Assembly (NCBI RefSeq): GCF_001428505.1
Contig: NZ_LMHU01000001.1
Span: 202,273 to 266,272 of the forward strand
From: Terrabacter sp. Root181
GTDB lineage: Bacteria > Actinomycetota > Actinomycetes > Actinomycetales > Dermatophilaceae
Direction: 5' to 3'
Length of the DNA: 64,000 nucleotides
A program made the position numbers and the translations under genes. Below are positions 1 to 64,000 of the stretch, piece by piece (within the stretch, counting starts at the first letter, position 1; each line of letters opens with the position of its first letter). The notes beneath the pieces were generated by a model, which made no database searches, was not told the DNA's origin, and saw only the letters and a program-made list of their open reading frames with translations.

Positions 1-618
1 CTCGTCATCAACGGCGTCGACGTGGCGCCCCTCATCGAGGCTGAGCTCGACCGCCGGGACCCCGACCGGCCCAAGATGCGACCGACCGACGCCGCCGGCT
101 ACCGCGAGGCCTGGGACGTCCTCGAGCGGCTCTGGGCCGGCACCGTCGCGCGCGCCCGCACCTTCCCGGCCGACCAGCTGCACGAGCGCGTCGACGGCGA
201 GTGGTCCTTCATCGAGACCCAGCGGCACCTCGTCTTCGCCACCGACGCGTGGGTGTGTCGCGCCCTCCTCGGTGAGCCCGAGCCGTGGGACGCCCTCGAC
301 CTGCCGCACGACGACATGCCCGACAGCCCGCCCGTGCCTCGCGACCGGGACGCGCGCCCCTCGCTCGACGAGGTGCTCGCGCTGCGCGCCGACCGGACGG
401 CGACGGTGCGCCGGGTCGTCGACGGGCTCACCGACGAGGCGCTCGCGGGCACCACCGAGCCCGTCACCGCGCCCGGCTACCCCGAGCCCGAGTCGTATGC
501 CGTGACCCGCATCCTGCGCACCATCCTCAACGAGGAGTGGCAGCACCGCCTCTACGCCGAGCGGGACCTCGACGCCCTCGCCGCCGGCGCGGGCGACCCC
601 GCCCCGGCCACCCACTGA
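1..618 (+). CDS. DinB-family protein, 5' end outside window
   Basis: The frame is open from base 1 (LVINGVDVAPLIEAEL...), so the true start lies upstream and 205 residues are visible. The sequence fits the DinB/DUF664-like four-helix superfamily: helices carry spaced histidines (H in TQRHLVF, H in EWQHRLY) that bind a divalent metal in family members. Many actinobacterial members are annotated only as DinB family proteins, and some are mycothiol- or bacillithiol-dependent transferases; the substrate here is unknown. The stop codon sits inside a 16-bp tandem repeat. It is followed in the same direction by tatA but is not tightly coupled to it. Family call good, function unknown. Confidence 0.75.
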   Translation, partial: LVINGVDVAPLIEAELDRRDPDRPKMRPTDAAGYREAWDVLERLWAGTVARARTFPADQLHERVDGEWSFIETQRHLVFATDAWVCRALLGEPEPWDALDLPHDDMPDSPPVPRDRDARPSLDEVLALRADRTATVRRVVDGLTDEALAGTTEPVTAPGYPEPESYAVTRILRTILNEEWQHRLYAERDLDALAAGAGDPAPATH

Positions 619-651
619 CCCGGCCACCCACTGACCCGGCCACCCCCTGAC
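604..651. repeat. 16-bp tandem repeat x3 across a stop codon
   Basis: Three head-to-tail copies of CCGGCCACCCACTGAC (604-619, 620-635, 636-651; the third has one change). The stop codon of the DinB-like gene (616-618) lies in the first copy, so each copy carries the same in-frame-looking TGA. It looks like replication slippage. Several other short duplications in this window also overlap gene ends. Confidence 0.9.
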
Positions 652-798
652 CCGGCGCTGGCTGACCCGGTCGCCCGGCGACCTCACAGCCGGTTCCCGG
701 CGGTTTCCCACCCACGGCTCCTACACTGCTCCATCACCATGCGTGCGCGGGCGCGTGCAACCGCCGACCCCGCCGACCGCCGAACCCAGGAGGTTCCC

Positions 799-1086
799 GT
801 GGCAGATCTCGGGTGGCCGGAGCTGAGCATCATCGCCCTCGCCGTCGTGCTCCTCTTCGGCTGGAAGCGCATGCCCGACATGGCCCGCAGCCTCGGGCGG
901 TCGGCGCGCATCTTCAAGTCGGAGGTCGACCAGATGCGGACCTCGGCCGACGTCCCTGAGAACCACGTCGGCTCCGCCACGAGCGCCGTCTCCGAGGCGG
1001 ACGACCGCGCGGCCGCCGCCGAGGCCGAGGTCGCCCGGCTGCGTGCCGAGTTCGAGACCCGGAAGCACGCGAGCGGCTCGCACTAG
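799..1086 (+). CDS. tatA: TatA/TatE-type twin-arginine translocase subunit
   Basis: TatA homologue of 95 residues that forms the protein-conducting part of the Tat pathway in the cytoplasmic membrane. GTG 799 is chosen because AGGAGG at 788-793 lies 5 nt upstream; a start at 739 would add a non-conserved, charged extension. Residues 3-20 ([18 protein letters not shown]) are the short transmembrane helix, followed by the hinge [16 protein letters not shown] and the conserved amphipathic segment ending [10 protein letters not shown]. The last 40 residues are a charged, Ala/Glu-rich tail predicted to be helical. TatB usually has a longer tail, so TatA is preferred. No tatC lies nearby. Confidence 0.88.
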
Positions 1087-1095
1087 TCTGCGACC

Positions 1096-1533
1096 GTGAC
1101 GAGCGACCCCTCCGCCCTCCCCGAGCCCGAGCTCGAGCGCGACACGGAGCCCCACGCCGTGGCCGACACCGAGCCCGCGACCGAGCGCGCGACCGTGGCG
1201 CTCCTCGTCGGCGACGTGCGCACCGAGCCCCTGGACGAGCAGGTCCCCGCCGGGGTGGAGGTGCTCGGCGGAGCGCCGACCGCCGCCGTCACGACTCTCG
1301 CCGAGGTCGCCGGCGCCGAGGTCGGCGTCTGGGAGATGAGCCCCGGCACGGTCACGGACGTCGAGGCCGATGAGGTCTTCGTCGTGCTCTCCGGCCGGGC
1401 CGCGCTCGCGGTCGAGGGCGGTGCGACGCTCGAGCTCGGACCCGGCTCCGTCGTGCGGTTGCCCGAGGGTGCGCGCACGGTGTGGACGGTCACCGAGACG
1501 CTCCGCAAGATCTACGTCACGCCCCGCGCCTGA
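1096..1533 (+). CDS. Cupin-fold (EutQ/DUF861-like) protein
   Basis: 145 residues from GTG 1096, only 9 nt after the tatA stop and so possibly cotranscribed. After an acidic, low-complexity N-terminus (residues 1-40) comes a single small cupin domain: VWEMSPGTVTDVEADEVFVVLSGRAAL followed by LELGPGSVVRLPEGARTVWTV. This is the pattern of Cupin_3 proteins such as EutQ and ureidoglycolate-lyase relatives. The first motif lacks the usual His pair, so metal binding is doubtful. It ends tail-to-tail with the rimK gene, and a shared hairpin covers both stops. Substrate unknown. Confidence 0.75.
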   Translation: MTSDPSALPEPELERDTEPHAVADTEPATERATVALLVGDVRTEPLDEQVPAGVEVLGGAPTAAVTTLAEVAGAEVGVWEMSPGTVTDVEADEVFVVLSGRAALAVEGGATLELGPGSVVRLPEGARTVWTVTETLRKIYVTPRA

Positions 1534-1560
1534 CGGCATACGCCATCGGTCGCCCGTCAG
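1530..1560. terminator. Hairpin shared by convergent cupin and rimK genes
   Basis: Arms CTGACGG (1530-1536) and CCGTCAG (1554-1560) pair perfectly around a 17-nt loop. The stem contains the stop codons of both convergent genes (1531-1533 and 1557-1559), so it could end transcription in both directions. The loop carries one copy of the dispersed GGCATACG motif. Confidence 0.55.
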
Positions 1561-2750
1561 GCGACGGTGTGGATCGGGTCGTTCGGCAGCCGGCGCACCT
1601 TGGCGCGGCGGCGACGCCGCTCCGGGATCATCGAGCGCATCTCCTCGAGGCGGCCGAAGCACAGCAGCCGGTCCTCGGCCTCGAGCACGACGCGGCGCCG
1701 CGGGTTGGGGACGACGCTCGTGCCGCGGTGCAGGGTGAGCACCTGCAGGTCGCGCTCCTCGAGCCCCGAGTCGCCGATCGTCTTGCCGATGATGTCGGCG
1801 CCGGCGTGCACGACGAGCTCGGCGACGCCGTAGCCCGTCGAGACCGTGAGCCGCTGGCGCACGTCGATCTCGGGGAAGGCGACCTGGCCGGCGATGTGGT
1901 CGATGATCGCGCCGGCGACATCGAGCTTCGTCGCCGTCTCGATGCCCTCGAGACCGGGGGAGGAGTTGACCTCCATGACGAGGGGGCCGTCGTTGCCCTC
2001 GAGCATGTCGACGCCGGCGACGCGCAGGCCCATGATCTGCGCCGAACGCACGGCCGCCTGCTCGTACTCCGGCGTCAGCTCGACCGCCTCGACGGTGCCG
2101 CCGCGGTGGACGTTGGAGCGGAACTCGTCGCCGCTGGCCCGTCGCCGCATCGCGGCGACGACGCGGTCACCGACGACGAGCGCGCGGATGTCACGGCCCC
2201 GGCTCTCGGTGACGAAGCTCTGGATGAGGACGTTCTGCTTCGTGCTGTGCAGCGTCTCGATGATCGCCTCGGCGATCTTGATGTCGGGCGCGAGGATGAC
2301 CCCGATGCCCTGCGTGCCCTCGAGCAGCTTGATGACGACGGGCGCGCCGCCGACGCGCTCGATGGCCGGCATGACGTCGGCGCGGTTGCGCACGAACGTC
2401 GTCGCGGGCATGCCGATGTTGTGGCGCGACAGGATCTGCGCGGCGCGGAGCTTGTCGCGCGCGTTGGAGATGCCGTTCGCGGTGTTCGGCGTGTAGACGT
2501 CCATCTGCTCGAACTGCCGCACGACGGCCGTGCCGAAGTAGGTGATCGAGTTGCCGATGCGCGGCAGCACCGCGTCGTAGTCGGAGATCGGGCGCCCGCG
2601 GAACTGCAGGTCGGGCTCCGGGCCCGAGAGGTCGATGGCGAAACGGAGCGTGTTGAGCACCCTCACCTGGTGCCCGCGGTCGAGCGCTGCGGTGCGGAGA
2701 CGCTGCGTCGAGTAGGCACGCGGCGCGCGCGAGAGGATCGCGAGTTTCAT
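1557..2750 (-). CDS. rimK: RimK-type ATP-grasp ligase fused to an RCK_C domain
   Basis: ATP-grasp ligase related to RimK, which adds glutamate to the C-terminus of ribosomal protein S6. Residues about 1-295 match RimK: substrate-binding N-domain, VVIKLLEGTQGIGV (ATP-grasp phosphate loop), then VVGDRVVAAMRRRA and VMEVNSSPGLEGIE (metal-binding region). From about residue 300 a TrkA-C/RCK_C-like domain follows (GYGVAELVVHAGADIIGK...RLLCFGRLEEM), making 397 residues against about 300 for RimK. ATG 2750 (MKLAILSR) is used; a TTG five codons upstream is possible. It starts back-to-back with a RimK-associated protease gene, the usual partner. The target protein is not known. Confidence 0.85.
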   Translation of the reverse strand: MKLAILSRAPRAYSTQRLRTAALDRGHQVRVLNTLRFAIDLSGPEPDLQFRGRPISDYDAVLPRIGNSITYFGTAVVRQFEQMDVYTPNTANGISNARDKLRAAQILSRHNIGMPATTFVRNRADVMPAIERVGGAPVVIKLLEGTQGIGVILAPDIKIAEAIIETLHSTKQNVLIQSFVTESRGRDIRALVVGDRVVAAMRRRASGDEFRSNVHRGGTVEAVELTPEYEQAAVRSAQIMGLRVAGVDMLEGNDGPLVMEVNSSPGLEGIETATKLDVAGAIIDHIAGQVAFPEIDVRQRLTVSTGYGVAELVVHAGADIIGKTIGDSGLEERDLQVLTLHRGTSVVPNPRRRVVLEAEDRLLCFGRLEEMRSMIPERRRRRAKVRRLPNDPIHTVA

Positions 2751-2774
2751 GCAGGGTCCTGCCAAGATGGGCGG

Positions 2775-3251
2775 GTGTCTGGGCCGGCCTATTCAAGCAC
2801 TCCCGTCGGGTGGAGGGAGTGGGTCGGCATGCCTGCGATCGGCCTGCCGTGGCTCAAGGCCAAGATCGACACCGGTGCTCGCACCTCGTCGCTGCACGCC
2901 GAGGACGTCGTGGAGTTCGACCGCGACGGCGAGCCGTGGGTGCGCTTCACGGTGCACCCCTGGCAGGACGCCACCGACGACGCCCACACCATCGAGTGCC
3001 CGGTCCACGACCGACGCAGCGTGCGCAGCTCGTCGGGGCACGTGACCAAGCGCCTCGTCGTGCGGCTCGACCTCGCGCTCGCCGGCCGCACGGTCCCCGC
3101 AGAGGTGACGCTGAGCAAGCGTGACCGGATGGGCTTCCGGATGCTCGTCGGTCGGGAGGCGCTGCGCCAGGGCTACGTCGTCGACCCCTCGCGGTCGTAT
3201 GCCGGCGGCAAGCCCCCCAAGGACGTCCGGCGCCGCAACCGCGGTCGCTGA
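2775..3251 (+). CDS. RimK-associated pepsin-like zinc/aspartic protease
   Basis: Small protein (158 residues) of the family annotated as ATP-dependent zinc protease or RimB-like, found next to rimK and thought to process glutamylated targets. The retropepsin-like signature KIDTGARTSSLHA is near the N-terminus, and RMLVGREAL matches the second conserved block. GTG 2775 gives the typical start TPVGWREWVGMPAIGLP; ATG 2829 would cut off the conserved first strand. Only 24 nt separate this start from the rimK start, and CAAGAT at 2763-2768 is well placed as a -10 box for a leaderless mRNA. The 3' end overlaps the convergent MFS gene by 79 nt. Confidence 0.82.
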   Translation: MSGPAYSSTPVGWREWVGMPAIGLPWLKAKIDTGARTSSLHAEDVVEFDRDGEPWVRFTVHPWQDATDDAHTIECPVHDRRSVRSSSGHVTKRLVVRLDLALAGRTVPAEVTLSKRDRMGFRMLVGREALRQGYVVDPSRSYAGGKPPKDVRRRNRGR

Positions 3252-4465
3252 CCCGCGCGCACGACGGCGGTCGCGAGCAGGGCGAGTGCTGCGGCACCGA
3301 ACGGCGCTCCCGGGCCGTATGCCGTCCCGAGCGTCGTGAGGACGACCGGCGCGACCGACGTGGCGAGTCCCCACGTCAGTCCCAGCACGGCGAGGTAGGT
3401 GCCGCGGGACCCCTCAGGTGCCAGGGTGCCGGCGCGGGCCATCGTCGTCGCGATGACGAGGAGGCCGCCGACGTCGAAGGCGACGAGGCCGAGGGCGAGC
3501 GTCGCGGGGTGGACGGCGAGTGCGATCGTCGCGAGACCGGCCGAGGCGACCACCTCGCCGACGAGCAGGACACCGGCGTCGTCTGTGCGGCGGCGCAGTG
3601 CAGCGGCGAGCCACGCGCCGGGGACGCTGGCTGCGGCGCCGGCGGCGAGGACCCAGCCCGTGACGGCCGGGGCCAGACCGCGCTGCTCGACGAGGAGCGG
3701 CACCCCGAGCACGACGACCATCGTCACGGTGGCGGCGACGGTCCCGAAGGCGACGACCGGGCGCAGGCGCCGGTCCTGGAGCGCTGCGGCCCACCGAGCG
3801 CGGGCGACGGGCGTGATGCGGTGGCGTGGGCGTGGGCGTGGGGAGGTGCCCACTCGACGTGAGTCCTCGTTGACCGGGCGGTTCTCCACCGAGAAGGTGG
3901 CGTGGGGGATGCGGCGGGCGACGAGGGCGGCGCAGGCGAGGCAGGTCGCCGCGTCGACGACGAACAGCCACCGCAGGCCGGCGCCCGAGACGGCGGCCGC
4001 GACCAGCCCGGCGAGGACGCCCGCGACCGCGAGGGAGGCGTTGAGCGCGGAGTAGGCGAAAGCGCGGGCATCCTCGGGCACGAGATCGGAGACGAGCGCC
4101 TGCGTCGGCGGCTCGACGACCTCGTACGCCAGCCCGAGGAGCACGGCGCCGAGGAGGGCCCAGGCGAAGCCCGGTGCCATGGCGATGACGAGCTGGGCGA
4201 CCGCGCAGCCGACGAGGCCGAGGAGCATCGTCGACCGGTGGCCCCAGGCGTCGGTGAGGTGACCGCCGACGATGCGCGAGGGGATCGTCGCGACGCCGAA
4301 GCAGGTGAGGACCAGCGCGGTCTCGGCGGCCCCTGATCCGAGGTCGCGGACGAGGAGCACACCGAGGAAGGCCATCGAGAAGCCGCCGAGCCGGTTGACG
4401 CACCGGGCGAGGATGAGCAGGCGCAGCTGGGGCGGCAGTGCGGTCGCCTCGCGGTGGCTCCTCAC
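3173..4465 (-). CDS. MFS transporter (drug-export type)
   Basis: 430-residue major facilitator protein with about 12 hydrophobic segments and a central loop (residues 185-225, Arg/Pro-rich) between two six-helix halves. The motif-A region reads GGHLTDAWGHRSTMLLGLVG. GTG 4465 is supported by AGGAG 7 nt upstream. The last 26 residues are hydrophilic, and the gene overlaps the convergent protease gene by 79 nt, so the extra tail may be recent. It is divergent from a CGNR-type regulator gene, which suggests control by that protein. Substrate unknown; efflux is an inference from the family. Confidence 0.85.
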   Translation of the reverse strand: MRSHREATALPPQLRLLILARCVNRLGGFSMAFLGVLLVRDLGSGAAETALVLTCFGVATIPSRIVGGHLTDAWGHRSTMLLGLVGCAVAQLVIAMAPGFAWALLGAVLLGLAYEVVEPPTQALVSDLVPEDARAFAYSALNASLAVAGVLAGLVAAAVSGAGLRWLFVVDAATCLACAALVARRIPHATFSVENRPVNEDSRRVGTSPRPRPRHRITPVARARWAAALQDRRLRPVVAFGTVAATVTMVVVLGVPLLVEQRGLAPAVTGWVLAAGAAASVPGAWLAAALRRRTDDAGVLLVGEVVASAGLATIALAVHPATLALGLVAFDVGGLLVIATTMARAGTLAPEGSRGTYLAVLGLTWGLATSVAPVVLTTLGTAYGPGAPFGAAALALLATAVVRAGQRPRLRRRTSLGGLPPAYDREGSTT

Positions 4466-4475
4466 TCGGATCTCC

Positions 4476-4503
4476 TGACTGTCGAACTAGACTTTGGCAG
4501 TCA
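4476..4503. promoter_or_regulatory. Inverted repeat in MFS/CGNR divergent promoter region
   Basis: TGACTG (4476-4481) and CAGTCA (4498-4503) form a 6-bp inverted repeat with 16 nt between the arms, enclosing GTC-N6-GAC at 4481-4492. It lies in the 69-nt region between the divergent MFS and CGNR genes and is a candidate operator for the CGNR protein. No binding data; inference from position. Confidence 0.4.
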
Positions 4504-4534
4504 CGAGACTATGAAGGAGGAGGTGACTGGTCAA

Positions 4535-5101
4535 GTGCGTTTCGACAGTCATGTCGAGCGGCTGCTCGACGCGACGGTGGCACTCGTCAACCTCGCGAGC
4601 CCCGGCGAGGCCCACGGGACGGCCTACGAACCCCCGACGGGGGACGACCTCGTGCGCGGCGTGGCCGACGCGACCTCGTCACCCGAGCGGCGCTCGCGGC
4701 CGACATCCGCCGAGGCCGGCGCTCTCCTCACTGTCGTGCCGCAGGTCCGGGACGTCTTCGAGGCGGCGGAGCGCGACGACCTCGCGGCTGCGGCCTCGGT
4801 CGTCAACGACCTGCTCGCTGCGACGGGCGCCCGTCCGCGGCTCGACCCCGACGACGAGGGCCGCTACCAGCTGCACTTCCACGGTCCCGACGACGGCTTC
4901 GTACGCGGCTGGCAGGCGGGTCTCGCCTCGGGCCTGGCCATGGCGGTCGGCAGTGACCTCGGCGGCCGCCTGGGGGTGTGTGCGGCGCCGGTGTGCGACC
5001 GCGTCTACGTCGACGGGTCGAAGAACGGCACCCGGCGCTTCTGCTCGGCGCGCTGCCAGAGCCGTGTCAAGGCCGCCGCCCACCGCGCCCGCACCCGCTG
5101 A
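4535..5101 (+). CDS. ABATE/CGNR zinc-finger transcriptional regulator
   Basis: Protein of 188 residues with the two-part build of CGNR regulators. The N-terminal stress-sensing ABATE-like domain (from FDSHVERLLDATVALVNL) is followed by a C-terminal zinc finger with four cysteines (CAAPVCDRVYVDGS...RFCSARC). The family-defining C-G-N-R is C-Q-S-R here, a variant; the following basic helix RVKAAAHRARTR is kept. GTG 4535 is chosen because homologues begin at this point and AAGGAGGAGG (4513-4522) precedes it; GTG 4523 or ATG 4511 are alternatives. Divergent from the MFS gene, which it probably regulates. Confidence 0.78.
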   Translation: MRFDSHVERLLDATVALVNLASPGEAHGTAYEPPTGDDLVRGVADATSSPERRSRPTSAEAGALLTVVPQVRDVFEAAERDDLAAAASVVNDLLAATGARPRLDPDDEGRYQLHFHGPDDGFVRGWQAGLASGLAMAVGSDLGGRLGVCAAPVCDRVYVDGSKNGTRRFCSARCQSRVKAAAHRARTR

Positions 5102-5103
5102 AC

Positions 5104-5121
5104 CCCGCCCCGCTCGGCGGG
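5104..5121. terminator. GC-rich hairpin between convergent genes
   Basis: CCCGCC (5104-5109), a 6-nt loop, and GGCGGG (5116-5121), starting 3 nt after the stop of the CGNR gene and 11 nt before the stop of the convergent epimerase gene. There is no U-tract, as usual in actinobacteria. Confidence 0.5.
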
Positions 5122-5131
5122 AGGGGATCTC

Positions 5132-6151
5132 TCAGGTCGTGGTCGTGGTCGCGGTGGTGGTGGCGGCGTCGTGGGCGGCCCAGAGGCGGGCCTCGGCGGC
5201 GGCGTCCATGGGACCTCCGCCACGGTTGGTCGGGCGTTCGGGCAGCCCCTCGCGCTCGAGCCACGCCCACGTGTCGGCGACGGTCTCGGGCATCGGCCGG
5301 CAGCGCAGGCCGGCCGCCGCGGCCGCCGAGGTGTCGAGCGCGTGCAGGCCGGCGAGCTCGCCCGTCGGCGGGACCCAGATCGGCAGCTCGGTCCAGGGCT
5401 GGACGCCGGCCGCCTCGACCGTCTCCGGGTCGAGCCAGACGAGCTCGGCATCACTCGCCGTCACGGCACGCACCTCGTCGAGCAGGGCGCCGATCGTCGT
5501 GTGGCCGGGCTCGCTCACCATGTTGAAGGTGCCGACCGCCCGTGACCCGAGCACCCAGTCCGCGATGTCGCGGCAGTCGACGTACTGCAACGGCCGGTCA
5601 TACGGACCCGGTGCGGGCACGCGCCCACCGGCGGCGATCCGCTTGAGCCAGAACGGCATCCGGCCGACCATCTCGTACGGGCCGAGGATGAGCCCGGCGC
5701 GGGCGATCGCCACGTCGCCGTCGAACTCCGCGAGCGCGGCGAGCTCGCCCCCGCGCTTGGCCGCGGCGTAGTCCGAGCCGTCGGTCGACGACGGGTCGCC
5801 CTCGACGACCGGCGCGCCCTCGTCGGAACCCACCGCGATCGGCCACGTGTAGACGGAGCACGACGAGACGTACGTGTAGTGCGGGGCGCGTCCGCTCAGC
5901 AGCCGGGCCGACGTCTGCACCGCGACCGGCTCGGCCGACCACGTGTCGAACACGGCGTCCCACTCGTCGTCGCCCAGCGCGGTGCGCAGGGCCCGGGGGT
6001 CGAGGCGGTCGGCGTGCCGCGCCTCGGCGCCCTCGACGGGCGTGCCGCTGACGCCGCGGGTCACCGTGGTGACCTCGTCGCCGCGGGCGAGGGCGGCCTC
6101 GACGAACGCGCGACCGACGTGGTGGGTGCCTCCGAGCACGAGCAGTCTCAT
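5132..6151 (-). CDS. NAD-dependent epimerase/dehydratase-like protein
   Basis: 339 residues, extended SDR fold. The N-terminal Rossmann motif is MRLLVLGGTHHVGRAF, the G-G-T-x-x-V/I-G form seen in the isoflavone-reductase/epimerase group. The catalytic region is degenerate: YVSSCSVYTW is followed by DYAAAKRGGE, giving a Y-x-x-x-K. Residues 200-230 (YDRPLQYVDCRDIADWVLG) match the substrate-domain region of reductases of this type. ATG 6151 is used. The C-terminus is a run of Ala and Thr (AATTTATTTTT) encoded by a GTGGTC-like simple repeat, probably a slippage product. Substrate unknown. Confidence 0.8.
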   Translation of the reverse strand: MRLLVLGGTHHVGRAFVEAALARGDEVTTVTRGVSGTPVEGAEARHADRLDPRALRTALGDDEWDAVFDTWSAEPVAVQTSARLLSGRAPHYTYVSSCSVYTWPIAVGSDEGAPVVEGDPSSTDGSDYAAAKRGGELAALAEFDGDVAIARAGLILGPYEMVGRMPFWLKRIAAGGRVPAPGPYDRPLQYVDCRDIADWVLGSRAVGTFNMVSEPGHTTIGALLDEVRAVTASDAELVWLDPETVEAAGVQPWTELPIWVPPTGELAGLHALDTSAAAAAGLRCRPMPETVADTWAWLEREGLPERPTNRGGGPMDAAAEARLWAAHDAATTTATTTTT

Positions 6152-6238
6152 GGGCACGATCCTCGCCCGGACGCGCCGCGACGCCAAGGCCCCTTCGCTG
6201 TCGACGTAAGGCCGTCCAGCGGCTGGTGCGGTGCAGCC

Positions 6239-6676
6239 CTACTCCCAGTCGGCGATGCGGGCCGTCGCCGTGCGGCCCTCCGTGAGGTCGGCGACGTGCT
6301 GCGAGAAGCGCGGGCACGCGACGATGTCGTGCGCCCGGCAGCGCAGCGCGTGCTCGGTCATCTCGCGCGAGCGGTCGATGGACCGCGCCCGCTCGTCGAG
6401 GTCGCGCAGGTGGGCCTCGAGCACCTCGTGTCGACCGGCCGCCTCGCCGTCGAGCAGCACGCCGATCTGCTCGAGCGTCATCCCGGCCGCCTTGTTGCGC
6501 AGGATGACCGCGACCCGCACGAGGTCGGTGCGTCCGTAGCGCCGGTAGCCGGACCCGTCGCGCGCCGGGGTCAGCAGCCCGAACGTCTCCCAGTGCCGCA
6601 GCACGTTCGTCGGCAGGTCGAAACGCGCCGCCAGCTCACCGACGGTCCACGTCTCGTCACGCTGCCTTGCCTTCAT
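6239..6676 (-). CDS. MerR-family transcriptional regulator
   Basis: 145 residues. Winged-helix DNA-binding domain at residues 9-75 (TVGELAARFDLPTNVLRHWETFGLLTP...GYRRYGRTDLVRVAVILRNKAAGMTLEQIGVLL), then a coiled-coil dimer helix and a short effector part with two cysteines (LRCRAHDIVACPRF). Two cysteines at such spacing can sense metals or redox state in MerR proteins, but the ligand cannot be told from sequence. ATG 6676 lies inside a perfect inverted repeat (6670-6689), consistent with autoregulation. Divergent from an FAD-disulfide-type oxidoreductase gene that it probably controls. Confidence 0.88.
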   Translation of the reverse strand: MKARQRDETWTVGELAARFDLPTNVLRHWETFGLLTPARDGSGYRRYGRTDLVRVAVILRNKAAGMTLEQIGVLLDGEAAGRHEVLEAHLRDLDERARSIDRSREMTEHALRCRAHDIVACPRFSQHVADLTEGRTATARIADWE

Positions 6677-6689
6677 GTCCACATGAAGG
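6670..6689. promoter_or_regulatory. MerR-type operator with promoter for the flavoenzyme
   Basis: CCTTCATGT (6670-6678), CC, ACATGAAGG (6681-6689): perfect 9-bp arms with a 2-nt centre, overlapping the start codon of the MerR gene. On the + strand the dyad sits between a possible -35 TTGCCT (6667-6672) and -10 TACACG (6690-6695), 17 nt apart. A dyad inside the -35/-10 spacer is the usual MerR layout, here pointing at the flavoenzyme gene at 6781. Confidence 0.6.
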
Positions 6690-6733
6690 TACACGCTGGA
6701 TCGCAACAGGCACAGAGCCGCCCGGGACCGACC

Positions 6734-6766
6734 GCCGGACAACTGCCGGACAACCGCCGGACAACC
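6734..6766. repeat. Three 11-bp direct repeats upstream of flavoenzyme gene
   Basis: GCCGGACAACT, GCCGGACAACC and GCCGGACAACC run without gaps (6734-6744, 6745-6755, 6756-6766), ending 14 nt before ATG 6781. The 11-bp period is close to one helical turn, so copies face the same side of DNA. This may be a second protein-binding site, or a slippage repeat within the leader. Confidence 0.8.
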
Positions 6767-6780
6767 GCAAGGAGCCACTC

Positions 6781-7677
6781 ATGCACACCGACGTCGCCGT
6801 CATCGGCGGAGGCCCCGCCGGCCTCCAGGCCGCCCTCACCCTCGGCCGCATCCACCGAGACGCCGTCCTCTTCGACGACGGGACCTACCGCAACGCCACC
6901 GTCAGCCACATGCACAACGTCGTCGCGCACGACGGGACCCCGCCGGCGGACTTCCGCGCCGACGCGCGCAGGCAGCTCACGGCATACGACACCGTGAGCG
7001 TGCGGGAGGAGCGCGTCGCGTCGATCGAGGAGGTCGACGGGAGCTTCCTCCTACATGCGGCCGACGGCACGACCGTGACGGCGTATGCCGTCGTGCTCGC
7101 CACCGGGGTCCGTGACACGCTGCCGCCGGTGCCCGGGCTCGACCCGCTCTGGGGCGACCTCGTCGCGCACTGCCCCTTCTGCCACGGGCACGAGCTCAGC
7201 GGTCAGCGCGTCGGCATCCTCGGCGCCGCGAACGCGCCCCACCTGTCGGCGCTGCTCGGGCGCATCGCGTCCGAGCTCGTCGTGCTCGCCGACGGTGCGG
7301 ACGTGCCGGACGGCCTTCCGGCGGTGGCGATCGTGCGCACCGAGCGGGTCGTCGCGGTCGAACGGCACGACGGGGGCGTACGCGTGGTGCTCGAAGGCGT
7401 CGACGGTGAGCAGGTGCACGAGCAGGTCGCAGGCCTCTTCGTGAAGCCGGAGCTCCACCAGTCGGCACCGTTCGCCGAGCAGCTGGGACTCGAGCTCAAC
7501 CCGTCCGGGGCGGTCCGCGTCGACGAGTTCGGCCGGTCGAGCCGCGAGCGCGTCTTCTGCGCGGGCGACATGGCGCACCTCCCGGCCTACCCGATGCCGA
7601 TGTCCTCGGTCGTGTCGTCGATGGCCGCCGGCCAGCTCGCGGCCTCGGCGGCGATCATGGCGTTGCTGTCGCGCTGA
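6781..7677 (+). CDS. Thioredoxin-reductase-like FAD/NAD(P) oxidoreductase
   Basis: 298 residues, two-dinucleotide-fold flavoprotein. N-terminal FAD motif VAVIGGGPAGLQAALTLGR, a CxxC pair at residues 131-134 (HCPFCHG) in the position of the redox-active disulfide of thioredoxin reductases, then GQRVGILGAANAPH where a standard NADPH motif would be, and the FAD-binding block VFCAGDMAHLP near the end. The second nucleotide motif departs from GxGxxA. ATG 6781 follows AAGGAG. No thioredoxin gene is adjacent, so the partner is unknown. Likely activated by the divergent MerR regulator. Confidence 0.85.
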   Translation: MHTDVAVIGGGPAGLQAALTLGRIHRDAVLFDDGTYRNATVSHMHNVVAHDGTPPADFRADARRQLTAYDTVSVREERVASIEEVDGSFLLHAADGTTVTAYAVVLATGVRDTLPPVPGLDPLWGDLVAHCPFCHGHELSGQRVGILGAANAPHLSALLGRIASELVVLADGADVPDGLPAVAIVRTERVVAVERHDGGVRVVLEGVDGEQVHEQVAGLFVKPELHQSAPFAEQLGLELNPSGAVRVDEFGRSSRERVFCAGDMAHLPAYPMPMSSVVSSMAAGQLAASAAIMALLSR

Positions 7678-7696
7678 GGTCTGGCAAGGTGGGGCT

Positions 7697-8296
7697 GTGG
7701 GAGCAACGCACAGCTGGAGCAGCCCGGTCGACACCGACCACCTCGACGAGATCCGGCGCAACGCAAGCGAGTTCGCGTCGGCCGGCCCGTTTCGACTCGT
7801 CCTGGAGGTGCTCGCCTACCCGGTCGACGAGGCCGTCGAAGGGTCGACGACCCGGATCCGCGTCGTGCTCCACGCGGACGGCTCCGTGTCCGTCGCGGAC
7901 GACGGGCGCGGCACCGAGACGCGCGTCGACGACGACGGCGTCGCGCGGGTCAAGCCGGTCATGGCGACGAGGGACCTGCGCTTCTACGGCCGTGACGACG
8001 CGCCCCTGCTGCCCGACGGGTCGCCGCGGGCCGGCATCTCGGTCGTCGCGGCGCTGAGCGAGTGGGTCGTCCACACGAACCGCCGCACCGAGGGTGGGTG
8101 GAGCCAGCGTCTCGAGCGCGGCCAACCGCAGGGCGTGCCGGAGGCCGTGCCCGGTCAGGCGTCGACGGGGACGGTCGTCCACTTCCGCCCCGACCCGGCG
8201 CTCGTCCCCGGGTCACTCACCGCCGACGAGGTCCGGGCTGCCGCGCAGGCGTATGCCGGCGTCGTCCCGATCGAGGTCGTCGCCGAGAGCGTGTGA
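7697..8296 (+). CDS. Degenerate GyrB/GHKL-like ATPase-domain protein
   Basis: 199 residues resembling only the N-terminal ATPase domain of GyrB/ParE. FRLVLEVLAYPVDEAV aligns with the first GyrB motif (EVVDNSVDEA): the general-base Glu is kept but the Mg-binding Asn is Tyr. VVLHADGSVSVADDGRGTE matches the D-x-G-x-G ADP-binding strand, and GISVVAALSEWVVHTNR matches the VGxSVVNALS helix, with the ATP-lid glycines altered. The transducer, Toprim and C-terminal parts are absent. It probably does not hydrolyse ATP; a role as a decoy or regulator is speculation. GTG 7697 is used, 19 nt after the upstream gene. Confidence 0.6.
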   Translation: MGATHSWSSPVDTDHLDEIRRNASEFASAGPFRLVLEVLAYPVDEAVEGSTTRIRVVLHADGSVSVADDGRGTETRVDDDGVARVKPVMATRDLRFYGRDDAPLLPDGSPRAGISVVAALSEWVVHTNRRTEGGWSQRLERGQPQGVPEAVPGQASTGTVVHFRPDPALVPGSLTADEVRAAAQAYAGVVPIEVVAESV

Positions 8297-8410
8297 CCGA
8301 CCTGGCCTGACCCGTGTGGCGGGGCGCTCACTCGGGTGGGGTGGGGCCGGGTGGGTGCGGGCTGGGCGGCATACGATGCTGGGACCCGAGAAAGCTCGAA
8401 GGAGTGGCCC

Positions 8411-9745
8411 ATGCCGCGCGACCTTGCCCCCGACCTCGTCGAGCGCCTCACGAAGGCGTTCGAGGCCGACCCCACTGCCCGGATGCTGCAGAACGCCGTC
8501 ACGACGACGTCGGTCGACGACATCGCGCTCGACCGCCGGGTCGTGACGGGCATCGACCACTCCGTCTCGAACCTGCTCGACGACTGGAGCGCCACGTCCC
8601 AGGAGAAGAGCGGCCGCTGCTGGCTCTTCGCCGGCACCAACCTGCTGCGCGCGAGCGCGCGCGAGAAGCTCAAGGTCAAGGACTTCGAGTTCTCGCAGAA
8701 CCACCTGCTCTTCTGGGACAAGTTCGAGAAGGCCAACCACTGGCTCGAGTCGATCATCGCGACGACCGACCGCGACGTCGACGACCGCACGGTCGCGCAC
8801 CTGCTCGCGACGCCGGCCGAGGACGGCGGGCAGTGGAACATGTTCGTCGCGCTCGTGGTCAAGCACGGACTCGTGCCGAAGGTCGCGATGCCCGAGACGA
8901 AGAGCTCGAGCAACACCGGCCAGATGAACCGCGACCTCAGCACGATCCTGCGCCAGGCCGCGCGCGACCTGCGGGCCAAGGCAGCCGACGGCGACGACGC
9001 CGAGGACCTGCAGGACGCCAAGGAGCAGGCGCTCGCGACGGTCCACCGCCTGCTCTGCATCCACCTCGGCACGCCGCCCGAGTCGTTCGTGTGGCAGTGG
9101 AAGGACACCGACGGGGGCTTCCACCGCGATGGCACCATGACGCCGCTCGAGTTCGCCGAGCGCTACGTCACGGTGCCTCTCGAGGACTACGTCTGCCTCG
9201 TCAACGACCCTCGCGCGAGCAGCCCCTACGGGCACACCTTCACCGTCGAGCACCTCGGCAACGTCGTCGGCGCACCGCCCGTCACCTACCTCAACGTCGA
9301 GCCCGACCTCATGAAGTCCCTTGCGGCACAGGCGATCCTCGGGGGCGAGCCGGTGTGGTTCGGCTGCGACACGGGGCAGATGTCCAACGCCACCCTCGGC
9401 CTCTGGGACGCCGGCCTCTTCGACCGGGCCGCGATCTACGGCACCGAGCCGAGCCTCGGCAAGGCCGACCGGCTGCTCCACCACGAGTCACTCATGACGC
9501 ACGCGATGCTCTTCACCGGCGTCGACCTGCTCGACGACCTCCCGCGACGCTGGCGCGTCGAGAACAGCTGGGGCACCGAGAAGGGCGACAAGGGCTTCAT
9601 GACGATGAACGACGGCTGGTTCGCCGAGTTCGTCTTCGAGGTGGCCGTCCGCCGCGACGCGCTGCCGGGCGAGCTGCAGGAGGCGCTGACCCGCGACCCG
9701 ATCGTCCTGCCCGCCTGGGACCCGATGGGCGCCCTCGCCGGCTGA
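8411..9745 (+). CDS. pepC: Aminopeptidase C / bleomycin hydrolase (C1 peptidase)
   Basis: 444-residue cytoplasmic papain-fold aminopeptidase that trims N-terminal residues from peptides. The whole active site is visible: oxyanion Gln in SQEKSGRCWLFAG with catalytic Cys70, His364 in SLMTHAMLFTG, and Asn385 in RVENSWG. Length equals that of known PepC/bleomycin hydrolases. ATG 8411 follows GAAGGAG with 7 nt spacing. The C-terminus ends DPMGALAG; in this family the C-terminal tail enters the active site and sets exopeptidase specificity. It is single-gene, with its own upstream region containing one GGCATACG motif. Confidence 0.93.
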   Translation: MPRDLAPDLVERLTKAFEADPTARMLQNAVTTTSVDDIALDRRVVTGIDHSVSNLLDDWSATSQEKSGRCWLFAGTNLLRASAREKLKVKDFEFSQNHLLFWDKFEKANHWLESIIATTDRDVDDRTVAHLLATPAEDGGQWNMFVALVVKHGLVPKVAMPETKSSSNTGQMNRDLSTILRQAARDLRAKAADGDDAEDLQDAKEQALATVHRLLCIHLGTPPESFVWQWKDTDGGFHRDGTMTPLEFAERYVTVPLEDYVCLVNDPRASSPYGHTFTVEHLGNVVGAPPVTYLNVEPDLMKSLAAQAILGGEPVWFGCDTGQMSNATLGLWDAGLFDRAAIYGTEPSLGKADRLLHHESLMTHAMLFTGVDLLDDLPRRWRVENSWGTEKGDKGFMTMNDGWFAEFVFEVAVRRDALPGELQEALTRDPIVLPAWDPMGALAG

Positions 9746-9853
9746 GTCCGCTCTCGCTCCGCGTCGAGCGCGTCGCTGCCGGTCAGGCGGCGGCGCGCTC
9801 GTACGTCAGGTGGACGGCGTCGCCGACCAGCCGCGTGATGGACTGGGTGCACC

Positions 9854-10390
9854 ATGCCCCCGAGCTTCCGCGACCCCCGTCATGACGACCACGACCGCAC
9901 GATGGCGCTGGCCGCCCAGCTCACCGCCGTGCACGACGACCTGCGGGGACGGGTGCGCGTGATCCGCGACGGTCTCGCCCGACCTGGGACGACGACGGTC
10001 GACGCGGAGTCCCCGGCCACCGGCATCCTCGAGCACTGTCTCGGCTTCTGCCTCGCCCTGCAGGCTCACCACACCGGCGAGGACGACGGACTCTTCGCCG
10101 CGCTGCGCGTCGAGCGACCCGACCTCGGCCCGATGCTCGACAAGATCGTCGAGGACCATCACCTCGTGGCGGGCATCCTCGCGCGTGTCGAGCACCTCGT
10201 CGACACGGCCACGAGCGCGGGCGACGACGGCCACCGCGCTCGTCTCGTCGGTGAGCTCGACGGGCTGACCGCGATCATGGACTCCCACTTCGCCTTCGAG
10301 GAGCGCAGCATCGGTGCCGCGCTCGACGGCCTCGACGACGAGTCGTGGGTCGAGGCCGTGCTGTCGGTGCGAGACGATGACGACTACTGA
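9854..10390 (+). CDS. Hemerythrin-like (HHE) domain protein
   Basis: 178 residues, four-helix HHE fold. Metal-ligand-type residues occur in order: H in TAVHDDLRG, HHTGEDDGLF, EDHHLVAGIL and HFAFEERSI, giving the H...HxxxE...H...HxxxE pattern expected for a di-iron site. Family members bind O2 or NO or protect iron-sulfur proteins; the role here is not shown. Its 3' end overlaps the start of the amidohydrolase gene by 14 nt, so the two are probably translated together. ATG 9854 is used; ATG 9902 (MALAAQ) is an alternative without strong RBS evidence. Confidence 0.85.
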   Translation: MPPSFRDPRHDDHDRTMALAAQLTAVHDDLRGRVRVIRDGLARPGTTTVDAESPATGILEHCLGFCLALQAHHTGEDDGLFAALRVERPDLGPMLDKIVEDHHLVAGILARVEHLVDTATSAGDDGHRARLVGELDGLTAIMDSHFAFEERSIGAALDGLDDESWVEAVLSVRDDDDY

Positions 10391-11372
10391 CGCGCACCAC
10401 ACGACGCCGGGCCCGTTGACGGACGCCGACGTGCCGGCATACGTCCGTTCTCTCGGGCTGCCGGGCCTCGCCGACGTCCATGTCCACTTCCTGCCCGACG
10501 CCATGCAGCGCAAGGTGTGGGACTACTTCGACGAGGCCGAGACGCACTACGGCACGCCGTGGCCGGTCACCTACCGCGACGACGAGGAGACGCGCCTCGC
10601 GACACTGCGGTCGCTGGGACTGCAGACGATCCCGGCGCTCGTCTACCCGCACAAGCCCGGCATGGCGCAGTGGCTCAACGCGTGGTGCGCCGACTTCGCC
10701 CGCACGGTGCCGGACGCGGTCCACTGCGCGACCTTCTACCCCGAGCCCGGCGTGGGCGACGTCGTCGCGGCGGCCCTCGACGACGGGGCGCGCCTGTTCA
10801 AGATGCACGTCCAGGTCGGGGACTTCACCCCTGACGACGAGCGCCTCGACCCGGCGTGGGCGCGACTCGAGCGCGCCCGGGTCCCGGTCGTCATCCACGC
10901 CGGCTCGGCACCGATCCGCGGCACCCACACCGGCCCGGACGCCGTGCGCCAGGTGCTCCGTCGACACCCGGACCTCGTGCTCGTCGTGGCCCACCTGGGC
11001 ATGCCGGAGTACCACGAGTTCGCCGACCTCGCAGACGAGTTCGCCGGTGTCCACCTCGACACGACGATGAGCGGCACGGACTTCACGAACCGCTTCGCGC
11101 CCTTCCCCGACGGCTACGTCGAGCGCCTCGCGACCCTGCGCGACCGGGTCGCGCTCGGATCGGACTTCCCGAGCATCCCCTACCCCTATGCCCACCAGCT
11201 CGACGCCCTCGCCCGCCTCGGCCTCGGCGACGGCTGGATGCGAGCGGTGTTGTGGCACAACGGCGCCCGACTCCTGGGCCTGGACGGTGGCCTGGACGGT
11301 GGCCTGGACGCTGGTCTGGACGTGGCCTCGACAGCAGCCCCGAGCGAGGGTGACCGGTCGGCGTCGACCTGA
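10377..11372 (+). CDS. Amidohydrolase_2-family metal-dependent hydrolase
   Basis: 331 residues with a TIM-barrel amidohydrolase layout: DVHVHFLPDAM (HxH on strand 1), VVIHAGS (strand-5 His), VVAHLGMPEYHEF (strand-6 His), and LGSDFPSIPY (strand-8 Asp). This set matches ACMSD-like decarboxylases and hydrolases; the substrate is unknown. ATG 10377 overlaps the end of the hemerythrin gene. The C-terminal 30 residues are a repeat-derived, non-conserved tail (LDGGLDGGLDAGLDV). The stop is inside a strong bidirectional terminator. Confidence 0.82.
   Translation: MTTTDAHHTTPGPLTDADVPAYVRSLGLPGLADVHVHFLPDAMQRKVWDYFDEAETHYGTPWPVTYRDDEETRLATLRSLGLQTIPALVYPHKPGMAQWLNAWCADFARTVPDAVHCATFYPEPGVGDVVAAALDDGARLFKMHVQVGDFTPDDERLDPAWARLERARVPVVIHAGSAPIRGTHTGPDAVRQVLRRHPDLVLVVAHLGMPEYHEFADLADEFAGVHLDTTMSGTDFTNRFAPFPDGYVERLATLRDRVALGSDFPSIPYPYAHQLDALARLGLGDGWMRAVLWHNGARLLGLDGGLDGGLDAGLDVASTAAPSEGDRSAST
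11281..11326. repeat. 12-bp tandem repeat encoding an LDGG tail
   Basis: TGGACGGTGGCC at 11281-11292 and 11293-11304, then two diverged copies. It keeps the reading frame and adds LDGG units to the C-terminus of the amidohydrolase, outside the catalytic domain. Confidence 0.85.
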
Positions 11373-11388
11373 CGCCGACCGGTCACCC
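11348..11388. terminator. 18-bp perfect-stem bidirectional terminator
   Basis: Left arm 11348-11365 and right arm 11371-11388 are perfectly complementary with a 5-nt loop (GACCT). The amidohydrolase stop (11370-11372) is at the loop edge and the convergent secreted-protein gene ends at 11396. It is strong enough to serve both genes. Confidence 0.8.
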
Positions 11389-11395
11389 GCCGGCC

Positions 11396-12217
11396 TCAGT
11401 GCGTCCGGCCCTTGAGCTGGACCGTCTGGTCGGCGAAGTACTCGCCACAGCCGCTGATGTTGCAGGCCACGGCGGCGGTGGCCGTCGCGCCCTTGCCGCC
11501 CTTGAAGAGCCCGTTGTCGCCGAGGACGAAGACCGTCCACGGCTCGACGGACCCGGTGCAGGCGATCTCGGTCTCACCGAATCCCTGGATCAGGATCCGA
11601 CCGACCCGCTGCCTGAGCTGGACGTCGACGAACGCGAAGTCGGCCTCGCCCGAACACGTCGCCGTGCCGGACACGTACGCGCCGCCGGTCGCCTTGTCGA
11701 ACTGGGCGATCGGGTTGATGGTGGCCTCGATGGACGGCACGTCCGGAGCCGTCTCGACGGTGATGTCGAGCAGTCCGCCGTTGCCGACCCCGTCCTCCTG
11801 GTCGTCGAAGGCGAGGATCGTATAGGTCTCCCCTGCGGACGCCGCCCACCCGGAGCCTCCGGGTCCGCAGGCGATGACCGTGGCCGAGCTGCCCGTGCCC
11901 TGCGCCACGATCACGCCGGCGCTGTAGTCGGAGCCGCTGACGTCGGCGACGACGATGCTGTCGGCGGCCGCCGTGAAGGTGAACCAGACGCTCGCGTCCG
12001 TCGCCGGGGCGCCGCACGACGCGTTGAGCGCGGCGTCGTCCGCGTCGGTGGTGGCCTCGCTCGTGTCGAGGGTCGTGCTGTAGGGCAGGGCCCCGATGGC
12101 CAGTGCGCTGCCGCTGACGTCGTTGGCGGGTGCGGCGGCCAGCGCCGTCCCTGCCGACATGATGACTCCCGTGACGGCTGCGAGCGCAGCTGCGCCCCAC
12201 CGCTGTGTGCGTATCAT
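11396..12217 (-). CDS. Secreted protein with PPC-like beta domain
   Basis: 273 residues. An N-terminal Sec signal peptide is clear: MIRTQRWGAAALAAVTGVIM..., with probable cleavage after ALA (about residue 28). Residues 30-160 resemble bacterial pre-peptidase C-terminal (PPC) domains: NDVSGSALAIGALPYSTTLDTSEATTD, ASVWFTFTAAADS, ETYTILAF. The second half (160-273) has four cysteines that could form disulfides. No catalytic motif is seen; a wall-associated or extracellular binding protein is plausible. ATG 12217 has a weak GGAAGAG just upstream; a longer start would put the signal peptide internally. Confidence 0.7.
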   Translation of the reverse strand: MIRTQRWGAAALAAVTGVIMSAGTALAAAPANDVSGSALAIGALPYSTTLDTSEATTDADDAALNASCGAPATDASVWFTFTAAADSIVVADVSGSDYSAGVIVAQGTGSSATVIACGPGGSGWAASAGETYTILAFDDQEDGVGNGGLLDITVETAPDVPSIEATINPIAQFDKATGGAYVSGTATCSGEADFAFVDVQLRQRVGRILIQGFGETEIACTGSVEPWTVFVLGDNGLFKGGKGATATAAVACNISGCGEYFADQTVQLKGRTH

Positions 12218-12276
12218 CTCTTCCCCTTGCCTTGGCGTGGTCGCCGCGGCCCCCGAACCGGGACGAGCCCCGGAAC

Positions 12277-12298
12277 GTCCTGCGCGAGATCGCAGGAC
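12277..12298. terminator. Hairpin in the leader of the secreted-protein gene
   Basis: GTCCTGCG (12277-12284), 6-nt loop, CGCAGGAC (12291-12298). It lies 60 nt upstream of the start of the secreted-protein gene and about 110 nt downstream of the lipoprotein hydrolase gene, both on the minus strand. It could end the upstream transcript or structure the leader. Confidence 0.45.
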
Positions 12299-12407
12299 AT
12301 CCTTCGATGGTGGCGTGTCCGGTGACATCGCCATGGAGATTCAGAGAGATCGAGGGGCCCTCCGGATACGTCACGGCGACGGTCAGGCGCTCCAGCCCGT
12401 CCGGACC

Positions 12408-13502
12408 TCAGCCCAGGTGCTGCTGGAGGAAGGCCTCGGTGCGCCGGATCGAGGTGTCCCACTGCGGCGACGTCAGGGTGTGCCGCCCGCCGGGGTAGAC
12501 GCGCAGCTCGACGTCCTTGCCCTTGGCCTTCAGGGCGGCGACGGACTTGCGGGACCAGGTGAGCGGGCAGTCCTCGTCGGCGGTGCCGTGGTGGATGAGG
12601 AGCGGCTCGGTGATGCGGCCGAAGTAGGTGCGGGGGCTCGTCGCCGCCCACGCGGCCGGCTCCGCCTCGGGCGTGCCGAGCCGCCCGATGACGGCCCGCG
12701 CCGCGCCGGAACGGGAGGCGTCGCGCCGCACCCACTTGTCGAAGTTGTCGACGCTGTCGGAGCTCACCGGCGCGTAGGCCACGGCCGCGCGGAAGAGCCC
12801 CGGGCGTACGACGAGGACGCCCAAGACGACCCCGCCGCCCATCGACCGGCCGATGATCGCGATGCGGCTCGGGTCGACGACCTGGGCCTTCTTGAGCGCC
12901 AGCCCGGCGTTGATCGCGTCGACGGTGTAGGCGGCGCGGAGGTTGGCATCGTTGCGGGGGTCGCGGTCGGACTGCGCGTGGTTGCGGTAGTCGATGTGGA
13001 GCGTGACGTAGCCCCGGCGGGCCAGGTAGTCGCGCTCGCGGAGCATCGTCTCGCCGTTCGTGTAGACGGCCGGGTCGACGTAGCCGTGGGCCAGGACCAC
13101 GGCGGGGAACGGGCCCTTGCCCCGCGGGATGTTGATGCGTCCCGAGATCGTCAGCCCGTTGCTCTCATAGGTCGCGAAGTACTGCCGGTACGCGTCGGTG
13201 CTGCCGCGCTCACGGCCCAGCCTCAGGTTGCCGCCCTCGTAGCGGGTCGCGATGAGGGCCTCGATCGAGGCCGGGTCGGGCGCGGGCTTCGTCGGGCTCG
13301 GCGCGGGTGTCGGGGTGGACGCGGTGGGCGTCGACGTGGCCGTCTCGCTCGCGCCCTGGCTCGGGCCGGCGTATGCCGTGGGGCTGGGCCCGGTGGTTCC
13401 GCCGCGGTCGTCGGCGGGCCCGGCGGCCGGCCCCGAGGTCGAGCAGGCACCGAGCAGCAGCGCGGCGGCCAGGCCGGTCACGAGGGCTCTGGGGGTGCGC
13501 AC
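12408..13502 (-). CDS. Lipoprotein alpha/beta hydrolase (prolyl-oligopeptidase-like)
   Basis: 364 residues from GTG 13502. Lipoprotein signal TGLAAALLLGAC places the lipidated Cys near residue 20, followed by a Pro/Thr/Ser-rich linker to about residue 85. The hydrolase domain shows HGYVDPAVYT (oxyanion region), nucleophile elbow IGRSMGGG, Asp in HHGTADEDCP and His in YPGGRHTL. This is the S9-type catalytic order of dienelactone-hydrolase/peptidase-like enzymes. It probably acts on peptides or esters outside the membrane. The frame stays open upstream, but a start there would bury the lipobox. An 18-bp inverted repeat lies upstream. Confidence 0.8.
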   Translation of the reverse strand: MRTPRALVTGLAAALLLGACSTSGPAAGPADDRGGTTGPSPTAYAGPSQGASETATSTPTASTPTPAPSPTKPAPDPASIEALIATRYEGGNLRLGRERGSTDAYRQYFATYESNGLTISGRINIPRGKGPFPAVVLAHGYVDPAVYTNGETMLRERDYLARRGYVTLHIDYRNHAQSDRDPRNDANLRAAYTVDAINAGLALKKAQVVDPSRIAIIGRSMGGGVVLGVLVVRPGLFRAAVAYAPVSSDSVDNFDKWVRRDASRSGAARAVIGRLGTPEAEPAAWAATSPRTYFGRITEPLLIHHGTADEDCPLTWSRKSVAALKAKGKDVELRVYPGGRHTLTSPQWDTSIRRTEAFLQQHLG

Positions 13503-13575
13503 CTCTCGAGTCTCACCCGGGACCGCCCGGATTCCCAGCCCGCTCCCAGCCTTCGTGCCCGTTCCGAGACCTCCA

Positions 13576-13665
13576 CCGACCGACGACCGTTGGCAGACGC
13601 CCCACCCGACACGCCGCACGACACGCCGGAACGGTCGACACGGCATACCAACGGTCGTCCGTCGG
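13576..13665. terminator. 18-bp inverted repeat with 54-nt loop
   Basis: Arms 13576-13593 and 13648-13665 match at 17 of 18 positions (core CGACCGTTGG / CCAACGGTCG). It lies just downstream of the GH76-like gene and about 75 nt upstream of the lipoprotein gene, both on the minus strand. Terminator for the first or operator for the second are both possible. One GGCATAC motif is in the loop. Confidence 0.5.
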
Positions 13666-13680
13666 CGGACGTCCGACCGG

Positions 13681-14814
13681 TCAGGGGAGGGTGGCGGCGG
13701 CCTCGAGGACGGTCCACGCCTGCAGCTGCGGTGACAGCTCGAGCGGCGGACCGGGCGCGCGCCCGCCGGGCTCCACGGGGAAGACCGTCGGGTCGCGGCG
13801 ACCCGGGACGGCGAGGCTCGCCCGGCCGCGCCAGAGCGCCTCGGCCGTCGCGGCGACGAGTCCTCGTGCCGTCTCGCGCGCCACGGCGTCGAGCCCGGGC
13901 TCGGTCGCCGCGAGGGCGAGATAGCGCACGAGGATGCCGGTGAAGAGACCGCCGTCACCACCGCCGTGCGTCCGGAGCACGCGACCCCCGTCGACCTCGG
14001 TCGTCAGCCGAGCGTCCACGGCGGCGACGAGGGCGGCCGCGCGCATCAGGCTCTCCTCGTCGCCCAACGTCACGAGCGCGCCGAGCACGGTGCCCTGGTT
14101 GTAGGACCAGACGTCCGGGACGAGCACCTCCTCGCCGCCGCGCAGCCGTATGCCGTCGAGCACGAGCCCGCTCTCCGGTGACCACAGGCGCGCGTAGAGC
14201 CAGTCGACGAGCCGACGCGCCTCGTCGGTGTCGCCGAGACGGGCGAGGTGCAGGGCGGCCGGGCCGGTCGCCGGGCTGTTCTTGAAGTCGCGGTCACGGC
14301 TCCAGAAGAGGCCACCGCCGAGGTCGTCCGTGTGCGCCGCGCGCAGCTGGCCGGTGAGGTGACGGCTCGCCGACCGGAGGCGCCGACCCCGGGCCGTGCG
14401 GCCGATCTCGTCGTGCAGGGTCTGGAGCCGGCCCGAGGCGAGGGCGAGCCAGGCCATGTCGTCGTAGAAGTCGTTGACCCATCGCACTCGGTTGCGCAGC
14501 CGGATCGTCTTGAGCAGCCGGTCGCCCCGGGCCGCGTGCTCCTCGGCGCCGGTCCGGTCGCCGGTCCGCAGGGCCCGGACGCCGGCGTCGACGAGCGCGT
14601 CGAGGTAGTGCGCCTGCCACCAGTAGTGCCACGTCCCGCGGAGCCCGCCGAACGCCCGCGACCCGGGCGGCACGGGGTGGACGATCCGCGCGAGGTGCGT
14701 CAGTGGCACCCGCCCGAGGGGGCCCGCGAAGAGTGCCGTCACGGAGCGCTCGGCCTCCGCCGCACGCTCGTCGAGGGCGGTCGGAGGTCGGGTCGGGACG
14801 TCACCGGCGGACAC
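13681..14814 (-). CDS. GH76-like alpha-1,6-mannanase-family protein
   Basis: 377 residues with an (alpha/alpha)6-barrel pattern of glycoside hydrolase family 76. The catalytic Asp-Asp pair is visible at residues 118-119 (NDFYDDMAWLALA). Other conserved features are WHYWWQAHYLDAL near residue 65, GGGLFWSRD near 165 and YNQGTVLGAL near 240. No signal peptide, so it would act in the cytoplasm, unlike secreted fungal-mannan enzymes; many actinobacterial relatives are like this. GTG 14814 is used. Substrate by family: alpha-1,6-linked mannose. Confidence 0.78.
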   Translation of the reverse strand: MSAGDVPTRPPTALDERAAEAERSVTALFAGPLGRVPLTHLARIVHPVPPGSRAFGGLRGTWHYWWQAHYLDALVDAGVRALRTGDRTGAEEHAARGDRLLKTIRLRNRVRWVNDFYDDMAWLALASGRLQTLHDEIGRTARGRRLRSASRHLTGQLRAAHTDDLGGGLFWSRDRDFKNSPATGPAALHLARLGDTDEARRLVDWLYARLWSPESGLVLDGIRLRGGEEVLVPDVWSYNQGTVLGALVTLGDEESLMRAAALVAAVDARLTTEVDGGRVLRTHGGGDGGLFTGILVRYLALAATEPGLDAVARETARGLVAATAEALWRGRASLAVPGRRDPTVFPVEPGGRAPGPPLELSPQLQAWTVLEAAATLP

Positions 14815-14960
14815 GCTGCGACGCTATCGCGGCCCCCGCCGCCACCGGGACTGTGGAAGGGTCGGTCGGTGTCGAGATCGCGGCCGCGGCTCCGACGTCT
14901 CCTGACGAGGAACCCGCCGCCACGAGGGCGCCTGGACGGCGTCAGGACGAAGGAGTGGAC

Positions 14961-15356
14961 GTGAAGTACCTGCTGATGATCTGGAGCAACCCGCAGACCT
15001 GGGGGCACCCGATCTTCCTGCGCACGCCGGAGGCCGCGGCCATGACCGACGACGAGCGGGCGGGGCTGCTGCGCGCCTTCGAGGACCTGATGCGCGAGAT
15101 CAGCGAGTCCGGTGAGCTCGTCACCGCCCAGGCGCTCGCGGACCCGCTCACGGCCCGGAGCGTCCGCGTCCGCGACGGCGAGAGCCTCGTCACCGACGGG
15201 CCGTTCGTCGAGGCGAAGGAGCAGATGGCCGGCTACTTCGTCGTCGACTGCGCGACGCCCGAGCGGGCCGAGGAGATCGCGGGGCGCTTCCCCGACGCCC
15301 GGTTCGCGGCCGTCGAGGTGCGCCCGCTCATGGGCGGCTCGGCCGAGGACCTCTGA
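14961..15356 (+). CDS. DGPF-domain (YciI-like) protein paired with ECF42
   Basis: 131-residue YCII-related protein with the signature LVTDGPFVEAKEQMAGYFVVD and an N-terminal KYLLMIW strand. GTG 14961 is set by AAGGAG at 14950-14955. Proteins of this family are encoded directly upstream of ECF42 sigma factors in many actinobacteria, where the sigma factor activates the DGPF promoter. Here the sigma gene follows within 28 nt. Their biochemical role is unclear; related YciI proteins have a ferredoxin-like fold with a His/Asp active site. Confidence 0.88.
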   Translation: MKYLLMIWSNPQTWGHPIFLRTPEAAAMTDDERAGLLRAFEDLMREISESGELVTAQALADPLTARSVRVRDGESLVTDGPFVEAKEQMAGYFVVDCATPERAEEIAGRFPDARFAAVEVRPLMGGSAEDL

Positions 15357-15384
15357 GAAGGACTGTGGCGTGGGAGGACCCGTC

Positions 15385-16608
15385 GTGACCGATGACCTGT
15401 GGCGCAGCGTGACGCCGCAGGTCATCGGTGCGCTCGTGCGCCGCTACCGCGACTTCGACCGCGCCGAGGAGGCCGCCCAGGAGGCGCTGCTCGCCGCCGC
15501 CGCGCAGTGGCCCGAGGACGGCGTGCCCGACGACCCCAAGGCGTGGCTCATCCGGGTCGGCTCGCGCCGGCTCATCGACGGCCTGCGCAGCGACGAGGCA
15601 CGAGAGCGTCGTGAGCTCGCCGACGCGACGCGGGCTCCTGCCGACGAGCTCGTGGCCCCGCCGCCGTATGCCGTCGGGCCGGGTGACCACGACGACACCC
15701 TGACGCTGCTCCTCCTCTGCTGCCACCCCGCGCTCGCCCCGGCGTCCCGGATCGCCTTGACCCTCAGGGCAGTCGGCGGCCTCACCACCGCGCAGATCGC
15801 GCACGCCTTCCTCGTGCCCGAGGCGACGATGGCCCAGCGGATCAGCCGGGCCAAGCAGCGGATCCGCGAGTCGGGCGCGGAGTTCCGGATGCCGCCGCCC
15901 GACGACGTGCCGGACCGTCTGCGCGAGGTGCTCCACGTCCTCTACCTCGTGTTCACCGAGGGGCACACGGCAAGCACCGGTGACGAGCTGCACCGGGTCG
16001 ACCTGACGGCAGAGGCGATCCGCCTCACGCGCCAGGCGCACGCCCTCCTGCCCGACGACGGCGAGGTGGCCGGCCTCCTCGCCCTCATGCTGCTCACCGA
16101 GGCGCGGCGCCCCGCCCGCACGAACGAGGCGGGAGAGCTCGTGCCGCTCGCCGAGCAGGACCGCTCTCGGTGGGACACGGCATACGTCCACGAGGGCGTG
16201 GCCCTCGTGACCGACTCCCTGACGCGGACCCGGCTCGGGCCCTACCAGGTGCAGGCGGCCATCGCCGCGGTGCACGACGAGGCGCCCTCGGGGGCCGAGA
16301 CCGACTGGGAGCAGGTGCTCGCGCTCTACGGGCTCCTCGAGCAGCTCGCCCCCGGGCCGGTCGTGACGCTCAACCGCGCCGTCGCGCTCGCGATGGTCGA
16401 GGGGCCGGCCGCAGGTCTGGCGGTGCTGGACGACCTCGAGCAGGACAAGCGTCTCGCCCGGCACCACCGCCTGCACGCCGTGCGGGCGCACCTGCTCGAG
16501 ATGTCCGGCGACACCGAGAGGGCCCGCGAGAGCTACCTGCTCGCGTCACGTCTCACGACGAGCATCCCCGAGCAGGACCACCTCCGACGAAAGGCCGAAG
16601 CCCTGTGA
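15385..16608 (+). CDS. ECF42-type sigma factor with C-terminal TPR-like domain
   Basis: 407 residues, far longer than a plain ECF (about 180-200). Sigma-2 region DFDRAEEAAQEALLAAAAQWPEDGVP...AWLIRVGSRRLIDGLR, sigma-4 region IALTLRAVGGLTTAQIAHAFLV..AMAQRISRAKQRIR-like, then the long helical, TPR-like extension ending in TTSIPEQDHLRRKAEAL, typical of ECF42. The extension is known to be needed for activity in this group; no anti-sigma factor is usual or present here. GTG 15385 has GGGAGGA 7 nt upstream; GTG 15370 is possible. It shares a 4-nt GTGA overlap with the next gene. Confidence 0.9.
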   Translation: MTDDLWRSVTPQVIGALVRRYRDFDRAEEAAQEALLAAAAQWPEDGVPDDPKAWLIRVGSRRLIDGLRSDEARERRELADATRAPADELVAPPPYAVGPGDHDDTLTLLLLCCHPALAPASRIALTLRAVGGLTTAQIAHAFLVPEATMAQRISRAKQRIRESGAEFRMPPPDDVPDRLREVLHVLYLVFTEGHTASTGDELHRVDLTAEAIRLTRQAHALLPDDGEVAGLLALMLLTEARRPARTNEAGELVPLAEQDRSRWDTAYVHEGVALVTDSLTRTRLGPYQVQAAIAAVHDEAPSGAETDWEQVLALYGLLEQLAPGPVVTLNRAVALAMVEGPAAGLAVLDDLEQDKRLARHHRLHAVRAHLLEMSGDTERARESYLLASRLTTSIPEQDHLRRKAEAL

Positions 16609-17507
16609 GCGACGCCGCCGACACCCCCGCGCCCGCCGTGACCGAGAGCGACGTCGACCTCGGCGACGGTCACGTGCTCCACGTCTACGACACCGGCGGC
16701 CCGGGGACCCCGGACGTCGAGGCGCTCGTCGTCGTGTGGCACCACGGCACCCCGAACATCGGGGCGCCCCCGCAGCCGCTCTTCGCCGCGGCGGCCCGCC
16801 TCGGCATCCGCTGGGTGTCCTACGACCGGCCCGGCTACGGCGGCTCGACTGCTCGACCGGGTCGTGACGTCGCCTCGGCGGCGCGGGACGTCGCGGCCGT
16901 CGTCGACCACCTCGGCGTGGGCTCGTTCGCGGTGATGGGCCACTCGGGCGGAGGCACGCACGCTCTGGCCCCCGCGGCGCTGCTCGGCGACCGCGTGCTC
17001 GGCGTCGTGACCGTCTCGGGAGTGGCACCGTTCGGCGCCCCGGGGCTGGACTTCTTCGCCGGGATGGCGCCGGGCGGCGAGGCGTCGCTGCGTGCCGCGG
17101 CCGCCGGTCGCGAGGCCAAGGAGGCTCATGAGGCCGCTGCGGCCCAGGTGCCGGACGGCGAGGTCGACTTCGGCTTCGTGGAGGCGGACGAGGAGGCCTT
17201 CTCGGGTCCGTGGGGCTGGTTCGGTTCGGTCGTCGGCCCGGCGCTGGCGGCCGGCCCGGCCGCGCTCATCGACGACGACCTCGCCTACGTCTCCGACTGG
17301 GGCTTCGATCCCCGCGACGTCGCGGCGCCGGCGCTCGTCGTGCACGGCGGCGCCGACCGCATCGTGCCGGTCTCGCACGGCGAGTGGCTCGCGAGCGCGA
17401 TCCCCGACGCGGACCTGTGGCTCCAGCCTCTCGACGGTCACGTCTCCGTGCTCAGCACTGCCGAGGACGCCCTCACCTGGCTCGCCCGCGCCGCCCGCCG
17501 CTCCTGA
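16605..17507 (+). CDS. Alpha/beta hydrolase coupled to the ECF42 gene
   Basis: 300 residues, alpha/beta-hydrolase fold with HHGTPNIGAPP (oxyanion), MGHSGGGTHAL (nucleophile Ser), GGADRIVP (acid) and DGHVSVL (His). The start GTG overlaps the sigma-factor stop, so translation is coupled, and it probably belongs to the ECF42 operon. Family members include epoxide hydrolases, esterases and haloperoxidase-like enzymes; the substrate cannot be named. The stop is inside a 17-bp duplication. Confidence 0.82.
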   Translation: MSDAADTPAPAVTESDVDLGDGHVLHVYDTGGPGTPDVEALVVVWHHGTPNIGAPPQPLFAAAARLGIRWVSYDRPGYGGSTARPGRDVASAARDVAAVVDHLGVGSFAVMGHSGGGTHALAPAALLGDRVLGVVTVSGVAPFGAPGLDFFAGMAPGGEASLRAAAAGREAKEAHEAAAAQVPDGEVDFGFVEADEEAFSGPWGWFGSVVGPALAAGPAALIDDDLAYVSDWGFDPRDVAAPALVVHGGADRIVPVSHGEWLASAIPDADLWLQPLDGHVSVLSTAEDALTWLARAARRS

Positions 17508-17531
17508 GCGCCCACCGCTCCTGAGCGCCCG
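17498..17531. repeat. 17-bp duplication spanning a stop codon
   Basis: Two adjacent 17-bp copies of CCGCTCCTGAGCGCCC plus A or G (17498-17514, 17515-17531), followed by a third partial copy. The hydrolase stop (17505-17507) is in the first copy. Confidence 0.85.
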
Positions 17532-17545
17532 CCGCTCTGCCCGTT

Positions 17546-17587
17546 CGAGGTGATCGCGGGAGCCGGGTCGGTGCCGGCATCACCTCG
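17546..17587. terminator. Inverted repeat downstream of the ECF42 operon
   Basis: CGAGGTGAT (17546-17554) and ATCACCTCG (17579-17587) are perfect 9-bp arms around a 24-nt loop that itself contains GCCGG/CCGGC. Position suggests a terminator for the upstream operon, though an operator for the SDR gene at 17644 is possible. Confidence 0.45.
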
Positions 17588-17605
17588 ACCCGGCCGTCGC
17601 CCGGC

Positions 17606-17633
17606 TTGCGTTGGAGTGCACTCGAAGTCATAG
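17606..17633 (+). promoter_or_regulatory. MerR-type promoter upstream of SDR gene
   Basis: Possible -35 TTGCGT (17606-17611) and -10 TCATAG (17628-17633) flank a near-palindrome TTGGAGTGCACTCGAA (17611-17626) with the perfect core GAGTGCACTC. A dyad between -35 and -10 is the mark of MerR-regulated promoters. The start codon at 17644 is about 10 nt after the -10, so the message would be almost leaderless. No MerR gene is adjacent. Confidence 0.5.
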
Positions 17634-17643
17634 CGTCGAGCGC

Positions 17644-18468
17644 ATGACGAAAACGTGGTTCATCACCGGAACGTCCCGCGGGTTCGGTCGCGAGTGGGCG
17701 ACCGCCGCACTCGAGCGGGGCGACAACGTGGCCGCGACCGCCCGTGACACCTCGACCCTCGACGACCTCGTCCAGACCTACGGCGACCGGCTGCTGCCGA
17801 TCGCCCTCGACGTCACCGACCGCGACGCGGACATCGCAGCCGTCCAGCAGGCGCACCAGCGCTTCGGCCGGCTCGACGTCGTCATCAACAACGCCGGCTA
17901 CGGCCACTTCGGCTTCGTCGAGGAGCTGAGCGAGGCCGACGTCCGCAACCAGCTGGAGACGAACTTCTTCGGCGCCCTCTGGGTCACGCAGGCGGCGTTG
18001 CCGATCATGCGCGAGCAGGGATCCGGCCACATCATCCAGGTCAGCTCGATCGGCGGCATCTCCGCGTTCCCGATCGTCGGCGCCTACCACGCGTCGAAGT
18101 GGGCGCTCGAGGGTCTGAGCCAGTCGCTCGCCCAGGAGGTCGCGCCCTTCGGCATCCACGTCACGCTCATCGAGCCCGGCGGCTTCTCGACCGACTGGGC
18201 CGGCCCGTCGGCCAAGCACTCGGCGCCGTCGTCGCCCTACGACGACATCCGCGAGCGGACCCACCGCGAGCGCGCGGCCCGCAACACGTCGGGCCCCGGC
18301 GACCCCAAGGCCTCCGCGGCCGCCGTGCTCAAGGTCGTCGACGCCGACGAGCCGCCGCTGCGCGTTTTCTTCGGCGCGGCCCCGCTCTCGATCGCCAAGG
18401 CCGACTACGCCTCGCGGATCGAGACGTGGGAGAAGTGGGACGACGTGTCCCAGCTCGCCCAGGGCTGA
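17644..18468 (+). CDS. Short-chain dehydrogenase/reductase
   Basis: 274 residues, classical SDR. Cofactor motif WFITGTSRGFGREW (TGxxxGxG), NNAGYG structural motif, catalytic Ser in VSSIGG and the YHASK pair. The Arg after the second glycine region (ATARDTSTLDD) suggests NADP(H). The substrate-binding C-terminal part is like that of SDRs often annotated as oxidoreductases near MerR promoters. The gene is monocistronic, ends before a strong terminator, and has a MerR-type promoter just upstream. Substrate unknown. Confidence 0.9.
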   Translation: MTKTWFITGTSRGFGREWATAALERGDNVAATARDTSTLDDLVQTYGDRLLPIALDVTDRDADIAAVQQAHQRFGRLDVVINNAGYGHFGFVEELSEADVRNQLETNFFGALWVTQAALPIMREQGSGHIIQVSSIGGISAFPIVGAYHASKWALEGLSQSLAQEVAPFGIHVTLIEPGGFSTDWAGPSAKHSAPSSPYDDIRERTHRERAARNTSGPGDPKASAAAVLKVVDADEPPLRVFFGAAPLSIAKADYASRIETWEKWDDVSQLAQG

Positions 18469-18477
18469 GCCGGCCGG

Positions 18478-18511
18478 GAGTGCCTGACCCGCGAGCGTGG
18501 GTCAGGCACTC
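18478..18511. terminator. 13-bp perfect-stem bidirectional terminator
   Basis: GAGTGCCTGACCC (18478-18490), 8-nt loop, GGGTCAGGCACTC (18499-18511). It starts 10 nt after the SDR stop and contains the stop codon of the convergent hydrolase (18502-18504), so it serves both genes. Confidence 0.8.
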
Positions 18512-19347
18512 TCGTCCGCGAGGCGGCGAAGGGCCCGCAGCACCGAGCCCGGACGCTCCCACCACACGAAGTGCCCGGCGCCGTCGACGACCTCGACCCA
18601 CGCTCCGGGGATCGCGTCCGCCGTCGCCCCGCCGGCTCGGTCGGGCGGCATCGGGCTGCGCTCGCCGACGACGACCCCGACGGGGACCCGGATGTCGACC
18701 AGCCCCGACTCGAGGTCGGGGAGCCTCGCCTTGAGGTCGTTCCACAGGCCCACGTGGGCCTCCGGCGAGACGGTCATCTCGGGCCTCGGCATGACGTGCG
18801 AGGGGTCGCCGAAGTAGCCGGGCCACACCAGGTCCCAGGTCTCCGCCTCCTCCTCGGGCGTCGCCGTGCCGTTCATGTCCTTCTCGTCGAGCGCCTCGGC
18901 GCGTGCCCGCCGGTCGGCGGGGACCCGGGCGAACATCTCCGCACCGAACGCCTCCGCGGCCCCGTCGCCGACCCCACCGAGCGGGTCCACGGCGAGGACC
19001 CCGTGCAGCCGGTCGGGGATGGCCTCCGCGACATGGAAGCCGAGGTGCCCGCCCCAGGAGTGCCCGACGAACCAGGCGCGGTCCCAGCCGAGGTGGTCGA
19101 GCACCGCGACGGCGTCGCCGACCGCCTCCGCGACAGTGAAGGCACCCGTGGTCGTCGAGGGCGGGAGTCCGCGCTGCTGGTAGTAAGCGACCCGGAACCC
19201 GGCGGCGAGCTCCTCGACGAGGGTGCTCAGGTGGTCATAGCCCAGGCCCGGGCCGCCGTGGGCCAGCAGCACCGGCTGTCCCGCACCGGTGACGAACCCG
19301 CCGAGGTCGCCGTCGGTGCCCGAGGCGACGAAGTCTGTGCGCTCCAT
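18502..19347 (-). CDS. Alpha/beta hydrolase (proline iminopeptidase-like)
   Basis: 281 residues with LLAHGGPGLGYDHL (HGGPG oxyanion motif of the S33 family), YYQQRGLPPS, nucleophile elbow FVGHSWGGHLGF and C-terminal GAGHFVWWERPG with the catalytic His. The acid is likely in VVVGERSPMP, although the usual Asp is not obvious. The HGGPG and GxSWGG pair is typical of prolyl aminopeptidases and related hydrolases. ATG 19347 is used. Monocistronic, with a shared terminator. Confidence 0.8.
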   Translation of the reverse strand: MERTDFVASGTDGDLGGFVTGAGQPVLLAHGGPGLGYDHLSTLVEELAAGFRVAYYQQRGLPPSTTTGAFTVAEAVGDAVAVLDHLGWDRAWFVGHSWGGHLGFHVAEAIPDRLHGVLAVDPLGGVGDGAAEAFGAEMFARVPADRRARAEALDEKDMNGTATPEEEAETWDLVWPGYFGDPSHVMPRPEMTVSPEAHVGLWNDLKARLPDLESGLVDIRVPVGVVVGERSPMPPDRAGGATADAIPGAWVEVVDGAGHFVWWERPGSVLRALRRLADESA

Positions 19348-19524
19348 GGCCGAACGCTACGGCGGCAGCGCTGCCCGCGTACGCGCTTCGTGGGACCCGC
19401 CGCGCGCCACCCGACGTTCGCCTCCCGACGGGTGCAGCGCCTGCAGCGCCGGGCCCGTCGCGTGACCTCGCCGGTGGCGGGCTCGTTCTCCTCCGAGACC
19501 GACACCGGACGAAGGAGTCCCGCC

Positions 19525-20634
19525 GTGCCCCGTTCCTCACGCACCGCCCGCCGTGCCCGGCCTGCCGCAGCGCTCGTCGCGGCCCTCGCTGCAGCCGCCG
19601 CCCTCGCGACCGGCGGGGCCGCCGCGGCTCCCTCCGCCGTCGCGACGGACGCGCCGCACGTCGTGCAGCTCGGCGACTCCTACTCGGCCGGCAACGGCAC
19701 CGGCACCTACGAGGAGCGCAGCTGCTACCGCTCCCCGGACAACTACGGGTGGCAGGTCGCGGCCTCGATCGACGCGACCTACACCGACGCGGCCTGCAGC
19801 GGCGGGGTCGTCGCCGACATCCTCGAGCCGCGCCTGCTCGGTGACGCGTCCACGAAGACGGGGACGTACTCGGTCGACCCGGCGCGCCACCCCGACCAGA
19901 AGGCCGAGTGGCTGCGCCGGGCGCAGACCGAGCGGCTCTGCGGGGTGCCGGCACAGCCCGACTTCTCGTACACGTACACGTTCGTCGCGGGCGTCGGCGT
20001 GAACGACCTCTACACGGGCACCGTGTCGTGCCAGCTCGTCGCGCGTCCGCAGATCGACGCGGTCACGCCCGACACCGACCTCGCCCTCCTCACCATCGGC
20101 GGCAACGACATCGGCTTCTCCACGATCGTCGTCGACTGCCTGACCCTGCGTGACCCGTCGAGCTGCCGCCAGTCCCTCGAGGCGGCCTCGGCCAAGGCGC
20201 CCGAGATGGTCCAGCGCACCAAGGACGCGCTGCGGGCCGTCGTCGCGCGCTCGGGCGGTCACGCGCAGGTCTACCTGCTCAGCTACCCGTTCCTCATCGA
20301 CACCGAGAGCTACGCCATCCCCGAGGTCGCGCCGGTCTACGACGCCGGCCGGGCGCTCAACGACCTCCAGCGGCTCGGTGACGACCTCCAGGCTCGCGGC
20401 GTCGCCGAGCTCAACGCCGAGGACGGGACGACGCCGTACCACTTCGTCGACACCGTCAAGGCCGCCTGGGGCGGTCGCGTCCACGGCCTCGACCCGCACG
20501 TCGTCGCCGACAACTCCGCGGCATGGCTCGTCCCCGTCGGGACGCCGGGCCGCGACGTCGCCGAGTTCGTCCACCCGACCCAGGCCGGCTGGGACGCGAC
20601 CGCCGGAGCCCTCCGGGTCGCCGTCACCGGCTGA
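19525..20634 (+). CDS. Secreted SGNH/GDSL esterase
   Basis: 369 residues. Sec signal peptide RSSRTARRARPAAALVAA... with cleavage near ATGGAAAAPS. SGNH blocks: LGDSYSAGNG (Ser52), TIGGNDIGFS (Asn), and FVHPTQAGW (His). Actinobacterial relatives hydrolyse lipids or other esters outside the cell. Several cysteines (CYRSPDNYGW, CSGG, RLCGVP, SCQL, DCLTL, SCRQS) probably form disulfides, as in Streptomyces SGNH lipases. GTG 19525 follows GAAGGAG. Downstream is the first of two matching motif-built hairpins. Confidence 0.85.
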   Translation: MPRSSRTARRARPAAALVAALAAAAALATGGAAAAPSAVATDAPHVVQLGDSYSAGNGTGTYEERSCYRSPDNYGWQVAASIDATYTDAACSGGVVADILEPRLLGDASTKTGTYSVDPARHPDQKAEWLRRAQTERLCGVPAQPDFSYTYTFVAGVGVNDLYTGTVSCQLVARPQIDAVTPDTDLALLTIGGNDIGFSTIVVDCLTLRDPSSCRQSLEAASAKAPEMVQRTKDALRAVVARSGGHAQVYLLSYPFLIDTESYAIPEVAPVYDAGRALNDLQRLGDDLQARGVAELNAEDGTTPYHFVDTVKAAWGGRVHGLDPHVVADNSAAWLVPVGTPGRDVAEFVHPTQAGWDATAGALRVAVTG

Positions 20635-20669
20635 GCTCCACGGGGTTCGGGACACCGGCCCCGCTGGGA

Positions 20670-20709
20670 CGAGGTATGCCGTCGCGTCCGGTCGCGACGG
20701 CATACCTCG
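20670..20709. terminator. 17-bp hairpin built from inverted GTATGCCG motifs (copy 1)
   Basis: CGAGGTATGCCGTCGCG (20670-20686), loop TCCGGT, and its perfect reverse complement (20693-20709). Each arm contains the motif GTATGCCG that is scattered through the window. It lies 36 nt after the SGNH gene stop and 27 nt before the convergent TetR gene stop. An almost identical hairpin lies at 22941-22980. Confidence 0.85.
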
Positions 20710-20736
20710 GTCACGTCGTGGTGGGGACCGCCGAGC

Positions 20737-21336
20737 TCAGGTGAGCGGCGAGACGGCGCCCATGACCTCGTCGAGCAGGGGTGCCAGGCGGACGGAGGGG
20801 TCGCCGGCCCACGTCGTCTGGGCGATCTCGAGGCAGGCCAGGGCGCTGCTCGTCATCGCCGCCGCGCGGACGTCGGGCCCGCGGTGGGCGCGGCGGCGAG
20901 GCATCCGCTCGGCGACGAGGGGGGTGAGCGACTCGAGCCAGCGGCGGTGCAGCTCGGTGACCGTCCCGCGCAGCACGGGCTCGCGGTGGAGCATCAGCTG
21001 GAGGGGGCGTGAGCTCACGGCGTGGGTCTCCTGAAGGCTGACGATCGCCTCGAAGGCCCTCCGCAGGGCCGCCCACGGCGACTCGTCGGCCGGTCGCTCA
21101 CGCATTGCGTCGACGACGGACTCGCCGGACTCGAGGAGCCGGTCGAGGACGAGGTCCTCCTTGCTCTCGAAGTAGCGGAAGAACGTGCGCCGCGACATGC
21201 CGGCCGCGGCGGCGATCTGTTCGACGGTCGTCAGCTCGAAGCCCTGCGTCGCGAAGAGGCGCCACGCCTGCTTCGACACCTCGTCGCGCACGGCCCCACG
21301 GGCGCGGTCCCGGAGGGTCGTCGGCGTCGCTGGCAT
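20737..21336 (-). CDS. TetR/AcrR-family regulator
   Basis: 199 residues. N-terminal HTH at residues 15-62 (AVRDEVSKQAWRLFATQGFELTTVEQIAAAAGMSRRTFFRYFESKEDLV) and a helical ligand domain with the actinobacterial pattern RDRARGAVRDEV. Divergent from an MFS exporter gene; the 104-nt gap has two inverted repeats sharing GTGTC/GACAC half-sites, so it probably represses the exporter and itself. ATG 21336. Ligand unknown. Confidence 0.9.
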   Translation of the reverse strand: MPATPTTLRDRARGAVRDEVSKQAWRLFATQGFELTTVEQIAAAAGMSRRTFFRYFESKEDLVLDRLLESGESVVDAMRERPADESPWAALRRAFEAIVSLQETHAVSSRPLQLMLHREPVLRGTVTELHRRWLESLTPLVAERMPRRRAHRGPDVRAAAMTSSALACLEIAQTTWAGDPSVRLAPLLDEVMGAVSPLT

Positions 21337-21374
21337 GCGGCCATCCTAGCAGGCTCTGGCATCGCCTGCCGTGT

Positions 21375-21415
21375 TTGACACCGGGTGTCACGATGGGCGT
21401 ACAGTGTCAGGACAC
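21375..21415. promoter_or_regulatory. Two TetR-type operators around the MFS promoter
   Basis: TTGACA at 21375-21380 is a good -35, and TACAGT at 21400-21405 a possible -10 (19-nt spacer, longer than ideal). Operator 1, TGACACCGGGTGTCA (21376-21390), overlaps the -35; operator 2, GTGTCAGGACAC (21404-21415), overlaps the -10 and start region. The centres are about 26 bp apart. Confidence 0.6.
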
Positions 21416-21440
21416 CGCAGTTCTTCCCGTAGGAGTCCGC

Positions 21441-22922
21441 ATGTCCGTCAGCACCGAGCCGCCCGAGACGGCAGCCTCGACCGTGGCGACCACCGAGCCG
21501 GCCACCCGGCGGGCCGGCGAGGAGACCACGACCTCGAACCGGGCCACCGTCCAGCTCGTCTTCGTCGGCCTCGGCGCCCTCGTCGTCGCGCTCTCGCAGT
21601 CGCTGCTCGTCCCCGTCCTGTCGACCCTGCCGGCCGACCTCCACACGTCCGCGAGCAACGTCTCGTGGCTGCTCACCTCGACGCTGCTCGTCGCCGCCAT
21701 CTCAGTGCCGATCATGGGCCGCCTCGGCGACATGTTCGGCAAGCGCCGGATGCTCCTCGTCTCGCTCGCCGCCCTGACGCTCGGCTCGCTCCTCACGGCC
21801 GTGACCGACAACATCGCCCTGCTCATCGCCGGCCGCGCGATCCAGGGCATGGCCGCCGCCGCGATCCCGCTCGGGATCAGCCTGCTCATGACGACGATGC
21901 CCAAGGAGCGCGTCGCGTCGTCCGTCGCCCTCGTCAGCGCGATGCTCGGCGTCGGTGGCGCGCTCGGACTGCCCCTGGCCGGCTTCGTCGCCGAGCACTT
22001 CTCCTTCCACGCCCTCTTCTGGATCACCTCGTTCGCGGGCCTCGTCGCCCTCGTCGGCATCCGCCTGATGGTCCCCGAGGCGCCGGGCCGCAGCGGTGGT
22101 CGGGTCGACATCGTCGGTGCCGTGCTCATGGGCAGCGCGCTCCTGACGCTCCTGCTGCCGCTGACGCAGAGCGCCGCGTGGGGCTGGTCGGACCCCCGTG
22201 TCTGGTGGCTGCTCGGTGCGTCCGCCGTGCTCTTCGTGGTCTTCGGCTGGAGCCAGACCCGCATCCGCGAGCCGCTCGTCGACCTCAGGGCGCTGCGCAG
22301 GCGCCCGATCGTGCTGACCAACATCGCCTCGGTCCTCTTCGGCTTCGCCCTCTTCGCCTCGTTCCTCGGCACGGCGTCGTTCATCGAGGCCCCGGCGGCG
22401 AGCGGCTACGGCTTCGGCGCGAGCCTGATGACCGGTGGTCTGGCCCTGCTCCCGAGCGGCATCGCGATGATCATCTTCTCGCCGATCGCCGCCCGCCTCA
22501 TCGGCTCGTGGGGTGCGCCGCAGACCCTCGCCCTCGGCGCGGTGATCGTCGCCCTCGGCTGGTTCATGCGCATCGTCTGGACCGCGAGCCTCACCGAGGT
22601 CATCATCGGCACGACCGTGGTCGGGATCGGCACGGGCATCGGCTACGCCGCCATCCCGTCGCTCATCAACGAGCACTCGCCGCGCTCCGAGATCGCGGCC
22701 GCCAACGGCCTCAACGCGCTGTTTCGCAGCCTCGGCAGCTCGCTGGCCTCGGCTCTCGGTGGCAGCATCCTCGCCGCCAACACGGTCATCCTCGGAGCCT
22801 TCGCGGTGCCGTCCCTGACGGCCTACCGCCAGCTCTTCGCGCTGTGCGCCGGGGCCGCGCTGCTCGCCGCGGTCGTCGTCCTCTTCATCCGGCGCTCACC
22901 CGAGCCGGCGGCTGCCGCCTGA
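21441..22922 (+). CDS. MFS multidrug transporter (DHA2-type)
   Basis: 493 residues with about 14 hydrophobic segments, as in the DHA2 (14-helix) drug:H+ antiporters. Motif A is GRLGDMFGKRRMLLVSL after helix 2, and the helix-5 motif region is VSAMLGVGGALGLPLAGFV. The first 38 residues are hydrophilic and Thr-rich, then helix 1 begins. ATG 21441 follows AGGAG by 5 nt. It is divergent from its likely TetR repressor. Expected to export cationic or amphipathic compounds; the actual substrate is unknown. Confidence 0.9.
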   Translation: MSVSTEPPETAASTVATTEPATRRAGEETTTSNRATVQLVFVGLGALVVALSQSLLVPVLSTLPADLHTSASNVSWLLTSTLLVAAISVPIMGRLGDMFGKRRMLLVSLAALTLGSLLTAVTDNIALLIAGRAIQGMAAAAIPLGISLLMTTMPKERVASSVALVSAMLGVGGALGLPLAGFVAEHFSFHALFWITSFAGLVALVGIRLMVPEAPGRSGGRVDIVGAVLMGSALLTLLLPLTQSAAWGWSDPRVWWLLGASAVLFVVFGWSQTRIREPLVDLRALRRRPIVLTNIASVLFGFALFASFLGTASFIEAPAASGYGFGASLMTGGLALLPSGIAMIIFSPIAARLIGSWGAPQTLALGAVIVALGWFMRIVWTASLTEVIIGTTVVGIGTGIGYAAIPSLINEHSPRSEIAAANGLNALFRSLGSSLASALGGSILAANTVILGAFAVPSLTAYRQLFALCAGAALLAAVVVLFIRRSPEPAAAA

Positions 22923-22940
22923 GTCCCGGCCCAGACCGGA

Positions 22941-22980
22941 CGAGGTATGCCGTCGCGCCCGGTCGCGACGGCATACCTCG
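22941..22980. terminator. 17-bp hairpin built from inverted GTATGCCG motifs (copy 2)
   Basis: Left arm 22941-22957, loop CCCGGT, right arm 22964-22980. Identical to the hairpin at 20670-20709 except for one loop base. It begins 19 nt after the MFS stop, so it most likely terminates that transcript. Confidence 0.85.
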
Positions 22981-23053
22981 TCACCCCCTCTCGAGTGAGC
23001 GCCCGACCCCACTCGACTGAGCGCTCCGCGTCGTGGTGTGGTCGCGCGGCGGC

Positions 23054-23206
23054 TCAGAGCTCGAGGGTCATGAAGGTGCTGTGCGGGTCGGGTCGCTTGG
23101 AGCCGAAGGGTCCGCACCCGGTGAACCCGTCCGCGGCGTAGAGCGCCCGCGCCGGAGCGAAGCAGTCGTCGAGCGTGATCAGCATCGCCCTGTCATCCGG
23201 CACCTT
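23054..23206 (-). pseudogene. C-terminal remnant of a GNAT acetyltransferase
   Basis: Reverse-strand translation ends ARALYAADGFTGCGPFG followed by SKRPDPHSTFMTLEL and a stop. ARALYxxxGFxxCGPFG is the classic C-terminal acetyl-CoA-proximal helix and strand of GNAT N-acetyltransferases. The N-terminal two-thirds, including the V motif RGxGxG, is absent: the DUF429 gene ends 17 nt upstream. The piece from ATG 23185 is only 43 residues. It looks like the residue of a deletion. Confidence 0.65.
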
Positions 23207-23222
23207 TGGGGGCGCTCGACGT

Positions 23223-24101
23223 TCAGGCCCAGATGGCGGCCGGGATGCCGTCGGAGAAGACCTCGGGCGGGTCCGGCAGCGGGCGCGCGAGACCCGACGC
23301 GTGACGCGCGGCCGACCACGCGACCGCGCAGGCGTCGAGGACGTCGTCGACGGCGTACCCCTGGCCCTGGAGCACGGAGGGGCGGGGGATGCCTCCGGCG
23401 GCGAGCGCTGCGAGCCGCTGGTCGCGTCCCTCGTCGGTCTTCTTGCTTGCTGTGATCGGTGCGCCCGTCATCGCGGCGAACGACACCTCGGGGTGGACCT
23501 CGAGGACGGTCACCGTGGGCCGGGTGCGCAGCCAGGCGTCGACCTCGACGATCTTGTCGCGGAGGGCGAACGCCTGCGCACCGACGCCCTGGCCGACGAG
23601 ACCACGGTTGACCGAGTCGGCCTCGAGGCGCGTCGCCGCGGCGTACGCGGAGCGGGTCAGGGTGGAGAAGATCGACGACGCCTTGCCCGGCAGGGCTTGG
23701 CGCGCGAGGACGTCGGCCTGACGGATCGTGTTGTCGGGCAGGCCGATCGGGATGTCGATGGCGACGACGCGGATGCCCGTCGACTCGCGCACCATGGCGA
23801 CGAGGTCGGCGATCGTCGGCGCGACGACGATGCGCGGACGTGGGGCTCCGGGCTCGAGCAGCGCTCCGACCCAGCCGGCCGAGCAGCCGTCGACGCCGAG
23901 CACGGGGACGACGACCTCGACCGGTGCGAGCCGCCCGGTCGCTGCGAGCGCGTCCGACCGCCGCTCGACCACGTCGGCGAGCCGTCGCAGCGACGTGACG
24001 CTCTCGGCGAGGGCGGCCGCGACCTCGTCGTCGGTCGCGCCGGCCAGACCGGACGCCAGCCCGTCGGCGAGCTCGCGGATCCGCTGCGCGTCCGTCTCCA
24101 T
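23223..24101 (-). CDS. DUF429-domain protein (predicted RNase H-fold nuclease)
   Basis: 292 residues. After a helical N-terminal stretch (residues 1-60, not part of the core family) comes the DUF429 core: VLGVDGCSAGWVGALL (first acidic strand), VVAIDIPIGLPDN (second strand with Asp), KASSIFSTLTRSAYAAA, VLEVHPEVSFAAMTG and DDVLDACAVAWSAAR. The spaced Asp/Glu residues suggest a metal-dependent RNase H-like nuclease; no activity is established. ATG 24101. It is followed downstream by the GNAT remnant. Confidence 0.8.
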   Translation of the reverse strand: METDAQRIRELADGLASGLAGATDDEVAAALAESVTSLRRLADVVERRSDALAATGRLAPVEVVVPVLGVDGCSAGWVGALLEPGAPRPRIVVAPTIADLVAMVRESTGIRVVAIDIPIGLPDNTIRQADVLARQALPGKASSIFSTLTRSAYAAATRLEADSVNRGLVGQGVGAQAFALRDKIVEVDAWLRTRPTVTVLEVHPEVSFAAMTGAPITASKKTDEGRDQRLAALAAGGIPRPSVLQGQGYAVDDVLDACAVAWSAARHASGLARPLPDPPEVFSDGIPAAIWA

Positions 24102-24196
24102 GGCACCACTCAACCCCATCGCCGCGCGACCGTGGTGAGCGCCCAGCCCTCGACGCACCCTTCGACACCGTCGGGAGTCGGACGTAGCGTGAGGCA

Positions 24197-25594
24197 ATGA
24201 CCCACCCCGACACCGGTCGTCCCACCACCCTCGGCGAGCTCCGCGCCTCGGGCCACGTCCACCGCAGCGTCAAGAGCGAGATCCGCGAGAACCTCCTGGC
24301 GCGGCTGCGCGCCGGTGACGACGCGTTCCCGGGGATGGTCGGCTTCGAGGACACCGTCCTGCCCGAGCTCGAGACGGCGCTGCTCGCGGGCCACGACCTC
24401 GTGCTCCTCGGCGAGCGCGGCCAGGGCAAGACGCGCCTGATGCGCACGCTGTCCGGGCTGCTCGACGAGTGGAGCCCCGTCGTCGAGGGCTGCGAGATCG
24501 GCGACGACCCGCACGCGCCGTCGTGCACGCGCTGTCGCCGGCTGGCCGCCGAGCTCGGCGACGACCTGCCCGTGGCGTGGCGGCACCGGAGCGAGCGCTA
24601 CACCGAGAAGCTCGCGACGCCCGACACCAGCGTCGGCGACCTCGTCGGCGACGTGGACCCGGTCAAGGTCGCGCAGGGCCGCACGCTCGGCGACCCGGAG
24701 ACGGTGCACTACGGCCTCGTGCCGCGCAGCAACCGCGGCATCTTCGGCCTCAACGAGCTGCCCGACCTCGCCGAGCGCATCCAGGTGGCGCTCTTCAACG
24801 TGCTCGAGGAGCGCGACATCCAGATCCGCGGCTACTCGCTGCGGCTGCCGCTCGACCTCCTCCTCGTCGCGACCGCCAACCCCGAGGACTACACGAACCG
24901 CGGGCGCATCATCACGCCGCTCAAGGACCGCTTCGGCGCCGAGATCCGCACGCACTACCCGACCGAGGTCAGCGACGAGGTCGCCCTCATCGCGCAGGAG
25001 TCCGCGCTCGTCGCCGACGTGCCCGAGCACCTCCTCGAGGTCATCGCGCGATTCACGCGTGGTCTGCGCGAGTCGTCCGCCGTCGACCAGCGGTCCGGCG
25101 TGTCGGCGCGGTTCGCGATCGCCGGGGCCGAGGGGGTGGCCGGGTCCGCGCTGCGCCGCGCCGCCCGCTCCGGGGAGGCGTATGCCGTCGCGCGCGTCTG
25201 CGACGTCCCCACCGTCGTGCCCACCCTCCTCGGCAAGGTCGAGTTCGAGATGGGGGAGGAGGGGCGCGAGCGCGACGTGCTGGCGCACCTGCTGCGCCTC
25301 GCCGTCGCCGAGACCTACCGGTCCAGGCTCTCCGGGCTCGACCTCACCGGGTTCACGAACCTCTTCGCCGAGGGCGCCGTCGTCGAGACCGGCGAGCTCG
25401 TGCCGGGCGCCGACCTGCTCGCCCAGGTGGGGCCGGTGCCGGGCCTGTCGAAGGTGCTCGACCGGCTCGGCCACGGCGACGACGCGACGCCCGGGCAGGT
25501 TGCTGCCGCAGTGGAGTTCGTGCTCGAGGGGCTTCACCTGACGCGCCGCATCGACAAGGACTCCGTCGCCGGCCGCACGGTCTACGGGGTGTAG
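24197..25594 (+). CDS. AAA+ ATPase (Mg-chelatase/MoxR-like)
   Basis: 465 residues. Walker A GERGQGKTRL at about residue 74, Walker B-like IFGLNELPDL, sensor-1 LLVATANPEDYTNRG and downstream Arg-rich lid. A cysteine pair CTRCRRL in an insert after Walker A may bind metal. The family (YcbC/ChlI-like) works with VWA proteins as chaperone or metal-insertion machines. The next gene, 3 nt downstream, encodes a VWA protein, so the two form a MoxR-CoxE-type pair. ATG 24197. Client unknown. Confidence 0.87.
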   Translation: MTHPDTGRPTTLGELRASGHVHRSVKSEIRENLLARLRAGDDAFPGMVGFEDTVLPELETALLAGHDLVLLGERGQGKTRLMRTLSGLLDEWSPVVEGCEIGDDPHAPSCTRCRRLAAELGDDLPVAWRHRSERYTEKLATPDTSVGDLVGDVDPVKVAQGRTLGDPETVHYGLVPRSNRGIFGLNELPDLAERIQVALFNVLEERDIQIRGYSLRLPLDLLLVATANPEDYTNRGRIITPLKDRFGAEIRTHYPTEVSDEVALIAQESALVADVPEHLLEVIARFTRGLRESSAVDQRSGVSARFAIAGAEGVAGSALRRAARSGEAYAVARVCDVPTVVPTLLGKVEFEMGEEGRERDVLAHLLRLAVAETYRSRLSGLDLTGFTNLFAEGAVVETGELVPGADLLAQVGPVPGLSKVLDRLGHGDDATPGQVAAAVEFVLEGLHLTRRIDKDSVAGRTVYGV

Positions 25595-25597
25595 GTC

Positions 25598-27604
25598 GTG
25601 CCGATGACGCCGCGCGACGGGGACGAGGTGCACGGACGGTTCCGCTATGCGCCGTGGTCGGGCGGGCCCGACCCGCTCGCCCCGCCCTTCGACGTGCGGT
25701 CGGCCCTCGACGAGGTCGGTCACGACGTCCTGTCCGGCGGGTCGCTGCGCGAGGCGCTGCGTGAGCTGATGCGACGGGGCATGGACGGTCGCCGCGGTCT
25801 CGACGACCTCGCCGAACGCGTACGCCGCCTGCGGGAGGCCGCGCGCCGACGCGGTGACCTCGGCGGCACGCTCGACCAGGTGCGCGCGATGCTCGACCAG
25901 GCGCTCGCCGAGGAGCGCGACACCCTCGCGGGCGAGGACGGTGACGACGCCCGGCTCGCCGAGATGGACCTCGCGACGATCCCCGACGACGTCGCCGGTG
26001 CGGTGCGGGCGCTCGGCGACTACGCGTGGCACTCGCCGGAGGCACGCGAGACCTACGAGCAGATCCAGCAGATGCTCCAGCGCGAGGTCGTCGGGGCGCA
26101 GTTCGAAGGGCTCAAGCAGGCGCTGTCGGGCAACGACCCCGAGGCGATGCAGGCCGTCAAGGACATGCTCGCCGACCTCAACCAGCTCCTCGCCGCCCAC
26201 GCCCGGGGGGAGGACACCGAGGACCAGTTCCGCGACTTCATGGACAAGCACGGAGACCTCTTCCCCGAGCAGCCCGAGAACGTCGACGAGCTCATCGACG
26301 CCCTCGCCCGGAGGCAGGCCGCGGCCGACCGGCTGATGGCCTCCCTGACGCCCGAGCAGCGCGAGCAGCTCGGCCAGCTCATGTCCGACGCACTCGGTGA
26401 CCCCGACCTCGCGTCGCAGATGGCGCAGCTCTCCGACAACCTCCGCGCCCTGCGGCCCGGGCTCGACCGGCGCAGCCCGGTGCAGCAGGGGCAGGGCGGC
26501 GAGCCGATGGGCTACGGCGACGCCGTCGGCGCGGTGGCCGAGCTCGCCGACCTCGAGCAGCTCGGCGAGCAGCTCGGGCAGGGCTACTTCGGCGCGACCC
26601 TCGACGACGTCGACGTCGAACGGCTCGGGCAGTACCTCGGCGCCGACGCCGCCCGCGACATGGAGGCGCTGCGCCAGCTGGAGCGCGAGCTCGAGCGCCA
26701 GGGCTACGTCTCCCGCGGCGACGACGGGCTGAGGCTCACGCCCCGCGCCGTGCGTCGCCTCGGCGAGACCGCGCTCAAGCGGGTCTTCGAGCGCGTCGAG
26801 GCCGCCGGACGTGGCGACCACGACGACCGCGCCGCCGGTCAGGCCGACGAGCCGACGGGTCTGACCCGGCAGTGGGAGTTCGGCGACGAGCTGCCCATCG
26901 ACACGGTGCGCACCGTCTCGAACGCCTTGCAGCGCAACGCGGCCCAGCGGAGCACGGCATCGGCTCCAGCCAGCGGTGGGGTGGAGCTGCTCGTCGAGGA
27001 CTTCGAGGTGGCCGAGACGGAGCGGCGCTCGGTGGCGGCGGTCGCGCTGTGCGTCGACATGTCGTTCTCGATGATGCAGGAGGGGCGCTGGGGGCCGATG
27101 AAGCAGACGGCGCTCGCGCTCTCGCACCTCGTGCAGACCCGCTTCCGGCACGACGCGCTGCAGATCATCGGCTTCAACCTCGCGGCCCGCACGCTCACGC
27201 CCACCGAGCTCACCGAGGCCGAGCCCGAGTGGGTCCAGGGGACCAACCTCCAGCACGCGCTCATGCTCGCGTCGCGGCACCTGCGCCGGCACCCCGACGC
27301 CGAGCCGGTGGTCCTCGTCGTCACCGACGGCGAGCCGACGGCGCACATCGAGATCGACGGGAGGCCGGCGTTCCACTGGCCGGCGACCCAGGAGACGGTG
27401 CGCGCGACGGTCGCGCAGGTCGACGAGCTGCGCCGCTCGGGGGCGCAGCTCAACATCTTCATGCTGGGCGACGACCCGGGGCTGGGGCGCTTCGTCGACG
27501 CGGTGGCTCGGCGGGCCGGCGGGCGCGTGTTCACGCCCGACATCGCACGGCTCGGGGAGTACGTCGTCGCCGACTACCTGCGCACCCGCCGCGGACGCCG
27601 CTGA
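25598..27604 (+). CDS. VWA-domain protein partner of the AAA+ ATPase
   Basis: 668 residues. A long, acidic, helical N-terminal part (residues 1-440, rich in Asp/Glu/Arg and Gln) is followed by a von Willebrand A domain near residues 480-660. The MIDAS residues are VDMSFSMMQ (DxSxS), the Thr region QGTNLQHAL and VVTDGEPTA. This is the CoxE/YehP-like architecture. GTG 25598 is 3 nt after the ATPase stop, so both are cotranslated. The pair likely assembles or inserts a cofactor in an unidentified enzyme. No enzyme gene is in the operon. Confidence 0.85.
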   Translation: MPMTPRDGDEVHGRFRYAPWSGGPDPLAPPFDVRSALDEVGHDVLSGGSLREALRELMRRGMDGRRGLDDLAERVRRLREAARRRGDLGGTLDQVRAMLDQALAEERDTLAGEDGDDARLAEMDLATIPDDVAGAVRALGDYAWHSPEARETYEQIQQMLQREVVGAQFEGLKQALSGNDPEAMQAVKDMLADLNQLLAAHARGEDTEDQFRDFMDKHGDLFPEQPENVDELIDALARRQAAADRLMASLTPEQREQLGQLMSDALGDPDLASQMAQLSDNLRALRPGLDRRSPVQQGQGGEPMGYGDAVGAVAELADLEQLGEQLGQGYFGATLDDVDVERLGQYLGADAARDMEALRQLERELERQGYVSRGDDGLRLTPRAVRRLGETALKRVFERVEAAGRGDHDDRAAGQADEPTGLTRQWEFGDELPIDTVRTVSNALQRNAAQRSTASAPASGGVELLVEDFEVAETERRSVAAVALCVDMSFSMMQEGRWGPMKQTALALSHLVQTRFRHDALQIIGFNLAARTLTPTELTEAEPEWVQGTNLQHALMLASRHLRRHPDAEPVVLVVTDGEPTAHIEIDGRPAFHWPATQETVRATVAQVDELRRSGAQLNIFMLGDDPGLGRFVDAVARRAGGRVFTPDIARLGEYVVADYLRTRRGRR

Positions 27605-27634
27605 GTCGCGGGACACGAAGGACAGGAGAGCAGC

Positions 27635-28228
27635 ATGGGCAAGGTCGTGTCGTCGGCATCGATGTCGCTGGACGGTTTCGTCGCGGGACCGAACGACGAG
27701 GTCGGGCCGCTCTTCGACTGGTACGAGGCGGGCGAGGTGCCGTGGGAGTCGGCGGGCGGTGACATGACCTTCCACCTGACGCAGACCGACGCGGACTACT
27801 GGCGGTCGTGGGTCGGACGGCTCGGTGCGCTCGTCGTCGGCCGGCACCTCTTCGACATCACCGACGGCTGGAAGGGCACGCACCCGCTCGGTGTCCCGGT
27901 CGTCGTGCTGACCCACGCGCCGCCGGACGGCTGGGGCTACCCCGGCGGCACGGTCGAGTTCGTGACGGGCGGCGTGCACGATGCGGTGGCGCGGGCCCGC
28001 GAGATCGCTGGCGACGCGGACGTCGGTGTAGCCGCGGGTGAGATCGCGAGCCAGTGCGTGGCCGAGGGGCTGCTCGACGAGGTGGCGATCGACCTCGTGC
28101 CGTGCTTCCTCGGCGTCGGGCGCCCCTACTTCACCGAGGCCGCCGGCCAGGTCGTGCTCGGAAACCCGACGACCGTCGTCGAGGGCGAGCGGGTCACGCA
28201 CCTCGTCTATCCGGCGCAGCGCGGCTGA
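27635..28228 (+). CDS. RibD C-terminal/dihydrofolate reductase-fold protein
   Basis: 197 residues of the RibD_C (DHFR-like) family: KVVSSASMSLDGFVAGPND at the start, GALVVGRHLFDI, and the dinucleotide-site strand ADVGVAAGEIASQCVAEGLLDEVAIDLVP. Most such actinobacterial proteins are of unknown substrate and may use NADPH or F420. AGGAGAGC precedes ATG 27635. A second member of the family is at 40472-41089. Confidence 0.87.
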   Translation: MGKVVSSASMSLDGFVAGPNDEVGPLFDWYEAGEVPWESAGGDMTFHLTQTDADYWRSWVGRLGALVVGRHLFDITDGWKGTHPLGVPVVVLTHAPPDGWGYPGGTVEFVTGGVHDAVARAREIAGDADVGVAAGEIASQCVAEGLLDEVAIDLVPCFLGVGRPYFTEAAGQVVLGNPTTVVEGERVTHLVYPAQRG

Positions 28229-28277
28229 CGCCGTAATCCGGTCGCTCGCACGGGTCACCGGCTGTCATGGTGGCGCC

Positions 28278-29042
28278 ATGGGGCGAGCTCACGACGCGCG
28301 GCTGGACCGCATCGAGGCCTACTACGACCGGGTCCCGCGCGCTGTCGCGGCGGTCGAGGAGGTGGGCCCCTTCACGCTCTTCGTCGCCGACGAGGGCACC
28401 GGGTGGCAGTTCTACGCGCGGCCCCGGTTGGGCGGTCGGGGCGTCTTCACCCCCGAGGACGTATGCCGTGTGCTGGAGCACCAGCAGGCCCTCGGGGTGC
28501 CGCGGGCGCTCGAGTGGGTCGACGAGGTGACGCCCACGCTGCTGCCCGCCGTGCGTGGAGCCGGTCACGAGCCACACCGCTACCCACTGCTCGTCATGCC
28601 GCCGGAGGTGCCGGTGTCGCCAGACCCGCGGGCACGGACCCTGCACCCGGCCGAGCCGCACCTGTCGTTGGCGATGGGCGCGGTGTCGGCAGGTTTCGAG
28701 GGGTGCGACGAGGTGGAGCCGAAGGACCCGGGCAGGCGGCCCGAGCTCATGGAGCGCGGCGACCTCCTCGTCGTCGCCTCGTTCGAGGGCAACCGTCTCT
28801 GCGGCGCCGGGTCCGCCGCACCGCGCGGGGACGTCGCCGAGCTCATGGGCATCGCCGTGCCACCCGGCCACCGGGGCCGCGGTCACGGCACGGCGATCAC
28901 GAGCACCCTCGTCGCCGCGTGCCGCGAGCAGGGCGTCGAGGTCGTCTTCCTCTCCGCCGGGTCCGACGCGGCGGGCGAGATCTACCGCCGGGTCGGCTTC
29001 GTCGACGTCGGCACGGCCTGCATCCTCGAGCTCGACGACTGA
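28278..29042 (+). CDS. GNAT N-acetyltransferase with N-terminal extension
   Basis: 254 residues. The N-terminal half (1-110) is of the type seen in actinobacterial two-domain GNAT proteins (WQFYARPRLGGRGVFTPEDV). The C-terminal half has the GNAT core: LCGAGSAAPRGDVAELMGIAVPPGHRGRGHGTAITSTL with the acetyl-CoA-binding RGRGHG loop, then VVFLSAGSDAAGEIYRRVGFVDVG. Substrate not predictable. ATG 28278 is used; no strong RBS. It ends with a hairpin shared with the convergent APH gene. Confidence 0.83.
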   Translation: MGRAHDARLDRIEAYYDRVPRAVAAVEEVGPFTLFVADEGTGWQFYARPRLGGRGVFTPEDVCRVLEHQQALGVPRALEWVDEVTPTLLPAVRGAGHEPHRYPLLVMPPEVPVSPDPRARTLHPAEPHLSLAMGAVSAGFEGCDEVEPKDPGRRPELMERGDLLVVASFEGNRLCGAGSAAPRGDVAELMGIAVPPGHRGRGHGTAITSTLVAACREQGVEVVFLSAGSDAAGEIYRRVGFVDVGTACILELDD

Positions 29043-29072
29043 GGCACGAGCAGCATCACCGGGAGCGCCCTC

Positions 29073-29103
29073 CGTCACTGCTGCGCTGGGTGCAGCACTG
29101 ACG
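29073..29103. terminator. Hairpin between convergent GNAT and APH genes
   Basis: Arms 29073-29084 and 29092-29103 match at 11 of 12 positions around a 7-nt loop. Located 31 nt after the GNAT stop and 40 nt before the APH stop. Confidence 0.6.
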
Positions 29104-29142
29104 CACAGCTCGGGTCGCCGTCGCGTCTCCGGCGCCCCCCGG

Positions 29143-30087
29143 TCAGCCGACCTCGGCGAGGGCGTCCGCGAGGTAGGGGCGCAGGGCATCGGCCCAGCGG
29201 GCGCAGGTCGCCGGGAGGGTCGGCAGGCTCGGCCGGGCCGGCTCGGTCGACCGGGACACGAACGACATCGACGCCGCGGCCGCGAGGGCGAGGAGGTCTG
29301 CGGGGTCGCGGTCGCGCAGGGCCGGGTCGGTGCGCGCCAGCTGGGCTGTCGGCACCTCGCTGCCGGTCATGGAGCAGTCGAGCGCCAGCAGCGCGTGGTC
29401 CATCCAGGCCGCGCCACGCCTGGCCTGTCCCCAGTCGACGAGCACGGTCCGGTCAGCCGTCAGCACGATGTTGTCGGCCCGGATGTCCCAGTGCACGAGC
29501 GCATCCCCGTCGATGAGGTCCGCCGCGCGGTCGGCATGCACGGCGAGCGCGTCGTGGTGCTCGGCCCACCACGGGTCGACGAGGTCGAGGCGGTCGGCCA
29601 GCCCGCGCCACCGGGTGAGGAAGATCGGGGACGAGTCCCGTGCCGCGGGGAGGCCGTCGAGGTGGACCGCGTCCAGCACTGGCCGCAGCTCGTGGAGCGC
29701 ATCGCCGACGCGCCGGAGGTCTGCGCCACTCCAGGGGGCTGGGGGAGGTGACCCCGGCAGGTCCTCGACGAGGAGGACGACCCAGTCGCCGTCGTCGTGG
29801 ACGTCGAGCAGCCGCGGCAGGCACGCGTGGTCGGGAAGGGCGGCCAGCACCCGAGCCTCGGCACGCAGGAGCTCGGGTGTCGCCGGGTCGAGGGCGGTGC
29901 CGCAGGCCTTGACGAAGGCGGCGGTCCCTGATGCCGTGCGCACCCGCGCGGCAGGTCCCGGCGACATGCCGCCGACACAGTCGACGACGCCGACCACCTC
30001 GCCGCCCAGTCGCCGCTCGACCCACTGCCGCATCCGAGCGGGCGCCTGAGCGAAGCCGATCCGGACGCCGACCGCGTGACCACCCAT
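29143..30087 (-). CDS. Aminoglycoside-phosphotransferase-like kinase
   Basis: 314 residues, APH/choline-kinase fold. ATP-lobe strand AAFVKACG..., catalytic loop LVHWDIRADNIVL (H-x-D-x-x-x-x-N) and the metal-binding VDWGQARRG (D-x-G-like). Trp replaces the usual Gly side of HGDxxxxN, common in distant APH members. Such genes are frequent in actinobacteria and mostly do not confer resistance; a small-molecule kinase is likely. ATG 30087 is preferred over longer starts. Confidence 0.82.
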   Translation of the reverse strand: MGGHAVGVRIGFAQAPARMRQWVERRLGGEVVGVVDCVGGMSPGPAARVRTASGTAAFVKACGTALDPATPELLRAEARVLAALPDHACLPRLLDVHDDGDWVVLLVEDLPGSPPPAPWSGADLRRVGDALHELRPVLDAVHLDGLPAARDSSPIFLTRWRGLADRLDLVDPWWAEHHDALAVHADRAADLIDGDALVHWDIRADNIVLTADRTVLVDWGQARRGAAWMDHALLALDCSMTGSEVPTAQLARTDPALRDRDPADLLALAAAASMSFVSRSTEPARPSLPTLPATCARWADALRPYLADALAEVG

Positions 30088-30142
30088 CGGGCGAGCATGC
30101 CGAGTGGGACGACAAGGCTCAAGTCGACAACGCGCGAGGACG

Positions 30143-31111
30143 TCAGACCTTGGCGGGGCGGAAGCCGGCGGACTCGGCGTCACTCATCGTCGCGAAGCAC
30201 TGCTCGGGCTTGGTCACGTTGTAGTACCGGTCGCCCGGCTCGTGGGCGATCATCGAGTCCTCGTTGCCCTTGACCGGGCGCGACTGCGGGCACGGGGACT
30301 TGTCGCCCGCCTGTGGCCACGAGCCGGTGAAGCCGCTGCCAACCGCTCCACCGGTGGCGCCCACGTTCGGGTCGACGCACGCGGCCGTGGGGCTCGCGGC
30401 GTCCGCGCGGACGTACGCCGTCTCGCGCGTGTGGGCCCCGTAGCCGTCCCCCGAGTCGTAGCGGGCGACGGCATACCCCCGCTTGACGAGGCGCAGGCCG
30501 GCGTCGACCCCACCCACGTCCACGTAGCGGAGCAGTCGGCCGTAGCGGTCGACGTCGTCCTGGGCGCCGGCGGTGAGGGTCACGCGCTGGCCACCGATGA
30601 TGCCGCGCAGCGCGTTGCGGGCCTCGGTGAAGCCACACTGGCCGGTCTCGGGGGTGTCGATGCCGATGAAGCGGATCTTGCGTGACACCCCGGCCCGGGA
30701 GACCCAGATCGTGTCGCCGTCGACGACCGTGGTCACGGCCCAGGTGGCTGCAGCCGCCTTCGCCTTCGCGGCCGCGGCCGTGGCCTGCGCGGCCCTGTCG
30801 GCGGCAGCCTTGGCCGCGGCGGCTCGGGCAGCAGCAGCCTTGGCGTCGGCGGCCTTCTTCGCGGCGGCAGCCTGGTCCGCGGCAGCCTGGTCGGCGACGG
30901 CCTTGGCCTCGTCGGCGCGCCGGGCGGCATCCGCGTCGACCGTCGCGACCGGGGTCGTGGGAGCTGGCGTGTGCGTGGCCGTCACGACGGGTTCCGCCAC
31001 GGCACCGGCGAGAGCGTTCTCGTCGGAGCCTCGCGCCGCGGTGCCACCGATCGCGGCGAGCGCCACGAGGGCGGCGACGATGACGAGTCCGTTGGTCCTG
31101 CGGCTGCGCAT
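30143..31111 (-). CDS. Secreted thermonuclease (SNase) with sunset-type C-terminus
   Basis: 322 residues. An N-terminal signal or anchor (NGLVIVAALVALAAIGG) precedes a 70-residue Ala/Lys-rich predicted coiled coil (about residues 60-125). The SNase domain follows: WAVTTVVDGDTIWV, IRFIGIDTPETGQCG (catalytic Arg/Asp/Glu), RYGRLLRYV (second Arg) and LVKRGYAVARY. The last 45 residues, VKGNEDSMIAHEPGDRYYNV plus EQCFATMSDAESAGFRPAK, match the short wall-associated sunset domain of actinobacterial surface proteins. A surface Ca-dependent nuclease is inferred. ATG 31111. Confidence 0.87.
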   Translation of the reverse strand: MRSRRTNGLVIVAALVALAAIGGTAARGSDENALAGAVAEPVVTATHTPAPTTPVATVDADAARRADEAKAVADQAAADQAAAAKKAADAKAAAARAAAAKAAADRAAQATAAAAKAKAAAATWAVTTVVDGDTIWVSRAGVSRKIRFIGIDTPETGQCGFTEARNALRGIIGGQRVTLTAGAQDDVDRYGRLLRYVDVGGVDAGLRLVKRGYAVARYDSGDGYGAHTRETAYVRADAASPTAACVDPNVGATGGAVGSGFTGSWPQAGDKSPCPQSRPVKGNEDSMIAHEPGDRYYNVTKPEQCFATMSDAESAGFRPAKV

Positions 31112-31256
31112 CCTGCTCCCTGGTCCCCTGCTGATCGGGCTCACCGTAGGTGATCGGTACCGCCCTGTCCGGCGAATCGGCCATGGTCGTGGGGCCTGCA
31201 GTCGGTCACACTGGCGGGGACGGGGGACCTGTCACGAAGCACGACGAGGGGGACCG

Positions 31257-31643
31257 ATGAGCGAGCCGGAGACCACACCGACCGACCAGGCCACGAGCGC
31301 TCCGACCACCGTGGACGCCTACGTCCAGGGCTTTCCGGACGGGCCGCGCCAAGTGCTCGAGCAGGTGGCCGCGGCGCTCCGCCGGGCGGTGCCCGGCGGC
31401 GAGGAGAAGATCCGCTACGGCATGCCGGCGATCATGTTCAGCGGCCGCTACGGCATCCACTTCGCGGGGTGGAAGAAGCACGTCGGGCTCTACCCGGTGG
31501 GGGAGCTGGATCCCGACCTCGAGGCGGAGGTGGCGCCGCACCGAGCGAAGAAGGACACGGTGCAGTTCTTCTACAAGGACCCCGTGCCCTTCGACCTCAT
31601 CGAGCGGGTCGCCCGGGCGCTCGCGGCACGCCACTCGGGGTGA
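31257..31643 (+). CDS. DUF1801 (YdhG-like) protein
   Basis: 128 residues. Core pattern VDAYVQGFPDGPRQVLEQVAAALRRAVPGGEEKIRYGMPAI, then HVGLYPVG, as in the YdhG/Fra-like fold. Family members have been proposed as iron chaperones, but this is weakly supported. ATG 31257 follows GACGAGGGGG. Convergent with the DUF427 gene 15 nt away. Another DUF1801 protein is at 49476-49871. Confidence 0.88.
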   Translation: MSEPETTPTDQATSAPTTVDAYVQGFPDGPRQVLEQVAAALRRAVPGGEEKIRYGMPAIMFSGRYGIHFAGWKKHVGLYPVGELDPDLEAEVAPHRAKKDTVQFFYKDPVPFDLIERVARALAARHSG

Positions 31644-31658
31644 CCACGAGCGCCGACC

Positions 31659-31940
31659 TCAGTCGGTGACCGTGACGCCGCGCCAGAAGGCGACCCGGTC
31701 CCGGATCTGCGCGGCTGCGCTCTTGGGCGTCGGGTAGAACCATGCGGCGTCGCGGTTGGTGTCGCCGTCGACGGTGAGGGAGAAGTACGAGGCCTCGCCC
31801 TTCCACGGGCAGGCGGTCTGCGTGCCGCTCTCGACGAGCACGCTGTCGTGGACGGACTCGCGGGGGAAGTAGTGGTTGCCCTCGACGACGACGGTGTCGT
31901 CGCTCTCGGCGATGACCTTGCCGTTCCAGATCGCACGCAC
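31659..31940 (-). CDS. DUF427 protein
   Basis: 93 residues, starting at GTG 31940 with AGGAG 6 nt upstream. The sequence RAIWNGKVIAESDDTVVVEG, HYFPRESV, QTACPWKGEASYFSLTVDG and AAWFYPTPK is the DUF427 signature of a small beta-rich domain of unknown function. An upstream in-frame start at 32042 would add 34 non-conserved residues, so it is rejected. Confidence 0.9.
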   Translation of the reverse strand: MRAIWNGKVIAESDDTVVVEGNHYFPRESVHDSVLVESGTQTACPWKGEASYFSLTVDGDTNRDAAWFYPTPKSAAAQIRDRVAFWRGVTVTD

Positions 31941-32045
31941 GCTGAGCTCCTTGTCGCTCGCGTCCCGGGGTGGGACGTCCTCACCGACAACTCCGGGGCG
32001 GGTCGAATCCTTCCGAACGTTGGACAGCCTCAGCCGGGGCAACGC

Positions 32046-32756
32046 TCAGTCTCGGCGGGCGAGGAGGAACGCCTGCGGGGTCTTCTCGTAGTCCTGCGAG
32101 GCCCGCTCGGTGCGCACCGTGACGCGGAAGCCCGCGTCGGCGAGCTGCGCGGTCACCCGGTCGGCGTCATGGCGGTGAGCCTCGAAGGTGACCGCGTGGC
32201 CGTATGCCTGCTCGTGCCGCACCGAGAAGCCACCGGTCTGGAAGGCGAGCAGCAGCAGCCCGTTCGGGCGGGTGACGCGGTGCAGCTCGGCGAACACGTC
32301 GGGCAGCAGCGCCGCCGGGGTGTGGATGACCGAGTACCACGCGACGACGCCGGTGACCGAGGCGTCGGCGAGGTCGAGCGCGGCGAGGGTGCCCGTGCGG
32401 AAGTCGAGGTCGGGGTGCCGCCGACGCGCCTCCGCGACCATGCCCGGCGACAGGTCGATGCCGCTGACGTCGAGGCCGAGGGCGGCGAGGTGCCCGGTGA
32501 GGCGCCCCGGTCCGCAGCCGACGTCGACGACCGGTCCGCCGCCCTCGAGCCGGACGAGCTCGGCGAAGTGGCCGAGCAGCGCCCGGTCGAGCGGGCTCCG
32601 CTCGAGCTCGCCCTCGAGCAGGCTCGCGTAGTCCGCCGCGACCGTGTCGTAGGCCGCCCGCGTCTCGGTCACGTGCACGGGCTCGGTCACGTGCACGGGC
32701 TCGGTCACGGGCTCGCTGGCGTGGACCGGCCGGGTGAGGTGGACCGGCTCGGTCAC
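32046..32756 (-). CDS. Class I SAM-dependent methyltransferase
   Basis: 236 residues. Motif I VVDVGCGPGRLTGHLAALG, motif II region VSGIDLSPGMVAEARRR, then GVVAWYSVIH. A methyltransferase-type-11 fold; substrate unknown. The first 30 residues come from an 18-bp tandem repeat (VTEPVHVTEPVHVTE), each copy with its own GTG, so the true start among several GTGs is uncertain. GTG 32756 overlaps the upstream DUF4287 stop by 4 nt, supporting coupling. Confidence 0.85.
   Translation of the reverse strand: MTEPVHLTRPVHASEPVTEPVHVTEPVHVTETRAAYDTVAADYASLLEGELERSPLDRALLGHFAELVRLEGGGPVVDVGCGPGRLTGHLAALGLDVSGIDLSPGMVAEARRRHPDLDFRTGTLAALDLADASVTGVVAWYSVIHTPAALLPDVFAELHRVTRPNGLLLLAFQTGGFSVRHEQAYGHAVTFEAHRHDADRVTAQLADAGFRVTVRTERASQDYEKTPQAFLLARRD
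32665..32712. repeat. 18-bp tandem repeat encoding VTEPVH units
   Basis: TCGGTCACGTGCACGGGC at 32665-32682 and 32683-32700, then a shortened copy to 32712. On the minus strand it encodes VTEPVH and supplies repeated GTG codons near the methyltransferase start. Confidence 0.85.
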
Positions 32757-33007
32757 GCCTCGGCCTTGATGAGCCCGAGGGTGTGCGCGACGACGGCGGT
32801 CGCGTGTCCGTGCCCGAAGCCGTGCTCGGTCTTGAGCCACGTGACGAGCTCGCCGTGCTTGACCGTGCCGGCGGCGTGCTGCTCGCGGACGAGGCCGATC
32901 CAGTGCTCGATCGGCCGGCCGTGGTTCCGCTCGATCGACGGGAAGTAGGACGCCGGTCCCTTGGGGGCGGGACTGGTGTCCGGGCCGGCGGTGGGCTGGG
33001 TGCTCAT
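32753..33007 (-). CDS. DUF4287 protein
   Basis: 84 residues: PKGPASYFPSIERNHGRPIEHWIGLV and KHGELVTWLKTEHGFGHGHATAVVAHTL are the DUF4287 signature (a small helical domain often next to DUF5655). ATG 33007 has GGAGGA 5 nt upstream. Cotranslated with the methyltransferase gene. Function unknown. Confidence 0.9.
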   Translation of the reverse strand: MSTQPTAGPDTSPAPKGPASYFPSIERNHGRPIEHWIGLVREQHAAGTVKHGELVTWLKTEHGFGHGHATAVVAHTLGLIKAEA

Positions 33008-33088
33008 GGGTCCTCCTGGAGTGGTCGTCATGCCACCACGTCGAACGGCCGGCCCGCATCTCGACACTCCGGTGGCACCCGCACGGGA

Positions 33089-33167
33089 GGGACGACCGGC
33101 TGGCAGCAGGGCCCCCGCCGCGCGTCGGGAAGGCGCGGCCCCTGTCGAGCTGCCAGCCGGCCGTCCC
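33089..33167. terminator. Large structured terminator after the flavoprotein operon
   Basis: Arms 33089-33107 and 33149-33167 match at 18 of 19 positions. The 41-nt inside carries a second, nested GC stem (GCCGCGC / GCGCGGC). It begins 22 nt past the stop of the flavoprotein gene on the minus strand and precedes the DUF4287 gene. Confidence 0.65.
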
Positions 33168-33188
33168 GGTTCGGGTCGGCTGTGTGGC

Positions 33189-34505
33189 CTAGGCGGTCCG
33201 GGCGGTCGCGAGGCCGGCGACCGCGACCTCGGCGGGTTCCGGGACGGGAGTGCTGCGGCCGTGTGCCGCGTGGCGGGCGAAGTCGGCCACGACCTGGCCC
33301 GCCTTGCGCCGCGACGGCATGAAGCGCAGGAAGAAGGTCAGGCGCAGCACCCACGCGACCCAGCCGGTGAAGGGGATGCCGTAGAGCTCGGAGATCGAGC
33401 GGCCGACGCCGAAGGAGGCCGCCTGGCCGAGCCCGCGGTAGGCGAACGGCTTGGTCGGGCGGCCGCGGAACGTCCGCGCGAGGTTGCGCCCCACGTGCTC
33501 GCCGCCCTTGATCGCCCACAGCGCGTTGGCCGGCACGGGCTCGCCGCTCGTCGGGTGGACGACACACGCGGCGTCCCCGGCGGCCCAGACGCCGTCGACG
33601 ACGGAGAGGTCGGGCCGGGTGACGAGGCGGCCGCGCGGGTCGCGGTGCGCGTCGAGCCCCGGGACCTGCACGGGACGTTGGCCGATGGTCGCGATGACGG
33701 TGCTCGCCGGGAGGCTCGTGCCGTCGGAGAGGTAGGCGTGGTCCTCGGTCACCGAGGCGAGGCGCACCCCGAGGCGCACCCGGACGCCGAGGCGACGCAG
33801 CTCCTGGTCGGCGCGACGGGCGAGGCGGGGCTGGTCGTCGCGCAGCTCGGGGAGGATCGCGTCGCCGGAGTGGACGAGCTCGACGCGGACGCGCGCACCG
33901 CCGAGGTCGGCGACGGCCGCGGCCATCTCGACGCCGGCCATCCCGCCACCGGCGACGACGACGGTGTGACGGCGGAGACCGCGGTGCGCCGCTGCCTCGC
34001 GGACGCGGTCGGTCAGGACGGCGATGTCGCCGGGCGCCCGCAGCGTGAAGCCGTGCTCGGCGAGGCCCGGCACGGTGGTCGCGGGCTCACGGCCGCCGGT
34101 GCCGACGACCAGGGCGTCGTAGTCGAGGACGCGCTCGTAGCCAGTGTCGGAGGGCGAACCAGGCCGGGGATCGGACTCGTCGTCGGCCAGCACGTAGCGC
34201 ACGACCCGGTGCTCGGCGTCGATCGCCGTCGCGCGGCCGAGGACGACGTGCGCGTGCGGCATCGCGTCGACGAGCGGCGTGCGCGTCCGGTCGTAGGGCA
34301 GCAGCCCCGCGAGGACCTCGCCGGTGAAGCCGTGGAAGCTGTGCGCGTCGTCGGTGCTGATGACGACGACCTGGACGTCGCCCGCGCGGACCGCGCGTCC
34401 GGCGTGACGCATCAGGCCGGCATACGCGTGGAGGGTGACGTAGCCGCCGCCGAGGAGGACGACGCGGTAGCGGGCGCGGTGGCCGCCGCGGACGAGCGTG
34501 GTCAC
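33189..34505 (-). CDS. FAD-dependent oxidoreductase (NDH-2-like)
   Basis: 438 residues. FAD motif RVVLLGGGYVTLHAYAGLMR, second dinucleotide fold HTVVVAGGGMAGVEMAAAVADLGG, and FAD block GVWAAGDAACV. The C-terminal part has two amphipathic segments (AYRGLGQAASFGVGRSI, WVAWVLRLTFFLRF) that may attach to the membrane, as in type II NADH dehydrogenases. GTG 34505 overlaps the stop of the upstream acyl-ACP-reductase-like gene (GTGA), so the two are strictly coupled. Partner electron acceptor unknown; function with the reductase is inferred. Confidence 0.85.
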   Translation of the reverse strand: MTTLVRGGHRARYRVVLLGGGYVTLHAYAGLMRHAGRAVRAGDVQVVVISTDDAHSFHGFTGEVLAGLLPYDRTRTPLVDAMPHAHVVLGRATAIDAEHRVVRYVLADDESDPRPGSPSDTGYERVLDYDALVVGTGGREPATTVPGLAEHGFTLRAPGDIAVLTDRVREAAAHRGLRRHTVVVAGGGMAGVEMAAAVADLGGARVRVELVHSGDAILPELRDDQPRLARRADQELRRLGVRVRLGVRLASVTEDHAYLSDGTSLPASTVIATIGQRPVQVPGLDAHRDPRGRLVTRPDLSVVDGVWAAGDAACVVHPTSGEPVPANALWAIKGGEHVGRNLARTFRGRPTKPFAYRGLGQAASFGVGRSISELYGIPFTGWVAWVLRLTFFLRFMPSRRKAGQVVADFARHAAHGRSTPVPEPAEVAVAGLATARTA

Positions 34506-35581
34506 GACGCCACCGCCAGCGTGGAGACGGCGGTGGTGGTGGCGGGGCGGCCGACGGCGACCGGGCGCCCGAACGTCGTCGGCTCCGCGGCACGGAAGCC
34601 GAGGTGGGCGAGGTCGGCGGCCATCCCGCGGGTCCGGTCGACGAGCTCGAGCGTCGGGACGCCGATCGAGAAGTGGCCGCGGTGGCCGGTGAGCGCGAGG
34701 AGCGCGGTCTCGGCGAAGCACGCGTAGGAGCGGCCGTCGGGGAGGCCGATGTTGCCGCCGGCGAGGCGCAGGCTCGGGATGTCGACGACGCCGCCGTCGA
34801 CGACGAGGACGTCGGGCCGCTCCTCGACGAGCGACGGGGAGGTGTTCCGGGGCTGGGTCGCGTCGAGCACGACGGCTCCGGGCGCGAGGTGCTGGGCGCC
34901 GAGGAGCGCGTCGGCCGAGGCGGTGAGGAGGATGACGAGGTCTGCCGTGGCGACGGCGTCCATCGTCGTGGCGGTCGTCGTCGGGACCTGGCGGCCGACC
35001 TCGGCGGCGAGCACGTCGAGCCGTCCGGCCCCGCGGGCGACGAGGGTGAGCCGGGCGACGGCCCGGTCGCGGGCGAGCAGCCGGGTGACCGCAGCGCCGA
35101 CGCTGCCCGTCGCGCCGACGATCGCGACGTGCGGGTCGGCCGGGTGGTCGACGGCGTCGCGCAGCAGGCGGCGGGCCTGGTCGTCGACGATCGCGGCGGT
35201 GAAGGCGTTGCCGTTCGTCACGCCGATGTCGGTGCGGCCGCGGAGCGAGACCCCGCCCGCGGTCACCGTGGCGGTCAGGGCGCCGAGCCCCACGACGTCG
35301 CAGCCGAGGGCGCGGGCCTTGTCGACCGCACGGTGAACGCGGGCCCGGCCTTCGCTGGGGGAGGTGAGCAGGTGGCGCGCCCCGAACGGCACGAGCACGA
35401 CGTGGCCGACGCGCGAGCCGCCGATATGGATGCCCGCCATCGAGATCGGGCGCAGCGGGAGCCGGCGCAGGGCGGTGTCGTAGACGGGGTCCGGCACCCG
35501 GCCGAGCGGCGACCAGACGCGGGCGAGGTCCTCGCCGAGGCGGGCCCGCGGGTGGACGGTGAAGGCGAACGTGCTGCTCAC
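34502..35581 (-). CDS. Acyl-ACP reductase (AAR)-like protein
   Basis: 359 residues strongly resembling cyanobacterial long-chain acyl-ACP reductase (AAR), which makes fatty aldehydes. Matches: GCDVVGLGALTATVTAGG, TNGNAFTAAIVDDQ, Rossmann HVAIVGATGSVGAAVTRLLA, LTLVARGAGRLDVLAAEVG, GGVVDIPS and SYACFAETALLALTGHRGHF. Cys288 in ACFAE is at the position of the AAR acyl-thioester cysteine. The usual partner, aldehyde-deformylating oxygenase, is not in the window; instead an FAD oxidoreductase gene overlaps its stop. GTG 35581 follows AGGAG. Substrate may differ from cyanobacteria. Confidence 0.78.
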   Translation of the reverse strand: MSSTFAFTVHPRARLGEDLARVWSPLGRVPDPVYDTALRRLPLRPISMAGIHIGGSRVGHVVLVPFGARHLLTSPSEGRARVHRAVDKARALGCDVVGLGALTATVTAGGVSLRGRTDIGVTNGNAFTAAIVDDQARRLLRDAVDHPADPHVAIVGATGSVGAAVTRLLARDRAVARLTLVARGAGRLDVLAAEVGRQVPTTTATTMDAVATADLVILLTASADALLGAQHLAPGAVVLDATQPRNTSPSLVEERPDVLVVDGGVVDIPSLRLAGGNIGLPDGRSYACFAETALLALTGHRGHFSIGVPTLELVDRTRGMAADLAHLGFRAAEPTTFGRPVAVGRPATTTAVSTLAVAS

Positions 35582-35680
35582 GGTGCTCCTGAGGGGTCTG
35601 CGTATGCCGTGTGGCTCGGGAGGAGCCGCTTCATGAGTCGCGGTGCGGCGCCGTTGCAGGAGAGGAGGAGCGGCCGGAGG

Positions 35681-35691
35681 GGGTGATACCT
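35681..35691. promoter_or_regulatory. GGGTGATACCT element upstream of the AAR-like operon
   Basis: The 11-mer GGGTGATACCT lies 100 nt upstream of the reductase start and occurs again exactly at 40061-40071, 125 nt upstream of the DUF11 gene. Both genes are on the minus strand, so the shared element could be a promoter or binding site. Weak evidence. Confidence 0.3.
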
Positions 35692-35726
35692 CGGGGAGCG
35701 CGCGGGACGGCATACGCCCTCGAAAC

Positions 35727-35742
35727 TGGGTACGCGTACCCA
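35727..35742. promoter_or_regulatory. 16-bp perfect palindrome, candidate operator
   Basis: TGGGTACGCGTACCCA is perfectly palindromic. It is in the 200-nt region between the divergent AAR-like operon (start 35581) and lipoprotein gene (start 35782), 29 nt upstream of the lipoprotein -10 box GATAAT (35771-35776). Likely a dimeric regulator site; the regulator is not encoded next to it. Confidence 0.55.
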
Positions 35743-35781
35743 GCGCTCGTGCGCCCGTGCCGGGCGGGGCGATAATCGAGG

Positions 35782-36243
35782 ATGCTCCGCATCGCGGCGG
35801 CCCTGGCCGTCTGCGCCTTCTCGGTGGCGGCCTGCTCGGGCGGCGACGGGTCGGCCACGGGCGGGAGCGCCGGCCCCCCGGTGTCGTCGAGCAGCAGTGC
35901 ATCCGGGGGTGCGACGTCCGGCGTGCTCGAGGTCGTCGCCGTCTACCGGCCCGTGTGCGGGCCCGAGCCGCGGCCGACTGCTGGGGGATCATCGGCGCCG
36001 GCCTGCCCCGAGGAGCCGGTGGGCGCCGTCGAGGTCGTCGCGACCGGCGCGGACGGGACGGTGGTGGCGCGGGGCACGACGGCGGCGGACGGGCGGGTGT
36101 CGCTGGCCCTCGCTCCCGGGACCTACACGCTGACCGCCGCGCCTGCGCCACCGCCGCGCATCACCCCGCGTCCGACGTCGGTGACCGTCGGCACCGAGCC
36201 GATGCCGACGGTCACCCTGGTCTACGAGTCGTCCATGCAGTAG
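35782..36243 (+). CDS. Lipoprotein with carboxypeptidase-regulatory-like domain
   Basis: 153 residues. Signal MLRIAAALAVCAFSVAAC, where Cys18 is the lipid-modified residue. After a Ser/Gly-rich linker comes a small beta domain (VGAVEVVATGADGTVVARG...SLALAPGTYTLTA) like carboxypeptidase regulatory or transthyretin-like domains. Function unknown. GATAAT at 35771-35776 is about 6 nt from the start, so the message is probably leaderless. The stop is in the loop of a terminator hairpin. Confidence 0.72.
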   Translation: MLRIAAALAVCAFSVAACSGGDGSATGGSAGPPVSSSSSASGGATSGVLEVVAVYRPVCGPEPRPTAGGSSAPACPEEPVGAVEVVATGADGTVVARGTTAADGRVSLALAPGTYTLTAAPAPPPRITPRPTSVTVGTEPMPTVTLVYESSMQ

Positions 36244-36253
36244 GGACGACTCG
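36225..36253. terminator. 10-bp perfect hairpin around a stop codon
   Basis: CGAGTCGTCC (36225-36234), 9-nt loop that includes the lipoprotein stop TAG, GGACGACTCG (36244-36253). The convergent DUF11 gene ends 12 nt further on at 36265, so it may act in both directions. Confidence 0.75.
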
Positions 36254-36264
36254 CGTTCGCGCTG

Positions 36265-39200
36265 CTACTTGCCCGTGCCCCCCTTCATGACGATCGACGC
36301 CGCGTTGGTGTTGTTGCCGAGCGTCAGGTCGGGCGTCGAGCTCGTCACGGACGCGGTGTTGAGGATCGTGCCGACGCTGCCGGACACCTGCGACTCGATG
36401 ACGAAGGTCACCGAGGCGCCGGCCGGGACGTTGGCGGAGGTGCACCGGACCGTGTGGGTGGCCTTGGTGTAGGTGCACTGCGGCGAGACGTACTGCACGA
36501 CGAGCTTCTTGTTCGTCAGCGGGAGCGCGTCCGTGACCACGATGTCGCGGGCGTCGGACGGGCCGCCGGTGCCGCACGTCGGGGTCTGCGTCGACTGGGC
36601 GTCGGTCTCGCACCCGGTGTCGTTGTGCACGACGAGGGTGTAGATGAGCGTCGGCGACGGGTTGCCGGACCGCTTGCTCGCCTGCTTGTCGAGCCAGACG
36701 TCGGCGCGGGTGTTGACGGTGGTGCCCGCCGTCGCGGTGTTGTTGCCCGGCACCGGGTCGGGTGTCGGAGAGCTCACCACGACGCTGTTGGTCAGCACCG
36801 TGCCCGGGTCGAGCGACGGGTCGACGCGCACCGTGAGCTGGACCGTCGCGGTCTGGCTCGGTTGCAGCGTGCCGACGGCGCACTCGACGCTCGCGGTCTG
36901 CACGAGCGTGCACACCGTCTGGCCGTTGTTGTCGACGCCGGACACGAACGTCACGCCGGTCGGCAGGGTGTCGGTCAGCAGGACCGAGGTCGCCGTCGAC
37001 GGACCGCCGTTGGTGGCCGTGATGGTCCACGTCAGGAGGCCGCCGGCGATGACCGGGTCGGGCGAGTCGGTCTTGGTGACCCGGAGGTCGGCCGAGGCCG
37101 TGACGCCCGTCGGGACGCTGACCCGGTTGTTGGCGTTGTCCGGGTCGGCCGTGGTGCTCGACACGACGGCCTCGTTGACGAGGATCGTGCCGGGCGTGAC
37201 GTCCGGTGCGACGGTGCCGTTGACCGTGACGACGGCGCTCGCCCCGGCGTTGAGGTTGCCGAGGTTGCACGTCAGGTCGTGCCCGGTGGGCTGGCCGTAC
37301 GTGCACGTGCCGACGGTCGTCGACACCGACACGAAGGTCACTCCGGTGGGCAGCCGGTCGGTCACGACGGTGCCGACGGCCCGCGACGGACCGTTGTTCG
37401 TCACCGTGACGACGTACTGGATCGGGGTGCCGGCGACGACCGAGGCCGGCCCGGTCTTCGTCACCTGGAGGTCGGCGGAGCCGGTGAAGACCACCTTGCC
37501 CGTCGCCTGGTTGTTGGCCGTGACCGGGTCGGGCGTCGGGCTCGACACGGTGGCGACGTCGTTGACCTCGGCGACGTCGGCTGCGGTGACGAGGACGCGC
37601 ACCGTGGTGCGCCCCCCGGCCGGCTCGGTGCCGAGGTCGCACGTGATCGTGATCGCGGTAGCCGGGCCGGCGGCCGTCGGTGCGCACGTGCCGGACGGGG
37701 TCACGGTGACCCCGGTGACCGAGAACGGCGTGCTCGAGGTGAGGACGTCGGTGAGCGTCACGGTGACGGCGTCGGAGGGTCCGAGGTTGTCGACGTGGAT
37801 GTCACAGAAGGCCTCGGTGCCCGCGGGTGCCGTGGTGTCCGGCTTGCAGACCTTCGTGACGGCGAGGTCGGCCTTGGCCAGCACCGTCGTCGTCGCGGTC
37901 GCCGTGTTGTTGCCGGGTGTCGGGTCGGTCTGGTTGGCCGCCGCGACCGAGGCCGTGTTGGTGATCAGCCCGGACGCGTTGGTGCCGAGGAAGTTCGACG
38001 GCACGTGGACCTGGATCCCGATGACGACCGACTGGGCCGGCAGGAGGGTCCCGACGGCACAGGTCAGGGTGCCGGCGGCGTTGGTGCAGCCGGGTGCGCT
38101 GACGAGGCTCACACCGGCCGGCAGCACGTCGGTGACGGTGACGGCCTGCGCCGTCGCCGGACCGTCGTTGGTCGCGGTCAGCGTGTACGTGAGGTCCTGA
38201 CCGGCGACGACCGGGTCGGGCGAGTCGGTCTTCGTGATGCGCAGGTCGCTCTGGAGGCACGACGGCATCCGGAACGAGCCGATGGTCGTCAGCCCGTTGT
38301 CGTGCATGCCCGTGAGCCAGTAGGTGCAGTCGTCGACCGGGTCGACGTTGAGGCCGGCGTAGTCGCCCCAGCGGTTCGATCCCGCCTGGAAGGCCGTGCC
38401 CGCGGTCATCGTCTGCTCACCCTGCGGCATGGACCCGAGCGGGTCGTTGACGCTGCGGGCCGTGTAGGCCAGCGACGGGAAGGTCGTCGTGCCGTCGGAT
38501 GCCGAGTAGCCGAGGGCGATGTCGCCCCGGCCGTCCATCGCCGCGGCCGCCATCCAGCGGTGCACGCCGTCGACCGGCGCGTACGTCCCCTGCTGGAAGA
38601 TCGACCAGCCGGCCCCGGTGTTGCGCAGCTCGTACCACCGCACCCCGGCGCGGTTGGCGCCGTCGGCGTCCACGGTCTGGTTGATGACCATGGCCTGGTG
38701 GTCGGCGAAGTTGCGGTACTGCAGGCGCGCCATGAGGCGGTTGGTGATGCCGTCGACCTTCTGCGTCGTCCCGGGCTGCGGGATGCAGTCGCGGAAGGTC
38801 GGTGTGCAGCTGAGGTCGGTGTCGAAGGCCGCCGTGTTGACCGTGTCGGTCAGCGTGAACGTCGTGTTGGCCGGGGTGGCCCAGTCGACGTGGAACGACC
38901 GGATCTCGATGCGGTCGTTGCCGCCGTCGAAGGCGCCGTCGAACGACATCGCGAACGGGTTCGGCGCACCTGCGGGCGGCGGGTTGGCGCCGTCCCAGTC
39001 GGCCGGGACGATGCGGCGCTCGCGGCCGTCGACGCCGCCGCCGACGCCGACGCTGAAGGACTGGAAGGTCGCGGGCGAGCCGGAGAGCATCTGCCCACGG
39101 TCGAAGGCGTACGCGCCGACCGCGCCACCCTCGTACGTCGACATGTAGAGCCCGTCGGGCCAGATGCCGTACTTCATGTAGTCGTGCGACCGCGGCAGGT

Positions 39201-39936
39201 TGAACTGGTAGAGGAACCAGTTCTGCGTCGGGTCGGGTGTCTGCGAGTAGGCGATGCACATCGGGAACGTGCCGCCGGGACCGGTCGCCGAGTTCGGGTT
39301 GGTGAACTGGCTGATCATGAACCGGTCGGCCTCCTGGTCGTAGAGGACGATCGGGTCGCCGGCGTTCTGGTTGCGGCACTGGTCGAAGCCGGTGCCGGCC
39401 GTCGTGCCGTTCTGCCAGAGCACGTTGATGTTGGTGGGGCCGGCGAGCGAGGTGCCCTGCTTGTTCCAGATCTGGATCTGGGAGTTGACCATCTGGACGT
39501 AGTGGTTGGGCCCCACGTCACCGTTGGGGTCGGGCGGGGTGAACGGGCTCGTCTGTCCGGCGAAGGACACGAGCGGCGCGGTGAGCTCCTGGCCGGCGTC
39601 GAAGGACGGGGCCGCCTTGGTCGTCGCGGAGGCGAGGGTCTTGCTCGTCTGGAGGACGGGGTCCTTGGCGCCCGGTGTCTTCGTGGTGGCGCTCGCGTGC
39701 CCGCGCCCGAGGCCCTCGCCCGGGTCGACGCGCGTCGCGCTGGGGTGGTGGCTCAGCTTCTTGAGCGGCGTCGTGGTCCTCCCGGCCGCGAAGGGTTGGC
39801 TGACGTAGGGCCCCGGTTCTCTGCCGCTCTGCATCACCGTGCCCTGGCTCGAAGTGATGGCCAGTGCGGAGGTCATCGGCAGCGATGCCGCCATCAGAGT
39901 GACCGCCAGCACGCGCGGGATGAGATGCGCTGTCAT
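36265..39936 (-). CDS. Large secreted protein with five DUF11 repeats
   Basis: 1223 residues, Sec signal peptide AHLIPRVLAVTLMAASLPMTSALA. Residues about 110-560 are a conserved N-terminal region with motifs such as PDPNGDVGPNHYVQMVN and YSQTPDPTQNWFLYQFNLP, seen in actinobacterial secreted proteins. Then five DUF11-type beta repeats start at SDLRITKTDSPDPVVAG, ADLAVTKVCKPD, ADLQVTKTGPAS, ADLRVTKTDSPDP and ADVWLDKQ. There is no sortase LPxTG or membrane anchor; it ends VMKGGTGK. DUF11 domains are adhesin-like in other bacteria. ATG 39936 has AAGGAAC upstream. It is by far the longest gene in the window. Confidence 0.85.
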   Translation of the reverse strand: MTAHLIPRVLAVTLMAASLPMTSALAITSSQGTVMQSGREPGPYVSQPFAAGRTTTPLKKLSHHPSATRVDPGEGLGRGHASATTKTPGAKDPVLQTSKTLASATTKAAPSFDAGQELTAPLVSFAGQTSPFTPPDPNGDVGPNHYVQMVNSQIQIWNKQGTSLAGPTNINVLWQNGTTAGTGFDQCRNQNAGDPIVLYDQEADRFMISQFTNPNSATGPGGTFPMCIAYSQTPDPTQNWFLYQFNLPRSHDYMKYGIWPDGLYMSTYEGGAVGAYAFDRGQMLSGSPATFQSFSVGVGGGVDGRERRIVPADWDGANPPPAGAPNPFAMSFDGAFDGGNDRIEIRSFHVDWATPANTTFTLTDTVNTAAFDTDLSCTPTFRDCIPQPGTTQKVDGITNRLMARLQYRNFADHQAMVINQTVDADGANRAGVRWYELRNTGAGWSIFQQGTYAPVDGVHRWMAAAAMDGRGDIALGYSASDGTTTFPSLAYTARSVNDPLGSMPQGEQTMTAGTAFQAGSNRWGDYAGLNVDPVDDCTYWLTGMHDNGLTTIGSFRMPSCLQSDLRITKTDSPDPVVAGQDLTYTLTATNDGPATAQAVTVTDVLPAGVSLVSAPGCTNAAGTLTCAVGTLLPAQSVVIGIQVHVPSNFLGTNASGLITNTASVAAANQTDPTPGNNTATATTTVLAKADLAVTKVCKPDTTAPAGTEAFCDIHVDNLGPSDAVTVTLTDVLTSSTPFSVTGVTVTPSGTCAPTAAGPATAITITCDLGTEPAGGRTTVRVLVTAADVAEVNDVATVSSPTPDPVTANNQATGKVVFTGSADLQVTKTGPASVVAGTPIQYVVTVTNNGPSRAVGTVVTDRLPTGVTFVSVSTTVGTCTYGQPTGHDLTCNLGNLNAGASAVVTVNGTVAPDVTPGTILVNEAVVSSTTADPDNANNRVSVPTGVTASADLRVTKTDSPDPVIAGGLLTWTITATNGGPSTATSVLLTDTLPTGVTFVSGVDNNGQTVCTLVQTASVECAVGTLQPSQTATVQLTVRVDPSLDPGTVLTNSVVVSSPTPDPVPGNNTATAGTTVNTRADVWLDKQASKRSGNPSPTLIYTLVVHNDTGCETDAQSTQTPTCGTGGPSDARDIVVTDALPLTNKKLVVQYVSPQCTYTKATHTVRCTSANVPAGASVTFVIESQVSGSVGTILNTASVTSSTPDLTLGNNTNAASIVMKGGTGK

Positions 39937-40060
39937 GTCCGTTCCTTCCCCGTTGGTTGGACTGAGCGACCTTTCAGTGTTGCCCCGGCCTGTTTCGAGC
40001 CGCAGCCGCATCACCGAAATGCCCACAACTCTTGCGTACCAATACAATTCGTTATGAAAC

Positions 40061-40071
40061 GGGTGATACCT
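40061..40071. promoter_or_regulatory. Second GGGTGATACCT element, upstream of DUF11 gene
   Basis: Exact copy of the 11-mer at 35681-35691, within an unusually AT-rich stretch (about 40010-40060) that probably contains the DUF11 promoter. The 39937-40208 region between the divergent DUF11 and Ser-repeat genes also carries one GGCATACG motif. Confidence 0.3.
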
Positions 40072-40208
40072 GAGGGGCGCCGCTACGGTGGGGGTGTCTG
40101 TGGGAACGGTGCGTATGCGTGGGGCGGGACCGCAGCGGAGTGCACTTTGTCCCGCGGCCGGCCGCACGGCATACGCCTCGGTCGCGCCGACGTGCCTAGG
40201 CTGCGGTC

Positions 40209-40535
40209 ATGGCGACATCACGCGCGGGGAAGTGGTCGATCGCGTCCCGGGACTCGTTCCTGTCGATCGGGTCGACGGGATCGGTGCTCTCGATCGGGAG
40301 CGCGGGGTCGGTGCTCTCGATCGGCAGTGTCGGCTCGTTCGCGTCGTTCCTGTCGATCGGGTCGTCGATGAGCGCGCTCTCGCTGCTGTCGAACATGTCG
40401 CGACTGTCGGTGCTCTCGCACCAGAGCGACGGGTCGGTCCTGTCGGCGCAGTCGAAGCGGGCGGTGCGCGGCTACCGCGTCAACGGGACGCCGGATCGGG
40501 GACGGTCCTCGGCGGTCGAGCCGGCCGGGCGGTAG
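40209..40535 (+). CDS. Serine-triplet (xxS) repeat protein
   Basis: 108 residues. From residue 10 to 82 every third residue is Ser, 25 in a row: KWS IAS RDS FLS IGS TGS VLS and so on. The other two positions favour Leu, Ile, Val, Gly and Met, a pattern that could build a three-residue-per-strand solenoid or polyproline-II-like rod. The tail (83-108) is basic and overlaps the convergent RibD-like gene by 64 nt. No signal peptide, no Cys. TAGGCT at 40196-40201 lies 7 nt before ATG 40209, fitting a leaderless promoter. I do not recognise a named family. Confidence 0.68.
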   Translation: MATSRAGKWSIASRDSFLSIGSTGSVLSIGSAGSVLSIGSVGSFASFLSIGSSMSALSLLSNMSRLSVLSHQSDGSVLSAQSKRAVRGYRVNGTPDRGRSSAVEPAGR

Positions 40536-41089
40536 ACGAGCCAGAGTGCGCCGGTCGGGGTCGGGGTGGCGCTGACCAGGGTGAGGCGCTGGAGTTCGGC
40601 CAGGCAGTCGAAGAGGCGGCGACCCTCGGGGTCGAGGACGGGCGCGACGGCGAGGTGGAGCTCGTCGACGAGGCCCTCGGCGAGCAGTGACCGGGCGAGC
40701 TCGATGCTGCCGTGGACGCCGATGTCGTTGCCGGGCAAGGCTTTCAGGTCGCGGACGACGTCGGCGAGGGGGCCCTGGACGACCTCGGCGTCACCCCACT
40801 GCGTCGTGAGCGGGCTGGACGTGACGACGTACTTCTTGACGCCGTTGATGAAGTCGGCGAAGGGCTGCTCGTCGGAGGTCGGCCAGTAGCGCGACCACTC
40901 GTCGTACATGTGGCGGCCGAGGAGCACGGCGTCCTGCCGCTCGATGAGGGCCGTCTCGCGCTCGATGAGGACGTCGTCGAACGTCGGCGGCTGGGGCTTG
41001 TCGGGGTCGACGTCGGGCGGGAAGCAGCGCGTGGGGTCGTCGACGGAGCCGTCGAGCGAGGTGATGGTGTAGAGCACGATCCGGCGCAC
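40472..41089 (-). CDS. RibD C-terminal/DHFR-fold protein
   Basis: 205 residues: RRIVLYTITSLDGSVDDP, DAVLLGRHMYDEWSRYWP, KYVVTSSPL and DIGVHGSIELARSLLAEGLVDELHLAVAPV. The second member of this family in the window, divergent in sequence from 27635-28228. GTG 41089 follows AGGAG. It lies 21 nt after the winged-helix/glycosylase-like gene in the same direction and may be cotranscribed. Confidence 0.87.
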   Translation of the reverse strand: MRRIVLYTITSLDGSVDDPTRCFPPDVDPDKPQPPTFDDVLIERETALIERQDAVLLGRHMYDEWSRYWPTSDEQPFADFINGVKKYVVTSSPLTTQWGDAEVVQGPLADVVRDLKALPGNDIGVHGSIELARSLLAEGLVDELHLAVAPVLDPEGRRLFDCLAELQRLTLVSATPTPTGALWLVYRPAGSTAEDRPRSGVPLTR

Positions 41090-41110
41090 GGCGGTCTCCT
41101 GGTGGTGGGG

Positions 41111-42211
41111 CTACGGGGCTGCGGGGCCGCTGGGGGTGAGGTTGAGCCAGACGGCGAGGTCGGTGATCTCGCGGTGGACGGCGGTCGTGATGGCCTTGGT
41201 GAAGCGGACGTCCTCGTGGATCGCATTGACGACGAGCGTGCCGGCCTTGCGGTCGGCTTGGGCGTCGAGCTTCCCGACGAGCCGGTCGTGGTGGAGGATC
41301 GGCAGCGCAAAGTAGCCCCACCGGCGTTGGTCCTTCGGCTTGTACATCTCGAGGATGTACTCGAAACCCCAGAGCTGCTCGGCGCGCACGCGGTCGTGGA
41401 CGAGCCGGTCGAACGGGCTGAGGAGGGCGGTGCGTCCCCTGAAGCTGTCGGCGACGTCGAGGTATGCCGGGTGGACGCGCCACGTCCCTGGCACGCCCTC
41501 GACCTCGGCGGGCTCGCCGGCGTCGCCGACGTAGTTGCCCTCGCCCGGCATGACGGTGCCGCTGGCCCGGGCGATGCCGAGGGAGGCCAGGCGACGCTCG
41601 TTGCGGTGTGCGATCGCCTCGTCGAGGCTGAGCGACGCGAGGTCGGGCGGATAGACACGCTCGGGGACGTCGAAGTAGCGCTGGCGGCCCTTGCGCCCGG
41701 CGATCGCGACTTCGCCTCTCAGGGCCATGGCCTCGAGCATCTTGGTGATGTTGCGGTTGTTGGTCCAGCCGGTCGAGGGCCACGGGACGACGCTCGTGTC
41801 GGGGATGTCGCGTGAGAGGAGGGGTCCGTCGGCTTCCAGCGTGGTGAGGATGTCGCGGCGGAACGAGTCGTTGGCGGCGAGCCAGTCGGCCATGAACGGG
41901 TAGGGCTCGGCGTCGCGGACCTCGGCGATCACGGCCGGCACGTCGTGCGGGCTGCGGACGTAGGCGACGGTCTCTACGAGGGTGCGGTCGTGCTCGATGG
42001 CCTTCGTGAGGTCGGCGGGGTCGTAGGTCCTGCCGAGGCGGCTCCACAGGACGAGGTCGGCGCTCGGAGCGATGGCTGCGGTCGGGTCGATCTGGAGGAA
42101 CGTCAGCCGCTCGACCGTCTGCACGAGGTCGGTCGGGCGCGGCAGGTCGAGCAGCTGCGCGTGCACCGCGATGCGACGGGCCTGCTCGCTCGTGAGCTGG
42201 TGGACCACCAT
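41111..42211 (-). CDS. AlkZ/YcaQ-like winged-helix DNA glycosylase
   Basis: 366 residues of the HTH_42 (AlkZ/YcaQ) family, enzymes that remove bulky or cross-linking N7-alkylguanine lesions. The catalytic loop appears as FLQIDPTAA, a Q-x-D motif like that of YcaQ/AlkX. Other family signatures: LVLWSRLGRTYDPADL, VETVAYVRSPHDVP, GWTNNRNITKMLEAMALRGEVAIAGRKGRQRYFDV (winged helix) and LSPFDRLVHDRVRAEQLWGFEYILEMY. ATG 42211. Substrate range is inferred from the family. Confidence 0.82.
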   Translation of the reverse strand: MVVHQLTSEQARRIAVHAQLLDLPRPTDLVQTVERLTFLQIDPTAAIAPSADLVLWSRLGRTYDPADLTKAIEHDRTLVETVAYVRSPHDVPAVIAEVRDAEPYPFMADWLAANDSFRRDILTTLEADGPLLSRDIPDTSVVPWPSTGWTNNRNITKMLEAMALRGEVAIAGRKGRQRYFDVPERVYPPDLASLSLDEAIAHRNERRLASLGIARASGTVMPGEGNYVGDAGEPAEVEGVPGTWRVHPAYLDVADSFRGRTALLSPFDRLVHDRVRAEQLWGFEYILEMYKPKDQRRWGYFALPILHHDRLVGKLDAQADRKAGTLVVNAIHEDVRFTKAITTAVHREITDLAVWLNLTPSGPAAP

Positions 42212-42330
42212 GCCGGAGACCCTAGCCAGCCCCGCCGACACGCGGTGGTCGGGGCGGTCACCTCTCCTGTGGCTCGTGCACGGGCGGAGGGAGTGGCTCG
42301 AACCGGGTGGTGGCAGGGTGGCCGGTCGGG

Positions 42331-42753
42331 TCAGCTCGCGGCCCAGCCGGTGACGTCGACGATGCGCAGGACGAGGACGCGGTCGAAGGGGCGGTCCCGG
42401 TACTGCGTGTAGCGGTCGGCGAGCAACGCCGCGAGACCATCCATGCGTTCGGGCGACGGTGCCGCGTCCCACTCCAGCGAGGCGCGCACCCACCAGAGCC
42501 GCGACCAGTCGTCGCGGTCCCACTGCTCGACGAGCAGCGTTGCGCGCGAGTCGGACTCGAGGTTGTGCTCGCGCTGGAGCCGGGACAGCGACTTGGGTTT
42601 GACGCGGTCGATCGGCACCCCGACGAAGCCGTCCTCGTCGACTGCGTAGACACACGGCACGGCGTCGACACCGCGGGTGGCGTGGAGGGTGCAGAGCACG
42701 CCGTGGTCGTGAGCGACGAGTCGCGTCATGGCATCCGAGCGGGCGAGCCTCAT
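42331..42753 (-). CDS. PPOX-class F420-dependent oxidoreductase (TIGR03668-like)
   Basis: 140 residues, split-barrel flavin/F420-binding fold. HDHGVLCTLHATRGVDAVPCVYAVDEDGF, VPIDRVKPKSLSRLQREHNLE, and VEQWDRDDWSRLWWVRASL match the TIGR03668 group, which uses coenzyme F420. Supports an F420-making actinobacterial host. ATG 42753 is used. A 7-bp simple repeat lies about 70 nt upstream. Confidence 0.85.
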   Translation of the reverse strand: MRLARSDAMTRLVAHDHGVLCTLHATRGVDAVPCVYAVDEDGFVGVPIDRVKPKSLSRLQREHNLESDSRATLLVEQWDRDDWSRLWWVRASLEWDAAPSPERMDGLAALLADRYTQYRDRPFDRVLVLRIVDVTGWAAS

Positions 42754-42820
42754 CGCGGGGCCCGCGCCGTCAGCTGGGAGGTCGTCGTCATGCGGTCCTC
42801 GCGATCACCGCGTCGTCGGT

Positions 42821-42852
42821 CGTCTGTCGTCTGTCGTCTGTCGTCTGTCGTC
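42821..42852. repeat. 7-bp simple sequence repeat (CGTCTGT)
   Basis: Four full copies of CGTCTGT plus CGTC (42821-42852). In the 192-nt region between the divergent PPOX gene (start 42753) and small membrane-protein gene (start 42946), where slippage would change promoter spacing. Confidence 0.9.
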
Positions 42853-42945
42853 CCAGCCAGCCTAGGTGGCCACGGGCGGCGCGGACGTCGCCCACGGCAT
42901 ACGGGATCGGCGTGGTCCCGACGCGCGCGCCGCTACTGTGGCGGC

Positions 42946-43149
42946 ATGGCTGGTCAGGTGCAGGCGCCCTTCTGGGCCAAGGTCATCGCGACGTTCACCG
43001 GGTGCGCGTCGATCGGGGCGCTCGCCGGGCTCATGGGTGGCGCGCTCACGAAGGACGTCGGGCGCGGGCTCGTCGTCGGCATCGTCGCCGGGCTGCTCGT
43101 CGCACTGGCCCTCGTCATCCTCAAGCCGGACCGCATCCGCGGCGAGTGA
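42946..43149 (+). CDS. Small two-helix membrane protein
   Basis: 67 residues. Two hydrophobic segments, about residues 8-32 (FWAKVIATFTGCASIGALAG) and 40-58 (GLVVGIVAGLLVALALVIL), with a charged tail. No family recognised. ATG 42946 is supported by TACTGT at 42934-42939, seven nt upstream, as a leaderless -10. A longer upstream reading frame exists but is not coding-like. Confidence 0.6.
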   Translation: MAGQVQAPFWAKVIATFTGCASIGALAGLMGGALTKDVGRGLVVGIVAGLLVALALVILKPDRIRGE

Positions 43150-43173
43150 CCGCCCCGCGGACCGTGAGGTGGG

Positions 43174-43950
43174 TCAGGGCCGCTCGCGACCCGACGGTGC
43201 GGCCGTCCGGGTGCCACGCCCGAGACGGAGCCCGGGGACGAGCGCGGGGACGCTGACGGCATACGCGTCGTACGCCGCCCCGAACGTGCGGCGGAGGTCG
43301 CGCTCCTCGAAGGTGATCCCGACGGCGATGTAGCCGGTGGCGGCGACGGCGAAGAGCAGGTGCGGCGCGCTCATCTGCGGGGTGGCCCAGAACGCGAGCA
43401 CCATCCCGGTCATCAGCGGGTGCCGCACGATCGCGTGGAGGCCGCCGACCTGCAGCGTCGCGGGCCCGTGGGACGGCTGCGTGCGAGAGCCCCACCCGGC
43501 CTGCCGGAGCCCGAGCAGCTCGAGGTGGTCGACGGCGAAGGTCGCCGCGATCGCGAGCACCCAGCCCGCCGCGCACAGCGTCCAGAGGGCGTATGCCGTC
43601 ACGCCGTCGACGTGCCAGATCAGCTGGTCCCATGGTTGCCACAGCGCCAGCAGGAGCGCGAGGCACGCGTTGGTGGCGAGGACGTAGGTGGTGCGCTCGA
43701 GCTCGGCCGGGACCTGTCTGCGGAGCCAGGCCTTCGCCGGTCGACGTGCCATCACCGAGTGCTGCACGGCGAAGAGCAGCAGGAGCGCGAGGTCGACGGC
43801 GACCGCCCAGCCGGTGCTGGCGCGAGCCGGCCCGTCGACGGTGCGGGGGATCGCGATGCCGGCGAGGAAGACCATCGTCCACACGGTGATGGCGACGAAC
43901 CCGCACCAGGCGGCGGCGGAGATGACGAGAAACGCGATGCGTCGGGACAT
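43174..43950 (-). CDS. NnrU/isoprenylcysteine-methyltransferase-like membrane protein
   Basis: 258 residues with about six membrane helices. The C-terminal motif GGLHAIVRHPLMTGMVLAFWATPQMS ... FEERDLRRTFGAAYDAYA is the RHPxY/ExxL region of the NnrU/ICMT family, which binds AdoMet. Function in bacteria is mostly unknown (NnrU is linked to nitrite/NO reduction in some species). ATG 43950; an in-frame start 33 nt upstream is possible. Confidence 0.82.
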   Translation of the reverse strand: MSRRIAFLVISAAAWCGFVAITVWTMVFLAGIAIPRTVDGPARASTGWAVAVDLALLLLFAVQHSVMARRPAKAWLRRQVPAELERTTYVLATNACLALLLALWQPWDQLIWHVDGVTAYALWTLCAAGWVLAIAATFAVDHLELLGLRQAGWGSRTQPSHGPATLQVGGLHAIVRHPLMTGMVLAFWATPQMSAPHLLFAVAATGYIAVGITFEERDLRRTFGAAYDAYAVSVPALVPGLRLGRGTRTAAPSGRERP

Positions 43951-44016
43951 CTCTACAGGTTGTCGACGCGCGGGCGGCGGCACAGCCGTGGAACTACCCC
44001 ACTTCTACGGCGTCCT

Positions 44017-45036
44017 CTACGGGGTCCGCGCGACGTACCAGGCCGCCACCTGCGAGCGGGAGCTGAACCCGAGTCGCAGCCGGATCCGCTCCAGGTGCGA
44101 CTCGGCGGACCGCTCGGAGATGCCGAGCCTGTCTGCGATCTGGCGGTTCGTGAGGCCCTCTGCCACGAGGCCCGCGACCTCCGTCTGGCGCGTCGTGAGC
44201 CCGGTCGGCACGGCGCGGCGCAGCGCCGGCAGGCCGAGGAAACGCCGCACCTCGTCGACGACCGACTGCGCATCGCCGATGGCAGGAAGGTGCGAGCGGC
44301 CCTCGAGCTCGACGAGCTCGGCCTCCGGGATCGCCTGTGCGAGAGCCCGGCCGCCGGCCAGCGGGGCGGCCCGGTCTCCACGACGGTGCAGCACCAGGGT
44401 CGGTGCCCGGACGCGCCCGACGGCCGGGGTGACGTCGAGTCCGTAGGCGAGCTGCAGCAATGCGACCGCCGTCTCGGCCGAGGAGGCGGCGCGCTGGTAG
44501 CGGGCGAGGGTCCGTCGCGTGCCGGCGTCCGCATCGGGGGCGAAGACCTCGGTGAGCAGGTCCGATCCCAGTCCCCAATGGGTCGCGAGCAGGCCGAGCA
44601 CGTGCTGCCGGCTGTGGTCGTCACCGATGGCGCTCCCGATGGGCCAGCCGCCGTAGAGCACGAGGCGCGAGAGGGTTTCCGGCCGTTCGGCGGCCCACTG
44701 AACGGCCGCCGCGGCCCCCAGTGACCAGCCGAACAGGTCGAAGCGGGTGGCGCCGACAGCGTCGGTGACGGCAGCGATCGTGGCGACCTCCAGCTCCATC
44801 GTGCGGGGGCCGTCGTAGGCGTCGGAGAGGCCGCAGCCCGGTCGGTCGTAGCGCACCAGGGTGCGTCCGGACGACAACGCCTCGTGGAACATCCGCTCGC
44901 CGGGGATGGCCCATCCCATCTCGAGGTGGCTCAGCCATCCGGGGGCGACCACGAGGAACGGACCACTCCCCGTGACGGCATACGCCACTCGGCCCCCGCC
45001 AGTCAGGGGGGCCGTCCCCAGGCGCTGCGCAGCCAC
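44017..45036 (-). CDS. Alpha/beta hydrolase fused to LuxR-type HTH
   Basis: 339 residues. Residues 1-270 form an alpha/beta-hydrolase domain with nucleophile elbow LFGWSLGAAAA, acid HRRGDRAAPL and His in EGRSHLPAIG. Residues 275-339 are a LuxR/FixJ-type DNA-binding domain: LTTRQTEVAGLVAEGLTNRQIADRLGISERSAESHLERIRLRL. This is a known single-chain regulator layout in actinobacteria in which the hydrolase fold senses, and may cleave, a ligand. GTG 45036. Target genes unknown. Confidence 0.85.
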   Translation of the reverse strand: MAAQRLGTAPLTGGGRVAYAVTGSGPFLVVAPGWLSHLEMGWAIPGERMFHEALSSGRTLVRYDRPGCGLSDAYDGPRTMELEVATIAAVTDAVGATRFDLFGWSLGAAAAVQWAAERPETLSRLVLYGGWPIGSAIGDDHSRQHVLGLLATHWGLGSDLLTEVFAPDADAGTRRTLARYQRAASSAETAVALLQLAYGLDVTPAVGRVRAPTLVLHRRGDRAAPLAGGRALAQAIPEAELVELEGRSHLPAIGDAQSVVDEVRRFLGLPALRRAVPTGLTTRQTEVAGLVAEGLTNRQIADRLGISERSAESHLERIRLRLGFSSRSQVAAWYVARTP

Positions 45037-45113
45037 GGGGTCCAGTGAACCGCACGACGGCGTGGGGTCGCCCGGTTCAGGGTGGGGGAGTCAGGGGGCG
45101 TCGGGCGGCAGGC

Positions 45114-45608
45114 TCAGTCAGTGGGCGGGCTCGGGCTGTCGGGCAGGCTCAGGCTGTCGGGCAGGCTCAGGCCGTCGCGCTCGTCGTCCCACGCGGCCGC
45201 GCTGATGCGCCACCCGTCGGCCGTGCGGACGAACTGGATCGTCTTCATCCCGCGCCCGGTGAACGGCTCGCCCTCCTGCGTGCCCGCCTTGGCGTAGCCG
45301 CCGAACCAGTGGGCGATGTCGCCGAAGACCTCGACGCGCCCCGCGACCGGCCACTCGCGGAAGCCGGTCAGCGAGCCCCCGGTCAGCAGCGCCTCGCGCG
45401 GAGCGATGAACTCCTCGACGCCCATGACCGCCGGCTCCAGGCCGCAGGTGCGCACGATGACGGCCCGGGGGAGCAGCAGCGCGCGCAGCCCGTCCATCCG
45501 CTCCGAGCAGCCCGGCCCCGAGACGAACGCGCCGAAGAACGCGTCGACCATGCCCTGGATGGTGGCCTGGTCGCTGGCCCGGTCGTATGTCGCGGCTCCC
45601 GTCGTCAC
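45114..45608 (-). CDS. SnoaL/NTF2-like protein
   Basis: 164 residues with an NTF2-like cone fold: ATIQGMVDAFFGAFVSGPG, AVIVRTCGLEPAVMGVEEFIAPRE, IAHWFGGYAKAGTQEG and IQFVRTADGWRISAAAWDDE. DUF4440-type proteins are binding or isomerase domains; ligand unknown. The tail LSLPDSLSLPDSPSPP is repeat-derived. GTG 45608 is used. Confidence 0.78.
   Translation of the reverse strand: MTTGAATYDRASDQATIQGMVDAFFGAFVSGPGCSERMDGLRALLLPRAVIVRTCGLEPAVMGVEEFIAPREALLTGGSLTGFREWPVAGRVEVFGDIAHWFGGYAKAGTQEGEPFTGRGMKTIQFVRTADGWRISAAAWDDERDGLSLPDSLSLPDSPSPPTD
45136..45171. repeat. 18-bp duplication in the NTF2-like gene end
   Basis: CTGTCGGGCAGGCTCAGG at 45136-45153 and 45154-45171. In frame on the minus strand, it encodes LSLPDS twice at the protein's C-terminus. 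Confidence 0.88.
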
Positions 45609-45715
45609 GGCCCACACGCTAGCCGCGCCACCCCGACCGATGGCGTATGCCGTGTGCCCGGGTCGGTGGGTGGCGTGGCGTCGTGTGGGGGCTGGGACTG
45701 GGGCTGGGCTGGGGC

Positions 45716-46285
45716 TCAGCGGCCGGCGGTCACGGCCTTGAGCTGGTCGAAGCACTCGCTCACGTGGTGCTGGAGGTCGTGCGCGTCGGTCGCGTCGTTG
45801 ATCCACGTCTCGAAGCCGACCTTGAAGGCCGCGATCCCGGCCTCGGCGGTGAGGCTCGCGGTCGGGTCGGTGACGCCACGGGCCCGGAGGGCGTCGGCCA
45901 TGGCGGCTCCGAGCGAGGCGAGCTTGATGAGCTCGCGCTCGCGCAGCATCGGGTTGGCGTCGATGACGCGCTGACGCAGCCGCGAGCCCTCCCGGTTCTG
46001 CTGGAGCAGGCCGCCCACGGTGTCGAGCGCTGCGGCGACAGCATCAATGGGAGCAGCCGAGTCACTCTGTGCCGCAATGGTCTCCGCGAGGAGGGCGTGC
46101 AGGTCGATCGGCCCGGCGAAGAGCACCTCGCGCTTGTCGGCGTAATGCCGGTAGAAGGTGCGCTCGGTCAGGCCGGCGCGGGCCGCGATGTCGGCGACGG
46201 TCGTCTGCTCGAAGCCGTGCTCGAGGAAGAGCTCGATCGCCGCCGCCATCAAGCGACCGCGTGCATCCGGCTCCCAGCGACCCAT
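45716..46285 (-). CDS. TetR/AcrR-family regulator
   Basis: 189 residues. HTH at residues 10-55 (ARGRLMAAAIELFLEHGFEQTTVADIAARAGLTERTFYRHYADKREVLF) and a helical C-terminal part. Divergent from an epimerase-like gene, with an 8-bp-arm operator between them; likely represses both. ATG 46285 (MGRWEP) is used; an upstream start would overlap the operator. Confidence 0.9.
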   Translation of the reverse strand: MGRWEPDARGRLMAAAIELFLEHGFEQTTVADIAARAGLTERTFYRHYADKREVLFAGPIDLHALLAETIAAQSDSAAPIDAVAAALDTVGGLLQQNREGSRLRQRVIDANPMLRERELIKLASLGAAMADALRARGVTDPTASLTAEAGIAAFKVGFETWINDATDAHDLQHHVSECFDQLKAVTAGR

Positions 46286-46312
46286 GTCGTGAATCCTAGC
46301 GATGACAGGGAC

Positions 46313-46354
46313 TGACATCAGGGGTTATCGTGCTGATGTCACAGACTGACATCA
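46313..46354. promoter_or_regulatory. Three TGACATCA half-sites, TetR operator
   Basis: TGATGTCA (46334-46341) and TGACATCA (46347-46354) form a perfect inverted repeat with 5 nt between arms, a typical TetR operator. A third half-site TGACATCA lies at 46313-46320. All are between the divergent TetR (45716-46285) and epimerase (46404) genes. Confidence 0.7.
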
Positions 46355-46403
46355 CGGCGGCGCGAACGGCGGCGACCGGTCGGTCACGATCAGGAGGATC
46401 ACC

Positions 46404-47348
46404 ATGCGCGTCTTCGTCACCGGAGCATCCGGCTGGATCGGCTCGGCCGTCGTCCCCGAGCTCCTCGCACACAGCCACTCGGTCGTCGGTCTCGCCCGCT
46501 CCGACGCGTCGGCAGCAGCGCTCGAGCAGGCCGGCGCCGAGGTGGTGCGCGGCGGCATCGACGACCTCGACGTCCTGCGTGATGCCGCCGCCGCCTCGGA
46601 CGGCGTCATCCACCTCGCCTTCAAGCACGACATCGCCTTCTCGGGTGACTACGCCGGCGCGGCGACCGCGGACAGTGCGGCGATCGAGACCCTCGGGTCG
46701 GCGCTCGAAGGGACGGGTAAGCCCTTCTTCATCGCCTCCGGCGTGCTTGGTCTGACGGCTCCGGGCCAGGTGGCGACGGAGACGGACGGGCACGACATCG
46801 ACCCCTCCGCCGTCGGTCCGGCGGCTCGGGCGCTCAACGCGGAGCTCGCGCTGTCCTTCGCCGAGCGTGGCGTCCGCTCCGGGACCGTGCGTCTGGCCCC
46901 CACCGTGCACGGTGAGGGCGACGAGGGCTTCATGGCCAGCATCGTCGGGGTGGCGAAGGAGAAGGGCGTCTCGGCCTACGTCGGCGACGGCTCGAACCGC
47001 TGGCCGGCGGTGCACCGGTCCGACGCCGCCCGCCTCTACCGCCTGGCGCTGGAGCAGGCGCCGCCTGGCTCGACGCTGCACGCGGTCGCGGAGGGGGGCG
47101 TGAGCTTCCGCGACATCGCCGAAGCCATCGGTCACCGGCTCGACGTGCCCGTCACCTCCATCGACCCGGCCGACGCGGCTGCTCACTTCGGCTGGCTCGG
47201 CGGTTTCATCGGCCTGGACTCTCTCGCGTCGAGCGCGGCTACCCGCGAGCTGCTGGGTTGGCAGCCGACCGGGCCCAGCCTCATCGAGGACCTCGACGCC
47301 GGCCACTACACCAGGTCGGAGCAGGCTGACTGGGCTCCGTCGCGCTGA
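46404..47348 (+). CDS. NAD-dependent epimerase/SDR-like protein
   Basis: 314 residues. Rossmann motif RVFVTGASGWIGSAVVPELL, GVIHLAFKHD, FFIASGVLG, with a substrate region GVRSGTVRLAPTVHGEGD. The usual YxxxK is not evident (a PAARALNAELAL helix replaces it), common in the atypical extended SDRs of actinobacterial TetR-linked pairs. AGGAGG precedes ATG 46404. Regulated by the divergent TetR protein. Substrate unknown. Confidence 0.87.
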   Translation: MRVFVTGASGWIGSAVVPELLAHSHSVVGLARSDASAAALEQAGAEVVRGGIDDLDVLRDAAAASDGVIHLAFKHDIAFSGDYAGAATADSAAIETLGSALEGTGKPFFIASGVLGLTAPGQVATETDGHDIDPSAVGPAARALNAELALSFAERGVRSGTVRLAPTVHGEGDEGFMASIVGVAKEKGVSAYVGDGSNRWPAVHRSDAARLYRLALEQAPPGSTLHAVAEGGVSFRDIAEAIGHRLDVPVTSIDPADAAAHFGWLGGFIGLDSLASSAATRELLGWQPTGPSLIEDLDAGHYTRSEQADWAPSR

Positions 47349-47382
47349 CGTTCGGGCGCCTTGGCGCGGTCGCGGCGTGTGG

Positions 47383-47892
47383 TCAGTCCTCGAAGACCGA
47401 CCAGCAGATGGCGTTCCGGCGAGCCTGGTCCTCGAGGACCAGTGCCCGGATCCGTTCGTCGAGCTGGTCGCGCTGCCAGTCACGCTCGAGCCGTCCGGCG
47501 TCGATCTCGTTCGGGTGTGCAGCTCGAGTGGCCTTGATCGCGTAGGCGGCGGCGCCGAGGTCGTGCTCGGCCACGTGGCCCACGCAGGCCGCCTGACCCG
47601 CGGCGTAGGCCGCGAACCGGGCGGCTCCCCGCAGAGGTCGAGCGGCCCCCATCGCGTGTCCGCCGCGGGCCCGGGCATCCATCATCGTCATCTCGCCGCG
47701 GGCCCACGCGCGCGCCGCGTCGATGGCGTCCCGCGGGCGAGTGTCCGACGGCTCCTCCGCCTCGAACAGATGCAGCACGTGCTCGGCACACCGGGCGGCC
47801 CACAGGGCCAGGAGCTGGTGATCCGCGTCCCTGAGCAGGCCTCCACGGCGGATCGTGACCAGGCGCGGGTCGCGAACGTCCGGCAGGATCAT
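47383..47892 (-). CDS. Imm5-like putative immunity protein
   Basis: 169 residues, helical. DPRLVTIRRGGLLRDADHQLLALWAARCAEHVLHLFE, GGHAMGAARPLRGAARFAAYAAGQAACVGHVAEHDLGAAAYAIKA and ARRNAICWSVFED match the Imm5-like family, proposed to neutralise a contact or secreted toxin. No toxin gene is next to it in the window, so it is an orphan here. TAGGT just upstream of ATG 47892 suggests a leaderless promoter. Confidence 0.8.
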   Translation of the reverse strand: MILPDVRDPRLVTIRRGGLLRDADHQLLALWAARCAEHVLHLFEAEEPSDTRPRDAIDAARAWARGEMTMMDARARGGHAMGAARPLRGAARFAAYAAGQAACVGHVAEHDLGAAAYAIKATRAAHPNEIDAGRLERDWQRDQLDERIRALVLEDQARRNAICWSVFED

Positions 47893-48037
47893 GCACCTAG
47901 CCTCCCAGCCCTCATGGCCCGAAGCGGGATCCGTCTGCAGGCTGGTGAAGAAATCTCGAGGAGGATGTCGAAGACCTCCCCGGCCGGTCGACGTAGGAGT
48001 ACGAAGCACACCCGAGCAACGAGTAGGAGTGATCGAC

Positions 48038-48412
48038 ATGCCGCGTTTCATGGGATTCGTGAGGATGGAAGAGGGGATCGGCACACCGCCGAAGGCACTC
48101 TTCGATGCCATGGACGTCCACATCGGCGAACGGGCCGCCTCAGGAGTATTCCTCGACGGCGGCGGGCTGTACGGGACGGAGGACGCCGTGAACTTCGTGG
48201 TCAGCCAGGGCGAGATCACCCAGCACGACGGACCGTACGCCGAGTCCAAGGAGGTCATCGGAGGGTGGTCGATCATGCAGTACGACACCGTCGAGGAGGC
48301 CGTGGCCGACCAGCGGAAGTTCGCCGAGCTGCATGCCAAGTACTGGCCTGAGGTCACCGTGATCTCGACCCTGCGCCAGATCTCCACCGGCCCGGACGCG
48401 CCCGGCGACTGA
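48038..48412 (+). CDS. YciI/DGPF-domain protein
   Basis: 124 residues with PRFMGFVRMEEG, ERAASGVFLDGGGL, QHDGPYAESKEVIGGWSIMQYDTVEEAV: the YCII-related DGPF fold. Unlike 14961-15356, there is no sigma factor gene next to it. AGGAG (48025-48029) lies 8 nt before ATG 48038. Function unknown. Confidence 0.85.
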   Translation: MPRFMGFVRMEEGIGTPPKALFDAMDVHIGERAASGVFLDGGGLYGTEDAVNFVVSQGEITQHDGPYAESKEVIGGWSIMQYDTVEEAVADQRKFAELHAKYWPEVTVISTLRQISTGPDAPGD

Positions 48413-48560
48413 GGCCCAGCCATGGCGTTGGCTTCGGGACGGCCGTGGGTCTGGGCCACCGCCGGCCCGCACGACTCGAAACGATGCCATCGTCGCGACG
48501 TGGCAGGCCGACCCGGCCCGCGCTCTCAACCGGGCTCGTGTTGCTGGACGCGTCGAGAGG

Positions 48561-49307
48561 CTATGGGGCCGCTGCTTCGAGCAGCCCCCTGCCGGCCGTT
48601 TCCACAGCACCCGGTTGCTCCGGGGCGATCATGTGGCCGGCGTCTGGGACGAGGGTGAGCTGGGCGCCGGGGACGCCGTCAGCGATCTCGACGGCGTTCT
48701 CCGGTGCGATGAGCCGGTCGCCCGTGCCATGGATGACAGCCGTCGGGCAACGGATCGCCGCGAGGTCGGGGCGTGAGTCCGGACCGCTCATGACTGCTTC
48801 GAGCTGGGCAACAAAGGCGTCGGGACCGATCTCGAGCGCCAGCGTTCGCCAGGCGTCGGCCGGGTCCGTGCGCGCGACGGTGTCGGCGTCGACCAGGACG
48901 GGGTAGACGGCATCGACGAGCTCGTTGAAACGGCCTGCGGCAACGGCACGCTCCTGCTCGCGTCGGCTGGCCACCTGTTCGGGGGAGTCCGGACGTGCCG
49001 AGGTGGCGATGAGGGCCAGCCCCGAGACCCGTTCCGGTGCGAGGCGCATGACCTCGAGGGCGACGTAGCCGCCCATGCTGAGACCGACCAGCGCGAACCG
49101 GCCGGGCGCTGCGGCAAGCAGCCGTTGCGCCATTCCGGTCACCGTGCTGTCGCGACGAGTGTCGGCGATCGTGACCCCGCCGTACGACCACACGATCGGC
49201 AGCAGCTGGTCGTACAGTCGGGCCGAGCACAACAGGCCCGGGATCAGAACGGTGTGAACAGGGGTGTCGGCATCCTCGAAGGCTTCAGAGCCCCGCAGAC
49301 AGGGCAC
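48561..49307 (-). CDS. Alpha/beta hydrolase
   Basis: 248 residues. VLIPGLLCSARLYDQLLP (oxyanion region), nucleophile elbow LVGLSMGGYVALEVMR, acid region HGTGDRLIAPENA, and catalytic His in PDAGHMIAPEQP. Like small actinobacterial hydrolases of the homoserine-acetyltransferase or carboxylesterase type. The start is uncertain: GTG 49307 adds 15 less conserved residues before the first strand. Confidence 0.78.
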   Translation of the reverse strand: MPCLRGSEAFEDADTPVHTVLIPGLLCSARLYDQLLPIVWSYGGVTIADTRRDSTVTGMAQRLLAAAPGRFALVGLSMGGYVALEVMRLAPERVSGLALIATSARPDSPEQVASRREQERAVAAGRFNELVDAVYPVLVDADTVARTDPADAWRTLALEIGPDAFVAQLEAVMSGPDSRPDLAAIRCPTAVIHGTGDRLIAPENAVEIADGVPGAQLTLVPDAGHMIAPEQPGAVETAGRGLLEAAAP

Positions 49308-49475
49308 GCCAGCGCGGTGGACGCTTCCGAGCCCCGAGGATCTTGGGGCAGCAAGCGCATTGACTCACGATGGGTGGTGCACAGCAGCCGTCGGGCGAGC
49401 CCGTGTCTAGGCGACGTTGATGCTTCTCCAAGATGCCCGGCAGCGGCTCAGTGACGTTACGGCCGGCGCAGCTGG

Positions 49476-49871
49476 TCAGCCGCTGGCCCTCTGGATCCGT
49501 CGCCAACCGCCGGCTCGGTTGTTGCTCACTATGGCTCTGAGGACCGCGAGCAGCGGCGCATGGTTGATCAGATTGCCGCGGTAGATCTGTATGGCGCGGG
49601 CCGTCTTGTTGCCTTCGCCCTGGTTGATGATGCCGTCTGGGTCAGGGACTGTCGGGTCGTACAGGAACAGGTTGATGTGGTCTCTCGTCGCCAGGAGGGC
49701 GCAGACATTGCCGTCCAGAACGAAGTACGGCTGGACCGACCGCTTGATGGTCTCTGTGATGTCCGTGTCTGCCTCCCAGATGATCTCTCGCAGCTCGGTG
49801 CAGATGTCCCGCTGCCACGGCGGGAGGCGGTCGATGTAGGTGTCGACTCCCGGATGCGCAAGCTCTCCCAT
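49476..49871 (-). CDS. DUF1801-type protein
   Basis: 131 residues: GVDTYIDRLPPWQRDICTELREIIWEADTDITETIKRSVQPYFVLDGNVCALLATRDHINLFLYDP and a C-terminal NHAPLLAVLRAIVSNNRAGGWRRI. Structurally like the DUF1801/YdhG fold (compare 31257-31643). TACGGT about 6 nt upstream of ATG 49871 fits a leaderless -10. Bases are less GC-biased than upstream genes. Confidence 0.75.
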   Translation of the reverse strand: MGELAHPGVDTYIDRLPPWQRDICTELREIIWEADTDITETIKRSVQPYFVLDGNVCALLATRDHINLFLYDPTVPDPDGIINQGEGNKTARAIQIYRGNLINHAPLLAVLRAIVSNNRAGGWRRIQRASG

Positions 49872-50010
49872 CGACCCACCGTAAGTCGGCCACGGCCTGG
49901 GACTCCACTGCGGCCGACTGACAGTGCGCCGGCTGGCGGCGAAAGGACGCGACCACTTGGCGGTGGTGCGGCATGTCGGACATCGCTGTCGTGAGGGCGG
50001 CGGTGTCCGC

Positions 50011-50498
50011 CTATCGCACCATGCGTATCTCGACCAGCCCGTCGAGATCTGGATCGACCTGCTCGGTCCCGTCGGCTGTGAATCCGTTCTTCTCGTAGAA
50101 CCGGCGAGCCCGCGCGTTGCCCTTGGCCACCCACAGTTGTGCAGGCCGCTCGCTGAGAGCCTGGTCAAGGAGAGCTTGACCGACACCGTGGCCGTAGCAG
50201 CTGGACAGCACGTAGAGCGCGTACAGCTGCTCATCGCGCTCCGGCGGGTGCCCTTGGTGGTCGGCGGCCGGACCGTGCATGACAAACCCCACGATTCGGC
50301 CTTCGCGCCGGGCGACACGGAACCGCTCCCCGGCATCCTCCTCCGAGAGAAGACCCGACCACATCACCTGCCGACTCTCGCGCGCGGCGTCATCGTAGAA
50401 ATGCTCTGGGAGCAGCTCTCTGTAGGCTTCCCGCCACGCCTGAACGTGGACCGAGGCCAGTTCCTCAGCGTCAGCAGTCTGTCGACACGGCCACTCAC
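50011..50498 (-). pseudogene. GNAT acetyltransferase with a probable 5' frameshift
   Basis: The C-terminal part from residue about 45 (RFRVARREGRIVGFVMHG, YGHGVGQALLDQAL, RARRFYEKNGFTADG) is an intact GNAT. The preceding region in the same frame reads RQTADAEELASVHVQAWREAY and LLPEHFYDDAARESRQVMW, the normal N-terminus of this group, but has no start codon before a stop. A start GTG at 50498 (VSGRV) is in another frame; one missing base near 50485 would join them. Alternatively, translation starts at GTG 50370/ATG 50367, giving a truncated protein. Sequencing error is possible. Confidence 0.55.
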
Positions 50499-50966
50499 AT
50501 CCTCACCGGAGACCCACGAGATGCGTCGCTCCGACAGCGAAGAACACTATCCCCAGTTCCGCACCGCATCGATGCCGAAGAGACCGTATCGCGGCGGTTA
50601 GACGCATCCACGCGTCCGCCGCAGCCAGCGACGAGGCTCCCGGAGTCCGGCACTCGCCGTGTCGCTCGGGCCTTACATTCGCTGGCATCACGGCTGGTCC
50701 GGAAACCTGCCGGGCCATCCGGCACTGATTGCGACGACGTACGAGGGCAGCGGAGAGGCGCCGCAGCAGTAGCCGGGCGCCTGCCGCAGGGTGGTCGCCG
50801 CCGGGAACGATGGTCAGGGAGGCGTGCGGGATCTTCTGCGCGCTTCGAGACCCGCCGGCGACGCACGCCAGGAGATCTCACAGGAACCGACTCGGGGATC
50901 CTGGCGTTTTCGCCCTGCGTCACCCAGCGCACAGACAGCACCGGGCCCGAAGCGCACCCTGACTGC
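50499..50966. other. Intergenic stretch, no supported gene
   Basis: 468 nt with short, overlapping frames on both strands that show no family similarity or codon bias. The composition is lower in GC than the flanking chromosome. Possibly decayed coding DNA; nothing firm can be said. Confidence 0.5.
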
Positions 50967-51215
50967 ATGAACACCAACAAGAGCATCAGATGCGCCATCG
51001 GTCGGCACCGCTGGCAGCCCACCCCCATCGCAGACATGCACGAACGGATCTGCGTCGACTGCGGCAGCCCCCGCTTCGACGCCTCGATCCACCCGGACCA
51101 CGAGGCAGGCAGCGGAACCGTCAGCGCCTCGGGTCCTGGCCCCGCACACTTCCTCTCCGGCGGTGGATTCGGCGGAGGGTTCGACGGCGGAGGGTTCGGC
51201 GGCGGTCTTGGCTGA
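50967..51215 (+). CDS. Small Cys-pair protein with glycine-rich tail
   Basis: 82 residues. C9 (SIRCAIGRHRW) and a CxxC (ICVDCGSPRFD) could form a small zinc site, as in short phage-like CxxGRHxW proteins. The C-terminal 20 residues are almost all Gly/Phe (GGGFGGGFDGGGFGGGLG). ATG 50967, no clear RBS. No known function; plausible but unproven as a gene. Confidence 0.5.
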   Translation: MNTNKSIRCAIGRHRWQPTPIADMHERICVDCGSPRFDASIHPDHEAGSGTVSASGPGPAHFLSGGGFGGGFDGGGFGGGLG

Positions 51216-51570
51216 CCAGCTCGTGCGCAGTGGCCGACCGCTGTCGTGACCTCGGTTGGTGCTGCCGGGTCGGGCGCCAGCCCAGACAAGCAACGCAGCC
51301 CTACAGCCCGACGGTAGCCCGATCGGGTTACCTCGTCCGCTCGCGGCGGTGTTACGCACCTCTGACAACCCCGCTTGAACGAGCGGACCATGTCCTGAGC
51401 GGGCCTATACATGCGGCAGAACGGGGCGCGACGTCACGGCTTCTTTGGCGCGAGGACCACGATTCACCGGCCGACAACGGCCGGATCCAGAATCAGATCC
51501 TCATGTTGCTCAACACCAGACGCGCAGCGCTCTCAGGCCGACAATCGACTAACGGGAAGGAAGGTCAGAA
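51216..51570. other. Intergenic stretch, no supported gene
   Basis: 355 nt, less GC-rich than the genes, with no convincing frame or hairpin. It ends with the promoter and RBS region (GAAGGAAGG) of the membrane-protein gene at 51571. Confidence 0.5.
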
Positions 51571-52368
51571 ATGACAGTGCACACAAGGGAAGTCGCCCCT
51601 GAAATATCCTCGCCGCATTGGTTAGCCCGGACGGTGGCTGCCATCGCCGCTCTCTTCTGGTCAGTCCTCTTCTTCGGGCTCATCGACCTTCTGGTCGTCC
51701 CTCTTCAGGATGCGCGCTTCAATGCGCACTACGTTGTGGGAACCTCATGGGGGCTGCTGTACACAGCTCTTGTCGCATGGCCTCTCGTAATGTTCGCGGT
51801 GCGTGCCCGATGGTGGATCTTCCTCCACATCGTCGGCGCGTCAGGCTGCGCCGTCCTCCTCGTCGGACTGGTCGGACGTATCCCGGGACAGGCCCTCGCG
51901 GGAGCCCTCGTCATCCTGTCGGCCGCCGCACCTCTCGTAATGTCCATGCGCTCGCTGTGGCCAGCCGCACGGCCCAGGCTTCGGGCCTGTCCCGCCACGC
52001 CGCTCGTCCTGGCGACGATCGCCGGGATCGGGAGCATCGCTCACGCGGTCGCGGTCGTGGCCGCGGTCCGGTCGAACGCGGTAGACGACAACACGTGGGA
52101 ACTGATGCACCTGCCCATGCAGGCCGCGTTCGGGTTCGCGGTCGCGGCAGCGGCATTCATCGCTGTGGTCGCCCGAGCGGTCGGAGCCAAAGGCTCTCGA
52201 CTCAGTGCGCTTCCGGCCTCGGTCTCGGCCATCTGGTTCGGATCCGTGTGCGCGCTCTACCCCGACGTGGTCGGAAGCCTCGGGGTGCTCCTGAGCATCG
52301 TCGTGATCGCGTGGGGGCTGGCCTTCGCAGCGACGGCCCTCCTTGGCCGCACACCGCCGGCCCTATAA
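51571..52368 (+). CDS. Multi-spanning membrane protein of unknown function
   Basis: 265 residues with about seven hydrophobic segments (first near 20-42, LARTVAAIAALFWSVLFFGLIDLL). No family recognised. Acidic residues are rare and no transport motif is seen. GAAGGAAGG precedes ATG 51571. It lies alone between two gene-poor stretches. Confidence 0.72.
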   Translation: MTVHTREVAPEISSPHWLARTVAAIAALFWSVLFFGLIDLLVVPLQDARFNAHYVVGTSWGLLYTALVAWPLVMFAVRARWWIFLHIVGASGCAVLLVGLVGRIPGQALAGALVILSAAAPLVMSMRSLWPAARPRLRACPATPLVLATIAGIGSIAHAVAVVAAVRSNAVDDNTWELMHLPMQAAFGFAVAAAAFIAVVARAVGAKGSRLSALPASVSAIWFGSVCALYPDVVGSLGVLLSIVVIAWGLAFAATALLGRTPPAL

Positions 52369-52690
52369 GGAGCCGGCCACATCGGGAGCCGAGTCCTGGC
52401 AGCGACCTCCGAAGGCGAGCCCACGAGACCCCGTGCCGCGCAGGCCCGATGGCCCAACAAGCTCTACTCCCAACTCCAGGCAGAGAGGGCCCAATAGCCG
52501 CCGAAGCCGGCGGCGAGATGAACCGCAAGCGCCAGCCCTACTCACGGCCTGAAGAACCACCTGCGCCGGAAGGCGGCGGAAGGACGCACTCGGCTGGCAA
52601 GCGGACGACGACGCCAGAGCGCCCAACAGAACGCGATGCACTAGATCGGTGAGCCTTCCGGGTAGCGGCGGTAGGGGGTCCGCGGCATTC
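52369..52690. other. Intergenic stretch with a doubtful small frame
   Basis: 322 nt. Only a 44-residue basic frame (52518-52652, MNRKRQPYSRPEEPPAP...) stands out; it has no RBS and low-complexity content, so I do not call it a gene. Confidence 0.45.
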
Positions 52691-53209
52691 CTACAAAGGG
52701 CTGATGGTGAACCTGCCGTCGTCCTCGATGAGCAGCACGCCGGCACCCTTGCCGAGCGGTTCGACGGTCTCACCCGTCAGGCCTGACACTGCAGCCTCGT
52801 TCGTCGGACTGTGTCCGACCACGAGGGCCCGGCCGCCCTCCGGAAGTGACTCGACGACGCCTCGCAGCGCTGCACCGAGGAGCCGCTCCTCGTGTTCGAC
52901 CAGGTCTGGGTCGATCCCGCGGATCTGCTCGGCCGTGGCGTCCTTACCCGCTGCTTTGGCAGCGGCCCGCCAGCGGTCCTCGACCAACGAGCGCAGCCCT
53001 ATCACCTCGGAGATGGGGGAGTCGTCCTGCCCGGCGGCGCGGCGCAGGATCCTGACCATCTGGGTGGCGCGGGCCGCGCCGGAGGAGATGAATGCGGCGT
53101 ACGGCGGGTGGAGTCCCTCGCGGCCGATCGCCTCCGCATCCGCCACACCTTGTGCGGTCAACTCGTCGCCGTCGTTGTCGGTGTGCCGCCGAAGCTCCAC
53201 GTAGCGCAT
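52691..53209 (-). CDS. Histidine phosphatase (SixA-like)
   Basis: 172 residues of the phosphoglycerate-mutase superfamily. VELRRHTDN holds the catalytic RH(T) pair, FISSGAARATQMVRIL is the second Arg region, and ALVVGHSPTNEAA has the second His. Length and simplicity suggest a SixA-type phosphohistidine phosphatase or small general phosphatase. ATG 53209. No two-component gene is nearby. Confidence 0.82.
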   Translation of the reverse strand: MRYVELRRHTDNDGDELTAQGVADAEAIGREGLHPPYAAFISSGAARATQMVRILRRAAGQDDSPISEVIGLRSLVEDRWRAAAKAAGKDATAEQIRGIDPDLVEHEERLLGAALRGVVESLPEGGRALVVGHSPTNEAAVSGLTGETVEPLGKGAGVLLIEDDGRFTISPL

Positions 53210-53637
53210 CCCTCATCGTGGACACAGGATCGCGAAGGGCACAAGCAAAGGACTCCGTTGACGCGGGGGCGGCATGGCTGGAGACGGCCCCCGGCATCGT
53301 GCGGGTGAGGCGTTGACCGGGGTGGAAGGACGCGCTAACGCTCCAAGGGGCGGACCGTATGTCATTCCGCGTCGGCACCTCTATCTGTCGCGGTCCCGAG
53401 CCTGACCGGGCTACGCCGCCAACGCGGCCGGACACCTAGAACGCATTGGAGGGGGCGTGGGTGCCCCACGGGATCTGGTGGATCCTCCTCAGCATCGCCG
53501 GCGACCGGATCTGCGGCTGACCCGCTCCGACAACAGCGTTCTCGCTGGTTCGGGCGGCCGCGCTCGCTTCCCGCGCGATTGCCGTGAATGTCGCCGTCGG
53601 CACAGACGGGCACCCGCAGGACCGGGACCCTCGTGGC
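53210..53637. other. Intergenic stretch upstream of GRDP-like gene
   Basis: 428 nt with no supported gene. A minus-strand frame ending near 53436 (LRRIHQIPWGTHAPSNAF) looks protein-like over its last residues but has no recognisable family; it may be a remnant. Confidence 0.4.
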
Positions 53638-54414
53638 ATGAACACGATGTCAGAGATGGTCCGATCCATCGTCCGAGGCGGGAACCGAGCGGCGGCCGAC
53701 CCGCAGTTCATCGCCGACTACGCGTTCCCGCCGGGCATGATCGACCGGGCCCTCGCGCGATGCCCCGAGTCCGCGAGGGCCCCGGTCCTCGAGGCCGGCC
53801 TGCGCCAGTTCTTCCTCGCTGCGGCAGCGGATCCCGACCTGCGGGCCAGCATGCCGTCGCGCGTCGTCGACGAGGCGTGGCACGAGTTCATCACCTTCAC
53901 CAGGGCGTACGACACGTTCTGCCAGCGGGCGTTCGGCAGGTTCCTGCACCACGAGCCCGAGTACCTGATGGCGTCGTCGGAGGCCACGGCCAACCAGACC
54001 ACGGTCCTACGTGGGACCTGGAGGACCGCGTGCCTGAGCGCCGGGCTGGATCCCGACACGACGCGTACCGCGCCAACCCTGTTCGCCGCGGACCTCTGGG
54101 CGGGCATCGACGAGGCCCGGACGTATGTCGCCACGTGCGGCTCGGGGGACGCCTGCACCACGTCGGACGACGTCGTATGCGTCGAGCATGAGCTGGGCGG
54201 GCCGGTGCAGCCGGAGCCGGCACGCCGCCGCCGTCACGCGCGAGTCGGACGCCGCGGAGACGGCGGGGGTGGAGACGGCGGGGGTGGAGACGGCGGGGGT
54301 GGCGACGGGGGTGGCGACGGAGGTGGCGACGACGGGGGTGGCGACGGGGGTGGCGACGGCGGAGGCTGTGGGGGCGGAGGCTGCGGGGGCGGAGGCTGCG
54401 GGGGCGGCGAATGA
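53638..54414 (+). CDS. GRDP-like protein with Gly/Cys-rich tail
   Basis: 258 residues. The core (residues 10-170) holds the signature VDEAWHEFITFTRAYDTFCQRAFGRFLHHEPE, which resembles glycine-rich domain (GRDP/DUF1399-like) proteins: W-H-x-F-I, FC, and GxFxHH could bind metal. A basic linker is followed by 55 residues of Gly with Asp, then three Cys (GGGDGGG...CGGGGCGGGGCGGG). Similar GGGGC tails occur in actinobacterial membrane proteins of the TIGR04222 type, but no membrane helix is here. ATG 53638 chosen as the first Met before the conserved part. Function unknown. Confidence 0.65.
   Translation: MNTMSEMVRSIVRGGNRAAADPQFIADYAFPPGMIDRALARCPESARAPVLEAGLRQFFLAAAADPDLRASMPSRVVDEAWHEFITFTRAYDTFCQRAFGRFLHHEPEYLMASSEATANQTTVLRGTWRTACLSAGLDPDTTRTAPTLFAADLWAGIDEARTYVATCGSGDACTTSDDVVCVEHELGGPVQPEPARRRRHARVGRRGDGGGGDGGGGDGGGGDGGGDGGGDDGGGDGGGDGGGCGGGGCGGGGCGGGE
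54256..54405. repeat. Gly-coding minisatellite
   Basis: Three 15-bp units (GGAGACGGCGGGGGT, 54256-54300), then 12-bp GGCGACGGGGGT variants, then three units with TGC codons (from 54361). It encodes the Gly/Asp and Gly/Cys tail and would be prone to length change. Confidence 0.9.
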
Positions 54415-54848
54415 GGCCAGATGAGGCATCGCACGTAGGGCACACGCACAGCGCCTCGTCATGTGAGCGGCCGGATCACCAGACCCATTGTGGTACCGCT
54501 TGAGAGGCTGTATCGGCAATAGCGTCCAAGAGCATCGCCAGCTCGGCTCCGCGTCGGGCGGCGAATCCCAGGTGCTGACCCCACGCGCGACCAGTGTGAC
54601 GCACTCCTCCCGCTGCCGGGACCACGGCGCCGGAACCGGCACCCCACGACGTGACGACTACACGTCCATGACGCCGTCCACACCCTCTGGTGTGGGGTCG
54701 TCGCTGGAATTCCAAGCGGTTCCACCCACGCACTCGGCAAGACCCCTGCACGCGGCGGACAGACGCAGGGGGTCGGCGCTCAGGTCCCGCTTCGGAGCTT
54801 GTCGAGTCGCCACCTGTGTTGCGTTCCAGGCGGTGGCATGCTCGGCGT
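54415..54848. other. Intergenic stretch, possible remnant
   Basis: 434 nt with no supported gene. A minus-strand frame ending at 54476 (LGFAARRGAELAMLLDAIAD...) looks protein-like near its end but cannot be assigned; it may be decayed sequence. Confidence 0.4.
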
Positions 54849-55712
54849 GTGAAGACGCAGGTGGTGTCGACGTCACTCGGTCCTGTGGAAGTGTCCTTGG
54901 CCGGTCCCGTCGGCGGAGCCGTCGTGCTCGCCTTTCCCGGGGGACACGCCTCGGCGGGCACTCCGCTCGGTTCAGACCTCTACACCAACCTGGGGTTTCG
55001 GGTCTTGGCCTTCTCCCGGCCTGGCTACGGCCGCACGCGCGTGGGTCCGCTGATGGCGGCCGAGTTCGTCCCTGCTGTGGCGGAGGTCTGCGACGGGCTT
55101 GGGATCAGCGAAGCGGCCGCAACCGTGGGAATCAGCTTCGGGGGACTCCAGGCGGTGCACGTCGCTGTCGCGCTGGGGCACCTGGCGCCTCGGCTGGTAC
55201 TGCACAGCTGCGCTCCGTCGACGTTGCCCTACCCCGACAGCAGGCTGGAGGCGGCGGCGGGCCCGCTGGGATTCTCTCCGGGGACCCAACGACTCACCTG
55301 GCGGGCCATCCGCGCGATGACGTCGTCGGACAGGGGTCTGCGTCTGATGATGTCGACGTTGTCGACGCTCCCGGTCGACTCGTGGTGGCACACGTGGACG
55401 CCTGCGGACCGCGCATCGGCTCGGGCGACCTTCGCGGCCATGGGTTCCGGATCGGGGTTTGTCACGGACCTTCGGCAAGGCGCGGCAGACCGGGCGTGCT
55501 ACCGCCACGCGGTTCTGCGGTCGGTTCCCTGCCCAACCCTCGTGACGGCGTCCCGACATGATCGTGGCGTGACTTTCGAACACGCCAAGGACTTCGTGCA
55601 CACGGTACCCAGGACCCACCTGTTCGACACCAACGCGCCCAGCCACTTCTACTGGGTGGGCCCCGGCCGGCTGGCTCTATCCAACGCCATCCACGACTTC
55701 GTCGTCGATTAG
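54849..55712 (+). CDS. Alpha/beta hydrolase
   Basis: 287 residues. GGAVVLAFPGGHASAGTPLG (oxyanion region), RPGYGRTRVGPL, nucleophile elbow TVGISFGGLQAVHV, acid near TASRHDRGVTF and His in NAPSHFYWVGP. Fits the alpha/beta hydrolase fold, with a lid region in the middle. GTG 54849 is used; no strong RBS. Upstream is gene-poor. Substrate unknown. Confidence 0.78.
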   Translation: MKTQVVSTSLGPVEVSLAGPVGGAVVLAFPGGHASAGTPLGSDLYTNLGFRVLAFSRPGYGRTRVGPLMAAEFVPAVAEVCDGLGISEAAATVGISFGGLQAVHVAVALGHLAPRLVLHSCAPSTLPYPDSRLEAAAGPLGFSPGTQRLTWRAIRAMTSSDRGLRLMMSTLSTLPVDSWWHTWTPADRASARATFAAMGSGSGFVTDLRQGAADRACYRHAVLRSVPCPTLVTASRHDRGVTFEHAKDFVHTVPRTHLFDTNAPSHFYWVGPGRLALSNAIHDFVVD

Positions 55713-55778
55713 CCAAAACGGACCCATTGCGGCAGTAGCACGCTCGTCGCAGCGGAGATGTTGGTCAGGCGGCTCAGG

Positions 55779-56243
55779 CTAGGCGCGCTGGTCCGCGGCC
55801 GAGGCTGGTTGTACCGACCAGTCCGCGGGTTCGTCGTCGGTGTCGGCGTCGGCGATCGCCTTGGTCTGGTGCACCTTGCCCGGCTGGTGGTGTTGCGGCG
55901 CATAAACGGTGTACACCTGCAATGGCTCGTCACCGATGTTGGTCACGTTGTGCCAGCTGCCGGCCGGAACGATGACGCACCAGCCGTCGGTCACCTCTTG
56001 GTCGAAGGTCAGCTCGTCCTTGCTGGGCCCCATCTGGGCTCGCCCGCGGCCGCTGTCGAGCCGGATGAACTGGTCGGTGTCAGGGTGCTTCTCCAGTCCG
56101 ATGTCGCCGTTCACCGGGATCGACATGAGCGTGACCTGCAGGTACGTGCCGCTCCAGACCACGGTGCGGTAGTTCGGGTTCTCGAGCGTCTCCCTCTCCA
56201 GGTTGAACGCCTGGGGACCTGGGCCGCTGTCAGCGATGCTCAT
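55779..56243 (-). CDS. Cupin-domain protein
   Basis: 154 residues. Motif 1 LMSIPVNGDIGLEKHPDTDQFIRLDSG and motif 2 CVIVPAGSWHNVTNIGDEPLQVYTVY give the metal-site pattern G-x5-H-x-H/D-x(3-4)-E/Q-x6-G and G-x5-P-x-G-x2-H. Small cupins of this type are common in bacteria; the enzyme activity is unknown. ATG 56243. Confidence 0.85.
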   Translation of the reverse strand: MSIADSGPGPQAFNLERETLENPNYRTVVWSGTYLQVTLMSIPVNGDIGLEKHPDTDQFIRLDSGRGRAQMGPSKDELTFDQEVTDGWCVIVPAGSWHNVTNIGDEPLQVYTVYAPQHHQPGKVHQTKAIADADTDDEPADWSVQPASAADQRA

Positions 56244-56639
56244 GGTTCGACCCTAGCCTCGCCCGAGCGTGGATGGACTGCTTCCCAACCAAGGCGGTTG
56301 CCACGCGCTGAAGGCAGCCTCCGTAACGAGGAAACGCCCGTCTAGGGGGGTGTGACGTTCCCTAGTGAAGGTAGGTGGCCGGAGGGTCTGCCCGGTCGCG
56401 GCCGATGTGACGCACCCTCGGTCTGCTGCTCGCGCCCCGGCGCACGCCTCGTCTACGGCACATCCGTGGTCACCTCAATGCCCGGCACCTGACTCGACTA
56501 CCAGCACATTGCCCGACCATCGCTTGATCAGCGGATTGTAGAAATGTCGGACGTTCGCGTATGACGCGCACCTCGCGACATGAGGGTATTCAGAGCCCGG
56601 TCATCTTCGTGCACGTCTTCGTTGTAGCCGGGATCCGAG
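56244..56639. other. Gene-poor stretch before the aldo/keto reductase remnant
   Basis: About 395 nt with no supported gene on either strand; lower GC than the rest of the window. Confidence 0.45.
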
Positions 56640-56870
56640 AGGCACCCGGGTCTCGGTCTCGGTCTCGCCGAGTGCGGTGCGATCGCGTAAGGAGGGCTCG
56701 GGCTGCGTGGCGCCGATCTGGTCGAGGGCGCTCGAGCCGGCGGGGTTGCCGGGGTTGGGGACGATCCAGGGGTTGCTCGAGCAGCCAGGCCAGGGCGACC
56801 TGCGCCGGGGTGGCCCAGTGCGCTGTCGCGGCCCGGCTGATGAGGTCGACCACTACCACTGCCCGGCAAA
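56640..56870 (-). pseudogene. Aldo/keto reductase remnant with frameshift
   Basis: The minus strand encodes VVDLISRAATAHWATPAQV and then ALAWLLEQ, the C-terminal AKR helix, then shifts frame: the following PWIVPNPGNPAGSSALDQIG is in the +1 frame and matches the AKR cofactor block (normally PWIVPIPGT). Only this end part is visible and it is broken, so the gene is dead. Most of the TIM barrel is missing. Confidence 0.65.
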
Positions 56871-56962
56871 CGCAAATACGTAGACAAAACCCGATATCCT
56901 TGGACGCCGCTATTGGCGGGAGAACCCGAAAATATGAGCAGTTTGTTCTAGTTGGAGGGGAT

Positions 56963-57160
56963 ATGGAACCAGAGACCAGACGTCCAGCGGACGAGGGGGA
57001 GGCATCCTCCAGGAACGTCGTTGGTGCCACTCACGCGTTCTTGCTCGATGTCAACGAGCAGCCCGAGATGACACGCATCAGTGCACAGGGCGCTGACAAC
57101 GAAGCCTTGAGGAAGTCCCTGACTGAAGTGAACGAGCGAGGACAGGCGAGTAGAACGTGA
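56963..57160 (+). CDS. Small protein coupled to the secreted gene
   Basis: 65 residues, hydrophilic (MEPETRRPADEGEASSRNVV...). GGAGGGG at 56954-56960 is a strong RBS a few nt before ATG 56963, and the stop (57158-57160) overlaps the next start GTG 57157. No family recognised. The arrangement supports a real, translated leader gene. Confidence 0.5.
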   Translation: MEPETRRPADEGEASSRNVVGATHAFLLDVNEQPEMTRISAQGADNEALRKSLTEVNERGQASRT

Positions 57161-58065
57161 GAGCCACACACGTGAGGATCGCAGGGTCACTGGCCCTGGT
57201 TATGGTTCTGGCCCTGATCCCCTTCGCGGCCGTGAGTAACGGCGCGTCGACCACGGCGCACTTCATCGCCAATCTTGGGGGAAGCACAGCACCAGCTGCC
57301 CTCGGCTACAACGTGTTCGACACCAGTCCCAGCAACGTGGGGAATCTTCCCAGTGGAGTACGAGGCCTGGTCTGGCTGGGACAGAAGTGCCCCACCACGG
57401 CAGATGCAAGTTTTCGGAGCGCCATCGACAATCTCAGTACCAATGAAGGGGTCTTCGGCTACTACTTGAGCGACGAACCCCACATCTCAGACTGCCCTGG
57501 TGGCCCGGCGGCCCTGAAGTCACGAACGGACTACATCAGGAGCAAGAACTCCAGCCAGTACACCTTCATCGTGCTGGATGACCAGGTGGACATGACACCG
57601 TTCCGTCCCGCTGTCACTGGGGTTCATCTGGTCGGCCTGGACCCGTACCCGTGCAGCATCGCCAACCCCCAGTGTGACTTGACCAAGATCGGACAGCGGG
57701 TGGGTTGGGCAGACACAGCAGGTATCCCACGATCACAATTGGTCCCGACCTTCCAGTGCTTCGGGCAGAACAACATCTCGGGTGGCTACTACACCCTGCC
57801 CACGGCGACACAGCTGCGCGCCATGCTGGCTGAGTGGGCCAAGTACCTGCCCGACCCGGTCATGGACTACTCATACTCATGGGGCAACCAGTCATCCTCG
57901 AACCCAACCCTGGTGAACTCGCCCGCGCTGCAGCAGGTGATGGCTGAGCACAACGCTGTTGCTGCGCCTACGGCAACCACAACGCCGCCGCCCACGGTGA
58001 CAGTCACGCCTACGCCAACGCGCACGAAGAAGCCGCATCCAACTCACTCCGGGCGGGCAGGCTGA
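57157..58065 (+). CDS. Secreted TIM-barrel-like protein of foreign composition
   Basis: 302 residues. Signal peptide RIAGSLALVMVLALIPFAAVSNG. Then FIANLGGS...GYNVFDTSPSNVGNLPSGVRGLVWLGQKCP, FGYYLSDEPHISDCPGG, VTGVHLVGLDPYPCSI, and a Pro/Thr-rich C-terminal tail (TPPPTVTVTPTPTRTKKP). The YYLSDEPH and DPYPC blocks resemble glycoside-hydrolase-like barrels; catalytic residues cannot be assigned. Codon use and GC (about 60%) differ from the neighbours, suggesting horizontal transfer. GTG 57157. Confidence 0.68.
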   Translation: MRATHVRIAGSLALVMVLALIPFAAVSNGASTTAHFIANLGGSTAPAALGYNVFDTSPSNVGNLPSGVRGLVWLGQKCPTTADASFRSAIDNLSTNEGVFGYYLSDEPHISDCPGGPAALKSRTDYIRSKNSSQYTFIVLDDQVDMTPFRPAVTGVHLVGLDPYPCSIANPQCDLTKIGQRVGWADTAGIPRSQLVPTFQCFGQNNISGGYYTLPTATQLRAMLAEWAKYLPDPVMDYSYSWGNQSSSNPTLVNSPALQQVMAEHNAVAAPTATTTPPPTVTVTPTPTRTKKPHPTHSGRAG

Positions 58066-58193
58066 GCCGCCCCGGGTTTAGGGAGGCTTCAATCCTTGGG
58101 AAGCGTGGAGTCGTGACGGGGACAGGTCCCGCAGGTTCCCGCCTGAGCTGAAGGCTGGGGGGTGGAGCCACTCCGCTGTGACTGCGGAGCTGC

Positions 58194-59327
58194 TCAAGAG
58201 GTTGACCGGCGGAATGAGATGGCCAGTCCTGCAAGCAGCAGCGCTGCCGCCAGGAGGCCGAAGGCTGCGCTGAGGTCGATGTCTTGCTCGCTGACCGTCA
58301 CGTGCTTGGGGAGGTCGGCGAGGACCTTGGTCAGGCCGTCGGCGTCTGTCGCGGCGAAGTACTCGCCGCCCGTCCTCTGAGCGACGCCCTTCAAAGCCGC
58401 CTCGTCCACCACGAGGAAGTTGCGGCCACCCAACGACCCACCACCGGGACCACTGAAGTCACGCGTCCGAGGCGTGAAGCCGCCGTACTGGTCGCGCGTG
58501 CACGCCATCTGCGTCGGGTTCGTCGTGCCGAAGCCGATCGGATAGACCCGCACCCCACGCGCCGCAGCCTGGTCAGCAGCCTCGGCCGGCGTCACCCCAC
58601 GCGTGTTCGCACCGTCCGTCAACAGCACGATGATCTCCGGCGCCACATCCACTGCCGCACCACTGCCGCTACCCGAGCCGCCACCGACACCCCCACCAAC
58701 AGAAGGGGTGGGCACAGGAGTCGGGTCCGCCAGACCGGGCCCGTCCGTCGTCGGCTCTTCGACCGGGTCGGCCGGCGCCACGTTCGGGTCCAGCTCGGCG
58801 ATCGCGTCGATCGACCTCAGGATCGCCGCCCCGATCGTCGTCCCACGCCCCGTCGTCACCGCGTCGATCGCCGCCAGCAGCTCTCCCCGGTCCGCGGTAG
58901 GCGCCACCGCGAGCTGCGCGAACCCGGAGAAGACCACGAGCCCGACCTTCGTCTCGTCGTCCTGCCCCTCGACGAACGTCCGCACGGCCGCCTGCGCCGC
59001 GCTCAGCCGGTTCGGCACGACATCGGTCGCGCACATCGACCCTGACACGTCGAGCGCCAGGATGATCGTCGAGCTCGACGTCGGGACCGCTGCCCGCACC
59101 GTCGGCCGCGCACTCGCGAGCCCCAGCAGAGCCAGGGCGCAGAGCACCAGACCCACAGGGACGTGCCGCTTCCACGACGCCGACCCAGCACCGGCAGCAC
59201 GCAGCAGCGCCACGTTCGAGTAGCGCACCGTCTGCCGCCGCCGACGCCGCAGCTGCCACACGTAGATCCCGAGCAGCACCGGCACGAAGACCAGCGTCAC
59301 GAGCAGCAGCGGCACCCCGAACGACAC
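58194..59327 (-). CDS. VWA protein (BatA-like), last gene of MoxR operon
   Basis: 377 residues. N-terminal membrane helix (SFGVPLLLVTLVFVPVLLGIYVW), second helix at about 56-76, VWA domain with MIDAS ALDVSGSMCAT (DxSxS), a Thr region and VLLTDGANTRG, a low-complexity Gly/Ser/Pro insert (about 205-235), and a C-terminal helix (LSAAFGLLAAALLLAGLA). Batch/Bat-type proteins face the periplasmic side. GTG 59327 is 1 nt after the previous stop. Confidence 0.88.
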   Translation of the reverse strand: MSFGVPLLLVTLVFVPVLLGIYVWQLRRRRRQTVRYSNVALLRAAGAGSASWKRHVPVGLVLCALALLGLASARPTVRAAVPTSSSTIILALDVSGSMCATDVVPNRLSAAQAAVRTFVEGQDDETKVGLVVFSGFAQLAVAPTADRGELLAAIDAVTTGRGTTIGAAILRSIDAIAELDPNVAPADPVEEPTTDGPGLADPTPVPTPSVGGGVGGGSGSGSGAAVDVAPEIIVLLTDGANTRGVTPAEAADQAAARGVRVYPIGFGTTNPTQMACTRDQYGGFTPRTRDFSGPGGGSLGGRNFLVVDEAALKGVAQRTGGEYFAATDADGLTKVLADLPKHVTVSEQDIDLSAAFGLLAAALLLAGLAISFRRSTS

Positions 59328-59328
59328 G

Positions 59329-60330
59329 TCAGATCACCCGCCCCTGCCGCAGCACCGACACCGTCGCCCCACCCAGCAGCAACAGGGCAGCGAGCGCCGC
59401 CACCCACGAGGTCACCTCGTGCGGCACCGTCCGCGTCGTCCACTGCAGCTCGATCGCGTCATAGACGGCAGCCAACGTCGCAGCGTCCGACGCCCGTCGG
59501 TACGTCCCGCCCGTCGTCTCCGCGATGGCCTGCAGCGACGACTCGTCGAGCGCCGTCGCGATGCTGAAGCCGTCCACCTTGATCGTCGTCCCCGCCGGCG
59601 TCCCGAGCCCGATCGGCTCGATCCGCACCCCCGCCGCCGACGCGAGCTCGGCTGCGCCCGAAGGCCCGTCCTTCGTCGTGTCCTCGCCGTCGGTGAGCAG
59701 CACGATCGCCGTCCCGCCGTGGTAGCCGACCGGCGTCTCCTCGTCCGTCCCCTTCTCGGCATCGCCCGGCGCCTTGACCGGCTTGCCGACGATCGCGCTC
59801 AGCCCGCCGAGGATCCCGTCGCTCAGCGACGTGTCACCGGCCGGCTTCAGCCGCGCGATCGCCGCCAGCACCGCAGACCGGTCGTCCGTCGGCCGCTGCG
59901 TCACGAGCCCGGTTCCGCCGAATGCGACGACCGCGATCCGCACCGACGCCGGCTGCTTCGCGACAAACCCCCGCGCCGCCGCCTTCGCCGCCTCGAGCCG
60001 CGACGGCTTCACGTCCGTCGCCGCCATGCTGTTGGACACGTCGAACGCGAGCACGACCGTGCCGTCCCGGTGCGGCTCGGTGACCGACGCCACCGGTCGC
60101 GTCAGCGACAGCACCATGACCGCCATCGCCGCGATGAGCAGGGCCGGACCCAGGTGCCGCCACCGCGACCGTGCCGGCGCGGGCATGACGAGCCCGTCCG
60201 CCGCCAGCGCCGCCCGCCGGGCCCCCTGCGCCCGCAGCACCCGTCGGTAGCCGACGACGAGCAGCGGCACGACGAGCAGCCCCGCCAGCGCCCACGGCCA
60301 CATCAGTGACAGCTCGCTCACCGCCACCAC
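59329..60330 (-). CDS. VWA protein (BatB-like)
   Basis: 333 residues. Helices near 12-30 and 62-80, VWA domain with VLAFDVSNSMAATD (MIDAS DxSxS), RAGDTSL-type Thr region (KPAGDTSLSDG) and VLLTDGEDTTK, and a C-terminal helix (WVAALAALLLLGGATVSVL). Works with the MoxR ATPase and the second VWA protein in the family's usual membrane complex, whose client is unknown. GTG 60330; GTG 60321 is an alternative. Confidence 0.88.
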   Translation of the reverse strand: MVAVSELSLMWPWALAGLLVVPLLVVGYRRVLRAQGARRAALAADGLVMPAPARSRWRHLGPALLIAAMAVMVLSLTRPVASVTEPHRDGTVVLAFDVSNSMAATDVKPSRLEAAKAAARGFVAKQPASVRIAVVAFGGTGLVTQRPTDDRSAVLAAIARLKPAGDTSLSDGILGGLSAIVGKPVKAPGDAEKGTDEETPVGYHGGTAIVLLTDGEDTTKDGPSGAAELASAAGVRIEPIGLGTPAGTTIKVDGFSIATALDESSLQAIAETTGGTYRRASDAATLAAVYDAIELQWTTRTVPHEVTSWVAALAALLLLGGATVSVLRQGRVI

Positions 60331-60352
60331 CTCATCGCGACCACCTCATCGC
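60326..60352. repeat. 13-bp duplication at the DUF58/VWA junction
   Basis: ACCACCTCATCGC at 60326-60338 and 60340-60352. The second copy contains the DUF58 stop codon (60346-60348). It doubles the spacer between DUF58 and the BatB-like gene. Confidence 0.8.
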
Positions 60353-61362
60353 CGTCGCCTCCGCCGCAGCTCGGAGATCCGCAGCAGCGACCGCACGAGG
60401 TCGTCGTCCGTCCGCACCGGATAGAGGTCGACGCCGACCTTGCGCGCCCGCGTCTCGAGGTCCGCCTGTCGCGCCTCCGCGGCCGCCGCCAGCCGCGCCC
60501 GGAACCCGACGTCGCTCGTGTCGACGAAGATCTGCTCGCCCGTCTCCGCGTCCTCGACGTAGACCGCGCCCGCGTCCGGCAGCTCGCTCTCGCGGGGGTC
60601 GACGACCTGGATCGCGACGACCTCGTGACGCCGCGCCAGCCGCGACAGCGGCGCCTCCCACCCGTCCGCCGTGATGAAGTCGGACACGACGAGCACGAGC
60701 GACCGCCGCCGCGCGATCCCCGCCGCCGCGGTGAGCAGCACCGACAGGTCGGTCACCCCACGGCTTGCGTATGCCGTCCCGCCAGGTCCGCGCCCACCCG
60801 CGGTCCGCGCCCTCCGCCGCCCGAGCCACCCGCGCTCGCCCCGCCCGCCGGCCCCGGCCGCCGCCGCAACCTCGGACTCAGCAGCGCGCGCCTCTCGGCG
60901 GTCGAGCAGCGTCTTGGCGATCCGCAGCACCTGGTTGCGGCCGGACGACGGCGGGATCACGAGGTCGACCCCGGTGTCCATGACGATCGCCCCGACCCGG
61001 CTCCCGCCACGCGTCAGCACGTGCGCGAGCGTCGTCGCCACCTCGGCGAGCACGAGGTCCTTCTGCCGGTCGACCGGCCCGAAGCCCATCGACGCGGAGT
61101 GGTCGAGCAGCAGCCACGCCGTGAGCTCACGGTCCTCGACGAACTCCCTCACGTAGGGCTCGTCGAGCCGCGCCGTCACGTTCCACTCGATGTGCCGCAG
61201 GTCGTCGCCCGGCACGTACTCACGCAGGTCGGTGAAGTCGAGCCCGGCACCCCGGAAGAGGGTCCGGTAGTCGCCCTGGAGTCGCCCGTCGAGCCGCCGC
61301 ACCACCCTCCACTCGAGGCGCCGCAGCAGGCTCTCGGCGCTCAGCGTGGAGGTCGCGCCCAT
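60346..61362 (-). CDS. DUF58 protein of the MoxR operon
   Basis: 338 residues. DUF58 core: RRLDGRLQGDYRTLFRGAGLDFTDLREYVPGDDLRHIEWNVTAR, the VWA-like LLLDHSASMGFG, and LVVSDFITADGW. A charged, Ala/Gly/Arg-rich insert lies at about residues 160-195. DUF58 proteins accompany MoxR and VWA proteins in a conserved operon, and the order here (MoxR-DUF58-VWA-VWA) is standard. ATG 61362 overlaps the moxR end by 22 nt. Confidence 0.88.
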   Translation of the reverse strand: MGATSTLSAESLLRRLEWRVVRRLDGRLQGDYRTLFRGAGLDFTDLREYVPGDDLRHIEWNVTARLDEPYVREFVEDRELTAWLLLDHSASMGFGPVDRQKDLVLAEVATTLAHVLTRGGSRVGAIVMDTGVDLVIPPSSGRNQVLRIAKTLLDRREARAAESEVAAAAGAGGRGERGWLGRRRARTAGGRGPGGTAYASRGVTDLSVLLTAAAGIARRRSLVLVVSDFITADGWEAPLSRLARRHEVVAIQVVDPRESELPDAGAVYVEDAETGEQIFVDTSDVGFRARLAAAAEARQADLETRARKVGVDLYPVRTDDDLVRSLLRISELRRRRRR

Positions 61363-62492
61363 GTCGCGTCACCGCCACCGGCGGCACCAGGACCACCGGG
61401 ACCACCAGAACCACCAGGTCCCCCCGGAAGCTCGGCCCCGAAAGCGCCCGCCACAGAAGCCGACCCACCAGATCCACCAGACCCACCGGCCCCGTCGAAA
61501 CCGCCCACCCGCTCGCGCAGCGGAGCCGTCGGCACCGGCACGGCCTCGAGGATCGGCGTCAGCAGGTCGTCGGCCGACAGGTCCTCGGCCAGCGCCTCGT
61601 AGGACAGCACGATCCGGTGCCGCAGCACGTCCCGTGCGAGGTCGCGCACGTCGTCGGGCAGCGCGTAGTCCCGCCCCCGCAGGAACGCCAGCGCCCGCGC
61701 CGCCAGCACGAGGTTGATCGACGCGCGCGGACTCGCGCCGTACGTCAGCAGCCGGGCCAGGTCGTCCCGGCCGACGCCCGCCGGCTCGCGCGTCGCGGTG
61801 GCCAGCCGGACGGCATACTCGATGACCGCGGGGTCGACGTAGACGGCGTCCGCCTCGCGCTGGAAGCCGCGCAGCATCTCCGGGTCGAGCACCTTGACCG
61901 TCGCCACGGCGGCCGAGATCTGCCGCTCGACGACGACGAACTCCTCAGCGGCAGAGGGATATCCGATGAGCACCTTGAGCATGAAGCGGTCGACCTGCGC
62001 CTCGGGCAGCGCATATGTCCCCTCCGACTCGATGGGGTTCTGCGTCGCCATGACGAGGAACGGGTCGGGCGCCGGGTAGGTCTCGCGGCCGATCGTCACC
62101 TGCCGCTCCTGCATGACCTCGAGCAGCGCGCTCTGCACCTTCGCCGGCGCGCGGTTGATCTCGTCGGCGAGCACGAGGTTGGCGAAGACCGGCCCGAGCG
62201 AGACCTGGAACTCGCCGTCCTTCTGGTTGTAGATCCGCGTCCCGACGAGGTCGGCCGGCACGAGGTCGGGCGTGAACTGGATGCGCTGGAAGTCGCCGCC
62301 GATGGCCTGCGCGAGCGTCTTGATCGCCATCGTCTTGGCCAGCCCCGGCACGCCCTCGACGAGCAGGTGCCCCCGTGCGAGCAGCGCGACGAGCATCCGC
62401 TCGACGAGCACGTCCTGCCCGACGATCGTCCGCTTCACCTCGTAGAGCGCCTGCTCCAGCGCGTGCCGACCAGTGGGTGCCTGTCCGTCCAT
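61341..62492 (-). CDS. MoxR-family AAA+ ATPase
   Basis: 383 residues. Walker A VEGVPGLAKTMAIKTLA (GxxGxAKT), Walker B LVLADEINRAPAKVQSALLEVMQE, sensor-1 VMATQNPIESEGTYALPEAQVDRF, and the lid domain. MoxR ATPases act with VWA partners (here the next three genes) as chaperones. ATG 62492 has AGGAGG 5 nt upstream. The last 55 residues are Gly/Pro/Ser-rich (GGSGGSGGSASVAG...), an atypical tail. Confidence 0.9.
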   Translation of the reverse strand: MDGQAPTGRHALEQALYEVKRTIVGQDVLVERMLVALLARGHLLVEGVPGLAKTMAIKTLAQAIGGDFQRIQFTPDLVPADLVGTRIYNQKDGEFQVSLGPVFANLVLADEINRAPAKVQSALLEVMQERQVTIGRETYPAPDPFLVMATQNPIESEGTYALPEAQVDRFMLKVLIGYPSAAEEFVVVERQISAAVATVKVLDPEMLRGFQREADAVYVDPAVIEYAVRLATATREPAGVGRDDLARLLTYGASPRASINLVLAARALAFLRGRDYALPDDVRDLARDVLRHRIVLSYEALAEDLSADDLLTPILEAVPVPTAPLRERVGGFDGAGGSGGSGGSASVAGAFGAELPGGPGGSGGPGGPGAAGGGDATWARPPR

Positions 62493-62554
62493 GCCGTCCT
62501 CCTGCTCGTTCACGCCTGCTGGGTCACGCTCGTCGATGGCGTATGCCGTGTGCT

Positions 62555-62573
62555 CGCCCCCCGCGTGGGGGCG
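62555..62573. terminator. GC-rich hairpin after the S1C protease gene
   Basis: CGCCCCC (62555-62561), loop CGCGT, GGGGGCG (62567-62573), 5 nt past the protease stop on the minus strand. It separates that gene from the MoxR operon. Confidence 0.65.
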
Positions 62574-62578
62574 TCCTC

Positions 62579-63496
62579 TCAGCGGGGTGGGCTGCCCGCC
62601 GCCCCTCCCGCCGTCGCGATCGGGACCGCGAAGCCGATACCGACGAAGAGGGTCTCGTCGGTCGGGTTGGCGAGGCCGGTGACGATGCCGACGACCTGCC
62701 CGGCCTTGTTGAGCAGCGGCCCACCGGAGTTGCCAGGGTTGACGGCTGCGTCGATCTGGATGAGGTGCTCGAGCTTGCGGTCGCCCTCGACGCGCACCGT
62801 CCGGTCGAGCGCCGACACGACGCCGGCCGACAGCGAGTCGGTCAGGCCGAGCGGGTGGCCGACGGCGAAGACCGGCGCCCCGACGGCGACGCCACCACCG
62901 AGCACGGCCGGGACGACCGTCTCGGGCAGCGTCGACGGGGTGAGGGTCGCGATGTCGCTCTCCGGCTTCTCGCTCGCGACCTTCGCCGGCGAGGTCGTGC
63001 CGTCGGCGAAGGTGACGGTGATGTTCGTCGACCCGTCGACGACGTGCAGCGCCGTCAGCACCGTGCCGTCCTCGTTGACGACGACCCCGGCGCCGCTGCC
63101 CTCCTGCTCGACCCCGTCCACGGTGTCGCGGGTCTCGATGAGCACGAGCGACGGTGCGATCGCCGCGTGCGCGACCGACCCGTCCGCCGGGGCGGCGGCG
63201 TCGGCCTCCGCCTGCTTCTCGATGCCGCGCTGGACGCTCGTGTCGACGTCGCGCTGCGTGAGGACGTGCGGTGCCGGAGGCCGCGTGACGGCATACGTCG
63301 TCACGAGCGCGACGATGACGAGGAGCGCGACAATGCCCCACCAGGCACGGCGCGACACTCGGGCCAGACGGTCGCGGAGACGCTGCCACCGACCGGGCGG
63401 GGGAGGCTCGGGCTCCGGGGCGGGCGTGCCGAGGAGCAGCCTGGCGCCTGGGGCGACGGCGGTGTCGATCGCAGGGGGAGCGGTGACCCGTGCCAC
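62579..63496 (-). CDS. Membrane-anchored S1C (HtrA-like) protease without PDZ domain
   Basis: 305 residues. A Pro-rich cytoplasmic N-terminus is followed by one membrane helix (AWWGIVALLVIVALVTTYAV, about 50-70) and a trypsin-like protease domain: His in LTALHVVDG, Asp in ESDIATL, Ser in NPGNSGGPLLN. It ends just after the domain with no PDZ, unlike typical HtrA/DegP (about 350-500 residues). GTG 63496. Next to the MoxR operon but separated from it by a hairpin. Predicted to cleave misfolded or regulatory proteins outside the membrane. Confidence 0.87.
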   Translation of the reverse strand: MARVTAPPAIDTAVAPGARLLLGTPAPEPEPPPPGRWQRLRDRLARVSRRAWWGIVALLVIVALVTTYAVTRPPAPHVLTQRDVDTSVQRGIEKQAEADAAAPADGSVAHAAIAPSLVLIETRDTVDGVEQEGSGAGVVVNEDGTVLTALHVVDGSTNITVTFADGTTSPAKVASEKPESDIATLTPSTLPETVVPAVLGGGVAVGAPVFAVGHPLGLTDSLSAGVVSALDRTVRVEGDRKLEHLIQIDAAVNPGNSGGPLLNKAGQVVGIVTGLANPTDETLFVGIGFAVPIATAGGAAGSPPR

Positions 63497-63601
63497 CTTT
63501 TCGACTGTACGTTTCCTGAGACCCGAGCGGCAGAGGCTGTCGAGTCTTCACAGGATCGCGAGAACCGAGGACGGCCGCCCCGACGACGGGTATAGAGAGG
63601 T

Positions 63602-64000
63602 ATGCCGTCTGCCGCCTCCCTGCTCAGCCAGCACCTCCGCGAGCAGCGAGAGGCGCTGACGACCGCCGAGGCCGACGTGCGCGCGGGCGAGCCCGAAGGG
63701 GTCCACGACCTCCGCGTCGCCATGCGCCGGATCCGCAGCGCCCTCGCGAGCTTCCACGCCCTCGTCGACCCGGCTGTCACCGAACCGCTCCGCGACGAGC
63801 TGCGCTGGGCGGCGGGCCGCCTCGGCGAGGCACGGGACGCCGAGGTCGTCCAGGACCTCGTCGACACGCTGCTCGACGACATCGGCCCCGCCGGCCTCGT
63901 CGGCCTCGACGAGGCCGTGACCGGCCTCCGCGCCCGGATGCACCTCGACGCCACCGCCGCCACCGAGGTCATCGACGAGACGCTCGGGTCGACCCGGTAT
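63602..64000 (+). CDS. CHAD-domain protein, 3' end outside window
   Basis: The first 133 residues are visible. The CHAD motif GVHDLRVAMRRIRSALASF is at residues 33-52, and helices continue (ELRWAAGRLGEARDAEVVQDLV), matching the conserved histidine alpha-helical domain that binds polyphosphate granules in studied proteins. TATAGA at 63591-63596 lies 5 nt before ATG 63602, so the message is probably leaderless. A GTATGCC motif overlaps the start codon. Whether a CYTH triphosphatase domain follows cannot be seen. Confidence 0.8.
   Translation, partial: MPSAASLLSQHLREQREALTTAEADVRAGEPEGVHDLRVAMRRIRSALASFHALVDPAVTEPLRDELRWAAGRLGEARDAEVVQDLVDTLLDDIGPAGLVGLDEAVTGLRARMHLDATAATEVIDETLGSTRY

Follow-up and report, generated by a model that had tools for sequence, protein, structure and literature searches.

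xxS, an uncharacterised family of small actinobacterial proteins with serine at every third residue

In the window, i.e., the whole stretch of 64,000 nucleotides analysed here, the open reading frame 40209-40535 is a genuine gene for a small protein and belongs to an uncharacterised family in Actinomycetota, referred to as xxS in the following. To the regular serine spacing, the present analysis adds a variation in length by steps of nine residues, the near absence of proline, a sharply spaced -10-like box and an optional hydrophobic tail.

Table 1. Coordinates of the xxS gene, its parts and adjoining features in the window
Feature	Position	Strand	Remarks
DUF11 surface-type protein, about 1,223 aa	36265-39936	-	Likely start at 39936
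Antisense shadow ORF, 66 aa, PTLPIESTDP type	40196..40396	-	Judged not a gene
TAGGCT, -10-like hexamer, 6 nt before ATG	40197..40202	+	Identical in loci L039-L045
xxS gene, 108 aa	40209..40535	+	Translation, homologues, Ser-keeping codon differences
Ser-triplet run, residues 10-82	40236..40454	+	25/25 in-phase Ser; family-wide nonapeptide units
Core, residues 16-64	40254..40400	+	49 residues; D, E, K, R, H and P all absent
Tail motif KRAVRGYRVNG, residues after the run	40455..40487	+	Tails of loci L048, L052, L057, L060 and L090 compared by eye
RibD_C family gene (PF01872), convergent	40472..41089	-	Adjoins xxS in 6/7 genus loci

The serine run and selection on its reading frame

The original prediction of 25 serines at a strict three-residue spacing proved exact, as serine occupies every one of the positions 10, 13 ... 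82 and the stretch holds 26 serines in total, 25 of them in phase. Among 200,000 composition-preserving shuffles none had 25 serines in phase, the maximum being 18, and in a six-frame scan of the whole 64 kb the Ser-every-third score was 25 for xxS and 8 for the runner-up. The codons used are as varied as had been stated, comprising 20 TCG, 3 AGC and 1 AGT, to which 1 TCC is to be added.

For the family, alignments were built on the best 80 of 313 loci, giving 81 rows in alignment A2 and in the profile derived with it; these had been collected with the motif GS[VT]LSIGS[VA]G as seed, and conservation around residues 24-42 is therefore partly built in. In this motif-seeded set of the best 80 of 313 relatives, the 25 serine columns average 97% Ser, and the commonest residue in the columns between them reaches 56% and 74%. 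The repeat unit of the family is a nonapeptide, S-h-L-S-h-G-S-h-G, in which the third residue of a triplet agrees at 0.526 at a lag of three triplets, compared with 0.166-0.217 at lags of 1, 2, 4 and 5. In alignment A2 the region equivalent to residues 10-82 measures 64, 73 and 82 residues in 26, 54 and 1 of the 81 sequences, and all gap runs inside it span 9 or 18 columns. In the first alignment, the distant relative L030, which is outside A2, showed gaps of 6, 3 and 3, and run lengths obtained by scoring range from 21 to 31 triplets with unclean steps, as the ends fray. The step of nine could reflect either a structural unit or a 27-bp unit of DNA slippage.

As judged from the aligned sequences, the core avoids both proline and charge: proline accounts for 9 of 5,867 run residues, and the longest segment lacking all of D, E, K, R, H and P extends over 32-65 residues, with a median of 49 that is also the value of the window protein. 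The runs consist of 34% Ser and 12% Gly, the latter occupying 36% of one triplet position, and the hydrophobicity amplitude is 0.848 at a period of 3 vs 0.046 at 3.6 (54 members). In many relatives the run is flanked by WSLWSxDS (e.g., WSLWSRDS) and SRWSVLSWRS (by eye).

Serine can be encoded by TCN as well as AGY codons, which differ in both of their first two bases. At 20 in-phase positions from residue 16 on, ungapped in all 80 relatives (best 80 of 313 loci), both codon types were present at 17 positions, and the 1,600 codons comprised 1,385 TCN, 185 AGY and 30 non-Ser codons, figures that count sequences and not independent events. Exchange between the two types while serine is kept points to selection on this frame, not to a DNA repeat, and identifies the sense frame as the gene. 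Consistently, a dN/dS-type check, as called for by the original prediction, gave a pN/pS of 0.458 in the xxS frame vs 1.41, 1.27, 1.65, 0.81 and 1.40 in the five others (74 codons, all pairs among eight genus members taken together). The pattern is thus under selection at the level of the protein. The serine codons of the family are, as a separate observation, strongly biased to TCN (1,385 vs 185 AGY; best 80 of 313).

A DNA repeat alone, which had been named as a possible trivial cause of the serine pattern, was rejected. Tandem Repeats Finder reported a 27-bp imperfect array at 40235-40324 (82-84% match, with a 13-bp reading at the same place) and a 9-bp imperfect array at 40335-40365 (72% match); these arrays end by 40365 and the serine phase reaches 40454, so that the pattern outlives the DNA repeat.

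Promoter, gene neighbourhood and distribution

When the ATG nearest to the run is used as the start, a choice that ignored the upstream sequence, the gap between the end of a NANNNT hexamer and the ATG is exactly 6 nt at 55 of 75 loci and 7 nt at 11, all other offsets from 0 to 30 being represented by at most five loci each; position -1 is C in 60 of the 75. The box reads TAGGCT in the window's genus and TACGAT, CACGAT or CAGGAT in many Streptomyces. Since its distance to the ATG equals that of a -10 box to a transcription start site, the mRNA is probably leaderless and would start at the A of the ATG, in agreement with the leaderless-type promoter proposed originally. Upstream of the box, GGCATACG at 40168-40175 is common to the window and six of the seven genus loci, L041 lacking it, and may pair with CGTGCC just before the -10 box in an operator-like inverted repeat.

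At its 3' end, xxS overlaps the RibD_C gene tail to tail by 64 nt (40472-40535), an arrangement that may accompany the loss of a hydrophobic tail considered below. On the other side, a gene with an NAD-binding dehydrogenase domain is divergent from xxS in 6/7 genus loci (PF01118 over the cut-off in the window and in L045). In the window, a small ORF and the DUF11 gene displace this gene to 34502 onwards. The listed DUF11 ORF starts at 40167, and a signal-peptide-like start was found at 39936 by eye. Within the 16-kb loci from seven close relatives nothing matched the DUF11 gene; the DUF11 arrangement is hence local and looks like an insertion between xxS and the dehydrogenase-like gene, and a link between xxS and DUF11 is not supported.

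A search for partner genes used home-made ORF calls on 80 loci (best 80 of 313) and all-against-all BLAST. Its two largest clusters were the xxS frame itself and the antisense shadow. Clusters that kept a steady position close to the gene were limited to groups, namely the genus loci, about six Streptomyces and five uncultured-actinobacterium loci (L055, L068, L071, L084, L100), and a cluster of 14 loci across several genera showed scattered distances on both strands. No partner gene at a steady position was found beyond such groups in the best 80 of 313 loci, a result from a crude ORF caller that often took the antisense frame and could let a weak partner escape notice. This outcome fits a stand-alone protein.

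The nearest named relatives (L039-L045) are Terrabacter tumescens, T. aerolatus, three other Terrabacter, one Terracoccus and one Intrasporangiaceae bacterium. Homologues carrying the pattern, anticipated by the original prediction, were found in 8/9 genomes of the window's genus, the ninth genome being 74% complete, and as 313 confirmed stretches in a collection of 84,980 species; the best 80 of these bear actinobacterial labels except L071 and L100 ("uncultured bacterium"). In the window's taxonomic family, the 81-row profile at E 1e-12 was positive for 31 of 186 genomes, which represent 14 of 53 genera; at the same E it was positive for 54 of 199 genomes of a genus that is most likely Streptomyces. 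At E 1e-6 the profile found 28 of 396 phylum-sampled genomes, own genome included, the weakest matches being short and maybe compositional. All these profile tallies are possibly low because 11 to 25 first-look candidates were scored per genome. A search with the window protein itself hit 16 of 58 relatives at E 0.01, the weaker of these hits being compositional, and at E 1e-4 it hit 20 of the 396 phylum genomes. The spread is broad but patchy, and outside the window's genus xxS is an accessory gene.

Seven Streptomyces plasmid records contain a partial match over 30% of the query; six of these copies, all from S. zaomyceticus, lie at most about 11 kb from the end of the record and the seventh about 48 kb from it. 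In the Streptomyces set, contig C1 of genome G637 holds equal-scoring copies at 68762-69073 and 8591020-8591331, in opposite orientation and about 8.5 Mb apart, as in terminal inverted repeats. Phage records gave no xxS match, 0/50 pattern stretches from viral contigs were confirmed with alignment A2, and the window protein had no match in PHROGs, PADLOC or the phage and viral collections; an origin from phage, or a role as phage or defence gene, is accordingly unsupported by these sets.

Structure, membrane tail and possible roles of the run

The window protein stays below every cut-off in Pfam and NCBIfam. In the latter, HxsA4 (NF038313) is the best match and is hit weakly by 78 of the 81 members (best E 4.1e-5), the window protein scoring E 0.0024 and 18.7 bits at a cut-off of 55. 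The best Pfam match among the 81 members has an E of 0.0058, and one member touches PPE (E 0.06); Forkhead_N (E 0.062, 14.4 bits vs a cut-off of 22) was dismissed as compositional, like other scattered matches. Against solved structures, the profile gave ten matches at E up to 10; (TGS)n stretches in kinesin light chain constructs rank highest (E 0.0012-0.0069), and the rest have E 3 or worse. The peptide strings SVLSIGS, LSIGSVGS, SIGSAGS and GSVLSIG had no match in the open-licence full-text literature searched.

AlphaFold2 gave a mean pLDDT of 48.0 for the window protein with 81 sequences, with low-confidence helices at 44-51 and 56-93, in a region with block means of about 48-56, and no strand. 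A long Streptomyces relative (L116), run as a single sequence, gave a mean of 43.4, helices at 104-123 (tail) and 71-75 (short), and block means >50 in the tail only. Such low-confidence models are compatible with an ordered fold, a beta-solenoid included. Of the originally proposed selection on structure, perhaps a solenoid or rod, selection on the protein pattern thus stands and the solenoid or rod stays conjectural, no confident AlphaFold2 fold having emerged.

A hydrophobic tail, defined as 17 residues averaging at least 1.5 on the Kyte-Doolittle scale and with ten too-short tails scored as without, is present in 46/80 of the best 80 of 313 loci, often ending with Arg after it (by eye). 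The window protein has no hydrophobic C-terminal tail (by eye) and no segment that would count as a C-terminal transmembrane segment; its seven genus relatives lack such a tail as well (tail maxima at most 0.12). In some Nocardioides, Janibacter and Luteimicrobium relatives, a counterpart of KRAVRGYRVNG precedes the hydrophobic C-terminal segment (by eye). As the genus retains this pre-anchor motif, xRAVRGxRxxG, without the segment, its hydrophobic anchor was probably lost. On a transfer-free-energy scale, 8 of 66 measurable tails cost 1.0 or less, and among the runs the cheapest 19-residue segment costs 2.1 to insert, an unfavourable value, which makes membrane insertion doubtful even for many tails.

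Our favoured, still tentative reading, with a probability of roughly 0.36, is a self-packing and often tail-anchored scaffold at or near the cytoplasmic membrane. Here, the nonapeptide units would form a regular, backbone-hydrogen-bonded element with a ladder of serine hydroxyls on one face, the two remaining faces carrying V/I/A/L and G/L. Via these faces xxS copies could pack into an oligomer or short fibre, which might then act as a structural scaffold near the cytoplasmic membrane and thereby play a role in the envelope. The C-terminal tail could hold this scaffold at the membrane in the 46/80 loci (best 80 of 313) featuring it, and in the window's genus the tail would have been lost to leave the pre-anchor motif alone. 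The low-confidence helices, the gaps of L030 and the motif-seeded loci led us to weigh the scaffold slightly lower and disorder slightly higher, and the failure of AlphaFold2 speaks against every ordered model, without excluding one.

An intrinsically disordered, low-complexity segment, kept for polarity and flexibility, is the rather unlikely alternative that survives best. The low pLDDT in both predictions is what such a segment would give; however, the core is uncharged, nearly free of proline and rich in V/I/L, and disordered linkers of GC-rich actinobacteria differ from such a core. Moreover, there is no second domain to link, and a linker needs no strict phase. The near absence of proline and charge argues against plain disorder and also against a polyproline-type helix.

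A bolder reading, unlikely in our estimate, would have the nonapeptide as the unit of a repeat fold absent from the structure databases, with three residues per turn and a fibre or membrane pore lined by serine hydroxyls; xxS would then represent a new structural class of actinobacterial envelope proteins with leaderless genes that are easily lost or gained. The strict pattern recurs in distant branches of the phylum, lies under the cut-offs of the searched family libraries and yields no confident AlphaFold2 model, and the family thus offers a clear-cut case in which to test for a repeat fold overlooked by sequence methods. With its natural steps in length, members with and without the tail, and constant serines, it makes structure and function directly testable in soil bacteria.

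Placing the run itself in the membrane, as helices with one Ser-lined face that oligomerise to a small pore or channel, appears quite improbable to us. The 49 uncharged residues of the window protein and the caps with charge and Trp that border the run at either end in many relatives (by eye) would suit this option, a strict period of 3 would create one polar face if the helix has three residues per turn, and synthetic Leu-Ser channel peptides reportedly set a precedent. Yet, a period of 3 yields no amphipathic alpha helix, Ser and Gly make up 34% and 12% of the runs, and the minimum insertion cost of 2.1 for 19 residues is unfavourable.

Even less is to be expected from a role as substrate for serine modification, comparable to the His-Xaa-Ser (Hxs) radical-SAM systems, in which the triplet would be the recognition register of an enzyme. 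The widespread, weak HxsA4 matches described above are in its favour; against it, the window protein scores 18.7 bits under a cut-off of 55, a His-x-Ser repeat is absent (by eye) and no enzyme partner gene was found in the best 80 of 313 loci. HxsB (TIGR03978) was over the cut-off in 0/18 genomes and below it in 12/18 as well as in 14/14 controls, and the own genome had no HxsC (TIGR03977) over the cut-off and one sub-threshold match (34.9 bits vs 267.9), the best HxsB score being 75.3 vs 370 in a genus member. Because sub-threshold matches occur in 14/14 controls too, they look like general radical-SAM enzymes.

We give hardly any credence to the antisense ORF 40196-40396 or a DNA-level element, and not the xxS frame, being the selected thing, as the TCN/AGY exchanges preserve the sense serine and by the genetic code turn Asp/Glu into Leu in the shadow ORF, pN/pS in the shadow frame is 0.81 vs 0.46 in the sense frame, and the -10 box lies on the sense strand at a fixed spacing. 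In its support, the gene table of NZ_CP108701.1 lists an antisense CDS over the N-terminal half together with a truncated sense CDS, and in 6/7 genus loci xxS differs from the window at 0.119-0.209 of synonymous sites vs 0.184-0.51 for neighbour genes, a comparison over 74 codons only to which L044 is an exception (0.295 vs 0.253-0.255). This low synonymous divergence may reflect codon preference or a second constraint. The shadow ORF has a periodic pattern of its own. NZ_CP108701.1, whose table truncates the sense xxS CDS, is a Streptomyces plasmid record, and in NZ_CP108232.1 the sense CDS is annotated as hypothetical protein; antisense entries of the kind seen in NZ_CP108701.1 may leave the family annotated too rarely.

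Comparison with known systems

Short repeats are shared by xxS with the hexapeptide, pentapeptide and RTX solenoids, and the RTX repeat unit likewise comprises nine residues. None of these three families appeared among the Pfam matches of the 81 members at E up to 0.1. With HxsA4 (NF038313), xxS has serine at each third residue in common but differs in its score (18.7 bits vs a cut-off of 55) and in having no maturase over the cut-off.

The mycobacterial PE_PGRS proteins and xxS both feature short-period actinobacterial repeats. PGRS domains form polyglycine II sandwiches in AlphaFold models and have been proposed to be sited at the membrane edge (Berisio and Delogu, 2022, PMC9436101). In contrast, the constant residue of xxS is Ser and not Gly, V/I/L are frequent, and AlphaFold2 gave no confident model.

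Tail-anchored proteins of Streptomyces coelicolor (Craney et al., 2011, PMC3087755) offer a further comparison, from which the window's genus departs in being without a tail. An N-terminal signal is absent from the tail-anchored set, and the N-terminus of the window protein, MATSRAGKWSIASRDS, is short and polar by eye. Table 1 of that paper prints the tails alone of its 20 proteins, too little to place any of them in the xxS family; SCO2900, which has a similar-looking tail, is described there by conserved Pro and Arg residues. Both N-in and N-out orientations are described for tail-anchored proteins, which, like the xxS family, are small, carry a C-terminal hydrophobic segment and are in many cases hypothetical.
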